Of a DNA stretch of 64,000 bases, positions 1-64,000 are shown one piece after another (position 1 is the stretch's first letter; every line of letters begins with the position of its first letter). Under the pieces are notes generated by a model. That model saw only the letters and a list, made by a program, of their open reading frames with translations. It was not told the DNA's origin and searched no databases. The translations under genes and the position numbers were made by a program. Origin of the DNA: Rhododendron vialii (taxonomy: Eukaryota; Streptophyta; Magnoliopsida; Ericales; Ericaceae); contig NC_080567.1 in assembly GCF_030253575.1 (NCBI RefSeq), positions 31,446,501 through 31,510,500 of the forward strand, written 5' to 3'.

Positions 1-2604
1 AAGGAGGTGTATTTAAGAATTCAACTATCATTTCTGTGGAAGGAAACAAGAAGCTCTGTGGGGGTATACCCGAATTGCAGCTGCAAAGTTGCAACTCCAA
101 AAGGTCCAGAAGTAGAAGATTTGATCTTACTGTGAAATTAATTTTTTCTATATCTTTCGGGCTTCTAGGACTGCTTCTTTTGTTATGCTTCCTATATCTG
201 TGTTGGTTTAGAAAGACGATAAATGTTCCGCTCGTCAAGTTCTCAGGAAACTCATTTCTCCAATTGTCCTACCAAAGTCTACTCAAAGCTACCGATGGCT
301 TTTCTCCTGCCAATTTGATTGGTGGGGGTAGTTTTGGTTCAGTGTATAAAGGAATTCTTGATGAGGGTCGGAAAGTTGTTGCAGTGAAGGTACTTAATCT
401 TCGATTTCCTGGTGCTTCCAAGAGTTTCATAGCCCAGTGTAAAGCCTTGAAGAGCATCAAACATCGAAATCTTGTAAAGATTATCACAGCATGTGCAAGT
501 ATTGACTATCAAGGTAATGATTTCAAAGCTTTGGTTTATGATTTCATGGTCAATGGAACCCTAGAAGAGTCGTTGCATCCTAATGACCACAACAATGCTG
601 CACATGAGGAGTCAAGGAGATTAAACTTTCTACAGAGGTTAAATATTGCAATTGATGTAGCTTCTGCTCTAGATTATCTTCATCAATACTGCTCAGAACC
701 AATAGTACACTGTGATTTGAAACCGAGCAATGTTCTTTTCGACGATGAAATGACTGCACATGTAAGTGATTTTGGATTAGCAAGGTTCCTTCTAGAAGCC
801 ACCTCCAATTCGTCTGCAAATCAATCAAGCTCCATTGGCATAAGAGGGTCTATTGGTTATACTGCTCCAGGTAAATGTACCACTTTGGCTCTTCAAAATT
901 TCCCTTTGTACCTTCACTTAAATCATTATTTGGAGATGATTCATGTACGCATTGGATAAAGTTGATTGTTCATTTGTTGGTCGTCACACAACATCTAGCT
1001 TCCGAAAGCATAAGAACCAATTTTAGACATGAAGTTACCATCTTATTATTAAAACTACATATTGTATAGACATGATGTTGTCATCTAGCATATAGTATAG
1101 GCAAGCTAGCATAGGAGTGCGGTGAGTGCCCAACTAAATGAATTCATAATGACACATTTTTCATACCTTGCCCACTCCTCTGAATATTTCAGCTTTCTCT
1201 TTTTGGCTTTGTAGTTCTTGTTGGCCTGTGAAGGGAGTGCCGGTTGGCTAGTCTGACTATTCATTGCTTTCCATTGGCCCGCTTTATGTACTTTAAGCGA
1301 ATTTTCATATTTAGTCAACGTCACTCCGTCATTTTTTTTATTGTCTGCTTTCCTGAGGAGCATGTGGTATAATACAGCACAAGGCGGTGTTCTCAAAACT
1401 GATTAGTTTCTTGCTTACATGTGCCATCATCTTTAGGCATTTTATAGTAATTTATGTCTTCTATTATGCAACTCGTAGTTTACTTGAGTTTGAACTAGAG
1501 GTATAACATGTTACATAGGTGATGTTTTACAAAAACCATAGTCATAGGAGTTGGAAAGTCTGAAAGCTAATCATTAGATTTCCAACTTACAGTGGTTTTT
1601 CGTTATCAAGTTGGTAGCAATGCCAACATCCTGAATAATGTAGAGGGACAATTAGGTAATGTAGCCAACTGGTTATGTGCTACAGGGACTGGATGGCTGC
1701 CAAGCTATGTGGTTGAGTTTTTTTTTAGAATATATAAAAAAAAAATTATCATCTTTCTAACAGCCTTAAGTTATTAGATGAGTTGGTGGACGTGTTGAGA
1801 ATTATTAGTTTCCCCCCTCACTAACAGCTTAAGTTTTTAGATGAGTTGATTGTTAACAAGCTGATAAGTTTTGTTGAGTGGGTGCTGCTTTTCCCATGCA
1901 CTTCAACTATAAGAGTAGACAGAGTTTTCAATTTCTTTCAGATGATACAAACCTAACACAAAATTTTGATGAGAAGGTATGGGTAAATCAACAAATGGCT
2001 CAACCAACAAATAGGTTTGTTTAAGTTCGTCTCGAATCAGAAGTGCATTCCAAGATAGGCCTTTTTACTACATAAACATAAAACTGTATTGTTATGACAC
2101 CTAGAAAACACAATTCATTCCTATCTTACAATAAACAATACAGTTCCCACCACTCTAAACTTGTTTCATGCAGAGTATGGCATGGGAAATGAGGTGTCAC
2201 CATCTGGCGATGTCTATAGTTATGGAATACTCTTATTGGAGATGTTTACAGGGAAGAGACCTATTGACAGCATGTTCAGCGATGGTCTGACTCTCCATAA
2301 ATTTGCTAAGGTGGCTTTGCTTGAACAAGTACTGAACATTGTGGATCCAACACTCGTTCAACAAATGGGAATGAGGGAGGCAAGCTCAAGCATACAAATT
2401 GCTCAGAACCATAGCTCTTCTAGCACTCACGAAATTCAAGAGTGCTTGGTTTCAGTGCTTAAAATTGGAATTGCTTGTTCAGATGATCTACCGACAGATC
2501 GAATGGACATCAAGGATGTAGTAAGCCAGTTGCATGCAATCCGAGCACGTACTATGCTTGAAACTGTAGCTCAGGGAGGCAAAAGTACTAGAAATGTCGG
2601 GTGA
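1..2604 (+). CDS. LRR-XII receptor-like serine/threonine kinase, 5'-partial
   Basis: This is the 3' part of a plasma-membrane receptor kinase of the EFR/Xa21/At3g47570 type. The ectodomain start lies left of the window, and the reading frame is open from base 3. Exon A is about 3-870 and exon B is 2174-2604; the intron 871-2173 (gtaaat...tgcag) splits a GAG codon so that GYTAP joins EYGMGNE, the usual intron position in this subfamily. Visible parts in order are the C-terminal LRR cap (KKLCGGIPELQL), one hydrophobic membrane span, the juxtamembrane region, the glycine loop GGGSFGSVYKG, the VAVK lysine, the catalytic loop HCDLKPSN, DFG, and the APE-like TAPEYG. A cysteine precedes the catalytic aspartate, so this is a non-RD kinase, typical of pattern-recognition receptors. 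The kinase looks intact. The ligand cannot be inferred without the LRR region. Confidence 0.93.
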
Positions 2605-3786
2605 TCATGAGCAGGTATGAACCCTGCACTTTCTTGGCCACCTCAGGAAACAACACGCATTTAGCACTGAACACAATTTTTGCAAAGCCAGCAACCTTTT
2701 GTTCGCTCTATGGCTTCAGAAAAAAACATAAGGCAGCCTTCCACTTCATCGAGGTGGTCCTAAAGGACCTAAACCAAGGATTTGAAGAAAATGGAGGTTA
2801 TCCATGTTTCAATTACGTTTGAATATCGAAGAAAAAAAATCTACTTGCGACAAATGTTAACTTCCAGCCATACTTGAAAGGAATCCATAATCAATCATTT
2901 ATCCGATATTTCTTCTTTTATTTTGCTTTGTTTTTCTATACAAATAGCTTGAGACAAATGTTAACTTCAAAGTCATTTATTTGGTAAGGAACCATTAAAA
3001 CTGATTTTCCAAGCTGTGGTAGTTATCTTTCTTTTCTTTTTCCATCATATATATATATCCCAACCTACAACTTTACGATCTAACTTCATTTGTCTCTTGT
3101 CCAGGGTTTTTGATGTCTACTTCGACTTGAAGATTCTGTTGATACTGGAGATTTCTTCTGCTGTGTGTTACAGATGTTATTCTATGCTGTAATTTCCATT
3201 TCGCCTCTTTTATGTCCTAAGTTTGTCTCAATCTTGAAGTTCTTTGCATGATTGAATGTACTTTAATAAAGCTTGACTTCAATTGATTATCATGTCTAAA
3301 AAGACTACAACTATGGATCTATAATTTGCTCGTCACTTTTACTCTATGAAATGCAGTCTTCATGTGAATCCAGCATCCAGTCATTCTATAAGGTGTATTA
3401 TGGAACAAAGGGGAACCAATAAAGAGAAAGCTCTGCAAGCTATTTGTATTAAAAAAAAAACAGTTTGACAAGAACAGGAAAAAACAAAGCAATTGCCAAG
3501 ACCTGTGTCAAGTTCAAGGCCTAGATTCGTATGTCCTTCTAGATCAGAAAGCACGTTCAAAATCCAGAATGGTCAAGTGGGATTTGAGTAACCCAAGCAG
3601 AATCAATTTACATTGAAAATTTCAGGGCATGTAAAATTGCTCCTTATTGGCTTAGTACTAAACTGAAGAAAGAAAGATAACAGTGACAAAAATCACAAAA
3701 TGGATTGCAAACCGCAGGAGCTTTAGTGGAACACAAAGTCGACAGGAGGTATGACAATCTTTCTACCTGCTAAACACATTAAGACG

Positions 3787-4110
3787 ACGTGGTCCTCCAA
3801 ATGTATGACTGGATCAATTCAAACAGGTATCTCAGTAAAGCTCTATATGGAAATGGATCAACATCTTAATCAGGAGCTGGTGCCTCCCTCAACTCCTTGC
3901 GGCCAGTCTCAACTATGCCATATTGCCATGTGTTTGCTTCACTGAAATATTTTGGAGATGACTTTTGGATGCACGAAGTCTCTTCTTATGCGCAAGGCAG
4001 ATTACTAACGTGTTGATTATCATTTACATGTTGATCCATTTCCATGTAGAGCATTGCAGAGATGACTGTTTGAATTGATCCAGTCATATATGCAGATCGA
4101 GGACCGTGCC
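3787..4110. repeat. Long imperfect hairpin (about 80-bp arms, about 160-nt loop)
   Basis: The left arm (about 3787-3865) and right arm (about 4026-4110) are inverted copies. A perfect 23-bp block lies around 3804-3826 against 4066-4088, and a 16-bp block around 3850-3865 against 4027-4042; scattered mismatches lie between. The shape fits a MIRNA-like or siRNA-producing foldback, or an old MITE. I do not recognise any known miRNA in it. The loop carries the AOX exon-4 copy. Confidence 0.7.
3868..3906 (-). pseudogene. Duplicated fragment of AOX exon 4
   Basis: Bases 3872-3898 are identical (27 of 27) to 4855-4881 inside the last AOX exon, same strand. Read on the minus strand it gives KELREAPAP followed by D and a stop (GATTAA), in place of the normal LGYH ending. 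No clear splice acceptor stands directly before it. It is a partial exon duplication about 1 kb downstream of the real exon; use as an alternative last exon is only a speculation. Confidence 0.7.
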
Positions 4111-4589
4111 TTCTAGAATCGATGAGTTTACTAGTAAGAGATTAAGTCCTACCCCCTGTTGACTTTACGTTCCACTAGAGCTCATGTGTTCCATAACCTC
4201 TATGTGAGTACTGTCACAAAATAAAATTGACAAGTAGCTCCAACAGCAGTTGCTTTCTGTTTTCTCCCTTGACAAACACCACAAAAAATAACTAAAGTGA
4301 CAATTTTCAGGAGTGCCGGAGGCAATGGGGAATCCATCTTTCACTTTAATTGTAAAAAAAGGAGTAATCCATAACTTATTCATGCAAATATGAAAATCAA
4401 CATATTCGTGAATTAATTTTATATGTCCATCACACACCAATATTCGTAAAGAAACATGTAATAAAAATCATATACTGTACTAAACTTGGGGGAAAAAAAA
4501 TTTAATGTTCAAATGAGTCACGTGCCTCTCCAATTAGTAAAAAAAAATTACATACCTTGTGGGAGTTTATGGAAAAATTTACAAAGAGC

Positions 4590-4612
4590 GGGGGGGGGGG
4601 GGGGGGGGGGGG
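4590..4612. repeat. Poly-G tract (23 G)
   Basis: An uninterrupted run of G on the plus strand, in the AOX 3' flank about 230 bases past its stop codon. It would be C-rich if transcribed with AOX. Such tracts vary in length and are prone to sequencing error. Confidence 0.9.
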
Positions 4613-4839
4613 ATTGCTGATAGTAGAGTTTCCCAGAAAAAATGAAAAAATTACATTCCCGTGATTGAGGTCGAGAACATAGCAAGTGTTTTAGTCACTC
4701 TGCCAAATTGCTCTTTGAGCAAACTTCTCATATATTCATATTCAACATTTTGCTGTGCAATATTTTTTTTTTTTTGGTTTATATTTTTGAAACGGGGGTG
4801 GAATGTGCCACTCCACCCCACCTGGTAGGTCCTTCCCTG

Positions 4840-7800
4840 TTAATGATAACCAAGAGGAGCTGGTGCCTCCCTCAACTCCTTCCCCTCGTAATGAATATCC
4901 TGCAAGACAACGGTAATAATTAATCTAGTGAACTCATGAAAAAAAGAATTGCGGAAGTACCAGATTGAAATGTTTACATTGTCTATAATCTAAGCATGAA
5001 AAATGTTTGCATTGTCTATACTCTAAGCTTGAAAAAATATGGCATATTTGGCATGCAATAATTGTCAAAACAGTTGATTATAAAAAGCCAGTTTGACATA
5101 TTCAATGTTCGTTAACAGTTCTCAAAACTACCGACAGAATTAGGTGCAAGTCCTAGGGCACAAAAACACAACTTATAATAGTAAAATTTTCAGTTACCAT
5201 TCCCATTCTTCAAACTTGTCAGCCAATAGCAAAAATGTTAATTATAATCGGAGAAAGCAAGGTATTGTAAGACATCACATCTAGCAATCATCAAAAATTA
5301 CAGAAGAATGTGGTCAACAAACACCATTTAGTCTTTCATCATCGACAGAATACATTCCAGTGGTCTAAACCTTTCTCTAAGCTTATTCTGTACTCTGGCT
5401 TGCGCAGTAGGAATGACTTGTTGCATCCAAAAGTTATTTCCGTTAGCGTGGCACACACATGGCTTATAGTTTCACTTTTGTAGCTGGACATGGTTCAATG
5501 AGATTATGCAGTTACTTGGCACCCCACCATTACCTGAACTGGTGGAGGATCCACCTTGTCTAAGTACAAACCAAAGGCCAATAACCTTCCAAGTTCCAGC
5601 TTATCTTCACTGTAGGTCATTACTCTTGTAGGATATGATAAAAGCATCATACATACAAATCTAGAACAATATGAAATTGCATAGAGCACCCACAGGCTCA
5701 TTTGCGTGAATGAAAACTAAAAGGTTTGAAGGTTTAAGCCACATTCGGATGCGATTTCCTATGGGTCATTTTCTTGTAGGACATGATAGACTGCCCTATC
5801 ACCTGATGTTCTTTAATTGCAAATCCAAGTGATGCTTCCCTTGAGCCAGAATTAGTCTACTGTTTCTTTTGCCAAAGACAGATTTGTAAGGCAACACCTA
5901 TCGTGGAACTGAATTCCACAAACCAAAGCTTCTCTTCCTCCATTTTGATATGTTTTTCTTGAACCCATTATTTAAGAGTAACAATGACATTTCACTGGCG
6001 GGTCCATTCTCATAAGTAAGCACACAAAAATGAGATATTGTTGAAACAATTTTCCACAGACAAAAAAAAACACAATGATCTGATGACGAAAAAACTTGAT
6101 TTGTAACAAGCCAATAATAAAAAGGAAATGACGGATCCAATAGTACTCACAGAAGCAAAATGATTGACATCTCGATGGTGAGCTTCATCAGCACGAATGA
6201 CAGTGATAACATCCTTCAGGGTTGCATCTTTTGGTAGCCTCCAGTAATCTATGGAGATAGCTGGAGCTGGTACGTTTTCTATTTTCCCGTCATCAATATC
6301 CCTCAGATACTCCGTATATGAATGGACAGCCTCCTCCTCCACATATCCAACAATTCTATGTGCCAGTTTGGGAGAAAGCAGATAAAGCACAAAGAAGCCG
6401 TTGAAAAACACCCCCTGCACAGTAAGAACCAATAGCCTCTCATACCATTTTGGCTGCACAAGCTCTACCATTGTCATCAGGTGCATCCTCTCATTTTCTG
6501 CTTCTTCAAGCAGGGCTTTAATCCAGCCTCCGCTTTGCTGAAACTTGCGCAGAGACCTTAGGTGTAGCAGCATTCCTCCCACCATTCCTGGAACAGCTGC
6601 CACTGTTTCCAGCATCATTGCCCGACAGCCATATCGTCTCTGCAAGCAAATAATAGGGAGTCGGGAGGCGTAATGAGTACAATAGCCAATAAATAATTCA
6701 CAAAAGGAATCTTTCTCATTTTCCATTTATTTGTAAATCCATTTTCCTTTCAGTACCCCCAAGAACAACAGTTTGATAGCTTAGTCTATTGAGATGCTTC
6801 CCAAGGAATGTCCTGCCACAATTCGAAAGGTATACAGAAAAGACCAGAAAAGACCGATGTCTTCGATAGACAAATATCCAATGCCAATGAAGAATTTTTT
6901 CCCTAAATAGTCACTATTAAAAGACCTATAACCATGATTAATCTGGATCAATCCATTTACTAAATTGTCCTCTCAAAAGCTTTCGCTGACAAATCAGCCT
7001 TATCTTTCTCATTTGATCTCACTCAGAGAAAGAAAATCAACATGGCACTGGATAATGAACACGAGCATTAAATACTTCACCCACTTAATTCCCATCCACA
7101 ACATGTTGGACCATAAATTGTACTATATGTAGTCCTGCCATTAACATCCAGCAATATACAGAGAGCTATGTGATATCTTCCTATTCAACTGATTATGCTC
7201 ATTGCATTAAGAATCCCCTCTATCAAATCAAAATTGGGCATTACTTGAATGATCTGTTTCCCAGTTAGTTTTTTGTTACAGAAACAACTAACATTTTACT
7301 TCATGCTGCTGAACGTTGCAAAATGCCATTTCTATACCCTCTTGTGATCTCTAGCCAGGGTAGAAGATCTTTCATCACATTTATTGAACTAGGGCTTTTC
7401 TATTCTCGCAGTTTCATGGTTCGACCATTTACAGTCTATGACTCATGTAGGTGTCCAGCTACAATGCCAATGCCACACCGTATAAATGTTACCGTGTATT
7501 CAACCTCAAAGTACAAAAATATTAAGCCAAAAGATTGCCCGATCTTTTACTTTCACATAGAATATGTTATCATTTGCCAACAGGTAAAGCCATTGACACA
7601 AGGAAGTAAAAGTAAGAAGATCAATGAAGATAGCCCACCTTGAACATTATGTCAGTCGGAACTCTGAGAATCTTCACAGTTCTGAAAGCAACTTTATCTA
7701 GAAATGTTGTTGGAACATGGTGCTTGTGAAGATCTATTGACAAGTTTGATTGGTAAGTCTCCCATGGCTGCAAAAGGAAGACAAACAAACTTGAAGACTT

Positions 7801-9675
7801 GAAAACCGAAAATGCAAAGTACAAGCTTTTTCAAGAAAGACAATAGAAACTAGCAACAAGCAATAGACACATATAAAGCTGATTCCAGGCAATGATTTGG
7901 GCAAAGGCATCCATGTTATTAAAAAATAAGCCACTTCATCCTTTCACCACTATTGTTCCCCCCATATTTCAGAATTGTGAATTACCTAGAAAACAAGAAT
8001 GAATCTCCAAATTTCTAGCATGGCATCCAACTAAATAGCAGTTCAACTTCACGGCATGATGTGGCATATTGGGGTAAAGCAAACTTCCAAGTTCTATTTA
8101 CTAATGAGCAGTTCAAGGCCGCAACTGACAAAAGGGTTCAAAGTTGACTTATTAATTTGAAAAAAGTAGGTGGCTCTGCTATTCTCTGCACTTCACAATC
8201 AATTTGAGGAACTTCTGATCACTTCAGTCAGCTAATAAGATTCACTGACAGTAAAAACACAACGGTGCCGAGACTACCTCATAAATAACAAATCAAAATA
8301 TAAGTTGGTTTCCAAATTCCAACCAATCTGAGTGCACCAATTTAGCAAAAACATAATCATTCCCGGGTCCATCACGTATGAAATCAAATGAAATAACTGA
8401 GTAGCCAACAGAAATAAGAGAGCAGCACAGCAAGAACATGTATTCGTTTTTTCTGATATCCGGATATTTGGGCCAACTTGCGTACATCTCGATTAACTCT
8501 GAGGCCTAAAATGAACAACTAAGCAAACCCTCCAGTGGCCTCAATGTTTGGAATGTTCGGCCTCTTTGAGATTTGAAAATGCGACCTTATGGAAGACAAA
8601 CACTTATTAGTTTTTTCATGCCCACTTGGCAAAACCTCTTGGGGTTAAGAACAGATATTCATTACGAAGTAGTAACCCCTTAATCTGCCAGCACAACGCA
8701 CAAGAATCCAATAACACATCCACACGGAAAAACAAAACAAATAGCAAAGATCTTAGGCAACCAATTTTGTAGTAATGGTGGAAGTAGGATTGCAAACGAA
8801 CCGAGCTGCTTGCGAGCAGCTCTTGGCTCGGCTTGGCTCAGCTCAGCTCGTTTGGTAATCAAGCCAAGCTCGAGTTTTGGGCTCGTTTACTAAACGAGCT
8901 GAGCTCGACACTCAAAAACTCGTCCCATCTCGCAAAAGCTCGACTCATTTAAAGAGGCTCGTTAAGTAAATTAGCTAGACTCAACTTGATAAGGACTCAA
9001 CTTGTTTACGATCGAGCCGAGCTCGAGCTAGAGTTTTAGGCTTGGCTGGAAGATGTAAAACACATTCATACACGATTACACGGACACAAGATGCGCATAT
9101 GCTGATATGCAAGCATTGAAGCATGTGTGAATGTATACGTATAACTCGTACGTAGATGCACGTCTACACAAGTCATCAGAAAAGAAACACGAAACCCGAT
9201 CAAGTAATAAATAACGAAATGCTCCAAACTAACATCCGAAATCACAACGAAAGAAACTTTTTTTTTTTTTTTTTACCAAAGAAATTAAACAAAAGAATCA
9301 GGCTAACAAATATATTACCAAGAAACAGTTCCAGGGCCACACGGTCCCATCCTCCTTGGTGATCTTCGGCCTAGAAATGCCCCAATAGCTCGAAACCGCC
9401 GTCCCACTCCCCTCCCCCATTTTCTTCTTCTCGTCCGCCGCCCCCTCCTCCCGCTCCTTCTCCGCCACCCCCACCTTCCTCCCCGTCGCCGTGCTCATTG
9501 TCCTCCCCCACTGCTCCCCACCGAAGAACCCTAGACCCCGGCCCCGCAACAGCGGCGCCGACTCACCAAACCGCATCTCGTGAAACGGCGACGACGAGGA
9601 CGTCGAGATGAACGAGTTGAAGGTCCGGCCGCCGGCCAGACGTCGTAGAACAGCCCTCGCCATCAGGTGATTCAT
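4840..9675 (-). CDS. AOX1D: Mitochondrial alternative oxidase, AOX1D-like
   Basis: Non-proton-pumping ubiquinol oxidase of the inner mitochondrial membrane, which passes electrons from ubiquinol to oxygen. Exons: 9319-9675, 7639-7767 (129 nt), 6151-6639 (489 nt) and 4840-4899 (60 nt with stop); 129 and 489 are the classic plant AOX exon sizes. All joins keep frame and give 344 residues. The start [13 protein letters not shown] opens an Arg/Ser-rich mitochondrial presequence. Di-iron ligands are visible: E173 ([10 protein letters not shown]), E212xxH215, the EEEAVHS helix near 263-269, and E314xxH317; the end reads APLGYH. Regulatory CysI is present (Cys117, WNCFLPWE), but the CysII position is Leu189 (LLHLRSL). 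The phrase [18 protein letters not shown] and Leu at CysII point to AOX1D; this assignment is from memory of the family. Introns are 1551, 999 and 1251 nt. Confidence 0.94.
8785..9045. repeat. GCTCG/GAGCT-rich repeat in AOX intron 1
   Basis: A stretch unusually dense in GCTCG, GAGCTC, GGCTCG and CTCGTT words in both orientations, unlike the AT-rich intron around it. It resembles a common plant repeat of this composition; a weaker relative lies at 62130-62440. I could not fix its ends or target duplication. Confidence 0.5.
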
Positions 9676-9808
9676 CGTCGGAGTTGGGGTTCCGAGTTTT
9701 GGAGAATGCGTGTCCGGATTCAGTGGCTTCGAATCGGTGGATTGTGGGTATTGTAGAGCGGTGGCTTGGAAACGGTTACTACAATAACTGTAAATGAAAA
9801 GGTGCATA

Positions 9809-9824
9809 CTCTCTCTCTCTCTCT
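9809..9824. repeat. (CT)8 microsatellite upstream of AOX
   Basis: Dinucleotide run about 135 bases upstream of the AOX start codon, reading (GA)n on the gene strand, a common composition of plant 5' UTRs and core promoters. Confidence 0.8.
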
Positions 9825-10493
9825 GCGTCTGGATGGACGGGAGAGCATGATTCAATGTGTCGCAGCTTCTTCCTTACCCTGGGTACCCCATTCTTCCGTA
9901 GTCCGTATCCCTTGGATATTCTCAATTTTCGTCTACATCTCGAATTTACCACTATGATTTCAATCAATTTTCGTCCACATCTCGAATTCACGACTATGAT
10001 TCCAATCATTTATCTCGTAAGAGCATCCACACACGTGAATGCTATTTTGTTATTGTCATTCCAATTTTTATGCAACGATATTGTCATTTTGCAAAAAACA
10101 AAAAAAGAAGGCAAAAGTGATGCACCTTGTTTTACTGTTTCTTTCCATCTCGCCTTCAATCTAAAAAATTACTACGTAAAACTTTGTCACATATGACAAA
10201 GGAATTGGAATTTTCCAAATTGAGAGAATTTTTTTTTGTTTATGGTTGTATATGGTTTTGAGCTTAACATCAACTTTAAATGATTTGTTCATGTTGATAT
10301 CGGTTTTCATTTTGGGTAACGTTTTAGAATGCAAGAGCTACGAGATAAATAGTCTGGATATTTTTTTTGAGTTCACGATGGAGCCAAAATAGGTGAGTTT
10401 GGTGGAGTACGGAGGACAAAGGTACGTAGGAGAGCTTCGATTACACTTTGTTTTCAATCTACACACATTGTGTGAAGAGAATGTGGCGTGGGG

Positions 10494-11034
10494 CAAGGAC
10501 GGATTCAGGAATGTATCCTAGTGGAGACACCTGTTAATTATAAGGACGAAAGCTTATTTTTTTAGTCAACCATAGTATGATCGTTCAAAATTATAGCATG
10601 CAATATTAATTACAAAAGTTTATAAAGTGTACTTTAAGTTAAATTAGGTAAAAATGAGCACAAAATCTCAGACAAAATTTTTAAAGTATGTTTTAAATGA
10701 ACATTAACAAATTTTAGAATGATCGAGTTAGTTTTGTTAATGTCTTTATTTTAAAATATTTCTCCGAGACGGTTAAAAACAAAGAGAATCAAGAAAGAAT
10801 AGCTCCAAATAGACAAACAGCTCGTAAAGTAACAAGGATAAATGCATCGTATGATGACATTAAGGCATAAAACTAATTCTATATGTGTATTTTCTGGGTA
10901 TATACAAGTGTGTATGTTTATAAATTAGCATACTTTCATAATTATGCTAATTTATACATAAATATTCTTAAAAAAATATTTTTATTTCGGGTGGGGGCAC
11001 GTGCCTCCGCGTGCCCCATGTCCGTCCGTCCCTG
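10494..11034. mobile_element. hAT-like non-autonomous element (541 bp)
   Basis: The ends are inverted relatives (CAAGGACGGATTCAGG at the left, ...GTCCGTCCGTCCCTG at the right) with a GTGCC/GGCAC-rich subterminal block near the right end. The flanks GCGTGGGG (10486-10493) and GTGTGGGG (11035-11042) are an 8-bp duplication with one mismatch, as expected for hAT. No transposase ORF. Confidence 0.7.
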
Positions 11035-13210
11035 GTGTGGGGCACCACATGGATTTTTCTTTTTTTACGGTCCCTCTCGTGCTTTGAAAGTTGATGAGAG
11101 AAAAATGAGTTATTTTGGATAACGTTGGGTAACTTTTTTTCGCAAGATAATAGAAAGGGGTTATTTTGGTTAACGTTTTTTTCGTAAATAAAAAGTAATT
11201 CGTAGCTTTACGTAAAAGAAGAAGTGACAAAGTCCCATTTTTATTGTCTTGAGTGTCACCTTCATTTTATGAGCTAGGCCTAATCTTTGATGGTGAAGGG
11301 AGGAGTCAAACTTCAAATGTGAGGCCTAATCTTCCGAGGTGAAGGAATGAGTCAATCGTGAAATAACTACTAATATACGGTGTATACCCATCTTATATAT
11401 TCTAGTGTACTCATCTCTAACCACATCTATATCACACGTCTAGTATCACTTTTAACTCCTCAATTGGATAGATTATTACTCCTATGTCGAAGACCCTCAA
11501 GCCAGTTTTTTAATTGAAAAGGCAAAATATCATCATCATACAATATAATATAAGTGAATTCATGAGATTAGAAGAATTGAGTCTAAAATTAGAAGGCTGC
11601 GTTCTTTTAGACTTAACTTAAACTTTATTTAAAATTGAAAATTTTGTCTTTATTTGATTTGTTTTTTTTTGCATTTGTTAGTTTAGCCCCAAATTTTTGT
11701 GGGTTATTGATTTGTCTCGATGAGAGGAATCGGGAATTTTTTTTTTTTACTTTTACTCAAGTATTTTGAGATATAATCACTTTTTAGCGACATTTTTACG
11801 CTAAAAAATTATTATTTTTAAAAATATTTGGATAAAAGTGCCAAAATTCAAAACTAATAGAACCCATCTATTTTAGCCTAGCCTGCAAGTTCGACCCTCG
11901 AGTAAGTTCAAATGTTGAAAAATCGTCCGCCTTCTTTAAACTATTTGACCGAACCCACCATTAAGAATAAAAAACTAAACACACCCAAATGGATAAAATA
12001 CTTGCACACAATCATATTAGGTGGGGAATCCACACTGAAGAGTTTTCATGTAAGTTCTTAGCATAATTGCCCAACAAAAGAGAAAAAGGTTTTTAGAAAG
12101 AAAAGAAAGAGATGGACTAGGGTTAGTTTGATTGGTTAGTGGGTACCTACATAATTGATTATGGTTCAATTTTGACGTCAAGTCATAAGAAAATAATTTC
12201 TTAATCATGGCGTAGGTGACTTGCATTTGATCGGATCGGAGAAAGAATTAATTAAAGTGTGCATAATTTGGTCCGGACACCTTGACCGTTGAGAAAAAAA
12301 AAGATGGACATGAAAGTAAAAAGGATTAAACAGTAAAGCAGAGGTTACATTTGAAGTTGAAAAAAAGTAGTAAAAAGGGCTGACTTCAAAAAAAAAAAGG
12401 CCAACAGGGTAAACAAATCAAACAAATACTACTCCAATTTTGCTAACCTCCGTCCACTGGGCGGATAATAATATTCCAATAATTTCAAAAAAATTCGAAT
12501 ATCAATATGCATATTACGGATATTAATACATTTTTATAACTATTAATATATTTTTTTTAAATGTATTTTTTACCGATTATCCTCCGCTCCGCCTTTAAGG
12601 CGGACGTTAACATTTTCCAATAAACAATAGGCATTAGAACTAGGACAAAGGAGGAACTGAGATACAGCTGTAAACAAACGAAACAAACTTTTTAACCCGA
12701 AAAGAAAAAAAAGAAAAAAATTGAAAACAAACAGTGCCTCTGACCGGGGGGCTTCTTGTAAACAACACACGCAATAAAGAAAAGAAAGGAAAAAAAAATA
12801 CAAAGTCAACAAGGGGTGGCCAAAGCTCTGGCATCGAATCCAAGACCAAACCCAAAACAAAAACCAAAAACGGTTTCACAAAACCCACAAATTCCGACCT
12901 CATCACTGCATATACTTGTACAATAACTCATATCCATTTCCATATGCGTATGAATCGCCGGTTTTTGGATTTAATCAGGATCCAGCAGCAGATTACAATC
13001 CATACCCCTCTTTTGGGTCTTCTTGTTCTGCGTTTCTGAAGATTTAAGAGGCGTGGATCGCTCGTGAATTCTGTGGTAACCCATCTGTTAAAATCAGTTA
13101 AAAATTCCATCTTTTTGGTTGTTTCTGGACTTGTTTATGGTGTTGACACTGCTCGTTTTCAACAGTTTGGCAGGAAAAGTTGGTGTTTAAGGTGACCGGG
13201 GCTAAATTTG

Positions 13211-16200
13211 ATGGATAATTTTTGTTGCTTCAGTTCTCAGGTTAGGATTTTATTGATCTTCAATTTCTGAGTATTTCGATTAGCCTTGGTTTCTGCACAC
13301 CTTTTGGTGAAATTCCATTTCTTTCTTGTGGAATTACGGTTTCAAATTCAATGATCTGGTCAATTTTACTGATTTTACGGTGAATTGTGTATTTTTGGGA
13401 AGGTAGTAAAATTTGGGGCTTTTCTGATTACTGAGTTTAATTAGGGTTTCAGTTGAATGGTAGGGTAATTTTCATTTGAACTGGCTGGTTTGCCTCTCTA
13501 TCGAGGTTGTCTCTGGGTAAACTCTAGTTATTGTGGCTGGTTGCTTTATCAAAGATTACTGTAAAATTTTAAGGCTTCTTTTAGATAGATGTTTATTTTG
13601 AGGGGATTTTTTTATGTTCAGTTTCTACAAGAAAAATCAAAAGCAGATTTAGATTTATAGGTGGCTCCAGAACCCAGAGTGGGATATTGTTTAGAGGTGG
13701 AAGATGTGTATTTTTTGATGATCTTTGGGCAACTAGATTCCTAGGATCCTAATCATGAAGGTTTTCAAATCACTCTTATCAAAGAGCTAGTGCAAATCAA
13801 TCATGATAAAGCTGTCAATACTAATTTTGATATCCACATGTAAGCTATCAAATCTGTTTGAGTGACTGTAATCTAACAGTAATGGGATCCAATTCTTTCT
13901 TTTGATGTCCCTGTTTATCCAAATGGTGCCTAATGATATCTCTGGAGTTTGTTTGGTTTTTGACACTGGAACTAAGAGTTAATGGTAAATTGGCTGGTTT
14001 ATATCTGCAGCACCAAACCAAAAAAAGGTAAATTGTCTGGTTTCATTCTGAAAGGTTGCCAGGTTAGATTTCTGTGTCGGTTGATGACGCAACTATTGGC
14101 TTCGAAGAATTTGTGGCTGGATCATATGGAATAATGAATTTTAATCCTATCTTTTCACCTGAAGATCATTGAGGACATATAAAGGAATTGGGCTTCAGAG
14201 GCTATGTACATATACGTACACATGTTTGGAGTTTCTCCGTTTATTTTCATGCAAGATATGCTTTGAAATTAAATGTCGTCTTCCACCTTTAGCTTTCAGG
14301 GGGACGATCATCATATGGCTCTGGAAAAGGAAGAAGCCATCAGGGGCATACCAAGTATGGATTCACTCTGGTTAAAGGTAAAGCAAATCATCCGATGGAG
14401 GACTATCATGTTGCTAAATTTGTTCAATACCATGGACGCGAGCTTGGACTTTTTGCTATTTATGATGGGCATCTCGGGGATAAGGTACCAGCGTATCTGC
14501 AAAAGAATTTGTTTCACAATATCCTAAAGGAGGTGGGTTTTAGGTCTGAATTATCATTTCATTGTGTATGCTCTATTGCTGCATCTAAATGCTGCTTCAT
14601 ACCCTATTTAGAGAGCATATTCCCTTAGCCCATTTGTTTAACTGGACTAATAGTGAAAGGATATAGTGTCATAGTGTATGTCATTCCATTGGACTAATAG
14701 TGATGGTATTGTGGGATTTCATATCCTACAGATGTTTAATCCTGATGGTAAAAGCACCAACCAACCATAGGATATGTGATACTCTTGGATTAATAGTCCA
14801 ATCCAATGCTCAAAACAGCAAACAAACGGGCCCTATGAGAAATGCTGCTTTTGATACACTATTTTGAAAGGGATAAACACTTATGTGATCATATCACTTC
14901 AGGAGGAGTTTTGGACTGATCCAGGTAGGTCCATTTCCAAAGCCTATGAAAGAACAGATCAAGCCATTTTATCACATAGTCCCGACTTGGGTAGAGGTGG
15001 ATCTACTGCTGTTACTGCAATCCTTATGAATGGTCGAAACCTTTGGGTAGCTAATGTTGGAGATTCAAGAGCAGTTCTTTCAAAGAGAGGGCAAGCAATT
15101 CAGCTGAGTGTTGATCATGAGCCCAACACTGAGCGCAGCAGCATCGAAACCAAGGGGGGATTTGTCTCAAACATGCCAGGTTCTATCTGCAATCTTTTCT
15201 TATTTTGTTCTATTGGGAGCTATATGATTCTATTTCTGTTTGAGTGCAGTTGGCTTTGTGTGTTTTACCTAGTTTTTTTTTTCCTGCTTGTGTGGGCGTA
15301 CTAGCCATGTCAACATCTATCTGACTTGTTCCACAAGAACTGCAGGCATTATCCGGTAAAGAAAAATATGCCCTAGGTAACTTAAGCGGACGCAAAGCAA
15401 TGCAACCCAAATGAATTCAGTGGACTGTAATCTAGTCTCACTTTTCTGTGAATGGACAGTTTTAAAGGGAAATGGTTTACACTGGTGCTGTTCATAATTC
15501 TTGCTATAGCCCGTGGTGTTTGATTAAAATGTGGACCGCATCAAGGTGCCAAGGTTGGCCTAACATGGCAACATGCTTGTAGAGTTTTTCAACCCAAGTT
15601 TTGTCCACCCATTCACTGTGTATGGCCAATTTCCGGCACAAGTCTTCTCCTCAGGATTGGTCTGAGTTTTCGATTGTTAGTCCCATGTATGTTTCCAATC
15701 TGAATGCTCACTCAGTCCTCTCCAACCAAAATTGGTCCCACACTCACATTCCCTGAACTACTAGTATGACTAACAATCTCCTGCTACTTGCATCCGGAAA
15801 TCAAAGTTAAAGATGGTTAAAGTTTTGCACTCGTACTTGGAATATGAAACTGAGAACAAGAATTTATCAGGTGAAATGATGTCTCATTCACGACAGTGAG
15901 AATGTTTTCTAGAATTGCTCCTCATGAAGGATTTAAGTATAAAACTGTAAATATAGATATTTCTTGCTTGCATTTGAAGTAGCCAGAGCTTAGGTTTGTC
16001 GAAGCCTGTTTGTCTACAGGAATTAGTGCTTTTTGTCCTGTCCAGTTGAACAAATGAATAGAACTTATATGATATTTCAAATCAGTTTAGCATATCGAAG
16101 CAAAAGATATGTGACATTGAGTGTAACTTACGGAGCAAAATATATTTGGCTTTCAGTTGGATACTCTGATACTTGGCTTTGAAATCTTATATGGTAATGA

Positions 16201-16756
16201 AGGCAGAAATTCTTATAAAACAATTGGAGAAAAACTTTTTGTTTTTTTAGCAGTCTTTTGCTTTGGAAGAAGACCCTAAATAAGCATAGATTGATCTCCT
16301 GTTTCTGTTCATTTTCACATTTGCGTTTTGCTTCTTTTTTGATGATTGCTGCACATTGGAGGTCTCCTTTTCTTTAGTTCATTTTTATCTCATATTAACT
16401 TCTGCATTTTCTTTATACCCTTAGCAAAGTAGAAGAGGACTTTGAAATCGCATTTTGAAAGCTAACTGCAGTTGGGAGCATTCTATCCCTTTTCAAGCTG
16501 ACACTGACATAAAATGGGGTTTTGAAATGGAAGAGTTCCTCTCGTACACTTTTTGCTATGTTGTAAAAGTCATAAACCCGTGTCCTTCGATAATTTCAGG
16601 AGATGTTGCAAGAGTAAATGGACAATTGGCCGTTTCCCGTGCTTTTGGAGACAAGAACCTGAAATCGCACCTGCGATCTGATCCTGATATAACGAGTGCT
16701 GATGTGGATGGGGATACTGATCTTCTCATCATTGCCAGTGATGGTGTATGGAAGGT

Positions 16757-16793
<37 letters not shown>

Positions 16794-17000
16794 GTCTTAG
16801 GGGAAACATGGCTCATACGCCTTTTTCATATTTATATATTTATATTTCGATTAATCCAGGTCATGGCTAACCAAGAGGCTGTTGACATAGCAAAGAAGAT
16901 CAAGGACCCGCAGAAGGCAGCCAAGCAAATAGTAGTCGAAGCATTGAACAGAGAGAGTAAAGACGACATCTCCTGCATTGTCGTCCGTTTCACCGGGTGA
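13211..17000 (+). CDS. Protein phosphatase 2C (PP2C10/PIA1/PAPP2C-like)
   Basis: Mg/Mn-dependent Ser/Thr phosphatase, 280 residues, close to the family length. Exons: 13211-13240, 14293-14532, 14903-15179, 16600-16754 and 16860-17000; every join keeps frame. Exon 1 encodes only MDNFCCFSSQ. Exon 2 is placed at 14293 (after ..cctttag) because this is the phase-compatible acceptor without an in-frame stop, and it gives LSGGRSSYGSGKGRSHQG as in relatives. Motifs: HPMED (metal-binding E46, D47), AIYDGHLGD (D68, G69, D73), GRGGSTAVTA, VANVGDSRAVL, DHEPNTERSSIETKGG, AVSRAFGDK, SDGVWKV and the C-terminal KDDISCIVVRF. There is no signal peptide or membrane span, so it is likely cytosolic or nuclear. 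I infer clade F from resemblance to Arabidopsis At1g34750 and relatives. Introns are 1052, 370, 1420 and 105 nt. Confidence 0.95.
16761..16787. repeat. (CT)13 in PP2C intron 4
   Basis: A pure CT run starting six bases after the intron 4 donor (gtaaaa). The intron is only 105 nt, so length change here alters it noticeably. Confidence 0.9.
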
Positions 17001-18138
17001 AACGCAAGAGAACAATCCCGGCATGCAGGATTTGTATATTAGGGGGTTTCTGTTGCAGGGGATTTTTATTGCTCGTTCATGCAGATCACCATAAGATGGA
17101 ATTTATTCCCAAACAGGTTATAGATACTTCGTTATATGCCCTCCCTTCGTGTAATATGTTAATTTTTTGTGCTCGGGTTGCGTGGTTTGCCGTTGTTTTT
17201 TACCTTTAGTAAATCAGCCATTGGATAGCTGCGTGCTGTTGACAGGATATGGATTCTTGTAATATCAATAGTGTATTCATTTGTTTGAGAATGGACGAAC
17301 GACATTTCATATAAGAGCCGAGACTGCGTTCTCCCAACTTCTTTGTTGCTGGATGTTGGAAATGCGTCGAGCTTCCTGTGGATTTGAAGGCTTATGATTC
17401 TTATGGTGATGTCTGCTATCTCTGTCCCATGGCGCTTCGTCTTTTGAAATGCACTGGATTTGGAGTTGAAATCTGCATAGGAAAATCGGTGGCTCAAAGT
17501 GAGAGTGGTGGTATCTGTGATTCCCCATCGCATCGCGCTATTGTGGTATCAATATTCTTTTGTTGGACGAGTTTAAACAGAGTTTTGTCTTGATTTTAAT
17601 TGGCCCCTCCTCTAGGGGACAGTGGGGTGCGTGGGTTTCAGATTATTCGGTTTGTATGGCAAAAAGAATTGGCCAAAACTGAAACTCGTACAGTAAAATA
17701 TCAAATAAGAGTTTATGAGAAAATTAGAACCATTGAATCCACCAATGGACGGTCTAGATCAGACTTTCTCCTCCAGTCCAAAACACTACTTACTTTCCAG
17801 CTTGCATGGCAACAATGTCCACGTAAGCAAGTAGCACATTATCAGATGGCTCCAGTGCGTAAGGATACTGCCATTTGAAATAGCCCTAGGTCTTCACTAT
17901 TCCGGTATCCCAACGGTCGCTTCATTTGTTCCTCTAAGCTCTCCTTCTTTGCGATCTGTTACCTCGCCCTCTATACGAGCTCGCCGTCTGTTAACTTGCC
18001 ACATTCTGCCGCCAAAAGCCTGAAATGGGACTGCAGATGGTCCTATTAAGGCTTTTGTGGGTCATATTTTGTTCTACACTGGTGGTTGAAATGTTTAATT
18101 TTTCAGAATTTACTGAGAACATTAACCACGTCAAAAAC

Positions 18139-18173
<35 letters not shown>

Positions 18174-18990
18174 CAAGCCGTAAACTTGTGCTTGTTTACT
18201 GAACATGAATTTGTGTTGAGAGCCGGAGTCCGGAATAAGGAAATTTGGAAGCTACTGTAATATCTATTGGATTCGTTCTTCATCCAGTGTTGCCTATAAA
18301 TGCTGCCATATTCATCCAGTAACAATCAAGAATACAGGCTGCTGTCAAAATTGGAGAAGCTCAAGGAGTTCACCAAGCACTTGAAGGCATTCCTGGTTGA
18401 TTCCTCTTTGCCTTACCAGAAATGTGATACTCACAGTTTGTATATCGATTATCGACTATCGTACATTTTTCTAGGTTCGAGAGTTTTGAAGCTAGTTCAC
18501 ATTTTGCTTCATACAAAAGAACCGATGCCTTTATTTTTTTTTTACGAAATATCTAAATAGCGTAGGGCAACTGGGCAACTGAATATTGTATTTATGTATA
18601 TCCGAAGTACCAAAAAAAAAATGGTGTTTAATTAGTTATCAACATTGTGCATGGCATTTACAAACTTATTCTTTTGCAAATCTCTACAATTCAGGGTTCA
18701 CCACCTATGATCTATCACGCACTAGCTAACCATGGATTTTGATCAATTGCACACGCGCGTCTTGTGTGCCCAGATGCCTGTGCATATATCATGTGAAAAC
18801 TTTTGCGACAAATATATATGTATGGTCTGTGTATGTCTTATTCTATAATTCTATGCATTGTTTTTTTTTTATGCGCATGCTGTATGCATAGCAACTTCGC
18901 TAGCACGACACACGCATACACAAACATTTATACACACTCACATGTATGAGTGTAGGCGTTTGTTTTTTGTGTGTGTGAGTGTTTGTTTAT
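17001..18990. other. PP2C 3' flank and intergenic DNA
   Basis: PP2C 3' UTR of unknown length, then AT-rich DNA with an (AAT) microsatellite. ORFs in this stretch show no conserved motif and lack introns or codon structure I can support. Confidence 0.5.
18141..18173. repeat. (AAT)11 microsatellite
   Basis: Eleven perfect AAT units in intergenic DNA. Confidence 0.95.
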
Positions 18991-19101
18991 GAGAAATTGA
19001 TATTTGCGCTCCCTTTTTTTTTATGCATGCACTCCACTTTGTTCTTCACGTTGAAAGTGGAGCGTCTGCATTAAAAAAAAAAAGCGCGAATATCAATTCT
19101 C
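18991..19101. mobile_element. Short foldback MITE (111 bp)
   Basis: Inverted ends GAGAAATTGATATTTGCGCT and AGCGCGAATATCAATTCTC, with a smaller inner hairpin (CTCCACTTT...AAAGTGGAG). The flanks TTGTTTAT and TTGTATAT are a possible 8-bp target duplication with one mismatch. Confidence 0.65.
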
Positions 19102-20215
19102 TTGTATATGTGGGTTGATTTTAGAATTTTTGGCATACCTAGCTAGTAATAGCTTTGGAAGTGGAAATGTATCCAGTAAAGCTTTGGATGTGGAAATGTA
19201 TCTAGTAAAGCTTTGAAAGTTTCAAATGCATCACATCTCAGAGTAAATGGGTCTAGTCATCATTTGCTAAAAGGAAGTTCCACATTTGTGTCACAGACCA
19301 TGTCAAAGTCAAAATTTGGTACTATCAAGAAGAGCAAAACCCTCTCCGCCCTCATTTCAAATCAAACTGTCACATTTCAGCATCGTCATTATTGGTGCTT
19401 GACAATTGTCAAACCCCGTATCATCCTCGAAATGCGAGAAAGTTGGTTGTAAATGATGGAGAATGCGAAAAACGCGGTTGTAAATGATGTAGAAAGGTCG
19501 TTATTCTGATGAGGAGTGCTAAGTATCTCGAAAGAGTATCAAGAAATTACTTCGAATTTGAAAATCGATGGACCATTGATTTTCAAATTCGAGTCAATCT
19601 GGACCATCAATTTTTAAATTCAGGATAATTTTTAGGTACTATTTCGGAATACACAGAATTTTCCTATTCTGATATAACATTGTACTGGTAGAGCAATTCT
19701 ATTACTTGTTGACAAACTAACACTCTTATCAGCAAAAAAAACCAAAAAAAAAACTTCTAATAATTTCATTTTGGCACCAACAAATAGATCACTCGCTTTT
19801 ACCTGTTAAAACATGCTCCTTGTAGAAAAGTCTCAAAAAAATTCATAGAAGTCGCCAAAGAAAAGTCATAGATATATGTTTGACTGAAAGGCCTCAATTG
19901 GAGACCATTATTGCTCAATCTAGAGAAGTATTTATAAGAAGGTCCACTTAATTAAGGATATGGAATGTTAAAATTACACGGAATTGAAATTCACATCCAA
20001 ACATCTTATTATTGCGTATGAGCAATGCTGGGTACCCAGAAAATACCCAGAATGGAGAATCCGAACCGTTGGTTTCTTCATTCGGAGTATTTTTTGGGTA
20101 CACAAAGTTATTGATTGCGTACGTATTACTTTCCTAGCCTCACGCATTTATTTTTTATTAATAATTAAATAATCTGCATTTATTTATTTATTGATCTGGA
20201 TTCTGCATTTATGTA
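19102..20215. other. Intergenic DNA, no gene seen
   Basis: AT-rich. Contains a short perfect hairpin around 19552-19591 (CGAATTTGAAAATC against GATTTTCAAATTCG). The ORF at 19213-19452 has no recognisable family. Confidence 0.5.
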
Positions 20216-20451
20216 CTCCCTCCATCCGGATTTAATTTTCCTTCATTCTATTCTAACCGGCTAAAAAACTTGCTATATATTTAAATTCGTAATGAATTTT
20301 ATATCGAATATAGATCTTGTTTAATAGATCTCGATTAGTTCTTTAATACAGTATTTTCGAAATCACATAAAATATTATAAATTACAAGACATAATCAATT
20401 GAAAAAAGATACAAACTCCCAAAAAATGACAATTAAATTGGGACGGGGGAG
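20216..20451. mobile_element. Stowaway-type MITE (236 bp)
   Basis: Left end CTCCCTCCATCCGG, right end ACGGGGGAG, flanked by TA on both sides (20214-20215, 20452-20453). These are the canonical Stowaway (Tc1/mariner) terminal signature and TA duplication. Confidence 0.85.
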
Positions 20452-20460
20452 TAGTTCAAA

Positions 20461-20601
20461 GGGAAAATGACGGCCCAGGACGTGTTTTGATAATTAATAT
20501 CCGCCAAGGACATGCTGAGAACATTTGAGAACATTTGTTAATGCTGAAAATGTCCTTGGAAGGTATTAATTATCAAACACGTCCTTGGCCGTCATTTTCC
20601 C
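20461..20601. mobile_element. MULE-type foldback MITE (141 bp)
   Basis: Near-perfect palindrome: GGGAAAATGACGGCC at the left, GGCCGTCATTTTCCC at the right. Perfect 9-bp target duplication TAGTTCAAA at 20452-20460 and 20602-20610, typical of Mutator-like elements. The duplicated bases include the TA that flanks the Stowaway element, so the two sit directly side by side. Confidence 0.85.
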
Positions 20602-20610
20602 TAGTTCAAA

Positions 20611-21078
20611 AGTTGTTGCACAAAGTTCTTATCATGGGCGGAGAAATTAAGGAGCCAGTGGCCCATAGTAAAAAATGGCTGTTGATTTTGACATTCTCTT
20701 TTTTGTTAACGTTACTCCATTGCAAATGTATTTTTGGTGCAAAAAGTGCAAAAATACACTTGCAAGGATGTGGCGTTAACAAAAAGAGAGTGACAAAATC
20801 ATTTCCCTTTAAAAAATTCATAATACTTTTTAAAACGCTGTCATATATATGGAGTACTAAAAAAAAGAAATACATGAATTCTTTTTTGGAAATACAAAAA
20901 AAAAATCATGTATTTTTTGTCATGAAATTTATTTTTGTCAAAGACAATAAAATATTCAGATTAATTTTACTCTTCACATACTATATTGGGTATAGTTATC
21001 TGAGGGCACATGGTAGTTTATTGTTAAATCATAATATCACGTGCTGTTAATACATGATATCAACTAGCTACTTGTCGA
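20611..21078. other. Intergenic DNA, short inverted repeat
   Basis: No gene. Around 20695-20780 there is a modest inverted repeat (a TTTTTGTTAACG...TTGCAAGTGT pattern that returns as the complement TTGCAAGG...GTTAACAAAAAG). Otherwise AT-rich. Confidence 0.4.
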
Positions 21079-22697
21079 GATTTTGTAATGACTCTGATTT
21101 TCGGTAAATAAAAATTTCGTTAAATATTTAAATTTTATTTTAATTACTTGGATTTTTTTTTTAAATTCATTTTTAATTTCTAATAATCCGTCATAATTAG
21201 ATTTGAGGCTTATAAAATTATATATTTTCGCATCGGACGATTTAGTCCTTTTCTAAAGACAAGTATACTTGTAGAAGCATTTGTATATTTTCTTAGCTAG
21301 TTAAATAAAATTTTAAAATTATATTTCTTGGCTAGAAATCCTACTTGGCAAGTAGAATTAGTTTCCAACCGATTAGTTAGAGAAATCTAACTACCGTTTC
21401 AACCTAGTTATAATCTCCTAATCCTAGATGGACCTTTTTGACCGTTTTTGAGCCTTGTGAACCCATCCAAACCCTAATTGAGCCTTTTGGACCAAAGGAT
21501 GTAATTATTACACTTTCATGACTAGTCAATTCTTGACTTTATTTCTCATCATTACATCTTCCTAGTATATCTTTTCTCTTTACCCATTGAACGATAGTTA
21601 TTAGGGAAATTCTTATCCTTTGGGTAATAAGTTTTGTTTCTAATCATTTAGTTAGGCAAATCTAAGTACCAATTAACTTAGTTATCTTTCCCTAGCATTT
21701 AAGAACCATTGGACAAAGATAGTAATCATTATACTACCAAAAGTAGCACTCATAACCTACTTTAATCATGACTACTTGACCATAGACTTACTTTCTAGGA
21801 AACTATTAACCATTGGTCCATAAGATTTCCTTTGGAAGCTTAACCTTTAATCATAACTTACCTTAGCCTTATAAGCCTACTTGGACCTAACCATGTCTAG
21901 TCACATCAAGACCTTACTTCTCATCATTATTCTTTTATCCATTGGATAATAATTGTTAGGAAAATTTTTATTCCTTGGACAATAGATATTAGAAATTTCT
22001 GATGAATGTATTGACTTGACAAGACAAGTCATACCAAAGGTAGTCATCATTTAGCTTCCAAAAGAAGCAACCTTAGCCATGCCATGCATGCAAACCTAGA
22101 GTTATAGCCTTAAGCCTAATTATTTTAGGGTTACTTTCCTAGATACTTATATATATATGTACATAGTACAAAAGGAAGGGGAGAGAGAGGGAGAGAGAGA
22201 AGCCGAGAAGGAGAGGGAGAGAGGGAGGGCGAGCGTGAGAGGGAGAGGTGGAGTGTGTACATGTGTTTTGGACACTTGCACAAACTACCTATTAGCCTTA
22301 AGCCTATTTGCTATATGACACTCATTTCTAGTCAATTTCAAGTAAAGAATCCTAACCTTAGTCATCTTAGATTTGCTTCCAAACTAGCCTTTAATCACCC
22401 TAGAATTTGACTACAACCTAGACCTATGAATGACTAAACATGAAAGATTACTCTTTAGCCTAATCAAACCCTACCCTAGACTTGTAAGACTTGCCAACCT
22501 AGACTATGATCACCTAGATTTTCCTAGAAAGTCTAAGATCCTACTTGATTTTATAACCTTATGCCTAAAGATTTGATTTGACAAATCATGGTGAGCTTGA
22601 AAGATGAGATTTGAGTACACAATGGAGCAAATCTATGGGAGAGAGAAAGAGAGAGTATGGCTGGCCAAGAAGGGGAGAGAGAGAGCTAAATTTTTGC

Positions 22698-22705
22698 TAT
22701 AAATA
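22698..22705 (+). promoter_or_regulatory. TATA box of the solo LTR
   Basis: TATAAATA followed by AGGACCCC and, about 45 bases on, a CT-rich stretch, as in a retrotransposon U3/R boundary. This supports the plus-strand orientation of the LTR. Confidence 0.55.
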
Positions 22706-23665
22706 GGACCCCTCCTCATGCCATTCAACTCACACCTTCCATCCTTCAACTTCTCTCTCTAAAAAATCCTTGAAACCTTACTTTGTTCTTCTTGTTCTTG
22801 AGTTCTTCCTAAAGTTCTTCAAGAAACTCATCCTAAACCACCCTTTCGATCCATAAAGTTTAGTAGTTTTAGTCACGAACTAGTTTCGAGAGAAACCTTT
22901 CTCTTTCGAAGCTATCGGAAGCTTACCGTAGAAAGTTACTTCATCCGGCGTACTTACTCTCTCCGTAGTTGTCACTACTGTCAAGAAGCAAGGTAGAGTC
23001 CCTTTGTCCACTAAACTCAACGTATAACATAGAACCGTATGTTGAAAAGTATAACGTAGAATCTTCTTATACCCTATCTTTAAGTATATAAAGTTATCTA
23101 TTTCCTATAAGGTTTGAAATGCATGATAGTTAGTAAACTTATTTTCGCTAATGGAAGTATGAGCATGTTGGAATAATCGACTTTTACTCTAATAAACATA
23201 TGTTGTTTTGAACGTCCCATAAAGGAAGAAAGAACAGATTTTGAAAGATAGGAATTTAACATTGATTAGAAGTATTCGTATTTTGATCTTTAGGATAGTT
23301 ATGAGCATGTATATATGAATTGTTTGTATTACTTGTGGTGTGATAAAGCATAAGTAATTTTCACTTCAAAGGCGTCCGTACATGTGGCGTTATGCTTTAA
23401 GTAGTGATTTGAGCATGATTAGATGATATAGAGTTGAATGATCTTACTAGTTTAGTTTCAAGATTACAATGAATGATTTATGATTACGTATGTAAAAAGT
23501 CCTACCGCGGAGTTGTTCATGAAAACGAGACACGAAAATCGAGAAAGTAGAAACATGACACCTAGGGTGTGGTTAATGAAAATGCATGTTTTAAAAATGT
23601 GAAATATTTTGGAAATCGCAATGTGGCCGGACGTGGTAGCCCATTGTATGGTGTGTGTTTTGTGT

Positions 23666-23845
23666 GCCAATGGGAACCCGGTACGGCGGAACCATTGTGA
23701 GAATACTCGGGAGACCGGAACTACGGAACCGAAGTTGGGTGTGTGGCTTGGTTATCCGCGGAGAGGAGCCAATGGAAACCCGGTGCGGCGGAACCATTGT
23801 AAAGATACTCGGGAGACCGGAACGGCAGAACCGAGGTTGGATGTG
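23666..23845. repeat. Tandem duplication (102-bp unit) inside the solo LTR
   Basis: Unit 1 begins at 23666 and unit 2 at 23768. Both read GCCAATGG.AACCCGGT.CGGCGGAACC and onward with a few substitutions; the second copy is shorter at its end. The GC-rich composition differs from the rest of the LTR. Confidence 0.85.
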
Positions 23846-24705
23846 TTAAAATCGATTTTGAAATGTTAGTAATATGATTATGAAATGTGAAAAAATGGTG
23901 ACACGATCTAGGAGGAGTCGCGTAGGAGAAACTTGAAAAATCAAGGACACCAACGTTAGTTTGGATAATGAATGTGGATATGTCATTGTTAACTGTTTCT
24001 TCGAATATGTATGAACTATGTGGAAGTCATTGAAATTGTGATCGATTGTTGTAAGTTAAGGGTTAGAGGGTATGAGTTATTCTATTGAGCTTTTGTAACT
24101 CATGGTGTTACTTTTGGTGACTCTGACATATTATATTGATGGCAACACCGGTATAATATGTCAGATCTTGTAAATGAACATGATGAATTCTACACTTTGG
24201 AAGCTTTTGGAGCCGAGGAGCTGGTCAGAATAGAGGAACAAGCGGAATAATAGATAAAAATCCTAGTTTTCCCTTGTTTTGTTGAATAAAAATACTTTTG
24301 TTAAGTTTATGATGTAATATTGAACTAGATTCTATTTAGTTTTTCAATGAAAATATCTATTTAACGTTCTCAAAATTCGGAGCGTTACAGATTTAATGTT
24401 TTAATTTGTATAAAAGTTAATTTGTAAATACCCCGTTGTGAAAAAAAAAAAAATTTCTTTTCTACTTGACCCTCATTTCAATAAAAATTCTAACTTCACG
24501 CCTATTTCAACCGTTGCCGGTCCGTAAAAAATCAGATGTAGGCGGCCGCGACGCCATAAGTACACAAACGCCACTTTTCTCCTTGTCCCGTTGTTATCCA
24601 TGCATGTTCTCGTAACGCATGGTATGACGGTCCATTGCTTATAATATTCTTTACAAATAATTTAAATAAGTCTTCTCCGGTTGTTCCTCAAATCTTCTCA
24701 TTTTA

Positions 24706-25431
24706 GAGCATCCACAGTGGTATAATCAAAACAAAAAAGTTAATAAGATTAGCAACATTTGCTTAACAAGAACTCACATTGGAATAACCAAACTTAGAAA
24801 TATCTTAGCAACTTATCAAATTTTGGCCATTTAATAATCAAAATTACCAACATTTTGTCAATAATCAAATTTAACTGTCTTCATATTTCCACAATCAAGT
24901 ACACCATCATTACAAAAACATTCTTTCTTTCGTTTTCAACATGTTTATAACAAAAATACTTTTAAAAGCAGTTTTTATTTTTTTGCAAAAATAGTTTTTT
25001 TTTATTAAAATTGTTTTTTCCAAATTTGTTTTAAATAGTTTTATTTCAAAACATTTTTTTTATTAAAACATTTTTTTTTCAAAAACCGTTCTTTTGAAAA
25101 AAAAAACATTTTCTATTCAAAAACTATTTTTTTTAACTTTTTCCCGAAAACTGTTATTTTTTTAATCAAAATTTTCAAAAAACTATTTTCTATTTTTCTA
25201 GTAACCTTTTTTTATTAGTTTGATAATTATTTAAAAAAAATTATTTTCTATGTCACAATTTCTAGATTTTTACAAGTTAAAAAGATAATGAGGTAAGTTT
25301 TAGTTATTCAATTTTGATTGTACCATTGTGGACCTCTACATTATTAACATTTTCAACCCTTAAATGAATAACCAAAAAATGATGTGATAACTTTTAATTA
25401 TTCACTTTTGATTATTCCACTATGGATGCTC
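24706..25431. mobile_element. Tourist-like (PIF/Harbinger) MITE (726 bp)
   Basis: Inverted ends GAGCATCCACAGTGG and CCACTATGGATGCTC, flanked by TTA on both sides (24703-24705, 25432-25434), the Harbinger-type target. A second copy of the terminal motif lies inside near 25300-25345 (TTTTGATTGTACCATTGTGG), suggesting nested or duplicated ends. No ORF; the middle is T/A-rich. Confidence 0.8.
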
Positions 25432-26585
25432 TTAGCCTCGTATATATTAGCTTTGTTACTTGTCTTAATTTATAGCTAACGTAATTAATTAAGATATTCA
25501 ACTTAAGCTATGCAGTAGTTTTTTTTTTTTGATCCGCGCTATGCAGTTGATCTTGATGTTTACTTTACTGTCCTCTCTACAAGTAAGACAAAAACTTCAC
25601 CACAAACGATTAGATAAACACTTAAAGTGATAATTAAAATATTGTTTAGTACTTTAGAATAATAACTCTTCCCGAAGAATATTACCTACACAAGTACTAC
25701 AAGATATACTCACATTAGCCAAAATGAAATGATGGTGATCATTATATTTTTGTAACATCTATATCTATATAATAAGAGAGAACGGTTTTTAAATCTTATG
25801 TTCTACATAAATCCTAACTATTAATTTGTACCATAAATTCTACGGTTTGCTCAAGCTCCCACCGTTGTCCAATCTATCACGAGAATGTTTAACTTTGAGT
25901 CAAGGTTTGATTTTGCAATTTTGTTTTGATTTTAGATTTATTTATATTGTAGTCCTCTGTGATCCCCCAAAAAATAAAAATAAAAATAAAAATAAAAATA
26001 AATAAAAATAAAGCAAGACCAACTTTTCACATTCTGTGTGCTATTTATAAATTTTGAACATTACAAAGAGAGAAACCAAATCAAAGGTTTTCAAGTTTCT
26101 ATCTTGGCTTCTATCCTATGGGTATATTTTGATTTAACGGTTATTTGTAATGTTCTCTCATGTGAGGTGGGATATACACATACACGGAATTCACCCCAGA
26201 TGAGATGGAGTTAAAAACAACGTTGTATCCAAAAAAATTCAAAAAAGTGGGGTTTTTTTTTTAATCCAAAAACAACTGGTATTTGATACTTCATTTAAAT
26301 TGTGTTTAGAAAGCGTTGCGTCGTTCCTTCAGGCACATGCATGCACTAGTATATAGATACCGCATTACATGTTCACTTATATCGGTTGTGAAATACATTG
26401 AGTAATGTATTTGGTGCCGTACATAGTACCTAAATATAGTACTCCAACTAAGAAAACGTGCTAGGTATACATTCAATGTTACATCTATTCTTATACCATT
26501 TTCTTAGAGTAAATGGTGGTACCATTTTGAAGTAATGAAAGAATCCTCTAAATAGTGGAGCTATGAAAATCTCTCCATTAATTAT
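25432..26585. other. Intergenic DNA with (AAAAT)n
   Basis: No gene seen. A pentanucleotide AAAAT array lies at about 25969-26013. The rest is AT-rich. Confidence 0.5.
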
Positions 26586-27015
26586 GAGTATAAATTCTAT
26601 CCACCTTAGGTGGAAATCATGAGTTTTCTACCACCATCCATTATGGGCCCCGTCGTGTATTTTTTTCAGTATTTTGAATCGTTCATCTTGTAGGGCTCGC
26701 AGAGTAGTATATTTTCACCAAAAAATCAGCTTTATAAGACACAGATAGGTATATAAAAAATTGAATTTTGGTTTACAAATTCAACAGTAGATAAGTTTAA
26801 AGTTAAACAATCCATGACCGTCTATTTTATAAACTAAAATTTAATTTTTGATGTACCTATCGATATCCGATAAATATAATTTTTTGAGTCAATATATTAC
26901 CCTACGGGCCCTACAAGATGAATGGTTCAGATTATTGAAAAAATCACACGATAGGGTCTGCAATGGATGATGGAAACCATGGGGTTCCAACCTAAGGTGG
27001 AAATAATTTAAACTC
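26586..27015. mobile_element. Foldback element with 9-bp duplication (430 bp)
   Basis: The two halves are inverted copies for almost the whole length: GTATAAATTCTATCCACC... at the left, the complement at the right, including GGGCCC and TTCATCTTGTAGGGC blocks. Perfect 9-bp flanking duplication ATTAATTAT at 26577-26585 and 27016-27024. This points to a MULE-type MITE. Confidence 0.8.
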
Positions 27016-27540
27016 ATTAATTATAGGTAACGAATAATGTATTGAAGGCAAAATTAAATGTTTTGTAATCATTAGTCAATTATTCCGAGCCCTAATCACC
27101 ATACCATGAAAACATTAACGATGGTTATTAGTTCTCTGACAGTGTCATTGTTGGAATGGTTCTTCTGCCTTGGGACATCACGAATGTTTATGATCAGGGC
27201 AGAGCTTGGTACTCCCCATGAGCACCCATTTTTAACTTGTCTCGAGCTTTGATCCAGCTTGAATATACATTATTTTGTACGGTCTTGCTATTGTCAGCCC
27301 ACTGGGCTGACAATAAACACACTAAAAGACAAGGAAAACACGTATTCCTGTGTACTTTATACACCCTTTAATACACATTCACACATTCATTATCGTCAGC
27401 CCATTGGGCTGATTTTAGAATTTTCCTATTTTGTATAGCACCCAGTATTTTTTTCTTGTCTGGAGCTAGAATTGGTCGAGTGAGAGAACAAGAAGATACG
27501 GGTTTCCTATTTTAGGTTAGCAGGTTCGATCCTCGGACTC
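27016..27540. other. Intergenic DNA with TCAGCCC palindromes
   Basis: Contains a perfect palindrome-like block TATTGTCAGCCCACTGGGCTGACAATA-type near 27288-27314 (described by its core GTCAGCCC...GGGCTGAC) and a second copy near 27395-27415. They may be the ends of a small MITE. No gene. Confidence 0.45.
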
Positions 27541-27749
27541 GGATCCTGTCCATTTTTTCCAAACCAGTTCGGTCTATTTGGGTGCATCCGAGTCGTCCAA
27601 AAGTGTTTTGAACGGTTCGGATTTAAAGTGAGTGTTATTTATTTATTTTTTTTAAAAACAGCTTTAAAATCTGAGCAGTTTAAAACACTTTTGGATGGCT
27701 CGGATGCACCAAATGGACCTAACTAGTTCGGGAAAAATGGACAGGATCC
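27541..27749. mobile_element. Foldback MITE (about 209 bp)
   Basis: Inverted arms of roughly 95 bp: GGATCCTGTCCATTTTTTCC at the left, GGAAAAATGGACAGGATCC at the right, continuing inward through TTTGG.TGCATCCGAG and CCAAAAGTGTTTT. The loop is a T/A tract. I could not define a target duplication. Confidence 0.75.
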
Positions 27750-28289
27750 GGCCCCTCGATCCTCACCCCACTAAAAGAAATACAGCATGAAATACATAGA
27801 ATATTTGTACAACCCGAAAAATAATTAAGACTCGAATAAACTGATCAAAACACCTAATTATATAAGGCAATCTCAATATAGGTATATCCAATGAGAAAGG
27901 GAAAAAAGTCAAGTGTTTGTGAGAAAGCAATAAGTGTTCTTTTTCGAGGTTATAAGTTTCATTTTCATGAAAGCCAAAGATTCCAAACCTTTTGGCCACT
28001 AGGATGGATCCTAAAATTAGTCGAGATGCGTATAAACTGTCTGGACATCCGATTATTAAAACAAAATAAAAAATTTCAACGGCCCCAAACAAACAACTTG
28101 GGCCACCAAATTTTCGTCCCCACTCCTCATTAACGAAAAGAACAGGCCCACTTCTCCTCCTCCTCCTCCTCATTCCGTCCTCATTACGTACAAAAGTAGT
28201 AACAACAATACCCAATTACACACCACACAAAATCAACATCTGGTCGAACCAGAGAAGGAGAGAGAGAGAGAGACATAGGCCAGCAATCG
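27750..28289. other. Upstream flank of the 28290 gene
   Basis: Probable promoter and 5' UTR. A GA run (about 28257-28273) lies just upstream of the start codon. A minus-strand 150-codon ORF covers part of this, but it has no recognisable motif and I do not call it. Confidence 0.5.
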
Positions 28290-31200
28290 ATGATGGAAAG
28301 CACACCCACGTTCATCCCCCCTCTCCTCCTCCGCAACATCCTAACCACACTCTTCCTCTACGCCGACAAACCCCTCCTCACCCTCTCCCAGAAATACAAA
28401 CTCCTCCACTTCCTCCGCGCCCTCCTCATCTCCTCCTTCCTCTTCCTCCTCCGCCTCCTCCCCTCTCTCCTCCCTCCTGATCATCAAACCCACCAGTACC
28501 ACCACCACAACGACAGCGTCCATTACCCAACAACAAACTCTCCCAAATCCCACAACAGCTACCCTCCCGCCTCCACCACCGGCGCCAACTCCGGCATCGC
28601 CCGAGCACTCTCCCAGCTGCTGTCCATCGTCAATGACATCCCCGTCAGCTCCCGCAAATACGAACTCGTTCGCTCCTTGGCGGAGAGAATAATCGACGAG
28701 AATCTGCTGGAGGGGTCTGAGGCTCTGATAGAGGTGAACTGCTCCGTTCTCTCCGCAGCTTTCTCGCGGACGCTCGGTCAGCTGGAAGCTGCGGTGTTGG
28801 ACCGGGTTCGGAATAACGAGTATTCTGAGCCCGGTCCAACTGAGGAGGGGACAGGCGGAGCGGGAGCGGGAGGGGAGAATTATAGGAAGGTGAGCCGGGT
28901 TTTTAAGGCGGTTCGGTTTTACGGGGACGCCGCGTGGAACCGGCTCGGGAGGAGGAGGAGGGGGAGGGGGGAGGCGGGGCTGTTGAGGACGGGTGGCTCG
29001 GCGGAGAAGCTGGCGGCGGAGGTGCTGTGGCTGGCGCAGAAGATGGCGGCTTGTGGGTGCGTTGAGGAAGCGGTCGTGAAGTGGGCGTCGGCTACGCACT
29101 TGGCTTGGCTGGGCTTGTCGGCTGAGCCAAGGCTTCAAGGATCTCTTGTTAAGGTCTCAGGTATGTCGTTTTCAGTCCATTTGGGTTTTCTACGTTGTTT
29201 TGCCAACGGTTGTTGAATATTCTTTAGCGTATATTGGGTAGTATAGTCATTTAGGCAATTATTGGCCTTTAGAGTGGATGTTGAATTCCAAAACCAAGTC
29301 GAATAGGATTCTGACGTGTTTAGCTTGAATTGAGCTGGCTTAGACTTGGACTGGTAGATTAGGTAGTATGGGTAATTTTTGGTCAACCCTCCTGGTGGAG
29401 AAGGGTGACGAGTGGAGAAGGGTGTTGAGGTACTACGTGACGGTGTTATGAAATTATAGCATAATTTTTTTTAAGCACGTAAGACTCGATAAACTGTCTG
29501 CCCCTACTCTCACTCTTTGTTATTGCAAAATTTTAGTAGTTTGAGATATTTTTCAAAGATGTTTCCACGCTTGTTTGCGTGCATTATATGACTTGGGTGG
29601 TGATGGAGGGCGTTTGGGCATTGTGTCCACCCAATAACTTTTTGAAAATTATTGAGACTCGAATGTTTCCACAGCGTCCGATTGGTGTGGGTCCTCCATG
29701 CATCTTTGGAGTCTATTATTTGCATTGAACGATTTCGGAAACATGTGCGTCCAAATCTCTGTACCAAAATGTGTGTATGTAGCATTGCTCATATCTTTTT
29801 CTGTGGTTGGGCTATATATCTACCAATCGTGTACGAACACGATCCTGCTTCCGGGAAGCTTCAGATTTGACACCAACTTTTGTCGGAAACGCGGTCACTG
29901 TTCATGTTTTCGGTGGTGGTTGATTTTGGATAAAGTCAACATTTTCTCGAAAACCTTGATTAATTTGCTAGTAATAGTATTACAGTTGGCTTTGTAGCGT
30001 GAAGAAATGGCCCTTTACTATTCTGGTGTGACCATCATGCATTACTTAACTAGAGCCATAGTGTGTTTTTTTAATAACCGGACGTTTGGGTTAGTTTGAG
30101 CACACTTCGACTAATTTTGTGACCCTGAAGTTAACGATCGGACAAACATCCAGTGGCCCTAAGATTTGAAATCTTTGACTTTCGTGGAATTTGAATTTGC
30201 GATCTCTTGAGGAATGAGCCGTATAGTTGTTTTCTCATGTTTACTTAGTCAAATCCCTGAGATTATCTAGATCGGGCCATAGTTACTTATGTAGGTGGCC
30301 TAGAGCTAAGTGGTCCCAGAACCGTTCAGAAAAGAAGTTGCCGCTGGTTGCAATCTTTGACATTATTGCACACCATTGTAAGGCATTGTGACATATCTAA
30401 CCAAACAATCGCCATCTTTTTCTAATTGAATCTGCAGGTACTAAAATGAATGGGCTCATTGATTCAGCGTATGCAAACCACCTGATATAAAAACATTTTC
30501 ATATTTAATTAGAGGAGTTTTTTTTACAGTTCTTTAACCGCAGTCAGATCCTTGTATATCTTTAAGTAGAACCCTCCGTTCCCATTATTAGTATTCGCTT
30601 CCGCGAATTTCAGTACTTTGGGATGTTTTCAAAAGACGCTTTCACGTTTGCACTCCTGTACGCGCACGCGTATTATGTGAGGGGTGTTTCCGGGAGTGAA
30701 AAATTTGTAAATTTTTACTTGTAGTTGAGAAGTTGTTAGGTGTTTCCGGTAGTGAATAAGTTGTTGAGAAATGTCAAGTTGTTTTCGATAGTGAATAAGT
30801 TGTTGATGAGCTTGTGAATAGAGTTACTATAGCAAAAAAAGTTTTTGTTGACAACTTTTTTGTTAGTGGAAACGAAATGATAAAATGCTAAACTTTTTTT
30901 GTTAGTGAAAATGAGATGATAAAATGCGTAGTTTTTAGTATTTTTTGTTTGTAGAAACGAGCCTAACTAGACAGATCAAAGATTTGTGGAGTAATTTATG
31001 CAAGTAAAGGAATTAACCACCAAAGTACATCACGAAAGTGTTTCTCGCGTACAACAAATCTTAACCATTGCAATTTCTTGTTCTATTCCACAGCATTCTT
31101 ATTCAAGCAAGCCAAAAACCTTGGAGTAGAGGAGGGAGACGAAGGCAAGAAGGAGCAACAAAGGCAAACCAAGATGAGGATGCTCATGTCGTGGCTACCG

Positions 31201-31440
31201 CTGTTGTGTCGCGCGAGCAATGGAACCGATGCTCCGGTGCTGAGCATCAGCGAAAGAGCAGAGCTGGAAAGAGTGTTGGAAGAGACCATAGAGACGCTGG
31301 AACAAGAAGAGGAGCAAGAGAAGGTGTTGTCTCTATGGCTCCACCACTACACCTATTGCCCGTCCTCCGACTGGCCGAACCTCCGTGCGTGCTACGCCAG
31401 GTGGTGCAGCGCTTCCCGCAAGCTCTTGCTTCTCCATTGA
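28290..31440 (+). CDS. Uncharacterised plant protein, 405 aa, two exons
   Basis: Exons 28290-29160 and 31094-31440; the junction splits GCA, giving LVKVS-AFLFKQAKNLG in frame. The start is the first of two adjacent ATGs. Near the N terminus (about residues 20-65) lies a hydrophobic stretch (RALLISSFLFLLRLLPSLLP) that could anchor it in a membrane. Then come a low-complexity linker, a helical region (RKYELVRSLAERIIDENLL), a Gly/Arg-rich segment, and a C-terminal domain with PLLCRASNGTDAPVLS, a Glu-rich helix and a Cys/Trp-rich end (CPSSDWPNL, CYARWCSASRKL). I do not recognise a function; the C-terminal words remind me of an uncharacterised plant family, unverified. Exon 1 is GC-rich compared with its flanks, and its antisense ORF is a shadow. 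The 1933-nt intron has a repeat of GTGTTTCCGG.AGTGAA-type units around 30680-30810. Confidence 0.88.
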
Positions 31441-33202
31441 AGGGCGCTCGTAATTCTCTCTCTGGTCGGACATCGGTACATTCATGCCTCGAAAATCGTA
31501 TTTTTGGAGATTGCCAACGATGGAAACGCATTGGGACAAGAGACAAAAGGCCTTCGGAGACAGAAGATCTACGAAGCGAAAATGACCTCAAATGTTTTCG
31601 CTTTGGTTAATAATATGTTACTCCTAAATTGTTCCCTGAGTTTAGATAGGGAAATGCTGTTTATACAGTATGATAAAGAACAGTTGTATATAATTATGCA
31701 GCAGCGATATTTTATTTGGGTAATGATTTTCGCACTACTTTCTTATTAACGCACTACAAAATTTGTCCTTTGGTGCTTAAATTACTCACAACATAAGCAT
31801 TAAAAGATAAATTTCGGAGTCCATTCATGAGAAAATAGAGTGCGAAAAATCGTTTCTCATTTTAATATGTAGCCTATGTAGTACGATCCCAGAATCGGAT
31901 CGTAAAAATGCTTCGAATATTCACATTGGGCGGTTGAAAACATGTGGGTCTAACACACTCGAGTGAATCTGGATCGCGCGCTTTAAATGCTTCTATAGTT
32001 TCTCCCTTTGGTCTCAACCGTAGATTTTTTGGTTCTATCTATATACGTAGAAAATCGGTTCCTATTGTCGGCAACTTTAATGTGGTTAAGTTACTTTTGT
32101 GGCCATATGTTTTGCCTTCCATAAGATGGCATTGTCACGATTTTTTGGGCAAAATTACGAATGTGATGCACAAGGGAAAGTATAGGTTGGAAAGAGTACC
32201 TTTCACAATGAAGCCGTGGTAGTTTGATTCATAGTACTATCTTCATTTATTTAGCAGCAAACCAAGGACCAAATTTGGTGTCTAGTTACAGTGATAGTGA
32301 TGCGACACAGATGTTAGATCACGACAATTATTTTTGCAATAAAACTATGGATACACCATTTGGTGCTTCTGGAATGGATAGTGACTCTCTTTCTTTCTTT
32401 TTCGACAATCAAGGGTATTCGGGCAAGTTTACGCCCGCCTGTCAACTATTTCCTCCCCGGTTCGGTCAAAGATAGACCGTTCACGCCGGAACTAGTGGAT
32501 TCACAAGAGATTTCTCTTTTGCGGCCTGACCCTAAGAAGTTGCCGAGTTCGAACTCAATACGTTTGCGGATCAGTTTCGAACCCAAGATGTTGCCAAATT
32601 GCGGCCTGGCCCCAAGAAGTTGCTGAGTAAAGGCCAAATTGCGGATAGTATTTTTAATTCTCTCATTATAACCAAACATATCTAAGCCTCACTTGGTTTG
32701 GCACAAAGGTCAAAATGTGACAGCCATTTAACTTATTTAAGAAGCCAGCTGACTTAATGGATCAAATCGCTGCGTCCATAGGATTGGCACTGGCTCGGAA
32801 GAAACCTGTGAGCTGGGGTGCAAGATTATTGAACTCCAAACATTAAGCGGGCAGATACAATTTCATCGTTAGCAAACAAAAAATAGTAATGCATTGGACC
32901 GGAAAGAGAAGCTAAACATTGCGCGGGCAGATACAATTACATCGTTGGCAAACAAAAAAATAATGCATCCGACCGGAAAGAGAAGCTAATTCCATTTGCT
33001 AACTTTCATAAGAAATCTAGTTGAACAGGTGCTTTAGTAGATGATGGTGACATATGAAGTAAAAGTTTATCGCTCGTAGTTTCGGTGAAACTAGAAGAAG
33101 AAACCATTTTATCTAGATCTGATAACAAGAGCTTAGCTTAGTCGATGGTATTTATTTCTTGGTTGCAGTAATAACTTGGCTGGCACTTGGCTGTATGCGC
33201 TC
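31441..33202. other. Intergenic: converging 3' flanks
   Basis: Lies between the 28290 gene (plus) and the metacaspase (minus). No gene. Near 32517-32545 and 32599-32625 there are two copies of a TTGCGGCCTG.CCC.AAGAAGTTGC.GAG word. The tandem repeat at 32838-32987 is listed separately. Confidence 0.5.
32838..32987. repeat. Tandem duplication, about 75-bp unit, two copies
   Basis: Unit 1 (32838-32913) and unit 2 (32914-32987) both run AAACATT..GCGGGCAGATACAAT to CCGGAAAGAGAAGCT with about 10 differences. Lies about 220 bases past the metacaspase stop, in its 3' flank. Confidence 0.9.
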
Positions 33203-35704
33203 CTAAATCGTAAATGGTTTCGAGTTGATGTCAAACTTCTCAGAGGAGGAGAGTTGAGGCACCTACAAAAATTAACACCCTATGTTAGAATCAGCTTAAC
33301 AAAATGTACCCTTATTTCCAAGTACTACTTGCAACTGTTATGGTGTCAATAACATTGCCTGCTATCGGAAATGACTGGCAAAGATAAATATACTTGTATG
33401 CATCAAGCGCAATATCTGGTTACTACTAACAATCATAGAGAAACATACCTGCGGTGTAGAAGGTGTGTTAGGACCATTTACGCGTTTCTGAGTCTCGCGA
33501 ATTTTAGAGCGTATGGAGTGAAGTAAGCGGCCGTATGTCAAACCGCGTTCATTTTGCACAGCTTCGATGAAGCTATAGGTCAGGGCACCAGTCACAACAT
33601 CACTTGTGAAAGCCTGTAAAAATGACATGGATGGTAAACAAGGTTATGGTTGGATACAGGCACTCTCGGGGGATATTTCTTATCATCAACGTTCCACATA
33701 TATACCACGTATATCAGTATGTGCATTTTTTCTTAAACTGTATAACTCATTTCATCAGTCACATGGTACTTTTGTGTTTTTAAGCCTTTTCCTTAATTTC
33801 TCGAGTAATTGAAAAGTAAAAAGGATGAATTAGCGAACAAGTTTTAAATCTCAGTGTAGAAGGCGACTTCTGTAATTTGTATGTTAGATGGTTTGGTATA
33901 TTGATGGCCTTATTCCATGTGGCTTAAGCTTTTGGAACATCGACTCTTAACATGGTATTGAAGTTTGAAGTCTTAGGTTCAAGTTTCATAGGATGCGTTT
34001 GTTCCCTCGTCGTCTATGTGCACCCTGCAGTTAGACAAACTGGTGCCACCACCTACTTTGAAAGGTAATGCAAATGCTCTCACTCCAAAAATTACCTTCA
34101 GGAAAATGGTCTTAGATATTTGATCCAAGGACTATTAAACTGACGTAATATTAGTTAAGCATATGTTCCTGTCATTTGCTTTATAGCTTTACTTTCATGG
34201 CGAAATACAAATCCTGCTGTACATATGTAGGAGGAAAAGAGACAGTGTGTCAGTCTGACCGTAGTATCTAATGAGGTTTCATTGTCATCACAAGCACTAA
34301 AACAGATGGCTGTTCCACCACTGGTACCTTTATAAGCAGTTGAAATTCGGCAATCTTGCCACACGTAGTTTCCTTGCCTGCTAAACAAGAACAACAGCAA
34401 TGATGTTTTATGTTTTGTTCAGCATATATATGGTACTAAACAGGATATCAAGGGTTGCCACCTACCACCCGCTTCACTTCAGACAATATTGTCTACACAG
34501 CGGAAGCAACAATGCATAGGATAATAGGTAGCAGCTCTCCTCCTTAGGATAGCGCACAATGGGGGCTCTGTCTATGATAGCACTTCCAAGGCACTTCGAT
34601 GCACTCAACTACCAGCCCATTAAGCCTTCTTTTTCAGGTTAACGATTCAAATGCAAAAAAAGTTCACTTACTTGTTCATCTTGCACATGAATGGTAGATC
34701 TAGAAAAGTTCCACTGCGACAAGTATCAATGATGGCATGGAGTTTGGCTCCATAGGGTAGTGGCCTTACAATGGTGGCATTAATCTCATCATCGAGTATT
34801 TTTCCTTCCGTGTGATAATCAACAGGGCAAAGTGACTCGTCAAACCCATCTACCTCATCCCCATTGAAGTCAGGCACTTGAGAGCCATGGCCGGAGTAGA
34901 AAAACACCAAGGAATCCCCTGATTGGCAACCCTCCATGAGCCAACGGAAGGCCATCCTGATGTTTTGTTTAGTTGGTACCAGGTATGGATTCCTCTCTTC
35001 TTCTGCAAAGTGGTCATATTGCCAAACAAGATATGGCAACCGTTGACAGGTTAAGTCATAAATTTGGTTATATCATGATCTGAAACAATCTTTTATGAAC
35101 TATTCTAGAGCTCAATTCAGCATCACGGATAATCGTTACATGTTGATACACAATGAATATGTATTAGTATGACCATTTCGGTCCATGTGTGCTAACATGA
35201 GACAATAGAGTTGAGCGGCCAAGAAGCACGTATACACATATGGGACATGTTGAGTATAAAATCTGCTGAAAGAGAGAGAGAGAGAGCATGGGAGATACCT
35301 GTGAGGACTGAGAGCGATTCATTTGGAAAGCCCAACCAATTAACTAGAAAGTGAGTCATGAACCTTACGTCGTTAACACTACCCTTGACACTGTTCCCCT
35401 GCCCTTGGTAGCTTATTCCGATCAACACTGCTCTCTTCTTTCCATGCATTGAAATAGGTGAAAGCTGAGGTAATGGTCACGGCAGTTGGCGGTGGTAGTA
35501 ACCATTATTGTACTGATTTGCTGCAGGGAGATAGTAACCATCGTTGCTGGGGCAGTCAATTGTAGCATAGCACCTAGGACATCGCGCGGTTGAAACGCCT
35601 TGCGGCAACGATAGTAGCACCCCACGAGTGCATCTCACCCTTGCCATTTCTTTTGTTTTCCTGATGTTTGTAGTGTTTTGTGGTGTTGTTGGAAGAACGG
35701 CCAT
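33203..35704 (-). CDS. Type I metacaspase (AMC3-like), prodomain cut by in-frame TGA
   Basis: Cysteine protease cleaving after Arg/Lys, linked in plants to stress and cell death. Exons: 35299-35449 (or up to 35704), 34672-35002, 34260-34377, 33449-33613 and 33203-33262; all joins keep frame. From the ATG at 35449 the product is 274 residues. The catalytic His (FFYSGHGSQ) and Cys (IIDTCRSGT, usually D.CHSGT) are present, followed by MCKMNKQGNYVW, the p10-like GALTYSFIEAV and the C-terminal SSSEKFDINSKPFTI. Upstream in the same frame (35704-35480) is an LSD1-type finger remnant, VRC..GVLLSLPQGVSTARCPRC, with three rather than four of the expected cysteines. A TGA at 35477-35479 separates it from the protease by nine codons. 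Closest in wording to Arabidopsis AMC3, by memory. It could be a prodomain-less enzyme, a readthrough gene or a recent nonsense allele. Confidence 0.88.
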
Positions 35705-37068
35705 CTTTATAGGCCCTTGAAGTACTTGAAGAAAGATGTTTCAAGGGGAATTTTGTTCAACTAGAGGGGAATTAGCTTTTATTGATTAGAAACTTTCCAC
35801 CTTCATTCTTCATTGGTGGGGAACTAAATTCGTTCTTTTTAATTGTGGAATTGGTTAAATCCCTAAATTCTATTCGTTTGTTCAACTTCAGCCGACGAGC
35901 CTAAACAAAGACCACATTGGACCGCCTATCCCATTTTTGCCATGCGTTCCTATCTCAAATTTCCTTTTTATCCCATGATGGGACTTGAGGCTCAGTTTGG
36001 TGTGACGAATCTTTGTGACTTTGATAAGGTGATCGAAGGGTTTGGGATACAATGGTACCTATCTGGGATACAGTAAAAATACGAATCTTTGTATTTTGGT
36101 TCGATTCTGTTGTTGGTTGATCATTGACCGACATTATCTAGTTATTTTGGTTCGATTCGATTTTGTTTTTGCTTGATGCGGGATCGTGTTTCGATCTAGA
36201 ACTTTTATAGGTAGATGTTGAGGCTTTGAGTATATGCACGGTTTAGCATCCTTGTTCTTTTTCTTGTTCAGATCCTGAATGATTTGCGCTTTTGCCTTTG
36301 GTCAATCTGTTATGAAACTATCTATTCTAATCTACCATCTAAAGGAAGAACACCGGTTGGTGAAAGACTCACCAACGGCAGAGCCCTAGTTTGAAAGCCA
36401 AAATATAGCGTTGAAAAGTTTGGAGTAAAGAAAGAGTCTCCCTTGATTGGGCGTAAAATGAAGAAGAGAGAAACTCGTTTTTGAGTGAAGGAGTGGAGAA
36501 GGATTTGATAGGTTTGTAACTCAAAGTTATGTTTGCGTGATTGTGCGACTTATGGATGGGCTATGGAATGTTTTATGAGCTTAGGCTGTGTCTTGTTCTT
36601 GTGTGAAGTGTCCATAGTTGGTATCTTTCATTAAATCTAGTCTCTGTTTGTTACCTCTTGGACTATTTGGTTGCTTACGTGTCAAGGTTGTGTTTAGTGG
36701 TTGTTCGTTTGAGGCACTCAAAACTCCTGCGCACGGTTTTCAATAAATTTTATCTATCTATCTCTCTTCACTTATTATACTTTAAAATCTCTTTCAAAAT
36801 CCAAACCGAACAAGCTTGTGTTTTCATTATTCCCAATTTTGCTTATGCTTTCAAGCGCCTTAGCGTGTTTGGGCATGTGTTGCTGCTCTTGGTTCTTGGC
36901 TCTAGGAATTACTTCCATTGTCTTGGCTTTGCATTGCAAAAAATATTTGAACTGAAACCCTTTGCGTATGCAGTTGCCGATATACAAGTGCCATTGATTT
37001 TGGTCGACAGCTGGCTTAAGTAGAAAGCTTGCTTTGGGGGATATTATATGCAACCGGAGTAGAGTAAA
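35705..37068. other. Intergenic DNA upstream of the metacaspase
   Basis: Includes the likely metacaspase promoter. The 121-codon ORF at 36658-37023 starts at TTG, has no family and is probably chance, or untranslated sequence captured with the neighbouring tubby fragment. Repeated TTTTGGTTCGATTC words occur at 36090-36170. Confidence 0.45.
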
Positions 37069-37253
37069 ATGTCATTCCGTAACAGAGTTCGTGAGGTAAG
37101 AGATGGTTTTGGGAGCTTATCAAGGAGGAGTTTTGAGTAGCGGTTGACTGGGCATGGCAGGGGGAATCAAGTCCATTATTAGACAGAGCAGCTGCTGGGC
37201 TAGCCTCCCTCCAGAACTTCTTTCCGATGTGATTAAGAGGTTAGAAGCAAGTT
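37069..37253 (+). pseudogene. Tubby-like F-box protein 5' fragment (decayed)
   Basis: ATG at 37069 opens MSFRNRVREVRDGFGSLSRR-SFE and then meets a TAG; after a shift of frame it continues as [22 protein letters not shown], the F-box start of plant tubby-like proteins. Stops and deletions (TAG at 37138 and later) show it is dead. It breaks off at about 37253 and is directly followed by the peroxidase fragment. Confidence 0.8.
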
Positions 37254-37261
37254 TTCGCACA

Positions 37262-37568
37262 TGACCTCACAATTGACGCTGCCTTCCTTCCTCAACTCTG
37301 ATCACTCTACCCGGATAATGGTGATCGGTTGACGCTCGTGGAACTTGACAACAGCAGCTCTAATACTTTTGACACGTCTTTCTATGCAAACTTGAGGAAC
37401 GGAAGGGGAATACTCGAGTCAGACCATATGTTATTATGGACGGATGCTTCAACAAAATCCGTTTGTCCAGAGCTACTTGGGAGTGAGGGGATTGCATGCT
37501 TTGGATTTCAATATGGAGTTTGGTAAAGACATAGTGAAGACGGGTTCCTATCTTCACCTCGATGTTTG
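37262..37568 (+). pseudogene. Class III peroxidase 3' fragment (decayed)
   Basis: Reads DLTIDAAFLPQL-stop-SLYPDNGD, then LDNSSSNTFDTSFYANLRNG, RGILESDHMLLWTDASTKS, and after a frame shift NMEFGKDIVKTG-like sequence. This is the C-terminal third of a secretory plant peroxidase (the FD.SF..NL.NGRG and SD..LWTD region). A TGA and at least one frameshift kill it. No heme-binding region is seen, so only a fragment is present. Confidence 0.82.
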
Positions 37569-37835
37569 CTCATATTCACCATGGCTACTTTTTACGATAA
37601 ATTATTCTTAGTTTTCAATGATCAAAGACTGCTCGACGATAGAGATTGAAGACTACTGCAAGATCCAAATGTTTTGCACAAAACGATAATATGTCATATT
37701 ACTCAAAGACGGAATTAAGATTTGAAAAACTGGGGTTGGAGTGTGACTGTTTGAGTTTCTTTTTTGAACTAAATTTGAGCTTTCAAAATAGAGAATTTGT
37801 GAGAGATAGCTTGGAGATGCTCTGAGTGATTGTAA
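37569..37835. other. Spacer after the fragment chimera
   Basis: No gene. Near its end GGAGATGCTC (about 37813-37822) mirrors the GAGCATCTCC that opens the next element, so it may be the end of a second MITE of the same kind. Confidence 0.4.
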
Positions 37836-38179
37836 GAGCATCTCCGCTCCTTACCAATTTTATTTTTTTCTTTCTCGAACTCAAAAAATGGATAGAACTC
37901 CTAAAATACTCAAAAAATGGGTAGAACTCCTAAAATATTCACTCCATTCATTTACTCATACGGTCAAACCTATCCCAAATTAAATTTTACTCCAATTTTT
38001 ATCCAAATTAAGTGAGACTCAAAATTTTACTCAATTTTTCAAGGCTATTTTCTCCCCTCCCAGATTTACAACAATGTCATTAATAAAGTTTTTACTTAAA
38101 TTTGTGCTTGGAGTATGTTATACCGAATGAAGCTTTTACTCGAATTTAAGTAGAAGTATGAGCAGGGTTGGAGATGCTC
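37836..38179. mobile_element. MITE with GAGCATCTCC ends (344 bp)
   Basis: Inverted termini GAGCATCTCC and GGAGATGCTC; the interior has tandem AAAATGG.TAGAACTCCTAAAATA words. Flanks TAA and TAG are at best a one-mismatch Tourist-type 3-bp target. No ORF. Confidence 0.6.
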
Positions 38180-38468
38180 TAGGCAAAACAATATGTAAAA
38201 GGCATGAGAAAAAAACCAAAAAAGAGAATAAGCAAAGCAGAGGGGGATGATTCGGATGAACTACAACCTGAATGTCTTCTACAAGAGGCCCCATCATGAT
38301 TTCTTCGGTGCATCAGGAAAATGTTTACGAAGAGATTTTAGCAAGAAATTCACAACTTCTCTCATGTTGGAGGCATTCGCCGCGGATAATCTCCCACCTC
38401 TCTGAACTCACTTCTCAAATGGAAGTAAGGGAGCTCTTTCTTTGTGTGTTGTGTGCGCGTGTGTATGT

Positions 38469-38525
<57 letters not shown>

Positions 38526-38930
38526 ATTTCATTTTTGGTTGGTCGATCTCGGCACTGTTTATAAGACGGAGAATACGGGAGAGCACACACGTTGCCGATA
38601 TACATGATGTTGAGGCATTGTTTCCGGCCGCAATAGAGAACGTCACCCCGATCACACGCCGGCCGGTTGCAATATAAACACCGCTTCCAGCAGATGGAAA
38701 AGAAATCTGGGTTTGTCATTTGTAATGATAAAGAGGGGCATTTCGGAAATGTAAAGTATGGGAAACATTAAGACCGCGTTCGTTTTGGGATTTTGCAAAA
38801 TCCAAATTCTAAAACGAACATGGCCTAAAATGTTTCCAGTTTTTTGAAGTAGTAGAGATATTGTTCCTTCAGGGATCACCATTTTTCTCTTACTTTGGTA
38901 AATGCCTCATGATAAGTAACAGGCCTCCAT
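38180..38930. other. Intergenic DNA with (GA)26
   Basis: Contains the GA microsatellite. A 51-codon stretch (38272-38424) ending at a GTAAGG donor-like site, and an open frame to 38677 ending VTPITRRPVAI, look coding-like but do not join in frame. I leave them uncalled. Confidence 0.4.
38471..38522. repeat. (GA)26 microsatellite
   Basis: Perfect dinucleotide run of 52 bases; it creates artefactual Arg/Glu and Ser/Leu ORFs. Confidence 0.95.
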
Positions 38931-39621
38931 TTTGTAGGTTTTTGCTTTCGGATGGTGGTGGAGGTGGCTGCTTGGTGGAGAGGGGGCTGTTAGGAGGCTG
39001 TTGGACGGTGGCAGGCGGCAGAGGTTGGTTTGCGGCAGCATGTGGTGGATGGGTTGTGGGTTTCACGGCTGCAAAGGTGGATGGGATCTTCGGTGTTGGT
39101 GGTGGTTGGTTCCGGGCAACTTGTAGCGGGGAGATCGGGCCGTTCTTCGGGGCAGCAACAGGGCTTGTTCCTGAGTTCCGGCGACAGTGGTGGCAGCGGT
39201 CCGTCTCATTCCAGGTGGCTGCGGTGGGTGGTGGAGTAGGGTTGATATTTTAGGCTGGCCTATGTTATCTATGGATTGGTCTCCGGCTTAGCCTATGTTG
39301 TCTATGGACTATGCCTTTTAATTTTTCCCTTTTAGTTTTTTACTTTTTTGGACTATGGATTGATCAGACTTAGCGTATGTTGTCTATGAACTATGTCTTT
39401 TAATTTTCTCTTTTTTTGGGCTTGGATCTCATCTTAGGTGTTTGGGCTGCGTCTCATGTGCAATTTATCGTTTTATTTGGTTTTTAGGCCATTTAGGCGC
39501 TAGGCTTTGTCCCTTTGTGTTTTTCTTGATTGACATCTTGCCAATCAAGAGTTTCTCCTTGCTCCTTTTGATCTTTGTATTCACTTTCAAAGATTAATAT
39601 AATCTTTTTTCGTCATTCAAA
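38931..39621 (+). mobile_element. 5'-truncated LINE-like retroposon (691 bp)
   Basis: Flanked by a 17-bp duplication with one mismatch: AAGTAACAGGCCTCCAT (38914-38930) and AAGTAATAGGCCTCCAT (39622-39638). Long target duplications are a mark of target-primed retroposition. The 5' part is GGT/GTGG-rich, and the 3' part ends GATTAATATAATCTTTTTTCG. The last 200 bases match the element at 55399-55691 (CTTGATTGACATCTTGCCAATCAA and neighbours). No intact ORF remains. Confidence 0.8.
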
Positions 39622-39638
39622 AAGTAATAGGCCTCCAT

Positions 39639-42112
39639 ACGTTTCATTTGGTCACTTGACTAGTCACTTGTTTACTTTTCCCTTTATTCTGTGTGGAGTT
39701 CTTAGGTTCCAGGACTTGACTTTCCGTTTTCTCCCAAGCGGTTCTACGTTTGCTGGCCGAAGGAAAGAGAAGACAGAAGAAAGGGAAAAGATGGAGGAGA
39801 GAAGCTGAATTCTTCCACTTTGGTAGGGTTATAGAAGTTGCTCAAAATGACTTCTCGTTTGACCAAAAAAAAAATTGCTCAAAAAAATTTTAGGGTCAGG
39901 ATAGGGCCTGAACGGTTTTGTGAGGTCTTTTCTGGACCATTCTCGGGCTCACCTCGATTGTCAGAACCGTTTATTTTTTCACATGGTATGCTCACCTTAT
40001 AAGCTCAAATGTTCCTCCATATCCAATAGCTACTGCAATAGGAAGCAGAACGCGGAAAAGATATAGGAGAGATAAGTAGTGAAACGATCAAGAGACAGAA
40101 TCAAAACCTAATACGAAACGAGGAATCACAACTAAGTTGCACAAAACAGAGGAAAAATCAAAACATAAAGGATGCTTATTTGGCAATAAGAGAAAACAAT
40201 AAGGAAGCTAATGAGAATGAAATTTCGATCCTTAAACTCTACGGACCTCTTTGTTGTCCTCAATTGAAGCATACCAGATCATATGAAACAATTCAACATA
40301 CATAGATAAACATCAACATAGTAAACAAAAGCCAGCAAATGTACAGACAAACATTTCATGAAACAAAATCCAGGTAGGTAAATCTCTCCGTCTTCCAGCA
40401 TGAACCCAACCATAGACATAACTATATATATACATGACTTGTAGCTACAAAACAGTTACTTTCCACAAAAGATTTACTGCATCCTCTTCATTGTTGCTAT
40501 TTGTATTACGAAGCACTCTTCTGCAAAAGTACAAAAAAAAAACAAGCAGTAAGAATGTTGGAAATCAGAAGTTGAATTGATTGTTAACATTAACTTGCCA
40601 TACGTTAAGTATCAATACATACGTCTCTAGGGCTGCTGGAAAGGGAAGAAAGAGATGGCGAAATAAAGGGAGGCAGACTACTTAGCGAGTGTCTTACATT
40701 GTGTAAATGTTTTGATAAAGCCGAATTACACAACGAAATTGCATGCATATAAATGTAAACATGCACGAAAAACTGCATGGAACCCCCTTGCATAATGCTC
40801 GTATGTTAGCATGAGCCATGAGCCAAAGTGCAGGTCACAGAACTATGAAACAAGGGGACCAAGTTTTATCTTAATGAGAAAACAAATTTGACACGAATCC
40901 AACAGAGCAGAAGTTACCCATTTCAGATCTAATAATTTTCCATTCACAAAGGCAATAAGCGCAAATTTGCATCGCCTGTGATTTCGCCAAGAGCAACCTT
41001 GCAGGAATACGAAAGTCATCTTACAGACCGAAATAGCACATTCAGGAAGCTCAGAAAAAAAGAGGCCACGATTAGTCTTTGAATCTGTTGTGTGAATCTT
41101 TTCATAACGGTAAAGAAAGCTCATGTGTTGGGTCTGATGGGATAAGGGAAGCGGTAAAGAATACGTGTCAGGAATGTCTGCAGCAGACAAACAACTCTGC
41201 ATGTAATGTAACAAATGACATCTATCCTGATGGAACTGGAAATCCTACAGGTTCTTTCTTCATTCATTTCATCCATGGCATGAATATTTCCGAACAAATA
41301 AAGCATTCTGGTTGGAGATAATATCCTCAAAACTACTTCACTTTGACCCCGGGGCATACCTCTTAACTAGTGACTAGTCCAACATAGGGGTCAGTAATCT
41401 ATTGGGTAAAGTAACTGTTTGCTAGGAATTAGAAACCACTTCCATTCCAGGATCTTATAAACGTAAAATTCTTACCACTATTGTCCTTCTACATGTAAAT
41501 TTTAAGTATCTTCTACTAATTTATTTACTTGACGGGCTGGATGCACACAATACCATGTCCGAAAACGGAGGGAAGGATTTCTGCCTTAAGTATAATAGAT
41601 AACACCACTCTAGCTTATAGCTACTAAAAGTTCTTTTGGAAGATATACTATCTCTTAATATATCTTCCGATCAAATAACAATGCATTGCATTGCATGTAC
41701 AAGCCATAAATTAGCAAGGCAAATCAGGCAATAATTGAAATGAAGTTGTCCACAGAAGTTATTGACCATTTGAAAATCAAATTCAGGCCTCTCCAACCAA
41801 AAGCAAAACCAACCATTAAAAATAGCTTCTAGTACGAACATAACCTCAAAACTCGGTTCATTATCCCTCAAATTAGAAGCAACTTCTCAACCTATTTAAA
41901 TTTCCTCCTTTATATTTCCTCGTTAGCAATGCGTGTTTCTACGTCGGAATTTTTTTGAGAATAGTGTCAGTCTATTTATCAAATAAACCATCTATACATA
42001 CGAGATCAGTCTAAGTTCAATTTCACTACAAGAAAAAAGGCTCAAAAAGTGTTCATACCATAAGCCTGATGCGACTTGAGCTTTAAATAATGAGGGGAGC
42101 GCAAGAGATTGA
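39639..42112. other. Intergenic: 3' flank of MBD8
   Basis: Probable MBD8 3' UTR at its right end, otherwise AT-rich. The plus-strand frame 41079-41321 is open for 80 codons with a polar composition (CVGSDGIREAVKNTCQECL), but it lacks an ATG and a known family; possibly a gene scrap. Confidence 0.45.
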
Positions 42113-45100
42113 TTACAGACGATAATTTATGGACGAGAGCTGCCCAGATATTTTTGTTTTGCAGGATGGACACATAAAACCAACTGAATCTGATTGAGCT
42201 TCAGATTCAAAGGCCTCATAGTTAAATTCTGTTGTGCACCATACACACACAGCTGCAAATTGGCGTCTGCAATCAATGTTTACCTCTGATTGAAATGTGG
42301 CAGAAGAATTAAAAACCTCTTCCATTATTTCATCATTTGCCACATTCACGGATACCTCTGGAAAAGGTGGTAATTCTTGCCCATTCATAAAACTGAATTG
42401 GAGGTGTTCCATTTCCTCCAACCTCAGCTCATCAAAGCCAGTTACATTGTCCAGCTTCTGATATAGGGTGCCAAATTCATCCTCACCCTGTGAATGAACA
42501 CAACCGCAGGACCATTAATTCCTCAGATACAAAATAGAGCAGTTAAGCATCTCATGAGGGGGAAAAGGAAGATGTGCCCAACTATCATATAATAGAAGAC
42601 AAAAGTAAATTGTAAAGGAGTCTACCACACCTGGTGTAATCTGGCCAACAAGAAGTACCAGAGAAGGCAAACCAAATCTTTATTTCCCATTTAAGCTTTA
42701 CAGCATCTCATTTTGGAAATTTTGTGGATATAAAGTTCAAGACAAATAGAACAAAATGCTTTCGTTCTTTTTGACATTTTGTGGACCCTAGAAATTTCAG
42801 AGAATCACAAAGAACAAGAACAAATAGCCCAAAGAAGGCCAAAATAACAACTGAAATTGTGAAACAAATATACGCGAAATTTGAACTCTTTCCAACCAAA
42901 TAAAAACTTGCACGGCTCAGAGGGCTAGAATTGTTACCTTATTCGAGAGGGCGGTAGATGACGGAAAGCAGTCGAATGATTGCGTCATGGTCATTGAAGA
43001 GTCGGCAATTCCACTCTGAAGACCAATTTCATTGACAGTTTGATCTGAAGACCAAGTTACTGCAACATGACTTGGTGTAAGTTGGCTGTTCAAACCACTT
43101 TCTTGCTCACTATTTCCATGTTTTTCCACTTCACTACCTTCAGTATGCTCAAATGTACCAGCGCAAACTGCCATCACATTACTCTCAACATGAGAAATGT
43201 CAACACTGTTCACCTTCTGTTTTTCACTGATTATGCACTGGACATAATTCTCATTAAAGCCTTGATTCTTAGTCATGCAATCTTCCAATTCCCGTCCATT
43301 ATGATCAGAAGCCAATTCATGGTCAGAAATAACAGCCTGATGTTCTGGAGAAATCTCAACACTGTTCACCTTCTCTTTATCACTAATTATGCACTGGGCA
43401 TAATTTTGATTAAAGCTGTGATCTGGAATGCTCTTAGTCGTGCAATCTTCCGATTCCCGTCCATTAGGATCAGAAGCCAATTCATGGTCAGAATTAACAA
43501 CATGATGTTCAGGAACACTCGCCACTTCCAGCCTATCAGGAGAGGAACCACCATTTGCTTTATCATTCTGTTCGGCAGATGAAGTATCTAAAATAGAACT
43601 TTGGGCAATTTCGATCAGAGCATCCATTTTAGAGATCCTAGGTGGTAACTTATCCTGAGATGGAGACGCATCGCTCTTGTGAACGGTGGCCTCACCTGGC
43701 AATTCTTCTGAATGTCTAACATGGTTTCTTACATGGACACCCACATGACCATTGTAACTCCGTCGTTCCTGAAATACCTTGTGACAAATCTGGCATTCAT
43801 ATTTTCCATCTTGTTTAATAATTACACCTTCTCCAATGGATGAACCCAGTCTATACCTCTTAGTGGTCCTCTGGTGAAATGTCATCAGGTGCTTCAAATA
43901 GGGATTCTTTTCATCAAAGGTCATGTTGCACTTGTAACACTCGAAGAGATCCCGTACTTGAACCTCAGGCAGATTGTCAATCCCTATTAAGTTAAATTCC
44001 ATCCCCTTCACATGAGGTATAGATGTCTTGGGCACCAATTTGAGATTCTTATGAAGAACACCTGCGCGCTGTGGCACATCCCGTTAACTATTGCAAAAAA
44101 AATCTTACTGTAACAAACGCTAGACACATAATCTACTTACATCGTCAGAAGCCAATACATAGACTTGCAGATTGTCATCTCCCATCAGATCCATTTGCTG
44201 GCTTGCATCATTGAGTCCGAAATATGACTGCAAAAATGAAGAAGCTTCTTTGCAGGATGCAAACTGTTGTCCATCAGGGCTGAAAAGTGCCAAGTACATT
44301 AACAACATTTCAGGCCCAGCAAGCAAAGGAGAATGTGAGACTAATGGCTACCAATATGTGCAAAACAATACTTGCAGCAAATCAAAAGAATCAGAGGAAG
44401 TCTAATGTCTGAAGAAACTGATCCCGTTGTAAAAGAAGAGCTTAGAAAAGCATGACACAAAACTTCGTTAGCTGATTAGCTCCTCCAACACAAATCCTGG
44501 CATGATGTCACTCAGACTCACTCCTAATTGAAATACACACCTGTCCTCTCTTTCCTTCTCCATAAGCAAAATATCCAAAAATCCACCAGCACCATGAATT
44601 ACTTTTTGGTTTCTAAGACCAGCAATGGCAACAAATGTAGACATTTCAATAAGGCAGGAACCAATCATTGGGATAGTCCAGCATGTGGTCAAGATACAAG
44701 GATGCCATATCCCCATCACCGCGAAGTAAGTGCTTACTGGAGTTAAAAGTGTGAGCTTGAACATTCATTGTACAACACATTATACCACAGGTCAAAACAC
44801 GAAACCGTGATTTGAATAAGGCTAGTTCCAGTATAAAAGTATAAAAATTTTAGGTTAAAAAAGACGCATATACGTATTAAGGAAGGAAATTTAACCATAT
44901 TTTCAATCACATACCCTTAATCCAGAGTAAGTGCCTAAACAAAACATCAAAATTCCAAATGTAACATATGTAATTATTATATTTGCAAAACACATCAATA
45001 ACTCTGAAGTAGAACTGTAGAAGTGCACCAGATCTCCACAAGGCAAAAAATGTATAGTCCCTTCGGGGGACATCTGATAAAATTGGAACAAAAGAAGACA

Positions 45101-48100
45101 GTGGAAAACATGTTAAATATAATGCATCGGCATATCAAGGCAAATAACAAAACAATTCCCAAGTAAAACAAAGTCCTTTAATCACAGTGCATTTGACGAA
45201 ACGTCAAGCAAAGGATAAAGTAAAGGTTGGACATTGTAAATATTTACACCACCCAAGTATATCAAAGTCCTTTAATCACAACATGGCTAAACAAGATCCA
45301 TGGTGTAACAAAATCCACAATTTGGCAAGGCAAGAGACATAAAGACATGGAAAATAACAGTCTCTCTAGACAAAACAAGGGTCCAAGAGGTGGCTTGTAC
45401 ACATTCTAAAGGTGATTGCCATTAATTTTAGTATAGTTCCGTACTATGAAGCACGGATACTCCGAAACTAGTCACGTACGAGTATCGGATACGCGAGGGA
45501 TACGGATACGCGCCCGATACGCCCCGATACGTATCGGATACGGCAAATAAGTATCCTGCATTTAAATTAAATATTTTTTTATTTCGGATACGTTTCGGAT
45601 ACGCGAGGGATACATGGGGGATACGGCAGGATACGTTTAGGATACGGCAGGGGTTAAAATGAATTTTTTTAAAGAATCAAGTACAAATTAAAAGGGAAAA
45701 ATTGTAATAATAGCATCACTAAAAATATAAAACTTAGGAAATTATGCACATCGATAGATCATTCCATGAACCGGTCGATATTTTCCTACCCTAGATCGCT
45801 TGAACCTTTGATCACAAGGTTCTCTCTCTGTTTTACTGGTGTGGGTTTCTATTGTTTACATTATATAATAAATTATATCTAATACATACACTGGTACATA
45901 GATATGTATATATATGAAGTATATTATATGCATACCGATTAGTCTATTGCCTACTAACCTGTATTTTTTTTTCTTTTTTACAAAATTCTAATCTTTTGGA
46001 TGATAAGTTCCTACTCTTTTGAGATTGACATGTACTTCATGCTTGGTATTAGCAATTCAACTACTCCTTTATTTCTTATGACTTCACTTTTATGCCTAGG
46101 AGACTAATAATTATAAAAATGTATAATTTATACAGCCGTATCCCCGAAGTATCTGTATTCTATTTTTTTAGGTTTTGACGTATCGCCGTATTTGTATCGT
46201 GTCGTATCCGTATCCCGTATCCGTATCTGTGCTTCATAGGTTCCGTACAACACTTTATTCTTGCAAGCAATAAACTTGCCAGGATTCCCCTCTCAGCAGG
46301 GAGTATCCGAGGATGGCATGTACGAATACATTTGAGACATGGTGAACACTTTCTGAGTAAACAAGAGACATCCGTGGCCTTGCACATTCAAATAGCATGT
46401 TAAACATTGCCGATCAAAAAAAAAAAAAAACATGTTAAACATTCTCTGAATTACGAGGGAGGCATATTTGATAGAATTTCACATTTCCAACCACACCACC
46501 TTCGACCAAAAGTGCACAAAAAACTTCTACTCAACTCACTCCCCAACTAGTTTATTTTGAGCTATCCTCCAATGTTCCCACACAAGAAAGTGCATATATC
46601 TTCAGTAATGCTATACGGGTAAATCATGATCTAATGATATACCAATAGGTGTTTTGCAACACTGGACGACTGCTCAGCCACCCAATTCTAGGACTGTCGG
46701 ACATATTTCATATGCCGATTGCAAACATGCATGTCTTACACGTTTGGACTAAAGACTACAATTACAGAAAATTGTGTGTCGTAGTTGAAGTCTTGCAAGT
46801 CAAATTTCTAAACATACGCCCATTGACTCTAAGGTAACTCCCTTCACCGCCTTACCGCAATAAGTTGCGGTAGTCGTTGGTCCACATCGCGGAAGTTTGG
46901 TTTCCCCCGCCCACTAGTATGTGGGCAGCTATCGATTATGAGAACATTTCCATTGCCATGTTACGGTCCACGAAACCTATTGGCCAAACAAACAACCATT
47001 GTCTACATCTATAAGATTTCTATTAGAAAGAGAAAAGTGGAATTCTCACAGTAAATAAATTGCCTTTATTAAGAGCGTATTGATTAGATTAACATCAATA
47101 TCTTTCCCTCTAGGCCCTTTTGTACGTTTTTACACTCAATGGGTGTTGAATTTCAACAAAATAATTAGATTGTTTTAACTTGATTTCGCCCATTCTCTTT
47201 TCCTTCTTTTTGGGTAGTTTCACAGAATATGTGATCCCCTTTTTTGTGAACCAAAACATGTTCGTAAGAAACTTTCCCGTTGATTCCCTTTTTACTGAAC
47301 CAAAACATGTTCGTATGAAACTTTGCTGAATACTAAATGCACGTGCCTCCCTTTCCATCAATTATATTTGTGAGAAAGAAGGAAAGTGATATTCCCCATG
47401 GCGAAATTCCTTTATTCCCAATGTATTGATTAGGTCCCCTTCCCATTGTCCCTTTTGTACTTTTCCCCAATGATGGTTGTATTCAGTGGAACTTGAAAGC
47501 ATATAGGAAGAATGATAAACCGTATGGATTGGTTCACCAGTGTTGAGGCTTATTGACTCTACAACATTGATTCCAAAATAATTAGGGAGCAATAATGAAT
47601 ACTTCCTTATTTCGACAATAAAATAGTACACTACTTGCAGGCGAAGCAAAAGCACTCGTCGATGTTGATATGGTCGTAAAATGTGTCTTTTAACACCTCA
47701 GTAGCACAATATGTTGACATGAATATCATAACTGAAGTCTTTAAGTGGGATGGTTGAGATCAAGGGTTTCTACGCATTTTTTTTTTCATATTCCCAAATT
47801 GTATCTCATAGTAGCCATCTCTTCAGAATTCATTAGATCTAGTAAAATCACAAACATCTTAAACTCAATAGAATTGAAAACATCTTGTTTTAAGTCTAAA
47901 ATGTGAAAAATGACAACTTGATTGCACTAATGGAACACATATAACTTCACCATTGAATTTGCCTTACATTAAGTGCACGGACAACTTAATCAATGCATGT
48001 CAAATTTATCTTTCAATTGAAGTTTGCATAGCTCCAAAAAATTTCAGGGTTAAAGTTCATGGGCGTTGAGGACACTGAGTGTTTTCGATCTTTTATCGAA

Positions 48101-51100
48101 ACTAATATTTATGGTACTATAACCTTCGGTCTAACAATAGTTGCCGATGGACTTTCTGTTTCTTTACTTAAACGTTAATCAATAGTATTTGATAAGCATC
48201 CAACTCAAAACCAATTGGCAATGAGTGGAGAGTCCACTTAGGCTCATATACTAGGTTTGAATGTCATATTTAACCAATATGGGACAATCTCTAACACTCC
48301 CCCGCGCACGTGACCCCTGACTCGCATGTGGTGAGGTAAACAAACGATTCGACTCATACACAACAATCAACTATCAACGACAAACAAAAGGGGAACCAAC
48401 TATCAACAACAAAGTCTTGCCCAAAAGCCCACGAAAACCCCACGAAAACCTAGTTCTGATACAATGTTAAAGCATCCAACTCAAAACCAATTGGCAATGA
48501 ATGGAGAGGTTGCTCAGGCTTATATACAAGGTTTGAAGGTTATACTTAACCAAAGTGGGACAAGCTCTAACAAGAACGTATTTAATTTTGAATTAAGCCA
48601 ACTTATGCATGATTAATAATCACTTAGCGCTCGAGGACGATTTCGTTAGGCAAAGCTATACCACCATCGGAGCACCTACATTGCATGTGCCCAAACTAGT
48701 ATATATCCATATGAATAAACACTCACATTGCCATTCAAGACAAATCTAAGCATCTATTGTCCAAGATTCACTAAAAGATCTCCAAGTATCTAGTCTAAAA
48801 TGAGTGGGCTAAATCATAAGGTCAAATTCCACCAATTTAAATTGATGGAGGGATTCACATCTCTTTCACACATGTAAGGATGAAGATAACTTAAGATTTC
48901 CTTAGAGAGGTTGCACAAATTTTGATAATTTTTTTCCTCCTCCGCCTTTTCCATTTGTAAAGTATGAGACCCAAAAAAGGAAGTCCATTCCCTAGTTATG
49001 AAACAAATTTCCAAAATATATCCAGCCATGTTTGAAAAGCATCTACTTTAAGTCTTAGAACCCATATTTCCCTTTATTAACCATCCAACTTGAAACCAAT
49101 TATGTGGAGAGGTAGTACAAACTCGTGTACTAGTTTTGGGGGATATAATTAACCACATGTGGGACAAACTCTAACTTCGTGACTTTTCGCCATTTCTTTC
49201 AACCAAACAAGATGACCTATTCAGGAATCTCGGGATCTATGATAATCTTCTACTCCTTGAAGCATTTTATCATACCGTATCTGGTGATTCTGGTTCCCAG
49301 ATATCAACTTTCATAAGCCTTTCCCCGTTTGAACCTTGCCCTACACTTCAAGGCTAAGCCATGAACGGTACTTGTGAGATAATCATAGCCATAACATCAT
49401 TAATGCCATCTCTATTACAGAATCATATATGGGATTATCACCTCATACAGCTCCTCGCGAGTCTCTAATGAAATTAAGGATATGTTGGATATGGAATTTT
49501 ATCTTGATCTCTTTGCCACCACGGCTCCTTCAAGAATACCATTATGAGTGCTTCATATGTAAAAGGCCGAGTGGTTTCTTGGTCCTCTTCCAATGCTTTT
49601 GGATTTAGGGGTAAAAGAAGAAGAACCTCCTATGCTACTCAAACACAGTGGGAAATGCTATTCGTACAGTAGTGGATCAAGGTCTTCAACGAGCATAAGT
49701 CATGATAAAAGGTCCTGGTCAGTTATGCTCTTCATGTAGAATTCAAACCAAATGACTCTAATGAAATTACATCGAGACTCCCACATATTATTGATAATGT
49801 ATGAGACATCTCCATTTCCCCGCGAGGAATCTGCAGAACTACAACTGCTTAGCTTTCAATTTGCCTCTGACCATCAAATGAAATATGAATAACTCGTCCA
49901 TATCTCTTTGAAACAAGGGGATCCTTGTTTACCAACCAACCACTATCTAATAAAATCCAACTCTATCTTGACACATTCCACCAAAAACTGGTTTCGTGTG
50001 GACTCTTTTCCCAACTAACAAAGAGACCTTGGTGGAATGAAATCCATTCAAGTGAGAATCCTCTCGTGCGCATGCCCACCTTTAAATGAATTCTTCATCC
50101 GCACGTCTACTCCCACAAAAAGGAAGTCGTCATCAAGCTCACTGAGATTTCACGTTTTGGGACCTTATCTTATGTTGGTGGATGGAAAGACCACAGGGTT
50201 TGGTCGAGCAGTGAGCTTGGAGAGTAGAATAAAGGTAAGGTCAAGAAGGGTAGCGTTATCCCCAAGCATTTCACGATACCTTTTTTTTTTCCCATACGTA
50301 AGGAAGTGCATCTCTTAGCTGAATCCTCTTCCATAATGGCACAATATAATAGGGGAAATGATATTGGCACTCCAAAAATTGATGCAGGTACTCCAAAAAC
50401 AAAAGAAAATGGCTTTGGAATTACACTGATTTTGGAGTGCCTGCATTAATTTTTGGAGTGCCAATATCATTTCCCTATAATAGAATCAGCTGGAGTAGAC
50501 ACACAAATTACTTTAAATACGAAAAGCCAAGTAGGTGGGTTAGTTTGAGTGGAAAAGGGAAAAAACAATCGAGCTTGAAATCTTTTCCAGAGATATCCAT
50601 TTACCTAGGGAGACAGATAAGATATCCCGACACGACATTTTATTTTGTTCATAACATAAGACCAATCAATTGAATATTGATTATCACGCTTGGGCTGCTT
50701 TAATATTAGTATCTGCATTTTTGCACCGAAACAGTTTTACTCCTTGTTCAGTCAACTGCTATGCCTTTTACGCATTTAGCCATAACCAGCTAGGTCTAGG
50801 TTCAAGTGGCATTTAACCCCTAAACATAACTCATCCGCTGAAAAGATCAGCCGGTTTGGACTTCGACTTACTTTCCCCAAGCTCTTTCGTGCATAATCTC
50901 GAATGTTACTAGCTCATGGTATAATCTCTTCCCGTCGCCACTTTGTCAAAGACTTCTCAGTTGTTCAAGAAGATGTGCTGCTACTATGCCCTTCGTGGCT
51001 ATTCTCTTTCCTCGTGCCACAAATGATCTATGAATAAGAAGAATGCCAAAACAAAATGAGAGGTAGCTAACAACTTCTAGGAGAGACGTAATTGACTGCC

Positions 51101-53945
51101 TTGGCCATCTTTTCATTTGCATCTGAGGCTGCCCTTCTTAATTTAATAACCCTTCGAGCAAAGGAGTGTCCTACTTTTGGAAGACACTGTGACCCCGGCT
51201 TCCGCATGAAGAGGTAACCATAGAATCCATTACTTTGGAAAGACAACATTCTGTACTTAAGGCGCAAATAAGAGGCAATCAACCAATGGAGCCTTGTCAA
51301 AAAGCATCTGAAAAAATCCTAGCTCTTACATTCTATTAGAGCATTCAAACCAAAATTAATTGCCAATGAGTGGAGAGGCCGCCCAGACTCGTATATACTA
51401 ATTTTGGAAGTGATAATTCATCATTTACAAATATGGGACAAGCTCTAAAAGAAAAATACATTGGATTGTATAATCGTGCGCGAGATTCCTTAATAACCAC
51501 ATGGAGCAGGATAATCCAGAATCTTGCATTAGTGTTCTACCTGATGTATTAAATTGTACTAGAATATGTTTGAATCGACAGATGTTAAGAAGCTGAACAC
51601 CAATCATCCTCAGATGACGAAAATGTGGACAAGGGGGCAATTGTTGGGTTAGCCTTCCCATGTGGTCACGATACAACTCATACAAGGATATCACGTCTCC
51701 CATCGCTTGGTGAAGTATGCACACCAAGTCCTTTTAAGTGAAACATGGGGTCCTTTAATGGAGAACTCAATCCATGTGAGTCTGGCTAGCAAAAAGGGAA
51801 AACATTATTCAATGTGTGAGGACATTGCCTAGTCGTATCAGGAGCGTCCGTTGACAGCATATCAGCTTAAATGTACCCTACTCACTTGAAATCCATAGTA
51901 CCACATCATCATGAAATTCAAACAAACTAACAAAAGCAACTACTCGAAATAAGCGTATACTCTCAAGTCTCAATAGAACAGTGAGCACAATAATAAACAT
52001 TACCAAAACCCCTTTATATACAAAGACTCCACTGCATATACTTCAACAATCTCAAATTATTTCCATACACCAAACCATGATTGGTCGTATCCAACTCGGA
52101 GTTGTCCACCTAATATTCAAGCAACAAACTCCCGATGACGTGCCCCATATATCAAACCGACTTATATTGATGAGAAACCAAGACACATATTAGTCTACAA
52201 ATGCACAATCGTTTCAGAATAACCTGACAACCAAATAATCAAATCAAATAGATTATACAAAATATCAGTGTATATGCCGTGAATGTAAGCGTGTAAATGT
52301 GTATATATCAAGAGCAACAAATGCACAAAATATATAGCATGTTCTAATAAGAAAAAGTATCATCTATTGCATCATGAATCACGTGGATATCCCAAGAATA
52401 TTTGCATAAACATAAGAGACATTTAGAGATACTTTACATTTTACTACTCAAGGAAGAAGCAAAAGGGGGGCCAAGGGTTGCCTTGGTCACCCTCAAGTTT
52501 CTTGTAATTCCTATACTACCCCAATATTTTTGCAGATTTCTATAATATACAACATAAAATGGTCCCTGTGTTTTGTAGAATTCCTCTTGTTGCCTCTCTC
52601 TTTTGAGAGTATTCTCTAAAATATGGCATGACTTCACTTATTTTCACATTAAACAATACCTTCAATTCTGACAACTTAATAAGTTTCATAATGCTTTTGT
52701 ATGAAATACCATTTGTTTTAGAAGTAACTCTTTTTTCTTGGCTGTAATTATATTGGTCACCCCAACATCTGATTCCTCACCTTGTCCATATTACCACCAA
52801 ACATACTAAATTAAAACATATGTATCATATCATATAGATATCTTAAGATATTTAAACATAAGAATTAAGATACATTAAGAAACATATATTTAGAGATACG
52901 CATCAATTTTACCTCCAGACCTTTAAACGTGTATGGAATCGTAACCCATACGATATCGTGAATTGTAAGATCTTGACAACATTACATATAAAAGAATACA
53001 CAATTGAGAGCAACAAATGCCAAATATCAAGAGAAGACCAACCCATATCATGAATTGTAAGATCTCGACAACATTCCATATAAACGCATACACAATTGAG
53101 AGCAACAAATGCTAAATATCAAGAGAAAACCACCTTATGTATCGGCGGCAGTAAACCGACACGCGGCCGTCTTTCCTCTTCAGTGCCAGCAAAAGCCTCC
53201 AACCAACGGGCAACCAGTCACCAAACTCACAAGCACTAACAATCCTCCGCTTCTTTCTCCTGCTCCCCCACTGCCCTTCTAAACCCCCCAAAACCCCTAG
53301 AAACTGCTCTTCACTCTCCAACCCCACAGTCCTCCTCCTGAACTCCCCTGCATACAATTCATCCCCATTCTCCAAGGCCTTGAAATCAACCACCACCCCA
53401 TTCTTATTCACAATCTCCAACTGAGTGTTCGCAACCGGTACCGCCACCGGATTATTACTAGGATTCCTCTCTCTCTTCCGCTTCCTCGGCCCTTGAGAGA
53501 CCACCATTTGCATGTCCCCGGCGCAAACGACCGGTTGCGGCGGCGGCAATTCGGTTTCGCTGCCGCCGGTGATGAGGTGTTTGAGGAAATTGACGATGGT
53601 TGTGTTCTCGGCGCGTTCAGGGTCGTTCGGGGAGAGAGAGGAGGGGAGGGGTCTAGGGTTGGAGGGGAGGCGGTGGCGCAGGCCGGCGGAGGAGTGGTGG
53701 TGGTGGTGGTGGTGGCGGGAGTAGGTCTGGCGGCGGCTGCCGGCGCTCTCGTTGAAGATGGAGGGGTTGATTTGGGGGGCGATGGCGTCGTTTGGGCGGC
53801 GGAGGTCGAGGGCGAAGTCGGAGCATAGGGAGAGGGCGTGGAGCTCGGATTGGGAGAGTTTGGTTATGTCGATGTGAGAGAGGGATTCCGGCTTGGGCCC
53901 ACCTGGTGGTAGTGGCGGCTTGGTGGTGGCGGGCACCGTCACCAT
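42113..53945 (-). CDS. MBD8: Methyl-CpG-binding-domain protein MBD8
   Basis: Nuclear chromatin-associated protein, 818 residues. Exons: 53134-53945, 44141-44279, 42938-44068 and 42113-42487; phases agree. The N terminus carries the family signature (LSQSELHALSLCS, NESAGSRRQTYSR), then a His-rich run and a basic RKRKRER patch. The MBD is split by intron 1: GSRRKKRR, FGDWLPVGWRLLL, then YI-SPDGQQFASCKEASSFLQSYFG. Exon 3 holds two C2H2 fingers, CYKC...HLMTFH (about 361-382) and CQIC...HVGVH (about 407-430), and an acidic region with two tandem copies of a block of about 50 residues. The C terminus has paired cysteines (CVWC, CPSC). It is longer than Arabidopsis MBD8 as I remember it (about 520). 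Whether it binds methyl-CpG cannot be judged; several plant MBDs do not. Intron 1 is 8854 nt and full of transposons. Confidence 0.92.
45444..46239. mobile_element. hAT-like MITE rich in CGGATACG (796 bp)
   Basis: Inverted ends CTATGAAGCACGGATAC and GTATCTGTGCTTCATAG, flanked by a perfect 8-bp duplication GTTCCGTA (45436-45443, 46240-46247). Subterminal regions carry many CGGATACG/CGTATCCG words. Lies in MBD8 intron 1. No transposase ORF. Confidence 0.88.
46240..48189. other. MBD8 intron 1, unassigned part
   Basis: AT-rich intronic DNA without supported genes. A GAACCAAAACATGTTCGTA.GAAACTTT word occurs twice (about 47248 and 47294), a local duplication. Confidence 0.45.
48190..48572 (-). mobile_element. 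TRIM retrotransposon (383 bp)
   Basis: Two direct terminal repeats of about 107 bp (48190-48296 and 48465-48572), about 80 percent alike, start TGTTAGAG and end in CA when read on the minus strand. Just inside the first is TTGTATCAGAAC, near to the initiator-tRNA-Met primer-binding site TGGTATCAGAGC. Just before the second is a GGGGGAG purine tract. The internal part is about 170 bp and non-coding. This is the full layout of a terminal-repeat retrotransposon in miniature. Confidence 0.88.
49080..49176 (-). mobile_element. Degraded solo LTR of the same TRIM family
   Basis: Matches the TRIM terminal repeat (ACCATCCAACTTGAAACCAATT to GTGGGACAAACTCTAAC) with gaps. No partner repeat is close by. 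Confidence 0.65.
50353..50475. mobile_element. Palindromic MITE (123 bp)
   Basis: Arms of about 50 bp, GGGAAATGATATTGGCACTCC and its complement at the right, with a short loop. A perfect 8-bp duplication TATAATAG flanks it (50345-50352, 50476-50483). Confidence 0.85.
51338..51448 (-). mobile_element. Second degraded solo LTR of the TRIM family
   Basis: AGAGCATTCAAACCAAAATT to GGGACAAGCTCTAA matches the TRIM terminal repeat over about 105 bp with substitutions. With 49080-49176 it brackets about 2.2 kb that might be a remnant internal region, but no pol motif is visible there. Confidence 0.65.
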
Positions 53946-54282
53946 TTCTAGTAGAGAGAGAGAGAGACTGAGAGAACTAAGTGGCGAAGAGGGGAGAGAG
54001 TGAAGAGGGGGAGGAGGGAGAGATGGCAGGAGTTTTACAGATGCTTTTCCTGTCTGGAGTCTGGAAAAGGTGACACGTAGAAATATTTTTTACAAAAAAA
54101 AAATGCAACGCTACGTACACTCGACCGATTACTACTCGACTACTTCTCTCACATGTGTGTTTCTCCGAACTCAGGGTCCTGTTATGCACAATTTCGGCCC
54201 TTGGATCAATTTGACGACTCGAATCTCATCTTAGAATTGTTCCCATTTTCCTCGGCTCTATATATTTAATTGTGAAATGAGT

Positions 54283-54284
<2 letters not shown>

Positions 54285-54317
<33 letters not shown>
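54285..54317. repeat. (TA)16 microsatellite
   Basis: Perfect TA run about 340 bases upstream of MBD8. Confidence 0.95.
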
Positions 54318-54321
<4 letters not shown>

Positions 54322-54510
54322 GAAAAGTAATTGAAGAGTGGCCGCTAGACGCATCCACACAAATCTTTTTATTCATGTAAAGTTATTAAACTACCTTATC
54401 ATTATTTCTCACTGTCATTTTTATATGGAGGATAATTTGATAATTTCGTGCGGATAAAGGCAAGTGCCAATGGAGAAAAAGATGTGCTGAAATTATTTCG
54501 TATAGTAATA

Positions 54511-54626
54511 GGATTTCCCAAATCCATTTAGAATGTCTTAAATATTTACCTTTTTAAAAAAGATTTCCAAAATCTATTTAGGATGTCTTAAACATTTACC
54601 TTTTAAAAAAAGATTTCCCAAATCCC
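54511..54626. repeat. Tandem repeat, about 50-bp unit, 2.3 copies
   Basis: Two successive copies of a GATTTCC.AAATC.ATTTAG.ATGTCTTAAA.ATTTACC block followed by a poly-A/T run, then a third partial copy GATTTCCCAAATCCC. Confidence 0.85.
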
Positions 54627-55398
54627 AAGCATTATGTATAGTCGAATCTGCTTTTCTGAAATGTCTGAAAAAAAAATAATGTTTGACCAACTCTAAAAGT
54701 CTCTTGAGTATTTTTTTAATTTCTGATTTGTATAATCATGTTTCTTTATTCTTTTCTGATTTGAGGAAAGAAACATTAAAAAGTACTTAGACCAACTTAA
54801 AAAAAAAAAGTGGTAGAAATTAAAAAATAGGAGGATTCAGAATAAGTCCTTTTTAATCGTTCTTAATGTATGATTTCTTTATGTGATTCATATTATTTTT
54901 ATTTCTTCTATTCCTAGTTGGGACAAACTAAAACAAAACAATTATCTCCTGGGATTTCTTTTTTCCTTTTTAAGTTATCATTACGTTTAACATTCACATT
55001 TTTTGGAAAGTTTTCTTTTTGACAAGAACACATTTTCATTTTTTGTTGACCAGTTTTAATCTAATAATTTCCTAAAAAGTATATGTCGAATGTGACATTA
55101 TTGCATTCATCCCGAGTGATTGCGGTCTTATCCCGAGTGATTGTGCACCATAACTTGCATTCACAATGACATGAAATAAACATTAAATGGATTAATTTAC
55201 TTTCCTAAGGTGTTTTTTTCCCCTGGATTTCGCATTTTTCTATGTATAAATAATGGTTTCCCTATAAGTACTGTAGAATTTTATTCTTCTATGATTAAAG
55301 TTTATTTATAAGCGGCCAATCCTCCCCTGAAACGATTTTTCTATGCGGGGCTGTTAATAAATCCGTGGTTGAGGAATTACAAGTATGAAATGATTTTC

Positions 55399-55691
55399 TT
55401 TTTTTTTTTTAACATCAATATTTTTTTTTTATTAACCTTTGAAATGGATACAAACAAGGAGCAAGGAGCAAGGATAAAGGCAACAAGGGCCCATCTGAGA
55501 CCCAGATCTTTGATTGGTAAGATGTCAATCAAAGAGAAACCCCCAAAGGCTGAAGCCCAACACCTAAAGGCCACAAGCCCAGATAAAACAAATGAAGACC
55601 AAATAGGACGCAGCTCAAACACCAAAAAAGTCCTAAAAGCATGAATACAAGGGGATTAGGCCCAACAATAAAACCCCGACACCCAAAACAT
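55399..55691 (-). mobile_element. LINE-like retroposon tail (293 bp)
   Basis: Perfect 15-bp target duplication TATGAAATGATTTTC at 55384-55398 and 55692-55706. On the minus strand it ends in an A-rich tail (poly-T at 55399-55434 on the plus strand). Homologous to the end of 38931-39621, so the two are 5'-truncated copies of one family. Confidence 0.85.
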
Positions 55692-55706
55692 TATGAAATG
55701 ATTTTC

Positions 55707-57050
55707 AACGCCATATGGAGACATGAAGTAAAAGTAAATACCAAACAGAATTGTTCCTGTGACTGGATTGTGTTGCACAAAACATGTTCATGGAAGAATT
55801 TGATCGGAAATTCGTTTTCCCGTCGAGTTGATAAGTGGACTATGAGTTTTGTTTTCCTTTTACTTGCACCAAAATGCAATGACATATGTTGTCCTCGTCG
55901 TCGTTTTTGTCGTTTTATCTCATTAGTTACGTGGCAAAACGAAGAACCAATTACGAGAATGCAAGTATATTTCCAAACAAAACAACCGACGTACTAATAC
56001 AAAACGCTGTTTAACATTTTTCTGTTGGTACTGGGTTGATTTTGATCACTTTCTTCGTTGATCTTCCATCTATTGGAGCTCTTATTCATACAGAACAAGT
56101 AGATAGTAGCCATGAAGCAATGTTTTTGGGTAAGTTAATTCGTTGAAAAACAAAATCACTATGCTAATCGGGTTGGGGTTAAGATTGCCACTGCTGCCCT
56201 ACGGGTACGGGTGAACAAAAGCGTACTCCAAAATCGGAAACAAAACCACCCTACACACAAAAGAGGTAAGGGTATCCTACTACGTATGGGGAACAATAGG
56301 CTAAGTTGTGATATTCCGAAATCGATTCTTAGCTAAATTCGAGAGAAATCAATTGGAGTGTCGATTCTCTAAAATTAACCAAGTGAATGAAAAGCTATGT
56401 TAAAGAGGTAATCAACATATAGGAAAAGATATTAGGGTTTCAAATCCACCCTAGCTCACAACTATGGTATGGCTCAAGTCTCAAGATTTAATGAATCGAC
56501 TTAACATTGACCTGCGCAGCTATAAACCCTAGCAGTATCGCCAAGTAGATTGATGGAATCAAAAACTGGCATAGCCCATCTCCGAATAGCACGGATGTCT
56601 TTCGATGTAATCTACAACGATCTGCCTTCTCTAAGCATTGCCTATCTCACTTTTCGATTGCAATTACAAAGAAAACCATTGCATAACCGTGTAATTGTAA
56701 TAAAAATCAATCACAGACAAGGAAAATCGATCATTCCATAGATCAGAAGCCTAAAACTTTGTACAATAGTCGGCCAATCAACAAATATGGAAATACAAAA
56801 TTAAATGTTAGTACTTGCTAGGGTTTCATCTAATCCCTAAGGAGATGGTTAGCTGCTCATGGAGGATATAAGATTCAAAGCTCTCGATAAAATCTCCATG
56901 GAAAACCTTCAAGATTTCCTTCTTATTCAATCCATTGGCATCTCCAAACCTTGAACCACCATAATAATCATTAGAGGTATATATCCATCCAATTGAGGCT
57001 GAAAAACTCTTTAAGAAATGGAATCAGAAAATTTTGTTGAGTTGCATATA
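55707..57050. other. Intergenic DNA, no gene seen
   Basis: AT-rich. The ORFs at 55641-55997 (partly over the retroposon) and 56550-56741 have no recognisable family. Confidence 0.45.
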
Positions 57051-57195
57051 TGCCCCTCAGCAATCCTTGTGCGCCCGGGCGCATTCAGAATCTCTTTACT
57101 GGTGTAATGTGCCTCAGGCGCATTTAAACTGCGCCCTGAGCAAATCCAAGTTTTCTCTACTGCTGTAATGCACCTCAGGCGCAATTCCTATGCCC

Positions 57196-57234
<39 letters not shown>

Positions 57235-57305
57235 AGCACATCCAAGTTTCTCTAATGATGTAATGCGCCTTAGAGCAATTCGCATGCACCCCCGGCGCAC
57301 TTGGC
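57051..57305. repeat. GCGCC minisatellite with 38-nt C tract
   Basis: About three degenerate copies of an 80-90-bp unit built on TCCAAGTTT.CTCTA.TG.TGTAATGC.CCT and CAGGCGCA. The middle copy is expanded by an uninterrupted C run at 57197-57234. Lies about 300 bases past the CLV1-like stop codon. Confidence 0.8.
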
Positions 57306-57616
57306 CGAATTTCCTAGATCACTCTTTTTTTCCATTTGGCTCCCATTGGGAATCCATGTTTGACATTCCTTTGAGACTTTCAAAGTTTTCAAAACAATGT
57401 CAAACTTTTTGCGATTGGCTTAGTCGACCTACGATCAAGAAAATGACTTAATGTACCAGAAGTAACAAGGGAAGTAGATATAAGAAATGCAAGTTGGACA
57501 GGTGTGCATTTCGGCACTTATCACTAATCAACAATTATCGACATAACTCTAATAAAATGCCACCTAATGTGTTTGAAATAGCTTTGAGACTGAGCTACTA
57601 GTAGATATCACATTCT

Positions 57617-59629
57617 TCAACTGCGATTTTGAGCCCTTCGCTTTCTGGAGAAAACCACACATCTAACAACTAACAGCAACGCAAACGTTACGAGTACGAT
57701 CACAGTAATGAGAACAATCTTTGTTGTCCTAGACGATCTTGAATGCCTTCTGGGAATGCTCTCTTGTGTTGAAGGGCAAGACAGATTGTGAGGCAAACAT
57801 AGATTGGCATTCCCGGCGAAAGATATGTTACTAAAGTACTCAAACTGATTACCACTAGGTAGTCTTCCTGAAAAGTTGTTATAAGAAAGGTCTAAGATTG
57901 TCAAACTAATCATCGACCCCATTTCCTCCGGTATTGGACCACTCAGATGGTTCCTTGACAAGTCGAGAAAAGTCAGTTTCCTCAGCTTTGAGATTCCTAT
58001 TGGAATTTCACCATCCAAACTGTTTTTGCTCAAATCAATTGAAGTCAGTTCAGGACAATCAACAATTGAAGTTGGAACGCGACCACTAATGTTGTTGCCA
58101 CTTATGTCCAGCTTCGAAAGCTTCTTTAGATTGGAGATTTCCACCGGAAGCTCACCAAAAAGTCTGTTCGTTTCCAGAGATAAAGACGTCAAGCTAACCA
58201 GATTTCCGATCGCAGGAGGGATTTTACCGGCGATGGAATTGTTAGACAGTGCGAAGGTATCAAGCTTTTTTGCTGACATTTGAGGTGGAAGTTCTCCGGT
58301 GAAGTGGTTGTCGTTGAGTTCAAGAAAGTTTAACAATGGCAAGCTGAGGAGCCTAGAAGGAATTGTTCCATTTAACAAATTCTTCATCAGTCTCACCCTA
58401 ACAAGCGATTCACACTCTCCAATTTCTTCAGGAATGGATCCGGAAAAGTAGTTTTCCATCAGTATTAACATCCGCAATTTCCCTCCTCTGCACAAATGGC
58501 AAGGAATTTTTCCAGTGAGTTTGTTGCCAGTAACATCAAGCAGTTGCAAGTTTCCTTTTAGGCCAAGATTTTCTGGCAGTTCTGAGGTAAAATTGTTTCC
58601 CCATATCTGTAATACCTCTAGATTGGGAAGATCGCCAATGAAGGACGGAACGGGACCATGAAAATGGTTTACAAAAAGATTAAGCAAGATAAGGTTCTTC
58701 AGTTCTGACAAACTCTCCGGTAAATGGCCACTGAGTTCATTAACTGAGAGGTCTAGAGACTCCAAACTGATCAAACCAGAGAGTTCAGAAGGTATTTGAC
58801 CCCCGAGCTGATTCGTTTGGAGATAGAGTTGTTCTAACATCTTTAAATTACCCAGAGTTTTTGGAATTTCACCTGATAGGTTACAACTAGCCATATCTAG
58901 TATTATGAGCGAGCTCAGTAATCCAAACTCAGGCGGAATCCCTCCTTCAAAAGAATTGAAGTACCCAAGATGGAGTTCTGTAAGGTTTAACAAACGGCAC
59001 AAACTCCCTGGAATCTTTCCAGTAAGTCCATTTCCCTGTAAACCTAAACTCTCAAGGCTCTGGAGCTCAGAGTAAACCTTTGGAATTTCCCCAGAGAAGT
59101 AATTCCCACCAAGATGAAGAGTTTTGAGCCCCTTCAGCTTTACAAACTCTGTTGGAAGTTTTCCGGAAAGGTTGTTATTGTACACATTGAAAACCTCGAG
59201 CTCTGTCAGTTTAGCTATCATGCTTCTATGGATGGTACCACTGAAGTTGTTGGAAGATATGTTAATGAACTTGATGGAGGTAAGATTCGACATTTCCAGA
59301 GGAAGCTCACCAGTGAGATTGGTAGCAGAAAGAGTGAGACTGATGAGGTTTTTCAAGTGGCCTATCTCCGGTGGAATTGAACCGGATAGAGGGACAAACG
59401 AGATGCTGATAGATGTTACTTGCGAGTAGTCGTCGCAAGTTACTCCGGAGAACGAACAATGGGCAGAAGGAGGGGAGGAGTGGTTCCAGTCTTCGAGTCC
59501 TGATCCCGATGGTCCCACCATGGAGGACTTGAGCTTCAAAAGCACTTCCAGGTCAGAAAGAGAATGGGAGACTGAAACAAAGAGGATGAAGATAGAAAGG
59601 AGCAAGAAATAACTAAAAGACATCTTCAT
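57617..59629 (-). CDS. CLAVATA1-like LRR receptor lacking a kinase domain
   Basis: 670 residues, single exon. Signal peptide (MKMSFSYFLLLSIFILFVS), then the LRR N-cap with LLKLKSSM and CSFSGVTCDD, and about 21 LRRs whose wording follows CLV1 (LHLGGNYFSGEIP, GYFNSFEGGIPPEFG, LDMASCNLSGEIP, LEVLQIWGNNFTSELPENL). A C-cap (NANLCLPHNLSCPS) follows, then one membrane span (IVLITVIVLVTFALLLVV) and a basic tail FSRKRRAQNRS ending in TGA. In CLV1 relatives the tail runs on into a kinase; nothing kinase-like follows here for at least 1 kb, and the stop is directly after the tail. CLV1-class receptors bind CLE peptides. This product could act like a receptor-like protein or dominant-negative partner, or be a truncated pseudogene with an intact ectodomain ORF. 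Confidence 0.9.
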   Translation of the reverse strand: MKMSFSYFLLLSIFILFVSVSHSLSDLEVLLKLKSSMVGPSGSGLEDWNHSSPPSAHCSFSGVTCDDYSQVTSISISFVPLSGSIPPEIGHLKNLISLTLSATNLTGELPLEMSNLTSIKFINISSNNFSGTIHRSMIAKLTELEVFNVYNNNLSGKLPTEFVKLKGLKTLHLGGNYFSGEIPKVYSELQSLESLGLQGNGLTGKIPGSLCRLLNLTELHLGYFNSFEGGIPPEFGLLSSLIILDMASCNLSGEIPKTLGNLKMLEQLYLQTNQLGGQIPSELSGLISLESLDLSVNELSGHLPESLSELKNLILLNLFVNHFHGPVPSFIGDLPNLEVLQIWGNNFTSELPENLGLKGNLQLLDVTGNKLTGKIPCHLCRGGKLRMLILMENYFSGSIPEEIGECESLVRVRLMKNLLNGTIPSRLLSLPLLNFLELNDNHFTGELPPQMSAKKLDTFALSNNSIAGKIPPAIGNLVSLTSLSLETNRLFGELPVEISNLKKLSKLDISGNNISGRVPTSIVDCPELTSIDLSKNSLDGEIPIGISKLRKLTFLDLSRNHLSGPIPEEMGSMISLTILDLSYNNFSGRLPSGNQFEYFSNISFAGNANLCLPHNLSCPSTQESIPRRHSRSSRTTKIVLITVIVLVTFALLLVVRCVVFSRKRRAQNRS

Positions 59630-60598
59630 CTTGGTGTTTTTTTTACAACTAGATTCAGATGAGCACTAATATATTGTAGTCTTGGGAGTTCAAAACAAAA
59701 GGAATAAACAAAAAAGAGGGAGAGCAAAAGGAGACCATACGTAGCTTCTTCTTTTTTGGTACATCGGAACCGACCATGCGGAGCTTTGCTCTGGCTTCAA
59801 ATGGGCTCCCCGCAACTGGGCGGTGGGATTGGGCCCTAGGATTAGTCGAGATGCGAGAAAGCTGGCCCGAACACCTGAGTGATAAAAAAAAGAGAGGAGA
59901 GGGTAGCAAAGCCACTATGTCACTTTGGTTACTTCGATGTCAGTGTCATGGAACGTAGTTGGCTTTGTTTAGTATATATCCCTCTGAAAACCAAAAGATG
60001 AGAACTTGTTCACTTTCTCTATAAGGTTAATCCACGTTAGTAAAAGGCACAATTGAAGGCTAGAATCTTATTCTTACCCAACCAGCTAGTGGAATCAGAA
60101 TTGTAAGCTGAGTGACTGGGAATAAAGACTGCTACTTTCTTGATCATGGCGGGCAGGCATTTATCCTGAAAGAAGAACCCTATGCTTGACCACATATACG
60201 GAAGCTTGAAGCAAAATACACCAAACTTGGCTTGAACAAGAAATGGTTTGAAGGCTGACTCCTTCTAAGTAGTTTTGTGCTCTTTGGTCTGATCAAATCT
60301 TTGGATGCTAAACCAGTTTTCAAAAAACTCTGGACAGTCTTGAAAACCAGTCAATTTTGAGGTGTGACTCGGTGTAAAATCTTCGATGTACCTTAAATGA
60401 GCTGTATGTTACTCCTAAAATTTGATGACACAGTCTTGTTTTCTATATCACTAGGTAGAGTGCCAGTTACTTCTAAATTGTGTTGTTTTTCAACAGAGGA
60501 AGATGCAACTTTGCACATTAATTCCCACTACTGGATCAACAGTTACTGCAATGCAGTTCTAAATCCATGAAAAACAGCACAAACTATACGACACATAC
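59630..60598. other. Upstream flank of the CLV1-like gene
   Basis: Likely promoter region of the minus-strand receptor gene. No other gene is supported; a minus-strand 86-codon ORF at 59655-59915 has no motif. Confidence 0.5.
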
Positions 60599-60815
60599 CC
60601 GTCAATCAATGGAATCCACTGAATGGTGCATTTAGACAAGTTGAGACTTCGGCCAACTTTTATTTTCAGCCGTGGAATAAAGGTATAAGTTCCAGAAGAA
60701 TGTGATCCCTCCTTCCGCAGAATTGGCCCCTCCTCACATGGAGTATCTGTGCTCATTACACCATTCAATAAGAAAACAAAGCAGTTCCCATAAAATGCGT
60801 GTCTTCCCTTAACCT
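60599..60815 (-). CDS. Orphan exon-like segment of an unknown gene
   Basis: A 217-nt open segment bounded by a good acceptor (TTTTTCCAG before 60815) and donor (GTATGT after 60599). It encodes VKGRHAFYGNCFVFLLNG, DTPCEEGPILRKEGSHSSG, TYTFIPRLK and LSKCTIQW. The amino-acid words look like conserved protein, and the reading phase (2 nt in, 2 nt out) is regular. I find no partner exons within about 1 kb either side, no start and no stop, so it may be one exon of a gene not visible, or a captured piece. Family not recognised. Confidence 0.4.
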
Positions 60816-62451
60816 CTGGAAAAAGGTCAAAACCATTGGCTACTCAACGGACGATGAATAATATAATCCATTTCAATATAGTCCACTACAAAAAAGATGG
60901 ATCAATAGCTTAAATCCCTATTTGTGAATCAACTATGATGGAAAGAAATTGGAATAAAAACAGCAAGCGAACAAGCAGTATGCAACATAATGCATCTTAC
61001 AAGATTGGTTGGGGACTAACAAAATGACAAGTTTTAGTGTGTTACCAATCTCAACTATTGATGCAGAAAACAGGAGACTGGTTTTATAAGTCAAATAACT
61101 TGAATTTCTTGTCCGATTTTCACTCTGGACGGCAATATAAACTCAATTCTAGCTTCCAAGCAAAGGCAACAATATCCTCCCAGGTATATACAATAAACCT
61201 ACATATCCTTGAAAATGAACAAATTACGACACTGCAAAAAATTGAGTAACTTTCCACATGGAGGATTTCTTACATAAGGCAAAAGCCAATCTAGATTAAG
61301 TTCACATTATTTCTTCAAGTCCCGGAGACAAGAAACCACCTGAAATTTTTTGTAACAGAAGATTGGGTGATAACTAAAAAGGCACCAACGAACCAGAAAA
61401 CCCATTTTCAGATATCAAAGGCCCTTTGATTTATTTTTGGCTGCAAAACAAAACTTTGAGATGACAAAAGCCCTTTATACTTGTCAAGGCTTCCAGCCTC
61501 CCACCAAAGCTTTTTCCTATTTAGAAACCTCTTCACTGAAAGCCATGCACAGCACCATCAAACATGCACTAAAATGCCTCCCACAGCTAGATGACATGCT
61601 TCCTTTGGAACTAGCCGACATAGCCGTACAAGATGAAGACAACCAGAACCCAATTTATCAACCTTCAACACTACTTGAACTAAAGAACTAGCTGGCCAAG
61701 GCAGTTTGCACAATGGTCGTGGAATACCACTTTGCAATGTGAGGTCTTGATTCGAGCTGCATCAGCTGATAAAGCAACATCAAAACCGCTAGTAGTTTCT
61801 AACTAACTTACCACTACTCTTGTACCTCTGGCACAAGAACAAAACCTGAAAGAAAACGATTCGAAATCATTTTACCTGGGACTGAAAAACAAAAGAAGCT
61901 ACCAAATCTAAGGTGAGGGGTCTCAAATAAATCACTTTCCCAATTAGTAATTTGGTTTTTCTACCAGAACCAATAAGCTCCTCTAAGCAACTCTGAAAAT
62001 GTTAGCAGCCTCTCTCACCCCACAGAGAAAAGCTCCATGCATTAATTGATGTATCCTCGGTAGCCAACGGCCAACACTCAAAATAGTATTAATATGGATT
62101 TCTGAAGCACCAATTCCATAAATATGAACAAGCAGTTTGTTCATCAAGCTTGGTTTGGTTTTAAACTTTAAAGTTTAACGAGCTTTAAAATATATATTCA
62201 AGCTTAGCTTATTTTTGAGACAACCGATCTCAAGCGAACTTTCATCAAGCCTAACACGAGCTGATTTCAAATAATTTGAATTTTTAATGACTCGTAACCC
62301 GAACAAGTCAAGTAGTAATTTATTCGAACTTGGTATAAAACTTTAACAAGCTTAAAAATAAAAAAATCATGCTTTAATACTTGAACGAGCTTTTAACAAT
62401 CAAATACTAGCTCGAACTTGAGTAGCTTGATTCTTTTTGCAGCCCCATTTA
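60816..62451. other. Intergenic DNA with a GAGCT/AAGCTT repeat
   Basis: No firm gene; a plus-strand frame at 61437-61691 is open for 84 codons but has no ATG at its start and no family. From 62130 to 62440 there is a repeat of AAGCTT, GAGCTT and TCGAAC words related to the AOX-intron repeat at 8785-9045. Confidence 0.45.
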
Positions 62452-62847
62452 GGCTTAATTGCAAGAACACCCTCTAAACTATCGCGTTTTGGCAAGTTCA
62501 CCCCCTTAAATTTAAATTCGAGCAACTTCACCCCCTCCCCCATTTTCCGTCCATTTCTGTTATAATTTGGATGGAAAGTTTCCACATTTGGTACTGGTAC
62601 CGAATTTTAGGTGGTACTGGTACCCAATTTTCTGTCCAAATTGGTACTGGTACCGAATTTTAGGTGGTACTGGTACCCAATTTTGAAACTTTCCATCCAA
62701 ATTTATAACAGAAATGCACGGAAACTGGGGGAGGGGGTGAAGTTGCTCGAATTTGGTAGTTTGGAGGGTGAAGTTACTCGAATTTAAACTTAAGGGGGTG
62801 AACTTGCCAAAACGCGATAGTTTAGGGGGTGTTCTTGCAATTAAGCC
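62452..62847. mobile_element. MULE-type MITE (396 bp) with 9-bp duplication
   Basis: Long, nearly perfect inverted ends (GGCTTAATTGCAAGAACACC at the left, GGTGTTCTTGCAATTAAGCC at the right, continuing through AACTATCGCGTTTTGGCAAG). Perfect 9-bp target CCCCATTTA at 62443-62451 and 62848-62856. The centre has two tandem copies of a GGTACTGGTACC.AATTTT unit, itself palindromic. No ORF. Confidence 0.92.
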
Positions 62848-63529
62848 CCCCATTTAATATCCTCACAACATGGCTTCGAGTACAGAAATATTCCAAATTT
62901 AATCAACAAATAAATGGTCCTCGTGAGACACATGAACAGTGAAGAGCAAAAACAAATTTTGAAAATACCCAGAAAATAAATCCTCGTACTCAATCTTCTC
63001 CCAAATTCCCAAACGTATCACTTTCAATTCGGCAACACTGCTGACCGGAGTGAAGCCGGAATTTTATGTAGCCGGAAACTTAAGGCCACTCTTTCTCACT
63101 GGCTTTAATTTCGCTTTTCTTCCCTTGAACTTTCCGAATTTACTTTATTTAGCTAATAGACTTCCAATTTAACATATTGAGTCCCTCAACAATCTAAAGT
63201 TTTCGGTGGAGTTGCAAGAACCATTTTGCCGCTAGTTTCAGGGGAAATAGGAATGATCTGATGTGTCGTGCAAATGTGGGGCGAGAGAATAACTCGTACA
63301 CATGTACAGTATTTAAAACCTTAACTAGTACTATTATTTGTAATATTTTTTTACAATCATATCGATATTTGGGTCAGTTTACACATATCTCGACTATTTC
63401 GGATTTTGAAGTTAACAATGGCCCAAAGGTTTGAATATTTGTTCGCTGTGAAATTCGAACATACGAAGTCATGCAGAATAAACATTTATTAGCTTTCTTA
63501 TACTTATTTGGCCAAACATTTGACGTTAA
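62848..63529. other. Intergenic DNA, no gene seen
   Basis: AT-rich. On the minus strand 62960-63070 is open and ends at a GTATTT donor-like site, but it has no ATG; not called. Confidence 0.4.
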
Positions 63530-63919
63530 GGCTCCGTTGTTTCGATGTAAAGTGTTTTTTCAGAAAACAAAGTTCAAACTTTTTATTTTCTGGTGTTTGA
63601 TTGACACTTGAAAAATATTTTCAGAGATCGACAAAATAGTGTATAGAGAGAGGAAGATTTAAACGGTGAAGAGATTTGCGAATATTGGAATTGATCGTGG
63701 GTTAGGATTGACAAACAAGGAAATTGAGCAGTGAAAATTGCAGTAGAAGGCAGCGGGCCAAAAATAACTAACGGAAGATTTAAGGGTAAATCATTTTCAT
63801 CCAATTAATGAAAAAATGTTTTACATGTAATATGTTTTCCTATTTTTTATAACTAAACACCGAAAAATAAGTAAAACATTTTACCAAAAAAAATATTTTA
63901 CGCCCAAATAAATGAAGCC
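63530..63919. mobile_element. Tourist-like MITE (390 bp)
   Basis: Inverted ends GGCTCCGTTGTTTCG and AAATAAATGAAGCC (imperfect), followed inward by GTAAA.TGTTTT words on both arms. Flanked by TAA on each side (63527-63529, 63920-63922), the 3-bp PIF/Harbinger-type target. Confidence 0.7.
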
Positions 63920-64000
63920 TAAAGCTTGACTATTGTTGCCATTTAGAGAATTGATATGCAATTGGTGTAATCAAGACATGTTTTCCATATTTTAAAAGGT

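Follow-up and report, generated by a model that had tools for sequence, protein, structure and literature searches.

A CLAVATA1-clade receptor gene without its kinase in Rhododendron vialii

We found, in a stretch of 64,000 nucleotides of Rhododendron vialii (C11:31446501-31510500; hereafter the window), a CLAVATA1 (CLV1)-like receptor gene in which the reading frame is intact, the ectodomain is of the CLV1 clade, the kinase has been lost and the rate of evolution equals that of full-length CLV1. It is best explained, in our view, as an old CLAVATA1 paralogue that has persisted as a membrane-anchored protein after losing its kinase, perhaps restraining CLV1/BAM signalling as a decoy or in a dominant-negative manner; we give this reading a probability of about one half.

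Architecture and relatives of the reading frame

The ORF lies at positions 57617-59629 of the window on the minus strand and runs in one frame over 670 codons from ATG to TGA (682 codons when measured stop to stop). The five remaining frames of the segment contain 15 to 48 stops each and the open frame is therefore not a product of chance. A first-pass annotation, made from the letters alone, had described a stop-free frame of 670 codons with a complete, CLV1-type ectodomain; the frame was recovered as described, the strand being minus. Reading frame, Pfam and genome matches together identify the product as a kinase-less CLV1-like receptor of 670 amino acids. Pfam returned LRRNT_2 (1.5e-9) and LRR models, and no kinase domain at E-values up to 0.001; the cytoplasmic Ser/Thr kinase domain that characterizes the CLAVATA1 clade is thus absent.

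The N-terminus and residues 638-658 are hydrophobic, and the layout of the protein (all coordinates on the minus strand) is as follows: i) a probable signal peptide of about residues 1-24 (59558-59629), by hydropathy only, with a predicted helix at residues 5-18 in the structural model; ii) an LRR ectodomain, residues 25-612 (57794-59557), delimited by Pfam, alignment and the predicted model; iii) a transmembrane span, residues 638-658 (57656-57718), placed by hydropathy and devoid of a GxxxG motif; and iv) a basic cytoplasmic tail of 12 residues, 659-670 (57620-57655), with a counted net charge of +5, followed by the TGA. The protein was modelled from an 11-row alignment without templates. 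The predicted model is an unbroken solenoid (whole-model mean pLDDT 90.5) with low confidence for residues 615-637, just outside the membrane, and its top PDB matches are the ectodomains of HSL1, TDR/PXY and HAESA (TM-score by target ~0.9); none of the 40 PDB sequences retrieved at E-values up to 1e-40 was named CLV1 or BAM.

The genome (532.6 Mb, 13 contigs) was searched with the whole protein, which yielded 149 matching places. The best non-self match (58% identity), at C7:41.01 Mb, is a canonical full-length CLV1 of 981 amino acids with its kinase present, in line with the CLV1 label of the first-pass annotation. This gene has one intron, located inside the kinase after GSYGYIAP, which is where CLV1 genes carry an intron. 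The next matches were found on C13 (44%), at C11:29.69 Mb (45%), on C10 (46%) and, lower down, on C8 (47%, partial), and these four we take, from the tree, to be BAM-like. Over the ectodomain, the kinase-less protein shares 58% identity with C7 and 44-48% with the BAM-like rows, four in number. A seven-row protein tree, in which the Arabidopsis CLV1 row is provisional, places it in a clade (100/100) with C7 and Arabidopsis CLV1, without a resolved order within that clade; the tips measure 0.38 for the kinase-less protein, 0.37 for C7 and 0.53 for the Arabidopsis row. The C10/C8 pair is younger (tips 0.21 and 0.18). As judged from the identities and the tree, the ectodomain groups with CLV1 and not with the BAM-like receptors. 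It is also complete: relative to C7 it has no insertion exceeding 3 residues, nor was any repeat gained or lost, which together with the Pfam LRRs bears out what had been proposed from the letters.

A segmental duplication shared with the C7 CLV1 was considered and dropped: in a search with four neighbouring ORFs joined into one chimeric query, none of the 14 matches lay near C7:41.0 Mb (4 of the 14 were the window itself) and no synteny was seen. The neighbourhood holds some further genes. A plus-strand LRR receptor kinase (L044) occupies positions 1-2604 of the window and extends some 1.9 kb beyond its left end; it is distant from CLV1, with 37% and 24% identity to the CLV1 kinase in two pieces. 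The minus-strand ORFs at 42917-44083 and 53112-54089 have relatives (46-49%) lying no more than 4.2 kb apart on G000:C6:12211859-12215984 and are perhaps one gene with a long intron. To the right of the window (L036-L041, about C11:31.53-31.59 Mb) there are what we take to be glycosyltransferase-like genes in tandem, at least three in number, and a polyprotein resembling that of a retroelement.

The missing kinase and the DNA beyond the stop

The stop codon (57617-57619, minus strand) falls, in the alignment, on the juxtamembrane Trp codon with which the kinase side begins in the relatives (KSRAW, NSNTW and SSSSW in C7, C13 and C11b, respectively). These are all three relatives whose reading extends to that codon, and it is TGG in each. 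The span position and the basic tail are as in C7, with which ectodomain and span are 58% identical over 666 columns. The earlier description of an ORF ending after a short basic tail, where its relatives enter the kinase, was accurate. The codons past the TGA read AGA ATG versus AAA ATG in C11b, a faint likeness that is too short to count.

No remnant of a kinase was recognized by eye in the three minus-strand frames below the stop, down to position 56000. The search for a CLV1 kinase near the locus that had been recommended at first pass gave chance-level matches only when the C7 kinase was compared with the 10 kb downstream of the stop (best E-value 0.094 in blastn and 2.5 in tblastn). For the window as a whole, including the 57 kb downstream of the stop, no CLV1-type kinase was recovered; the only hits to the CLV1 kinase better than E 4 belong to the distant plus-strand LRR kinase at the left edge. 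Twenty-five loci were extracted from the 149 genome matches: all 24 besides the window locus (L010-L033) have kinase sequence on the matching strand (one of them, L020, only part of it), and the window locus has none.

The C7 CLV1 kinase was also used as a query against the whole genome, with 127 of 2576 candidates being scored. In the resulting list of 132 matches, C7 itself came first (99%), followed by four BAM-like loci (78, 78, 71 and 77%), each adjoining one of the BAM-like ectodomains found with the whole protein, and the remaining listed matches reached at most 59% identity. A gene fission that left an orphan CLV1 kinase elsewhere was rejected, as there is none among these 132 matches. 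The joining of a kinase exon by splicing is unlikely because no CLV1-type kinase occurs in the 57 kb downstream and, in the matches listed, only C7 and the four BAM-like loci exceed 60%. The same data bear on the more general suspicion of an artefact of annotation or assembly, by which a distant kinase is spliced on or an assembly error accounts for the TGA or the missing kinase. Assemblies can err at long C-tracts, and one occurs close by; nevertheless, the 382 bases that separate the TGA from this tract already lack above-chance kinase homology, and the only CLV1-type kinase among the listed matches is the one on C7. We consider an artefact highly improbable.

Two dispersed repeat families were found beyond the stop. 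The first (57308-57523, from genome matches) is matched in part, at 70-74%, by one place on C7, two on C10 and one on C11, and ends 93 bases past the stop of the ORF. The second (57070-57186) adjoins the C-tract and makes up about 50 of the 57 matches, with many on C3 and C10. The C-tract itself (57193-57234) is 42 bp long. The first-pass annotation had noticed this tract about 300 bases past the stop and had suggested that it may mark a breakpoint: the tract is indeed present, but at a distance of 382 bases and among dispersed repeats, and it is therefore a poor marker, so that we rejected it as the breakpoint. The repeat at 93 bases from the stop fits a replacement of the kinase as well as a decay in place.

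A second LRR receptor that stops just past its span was encountered on the same contig (L020; G000:C11:19668545-19670503). It shares 93.7% DNA identity over 1994 columns with its tandem neighbour L021, which has a kinase, and its likeness to the C7 kinase begins only at kinase position 145, the first part being missing. L020 is a young truncation, probably by deletion.

Constraint and age

The ectodomain was compared with that of the full-length paralogue by a codon model (six sequences, 607 codons, tree fixed beforehand), as had been advised. Synonymous sites are saturated, and the omega values are therefore rough and may describe mostly the time before the truncation: they are 0.14 on the kinase-less branch versus 0.12 on C7 (LR 0.05 for the difference), with an LR of 9.0 against omega = 1 on the kinase-less branch, and 0.168 on that branch versus 0.098 for the rest in a two-rate model (LR 2.1, not significant). 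Tajima-type relative rate tests against C7 were flat with all four outgroups (p 0.43-0.69). In an 11-row alignment we counted positions at which all the other receptors agree, requiring a letter in at least 9 of these 10 rows: the kinase-less protein keeps 70 of 71 such positions and C7 keeps 70 of 72. The likeness to C7 is lowest from about residue 604 on (41%) and amounts to 52-67% elsewhere.

The fate of a kinase left in place was simulated 20 times per point, the transition bias and a rate of 0.1 indels for each substitution being assumed. Remains of the C7 kinase were detected in 20/20 runs up to 0.4 substitutions per site, in 10/20 at 0.5 and in 1/20 at 0.7, and those of the more distant C13 kinase in 19/20 at 0.3, 10/20 at 0.4 and 5/20 at 0.5. 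Neutral copies of the ORF (400 runs) were stop-free in 32.5% of cases at 0.02, 7.75% at 0.05 and 0.75% at 0.1; when the assumed indels were counted as well, 7.5% were intact at 0.01 and 0/400 at 0.02. It follows that if the kinase stayed in place after the stop arose, the ectodomain has been under selection ever since, and that if the kinase was deleted, its loss may be recent. The earlier suggestion of selection on the extracellular part therefore stands for the branch as a whole, on the basis of omega, relative rates and invariant positions; for the period after the loss of the kinase it stands only if the kinase decayed in place.

These results also weigh on the main rival explanation, that of a non-functional gene which lost its kinase so recently, by deletion or replacement, that no decay of the ectodomain ORF is yet to be seen. 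In place of the kinase region there is other DNA, including a dispersed repeat that begins 93 bases past the stop, a young case occurs in the same genome (C11:19.67 Mb), and the saturation of synonymous sites would mask a recent relaxation. On the other hand, the rate equal to that of C7, the near-complete retention of invariant positions and the lack of any stop or frameshift are not what such a gene leads one to expect, and a neutral phase beyond about 0.05 substitutions per site is improbable according to the simulation. The hallmarks of a pseudogene that were looked for (a disrupted frame, relaxed constraint) were not found, where recent relaxation would be hidden by the synonymous saturation. 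Altogether we judge a recent, non-functional truncation to be rather unlikely.

The ligand pocket and comparison with known receptors

The CLE ligand pocket was mapped by alignment with the TDR chain, with the numbering fixed on R421; F161, S162, S187, G210, D255, F279, L301, W325 and R423 then all fell on the right letters. D245, Y269, D293, R411 and R413 of the kinase-less protein correspond to TDR 255, 279, 303, 421 and 423. D303 we took to be a key position in view of its counterpart in CLV1, D295. Of the five key pocket residues so defined (TDR D255, F279, D303, R421 and R423), four are identical and the fifth, Y269, is a conservative change. The contacts between TDR and its CLE peptide are described in PMC4979064, where R421 and R423 are said to contact the C-terminus of the peptide; they match the RxR motif R411-V412-R413 (58391-58399, minus strand, by alignment). 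Arabidopsis CLV1 has Lys413 at the position of TDR R421 (PMC4979064), where both the kinase-less protein and C7 have Arg. D293 (58751-58753, minus strand) aligns with TDR D303 and with D295 of Arabidopsis CLV1, which is changed to Asn (D295N) in clv1-8 (PMC5371295).

Y269 (58823-58825, minus strand, by alignment) lies in the kink pocket, in a column that has Phe in TDR (F279) and in 6/6 of the other CLV1/BAM rows, one of them provisional. Among the 15 mapped positions it is the sole departure from a residue common to these six rows. The kinase-less protein agrees with C7 at 13 of the 15, and the second difference falls at TDR 373, where the alignment column varies. TDR being a different receptor, only 6 of the 15 letters are shared with it. 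TDR F161, S162, L301 and W325 are not kept, and C7 has letters identical to those of the kinase-less protein at all four. The W325 column has Leu in the kinase-less protein and in 6/6 CLV1/BAM rows, which disagrees with the statement in PMC4979064 that W325 is conserved in CLV1 and the BAMs. With Tyr instead of Phe in the kink pocket, ligand binding could be weaker or different.

LRR receptor genes without a kinase are already known. The survey of Man et al. 2020 (PMC7318236) classed 271 of 2536 genes from nine genomes as LRR-only, and 52 of the 271 may be annotation errors; truncated LRR-RLKs beyond such errors occurred in every genome, clade XI_XIIb was among those rich in LRR-only genes, and competitive inhibition was already proposed as a fate of truncated LRR-RLKs. 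The gene described here is, like these paralogues, an LRR receptor gene minus the kinase, and it has the general traits of LRR-only and receptor-like proteins: a signal peptide (by hydropathy only), LRRs, one span, a short tail, no kinase and homology to LRR-RLKs. A case of CLV1 proper is not named in the portion of PMC7318236 that we cite, its clade XI_XIIb tree (Fig. S12) aside, and among the titles and abstracts listed in a literature search none described a naturally occurring kinase-less CLV1 proper. From C7 CLAVATA1 (LRR-RLK subfamily XI) the protein differs by the lack of a kinase, the TGA at the first shared Trp and the Tyr for Phe in the kink pocket.

A receptor-like protein may also signal through a partner, and RLPs are supposed to derive from RLKs after kinase loss (PMC9603095). 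SOBIR1-using LRR-RLPs, which share the ectodomain, span and short tail with the kinase-less protein, have a negative outer juxtamembrane and mostly a GxxxG in the span, and the SOBIR1-dependent ones are further recognized by an island domain before the last four LRRs (PMC10834447). None of these traits is present: the 20 residues before the span have a net charge of +4, the span has no GxxxG and, given an unbroken solenoid and the lack of larger insertions versus C7, there is no island domain. C7, C13 and C11b are similar in this respect (+2, +2 and +1; no GxxxG). The pattern of charge and GxxxG suggests a receptor kinase that was cut short and not an immune RLP.

CLAVATA2 likewise is an LRR membrane protein without kinase in CLE signalling, with a signal peptide, LRRs, a span and a short tail. 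As a signalling receptor-like protein of this kind, the protein would depend on a partner (a CRN-like pseudokinase or full-length CLV1/BAM) for the cytoplasmic part, and its general architecture, which is that of CLV2, as well as the retained key pocket residues agree with this. It is, however, a CLV1 paralogue by sequence, the closest relative found being CLV1, whereas CLV2 is not a truncated LRR-RLK (PMC7318236); moreover, its outer juxtamembrane charge and the missing GxxxG are the reverse of LRR-RLP features (PMC10834447), although the full-length relatives are similar. A CLV2-like signalling role appears improbable to us.

We therefore favour the decoy or dominant-negative role, on account of the receptor-kinase-like traits and of the precedents of PXL1, clv1-8 and clv1-1. 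A kinase-deleted PXL1, built on the reasoning of ligand competition, caused dominant-negative pollen defects and retained its CLE19-dependent pairing with SERK1 (PMC10247778). The receptors of clv1-8 carry a missense change in the ectodomain and interfere with the BAMs (PMC5371295), and in one of two models for the kinase-domain allele clv1-1, CLV3 is sequestered (PMC3023650). DN-PXL1 and clv1-8 thus share with the window gene an ectodomain and a span without a working signal, and they interfere with redundant receptors; the former is a laboratory construct and the latter a missense allele that is not kinase-less, whereas the window gene is a natural, old copy. By analogy, the kinase-less receptor would reach the plasma membrane and would bind a CLE peptide there, perhaps together with a co-receptor; lacking a kinase, it would hold both back and pass no signal on, and CLV1/BAM signalling would thereby be curbed by a decoy or dominant-negative effect. 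More tentatively, it might be a long-maintained natural kinase-less CLAVATA1 that tunes meristem CLE signalling as a dominant-negative form or ligand sink, with the Phe-to-Tyr change setting its preference.

A CLV1-derived antagonist is a testable hypothesis. The interfering forms of CLV1 and PXL1 described in PMC5371295 and PMC10247778 are laboratory alleles or constructs; if the gene described here is functional, plants would themselves make a kinase-less CLV1 antagonist and the ligand-sink idea would become directly testable for CLV1-type ectodomains. Receptor surveys that start from the kinase would overlook genes of this type.
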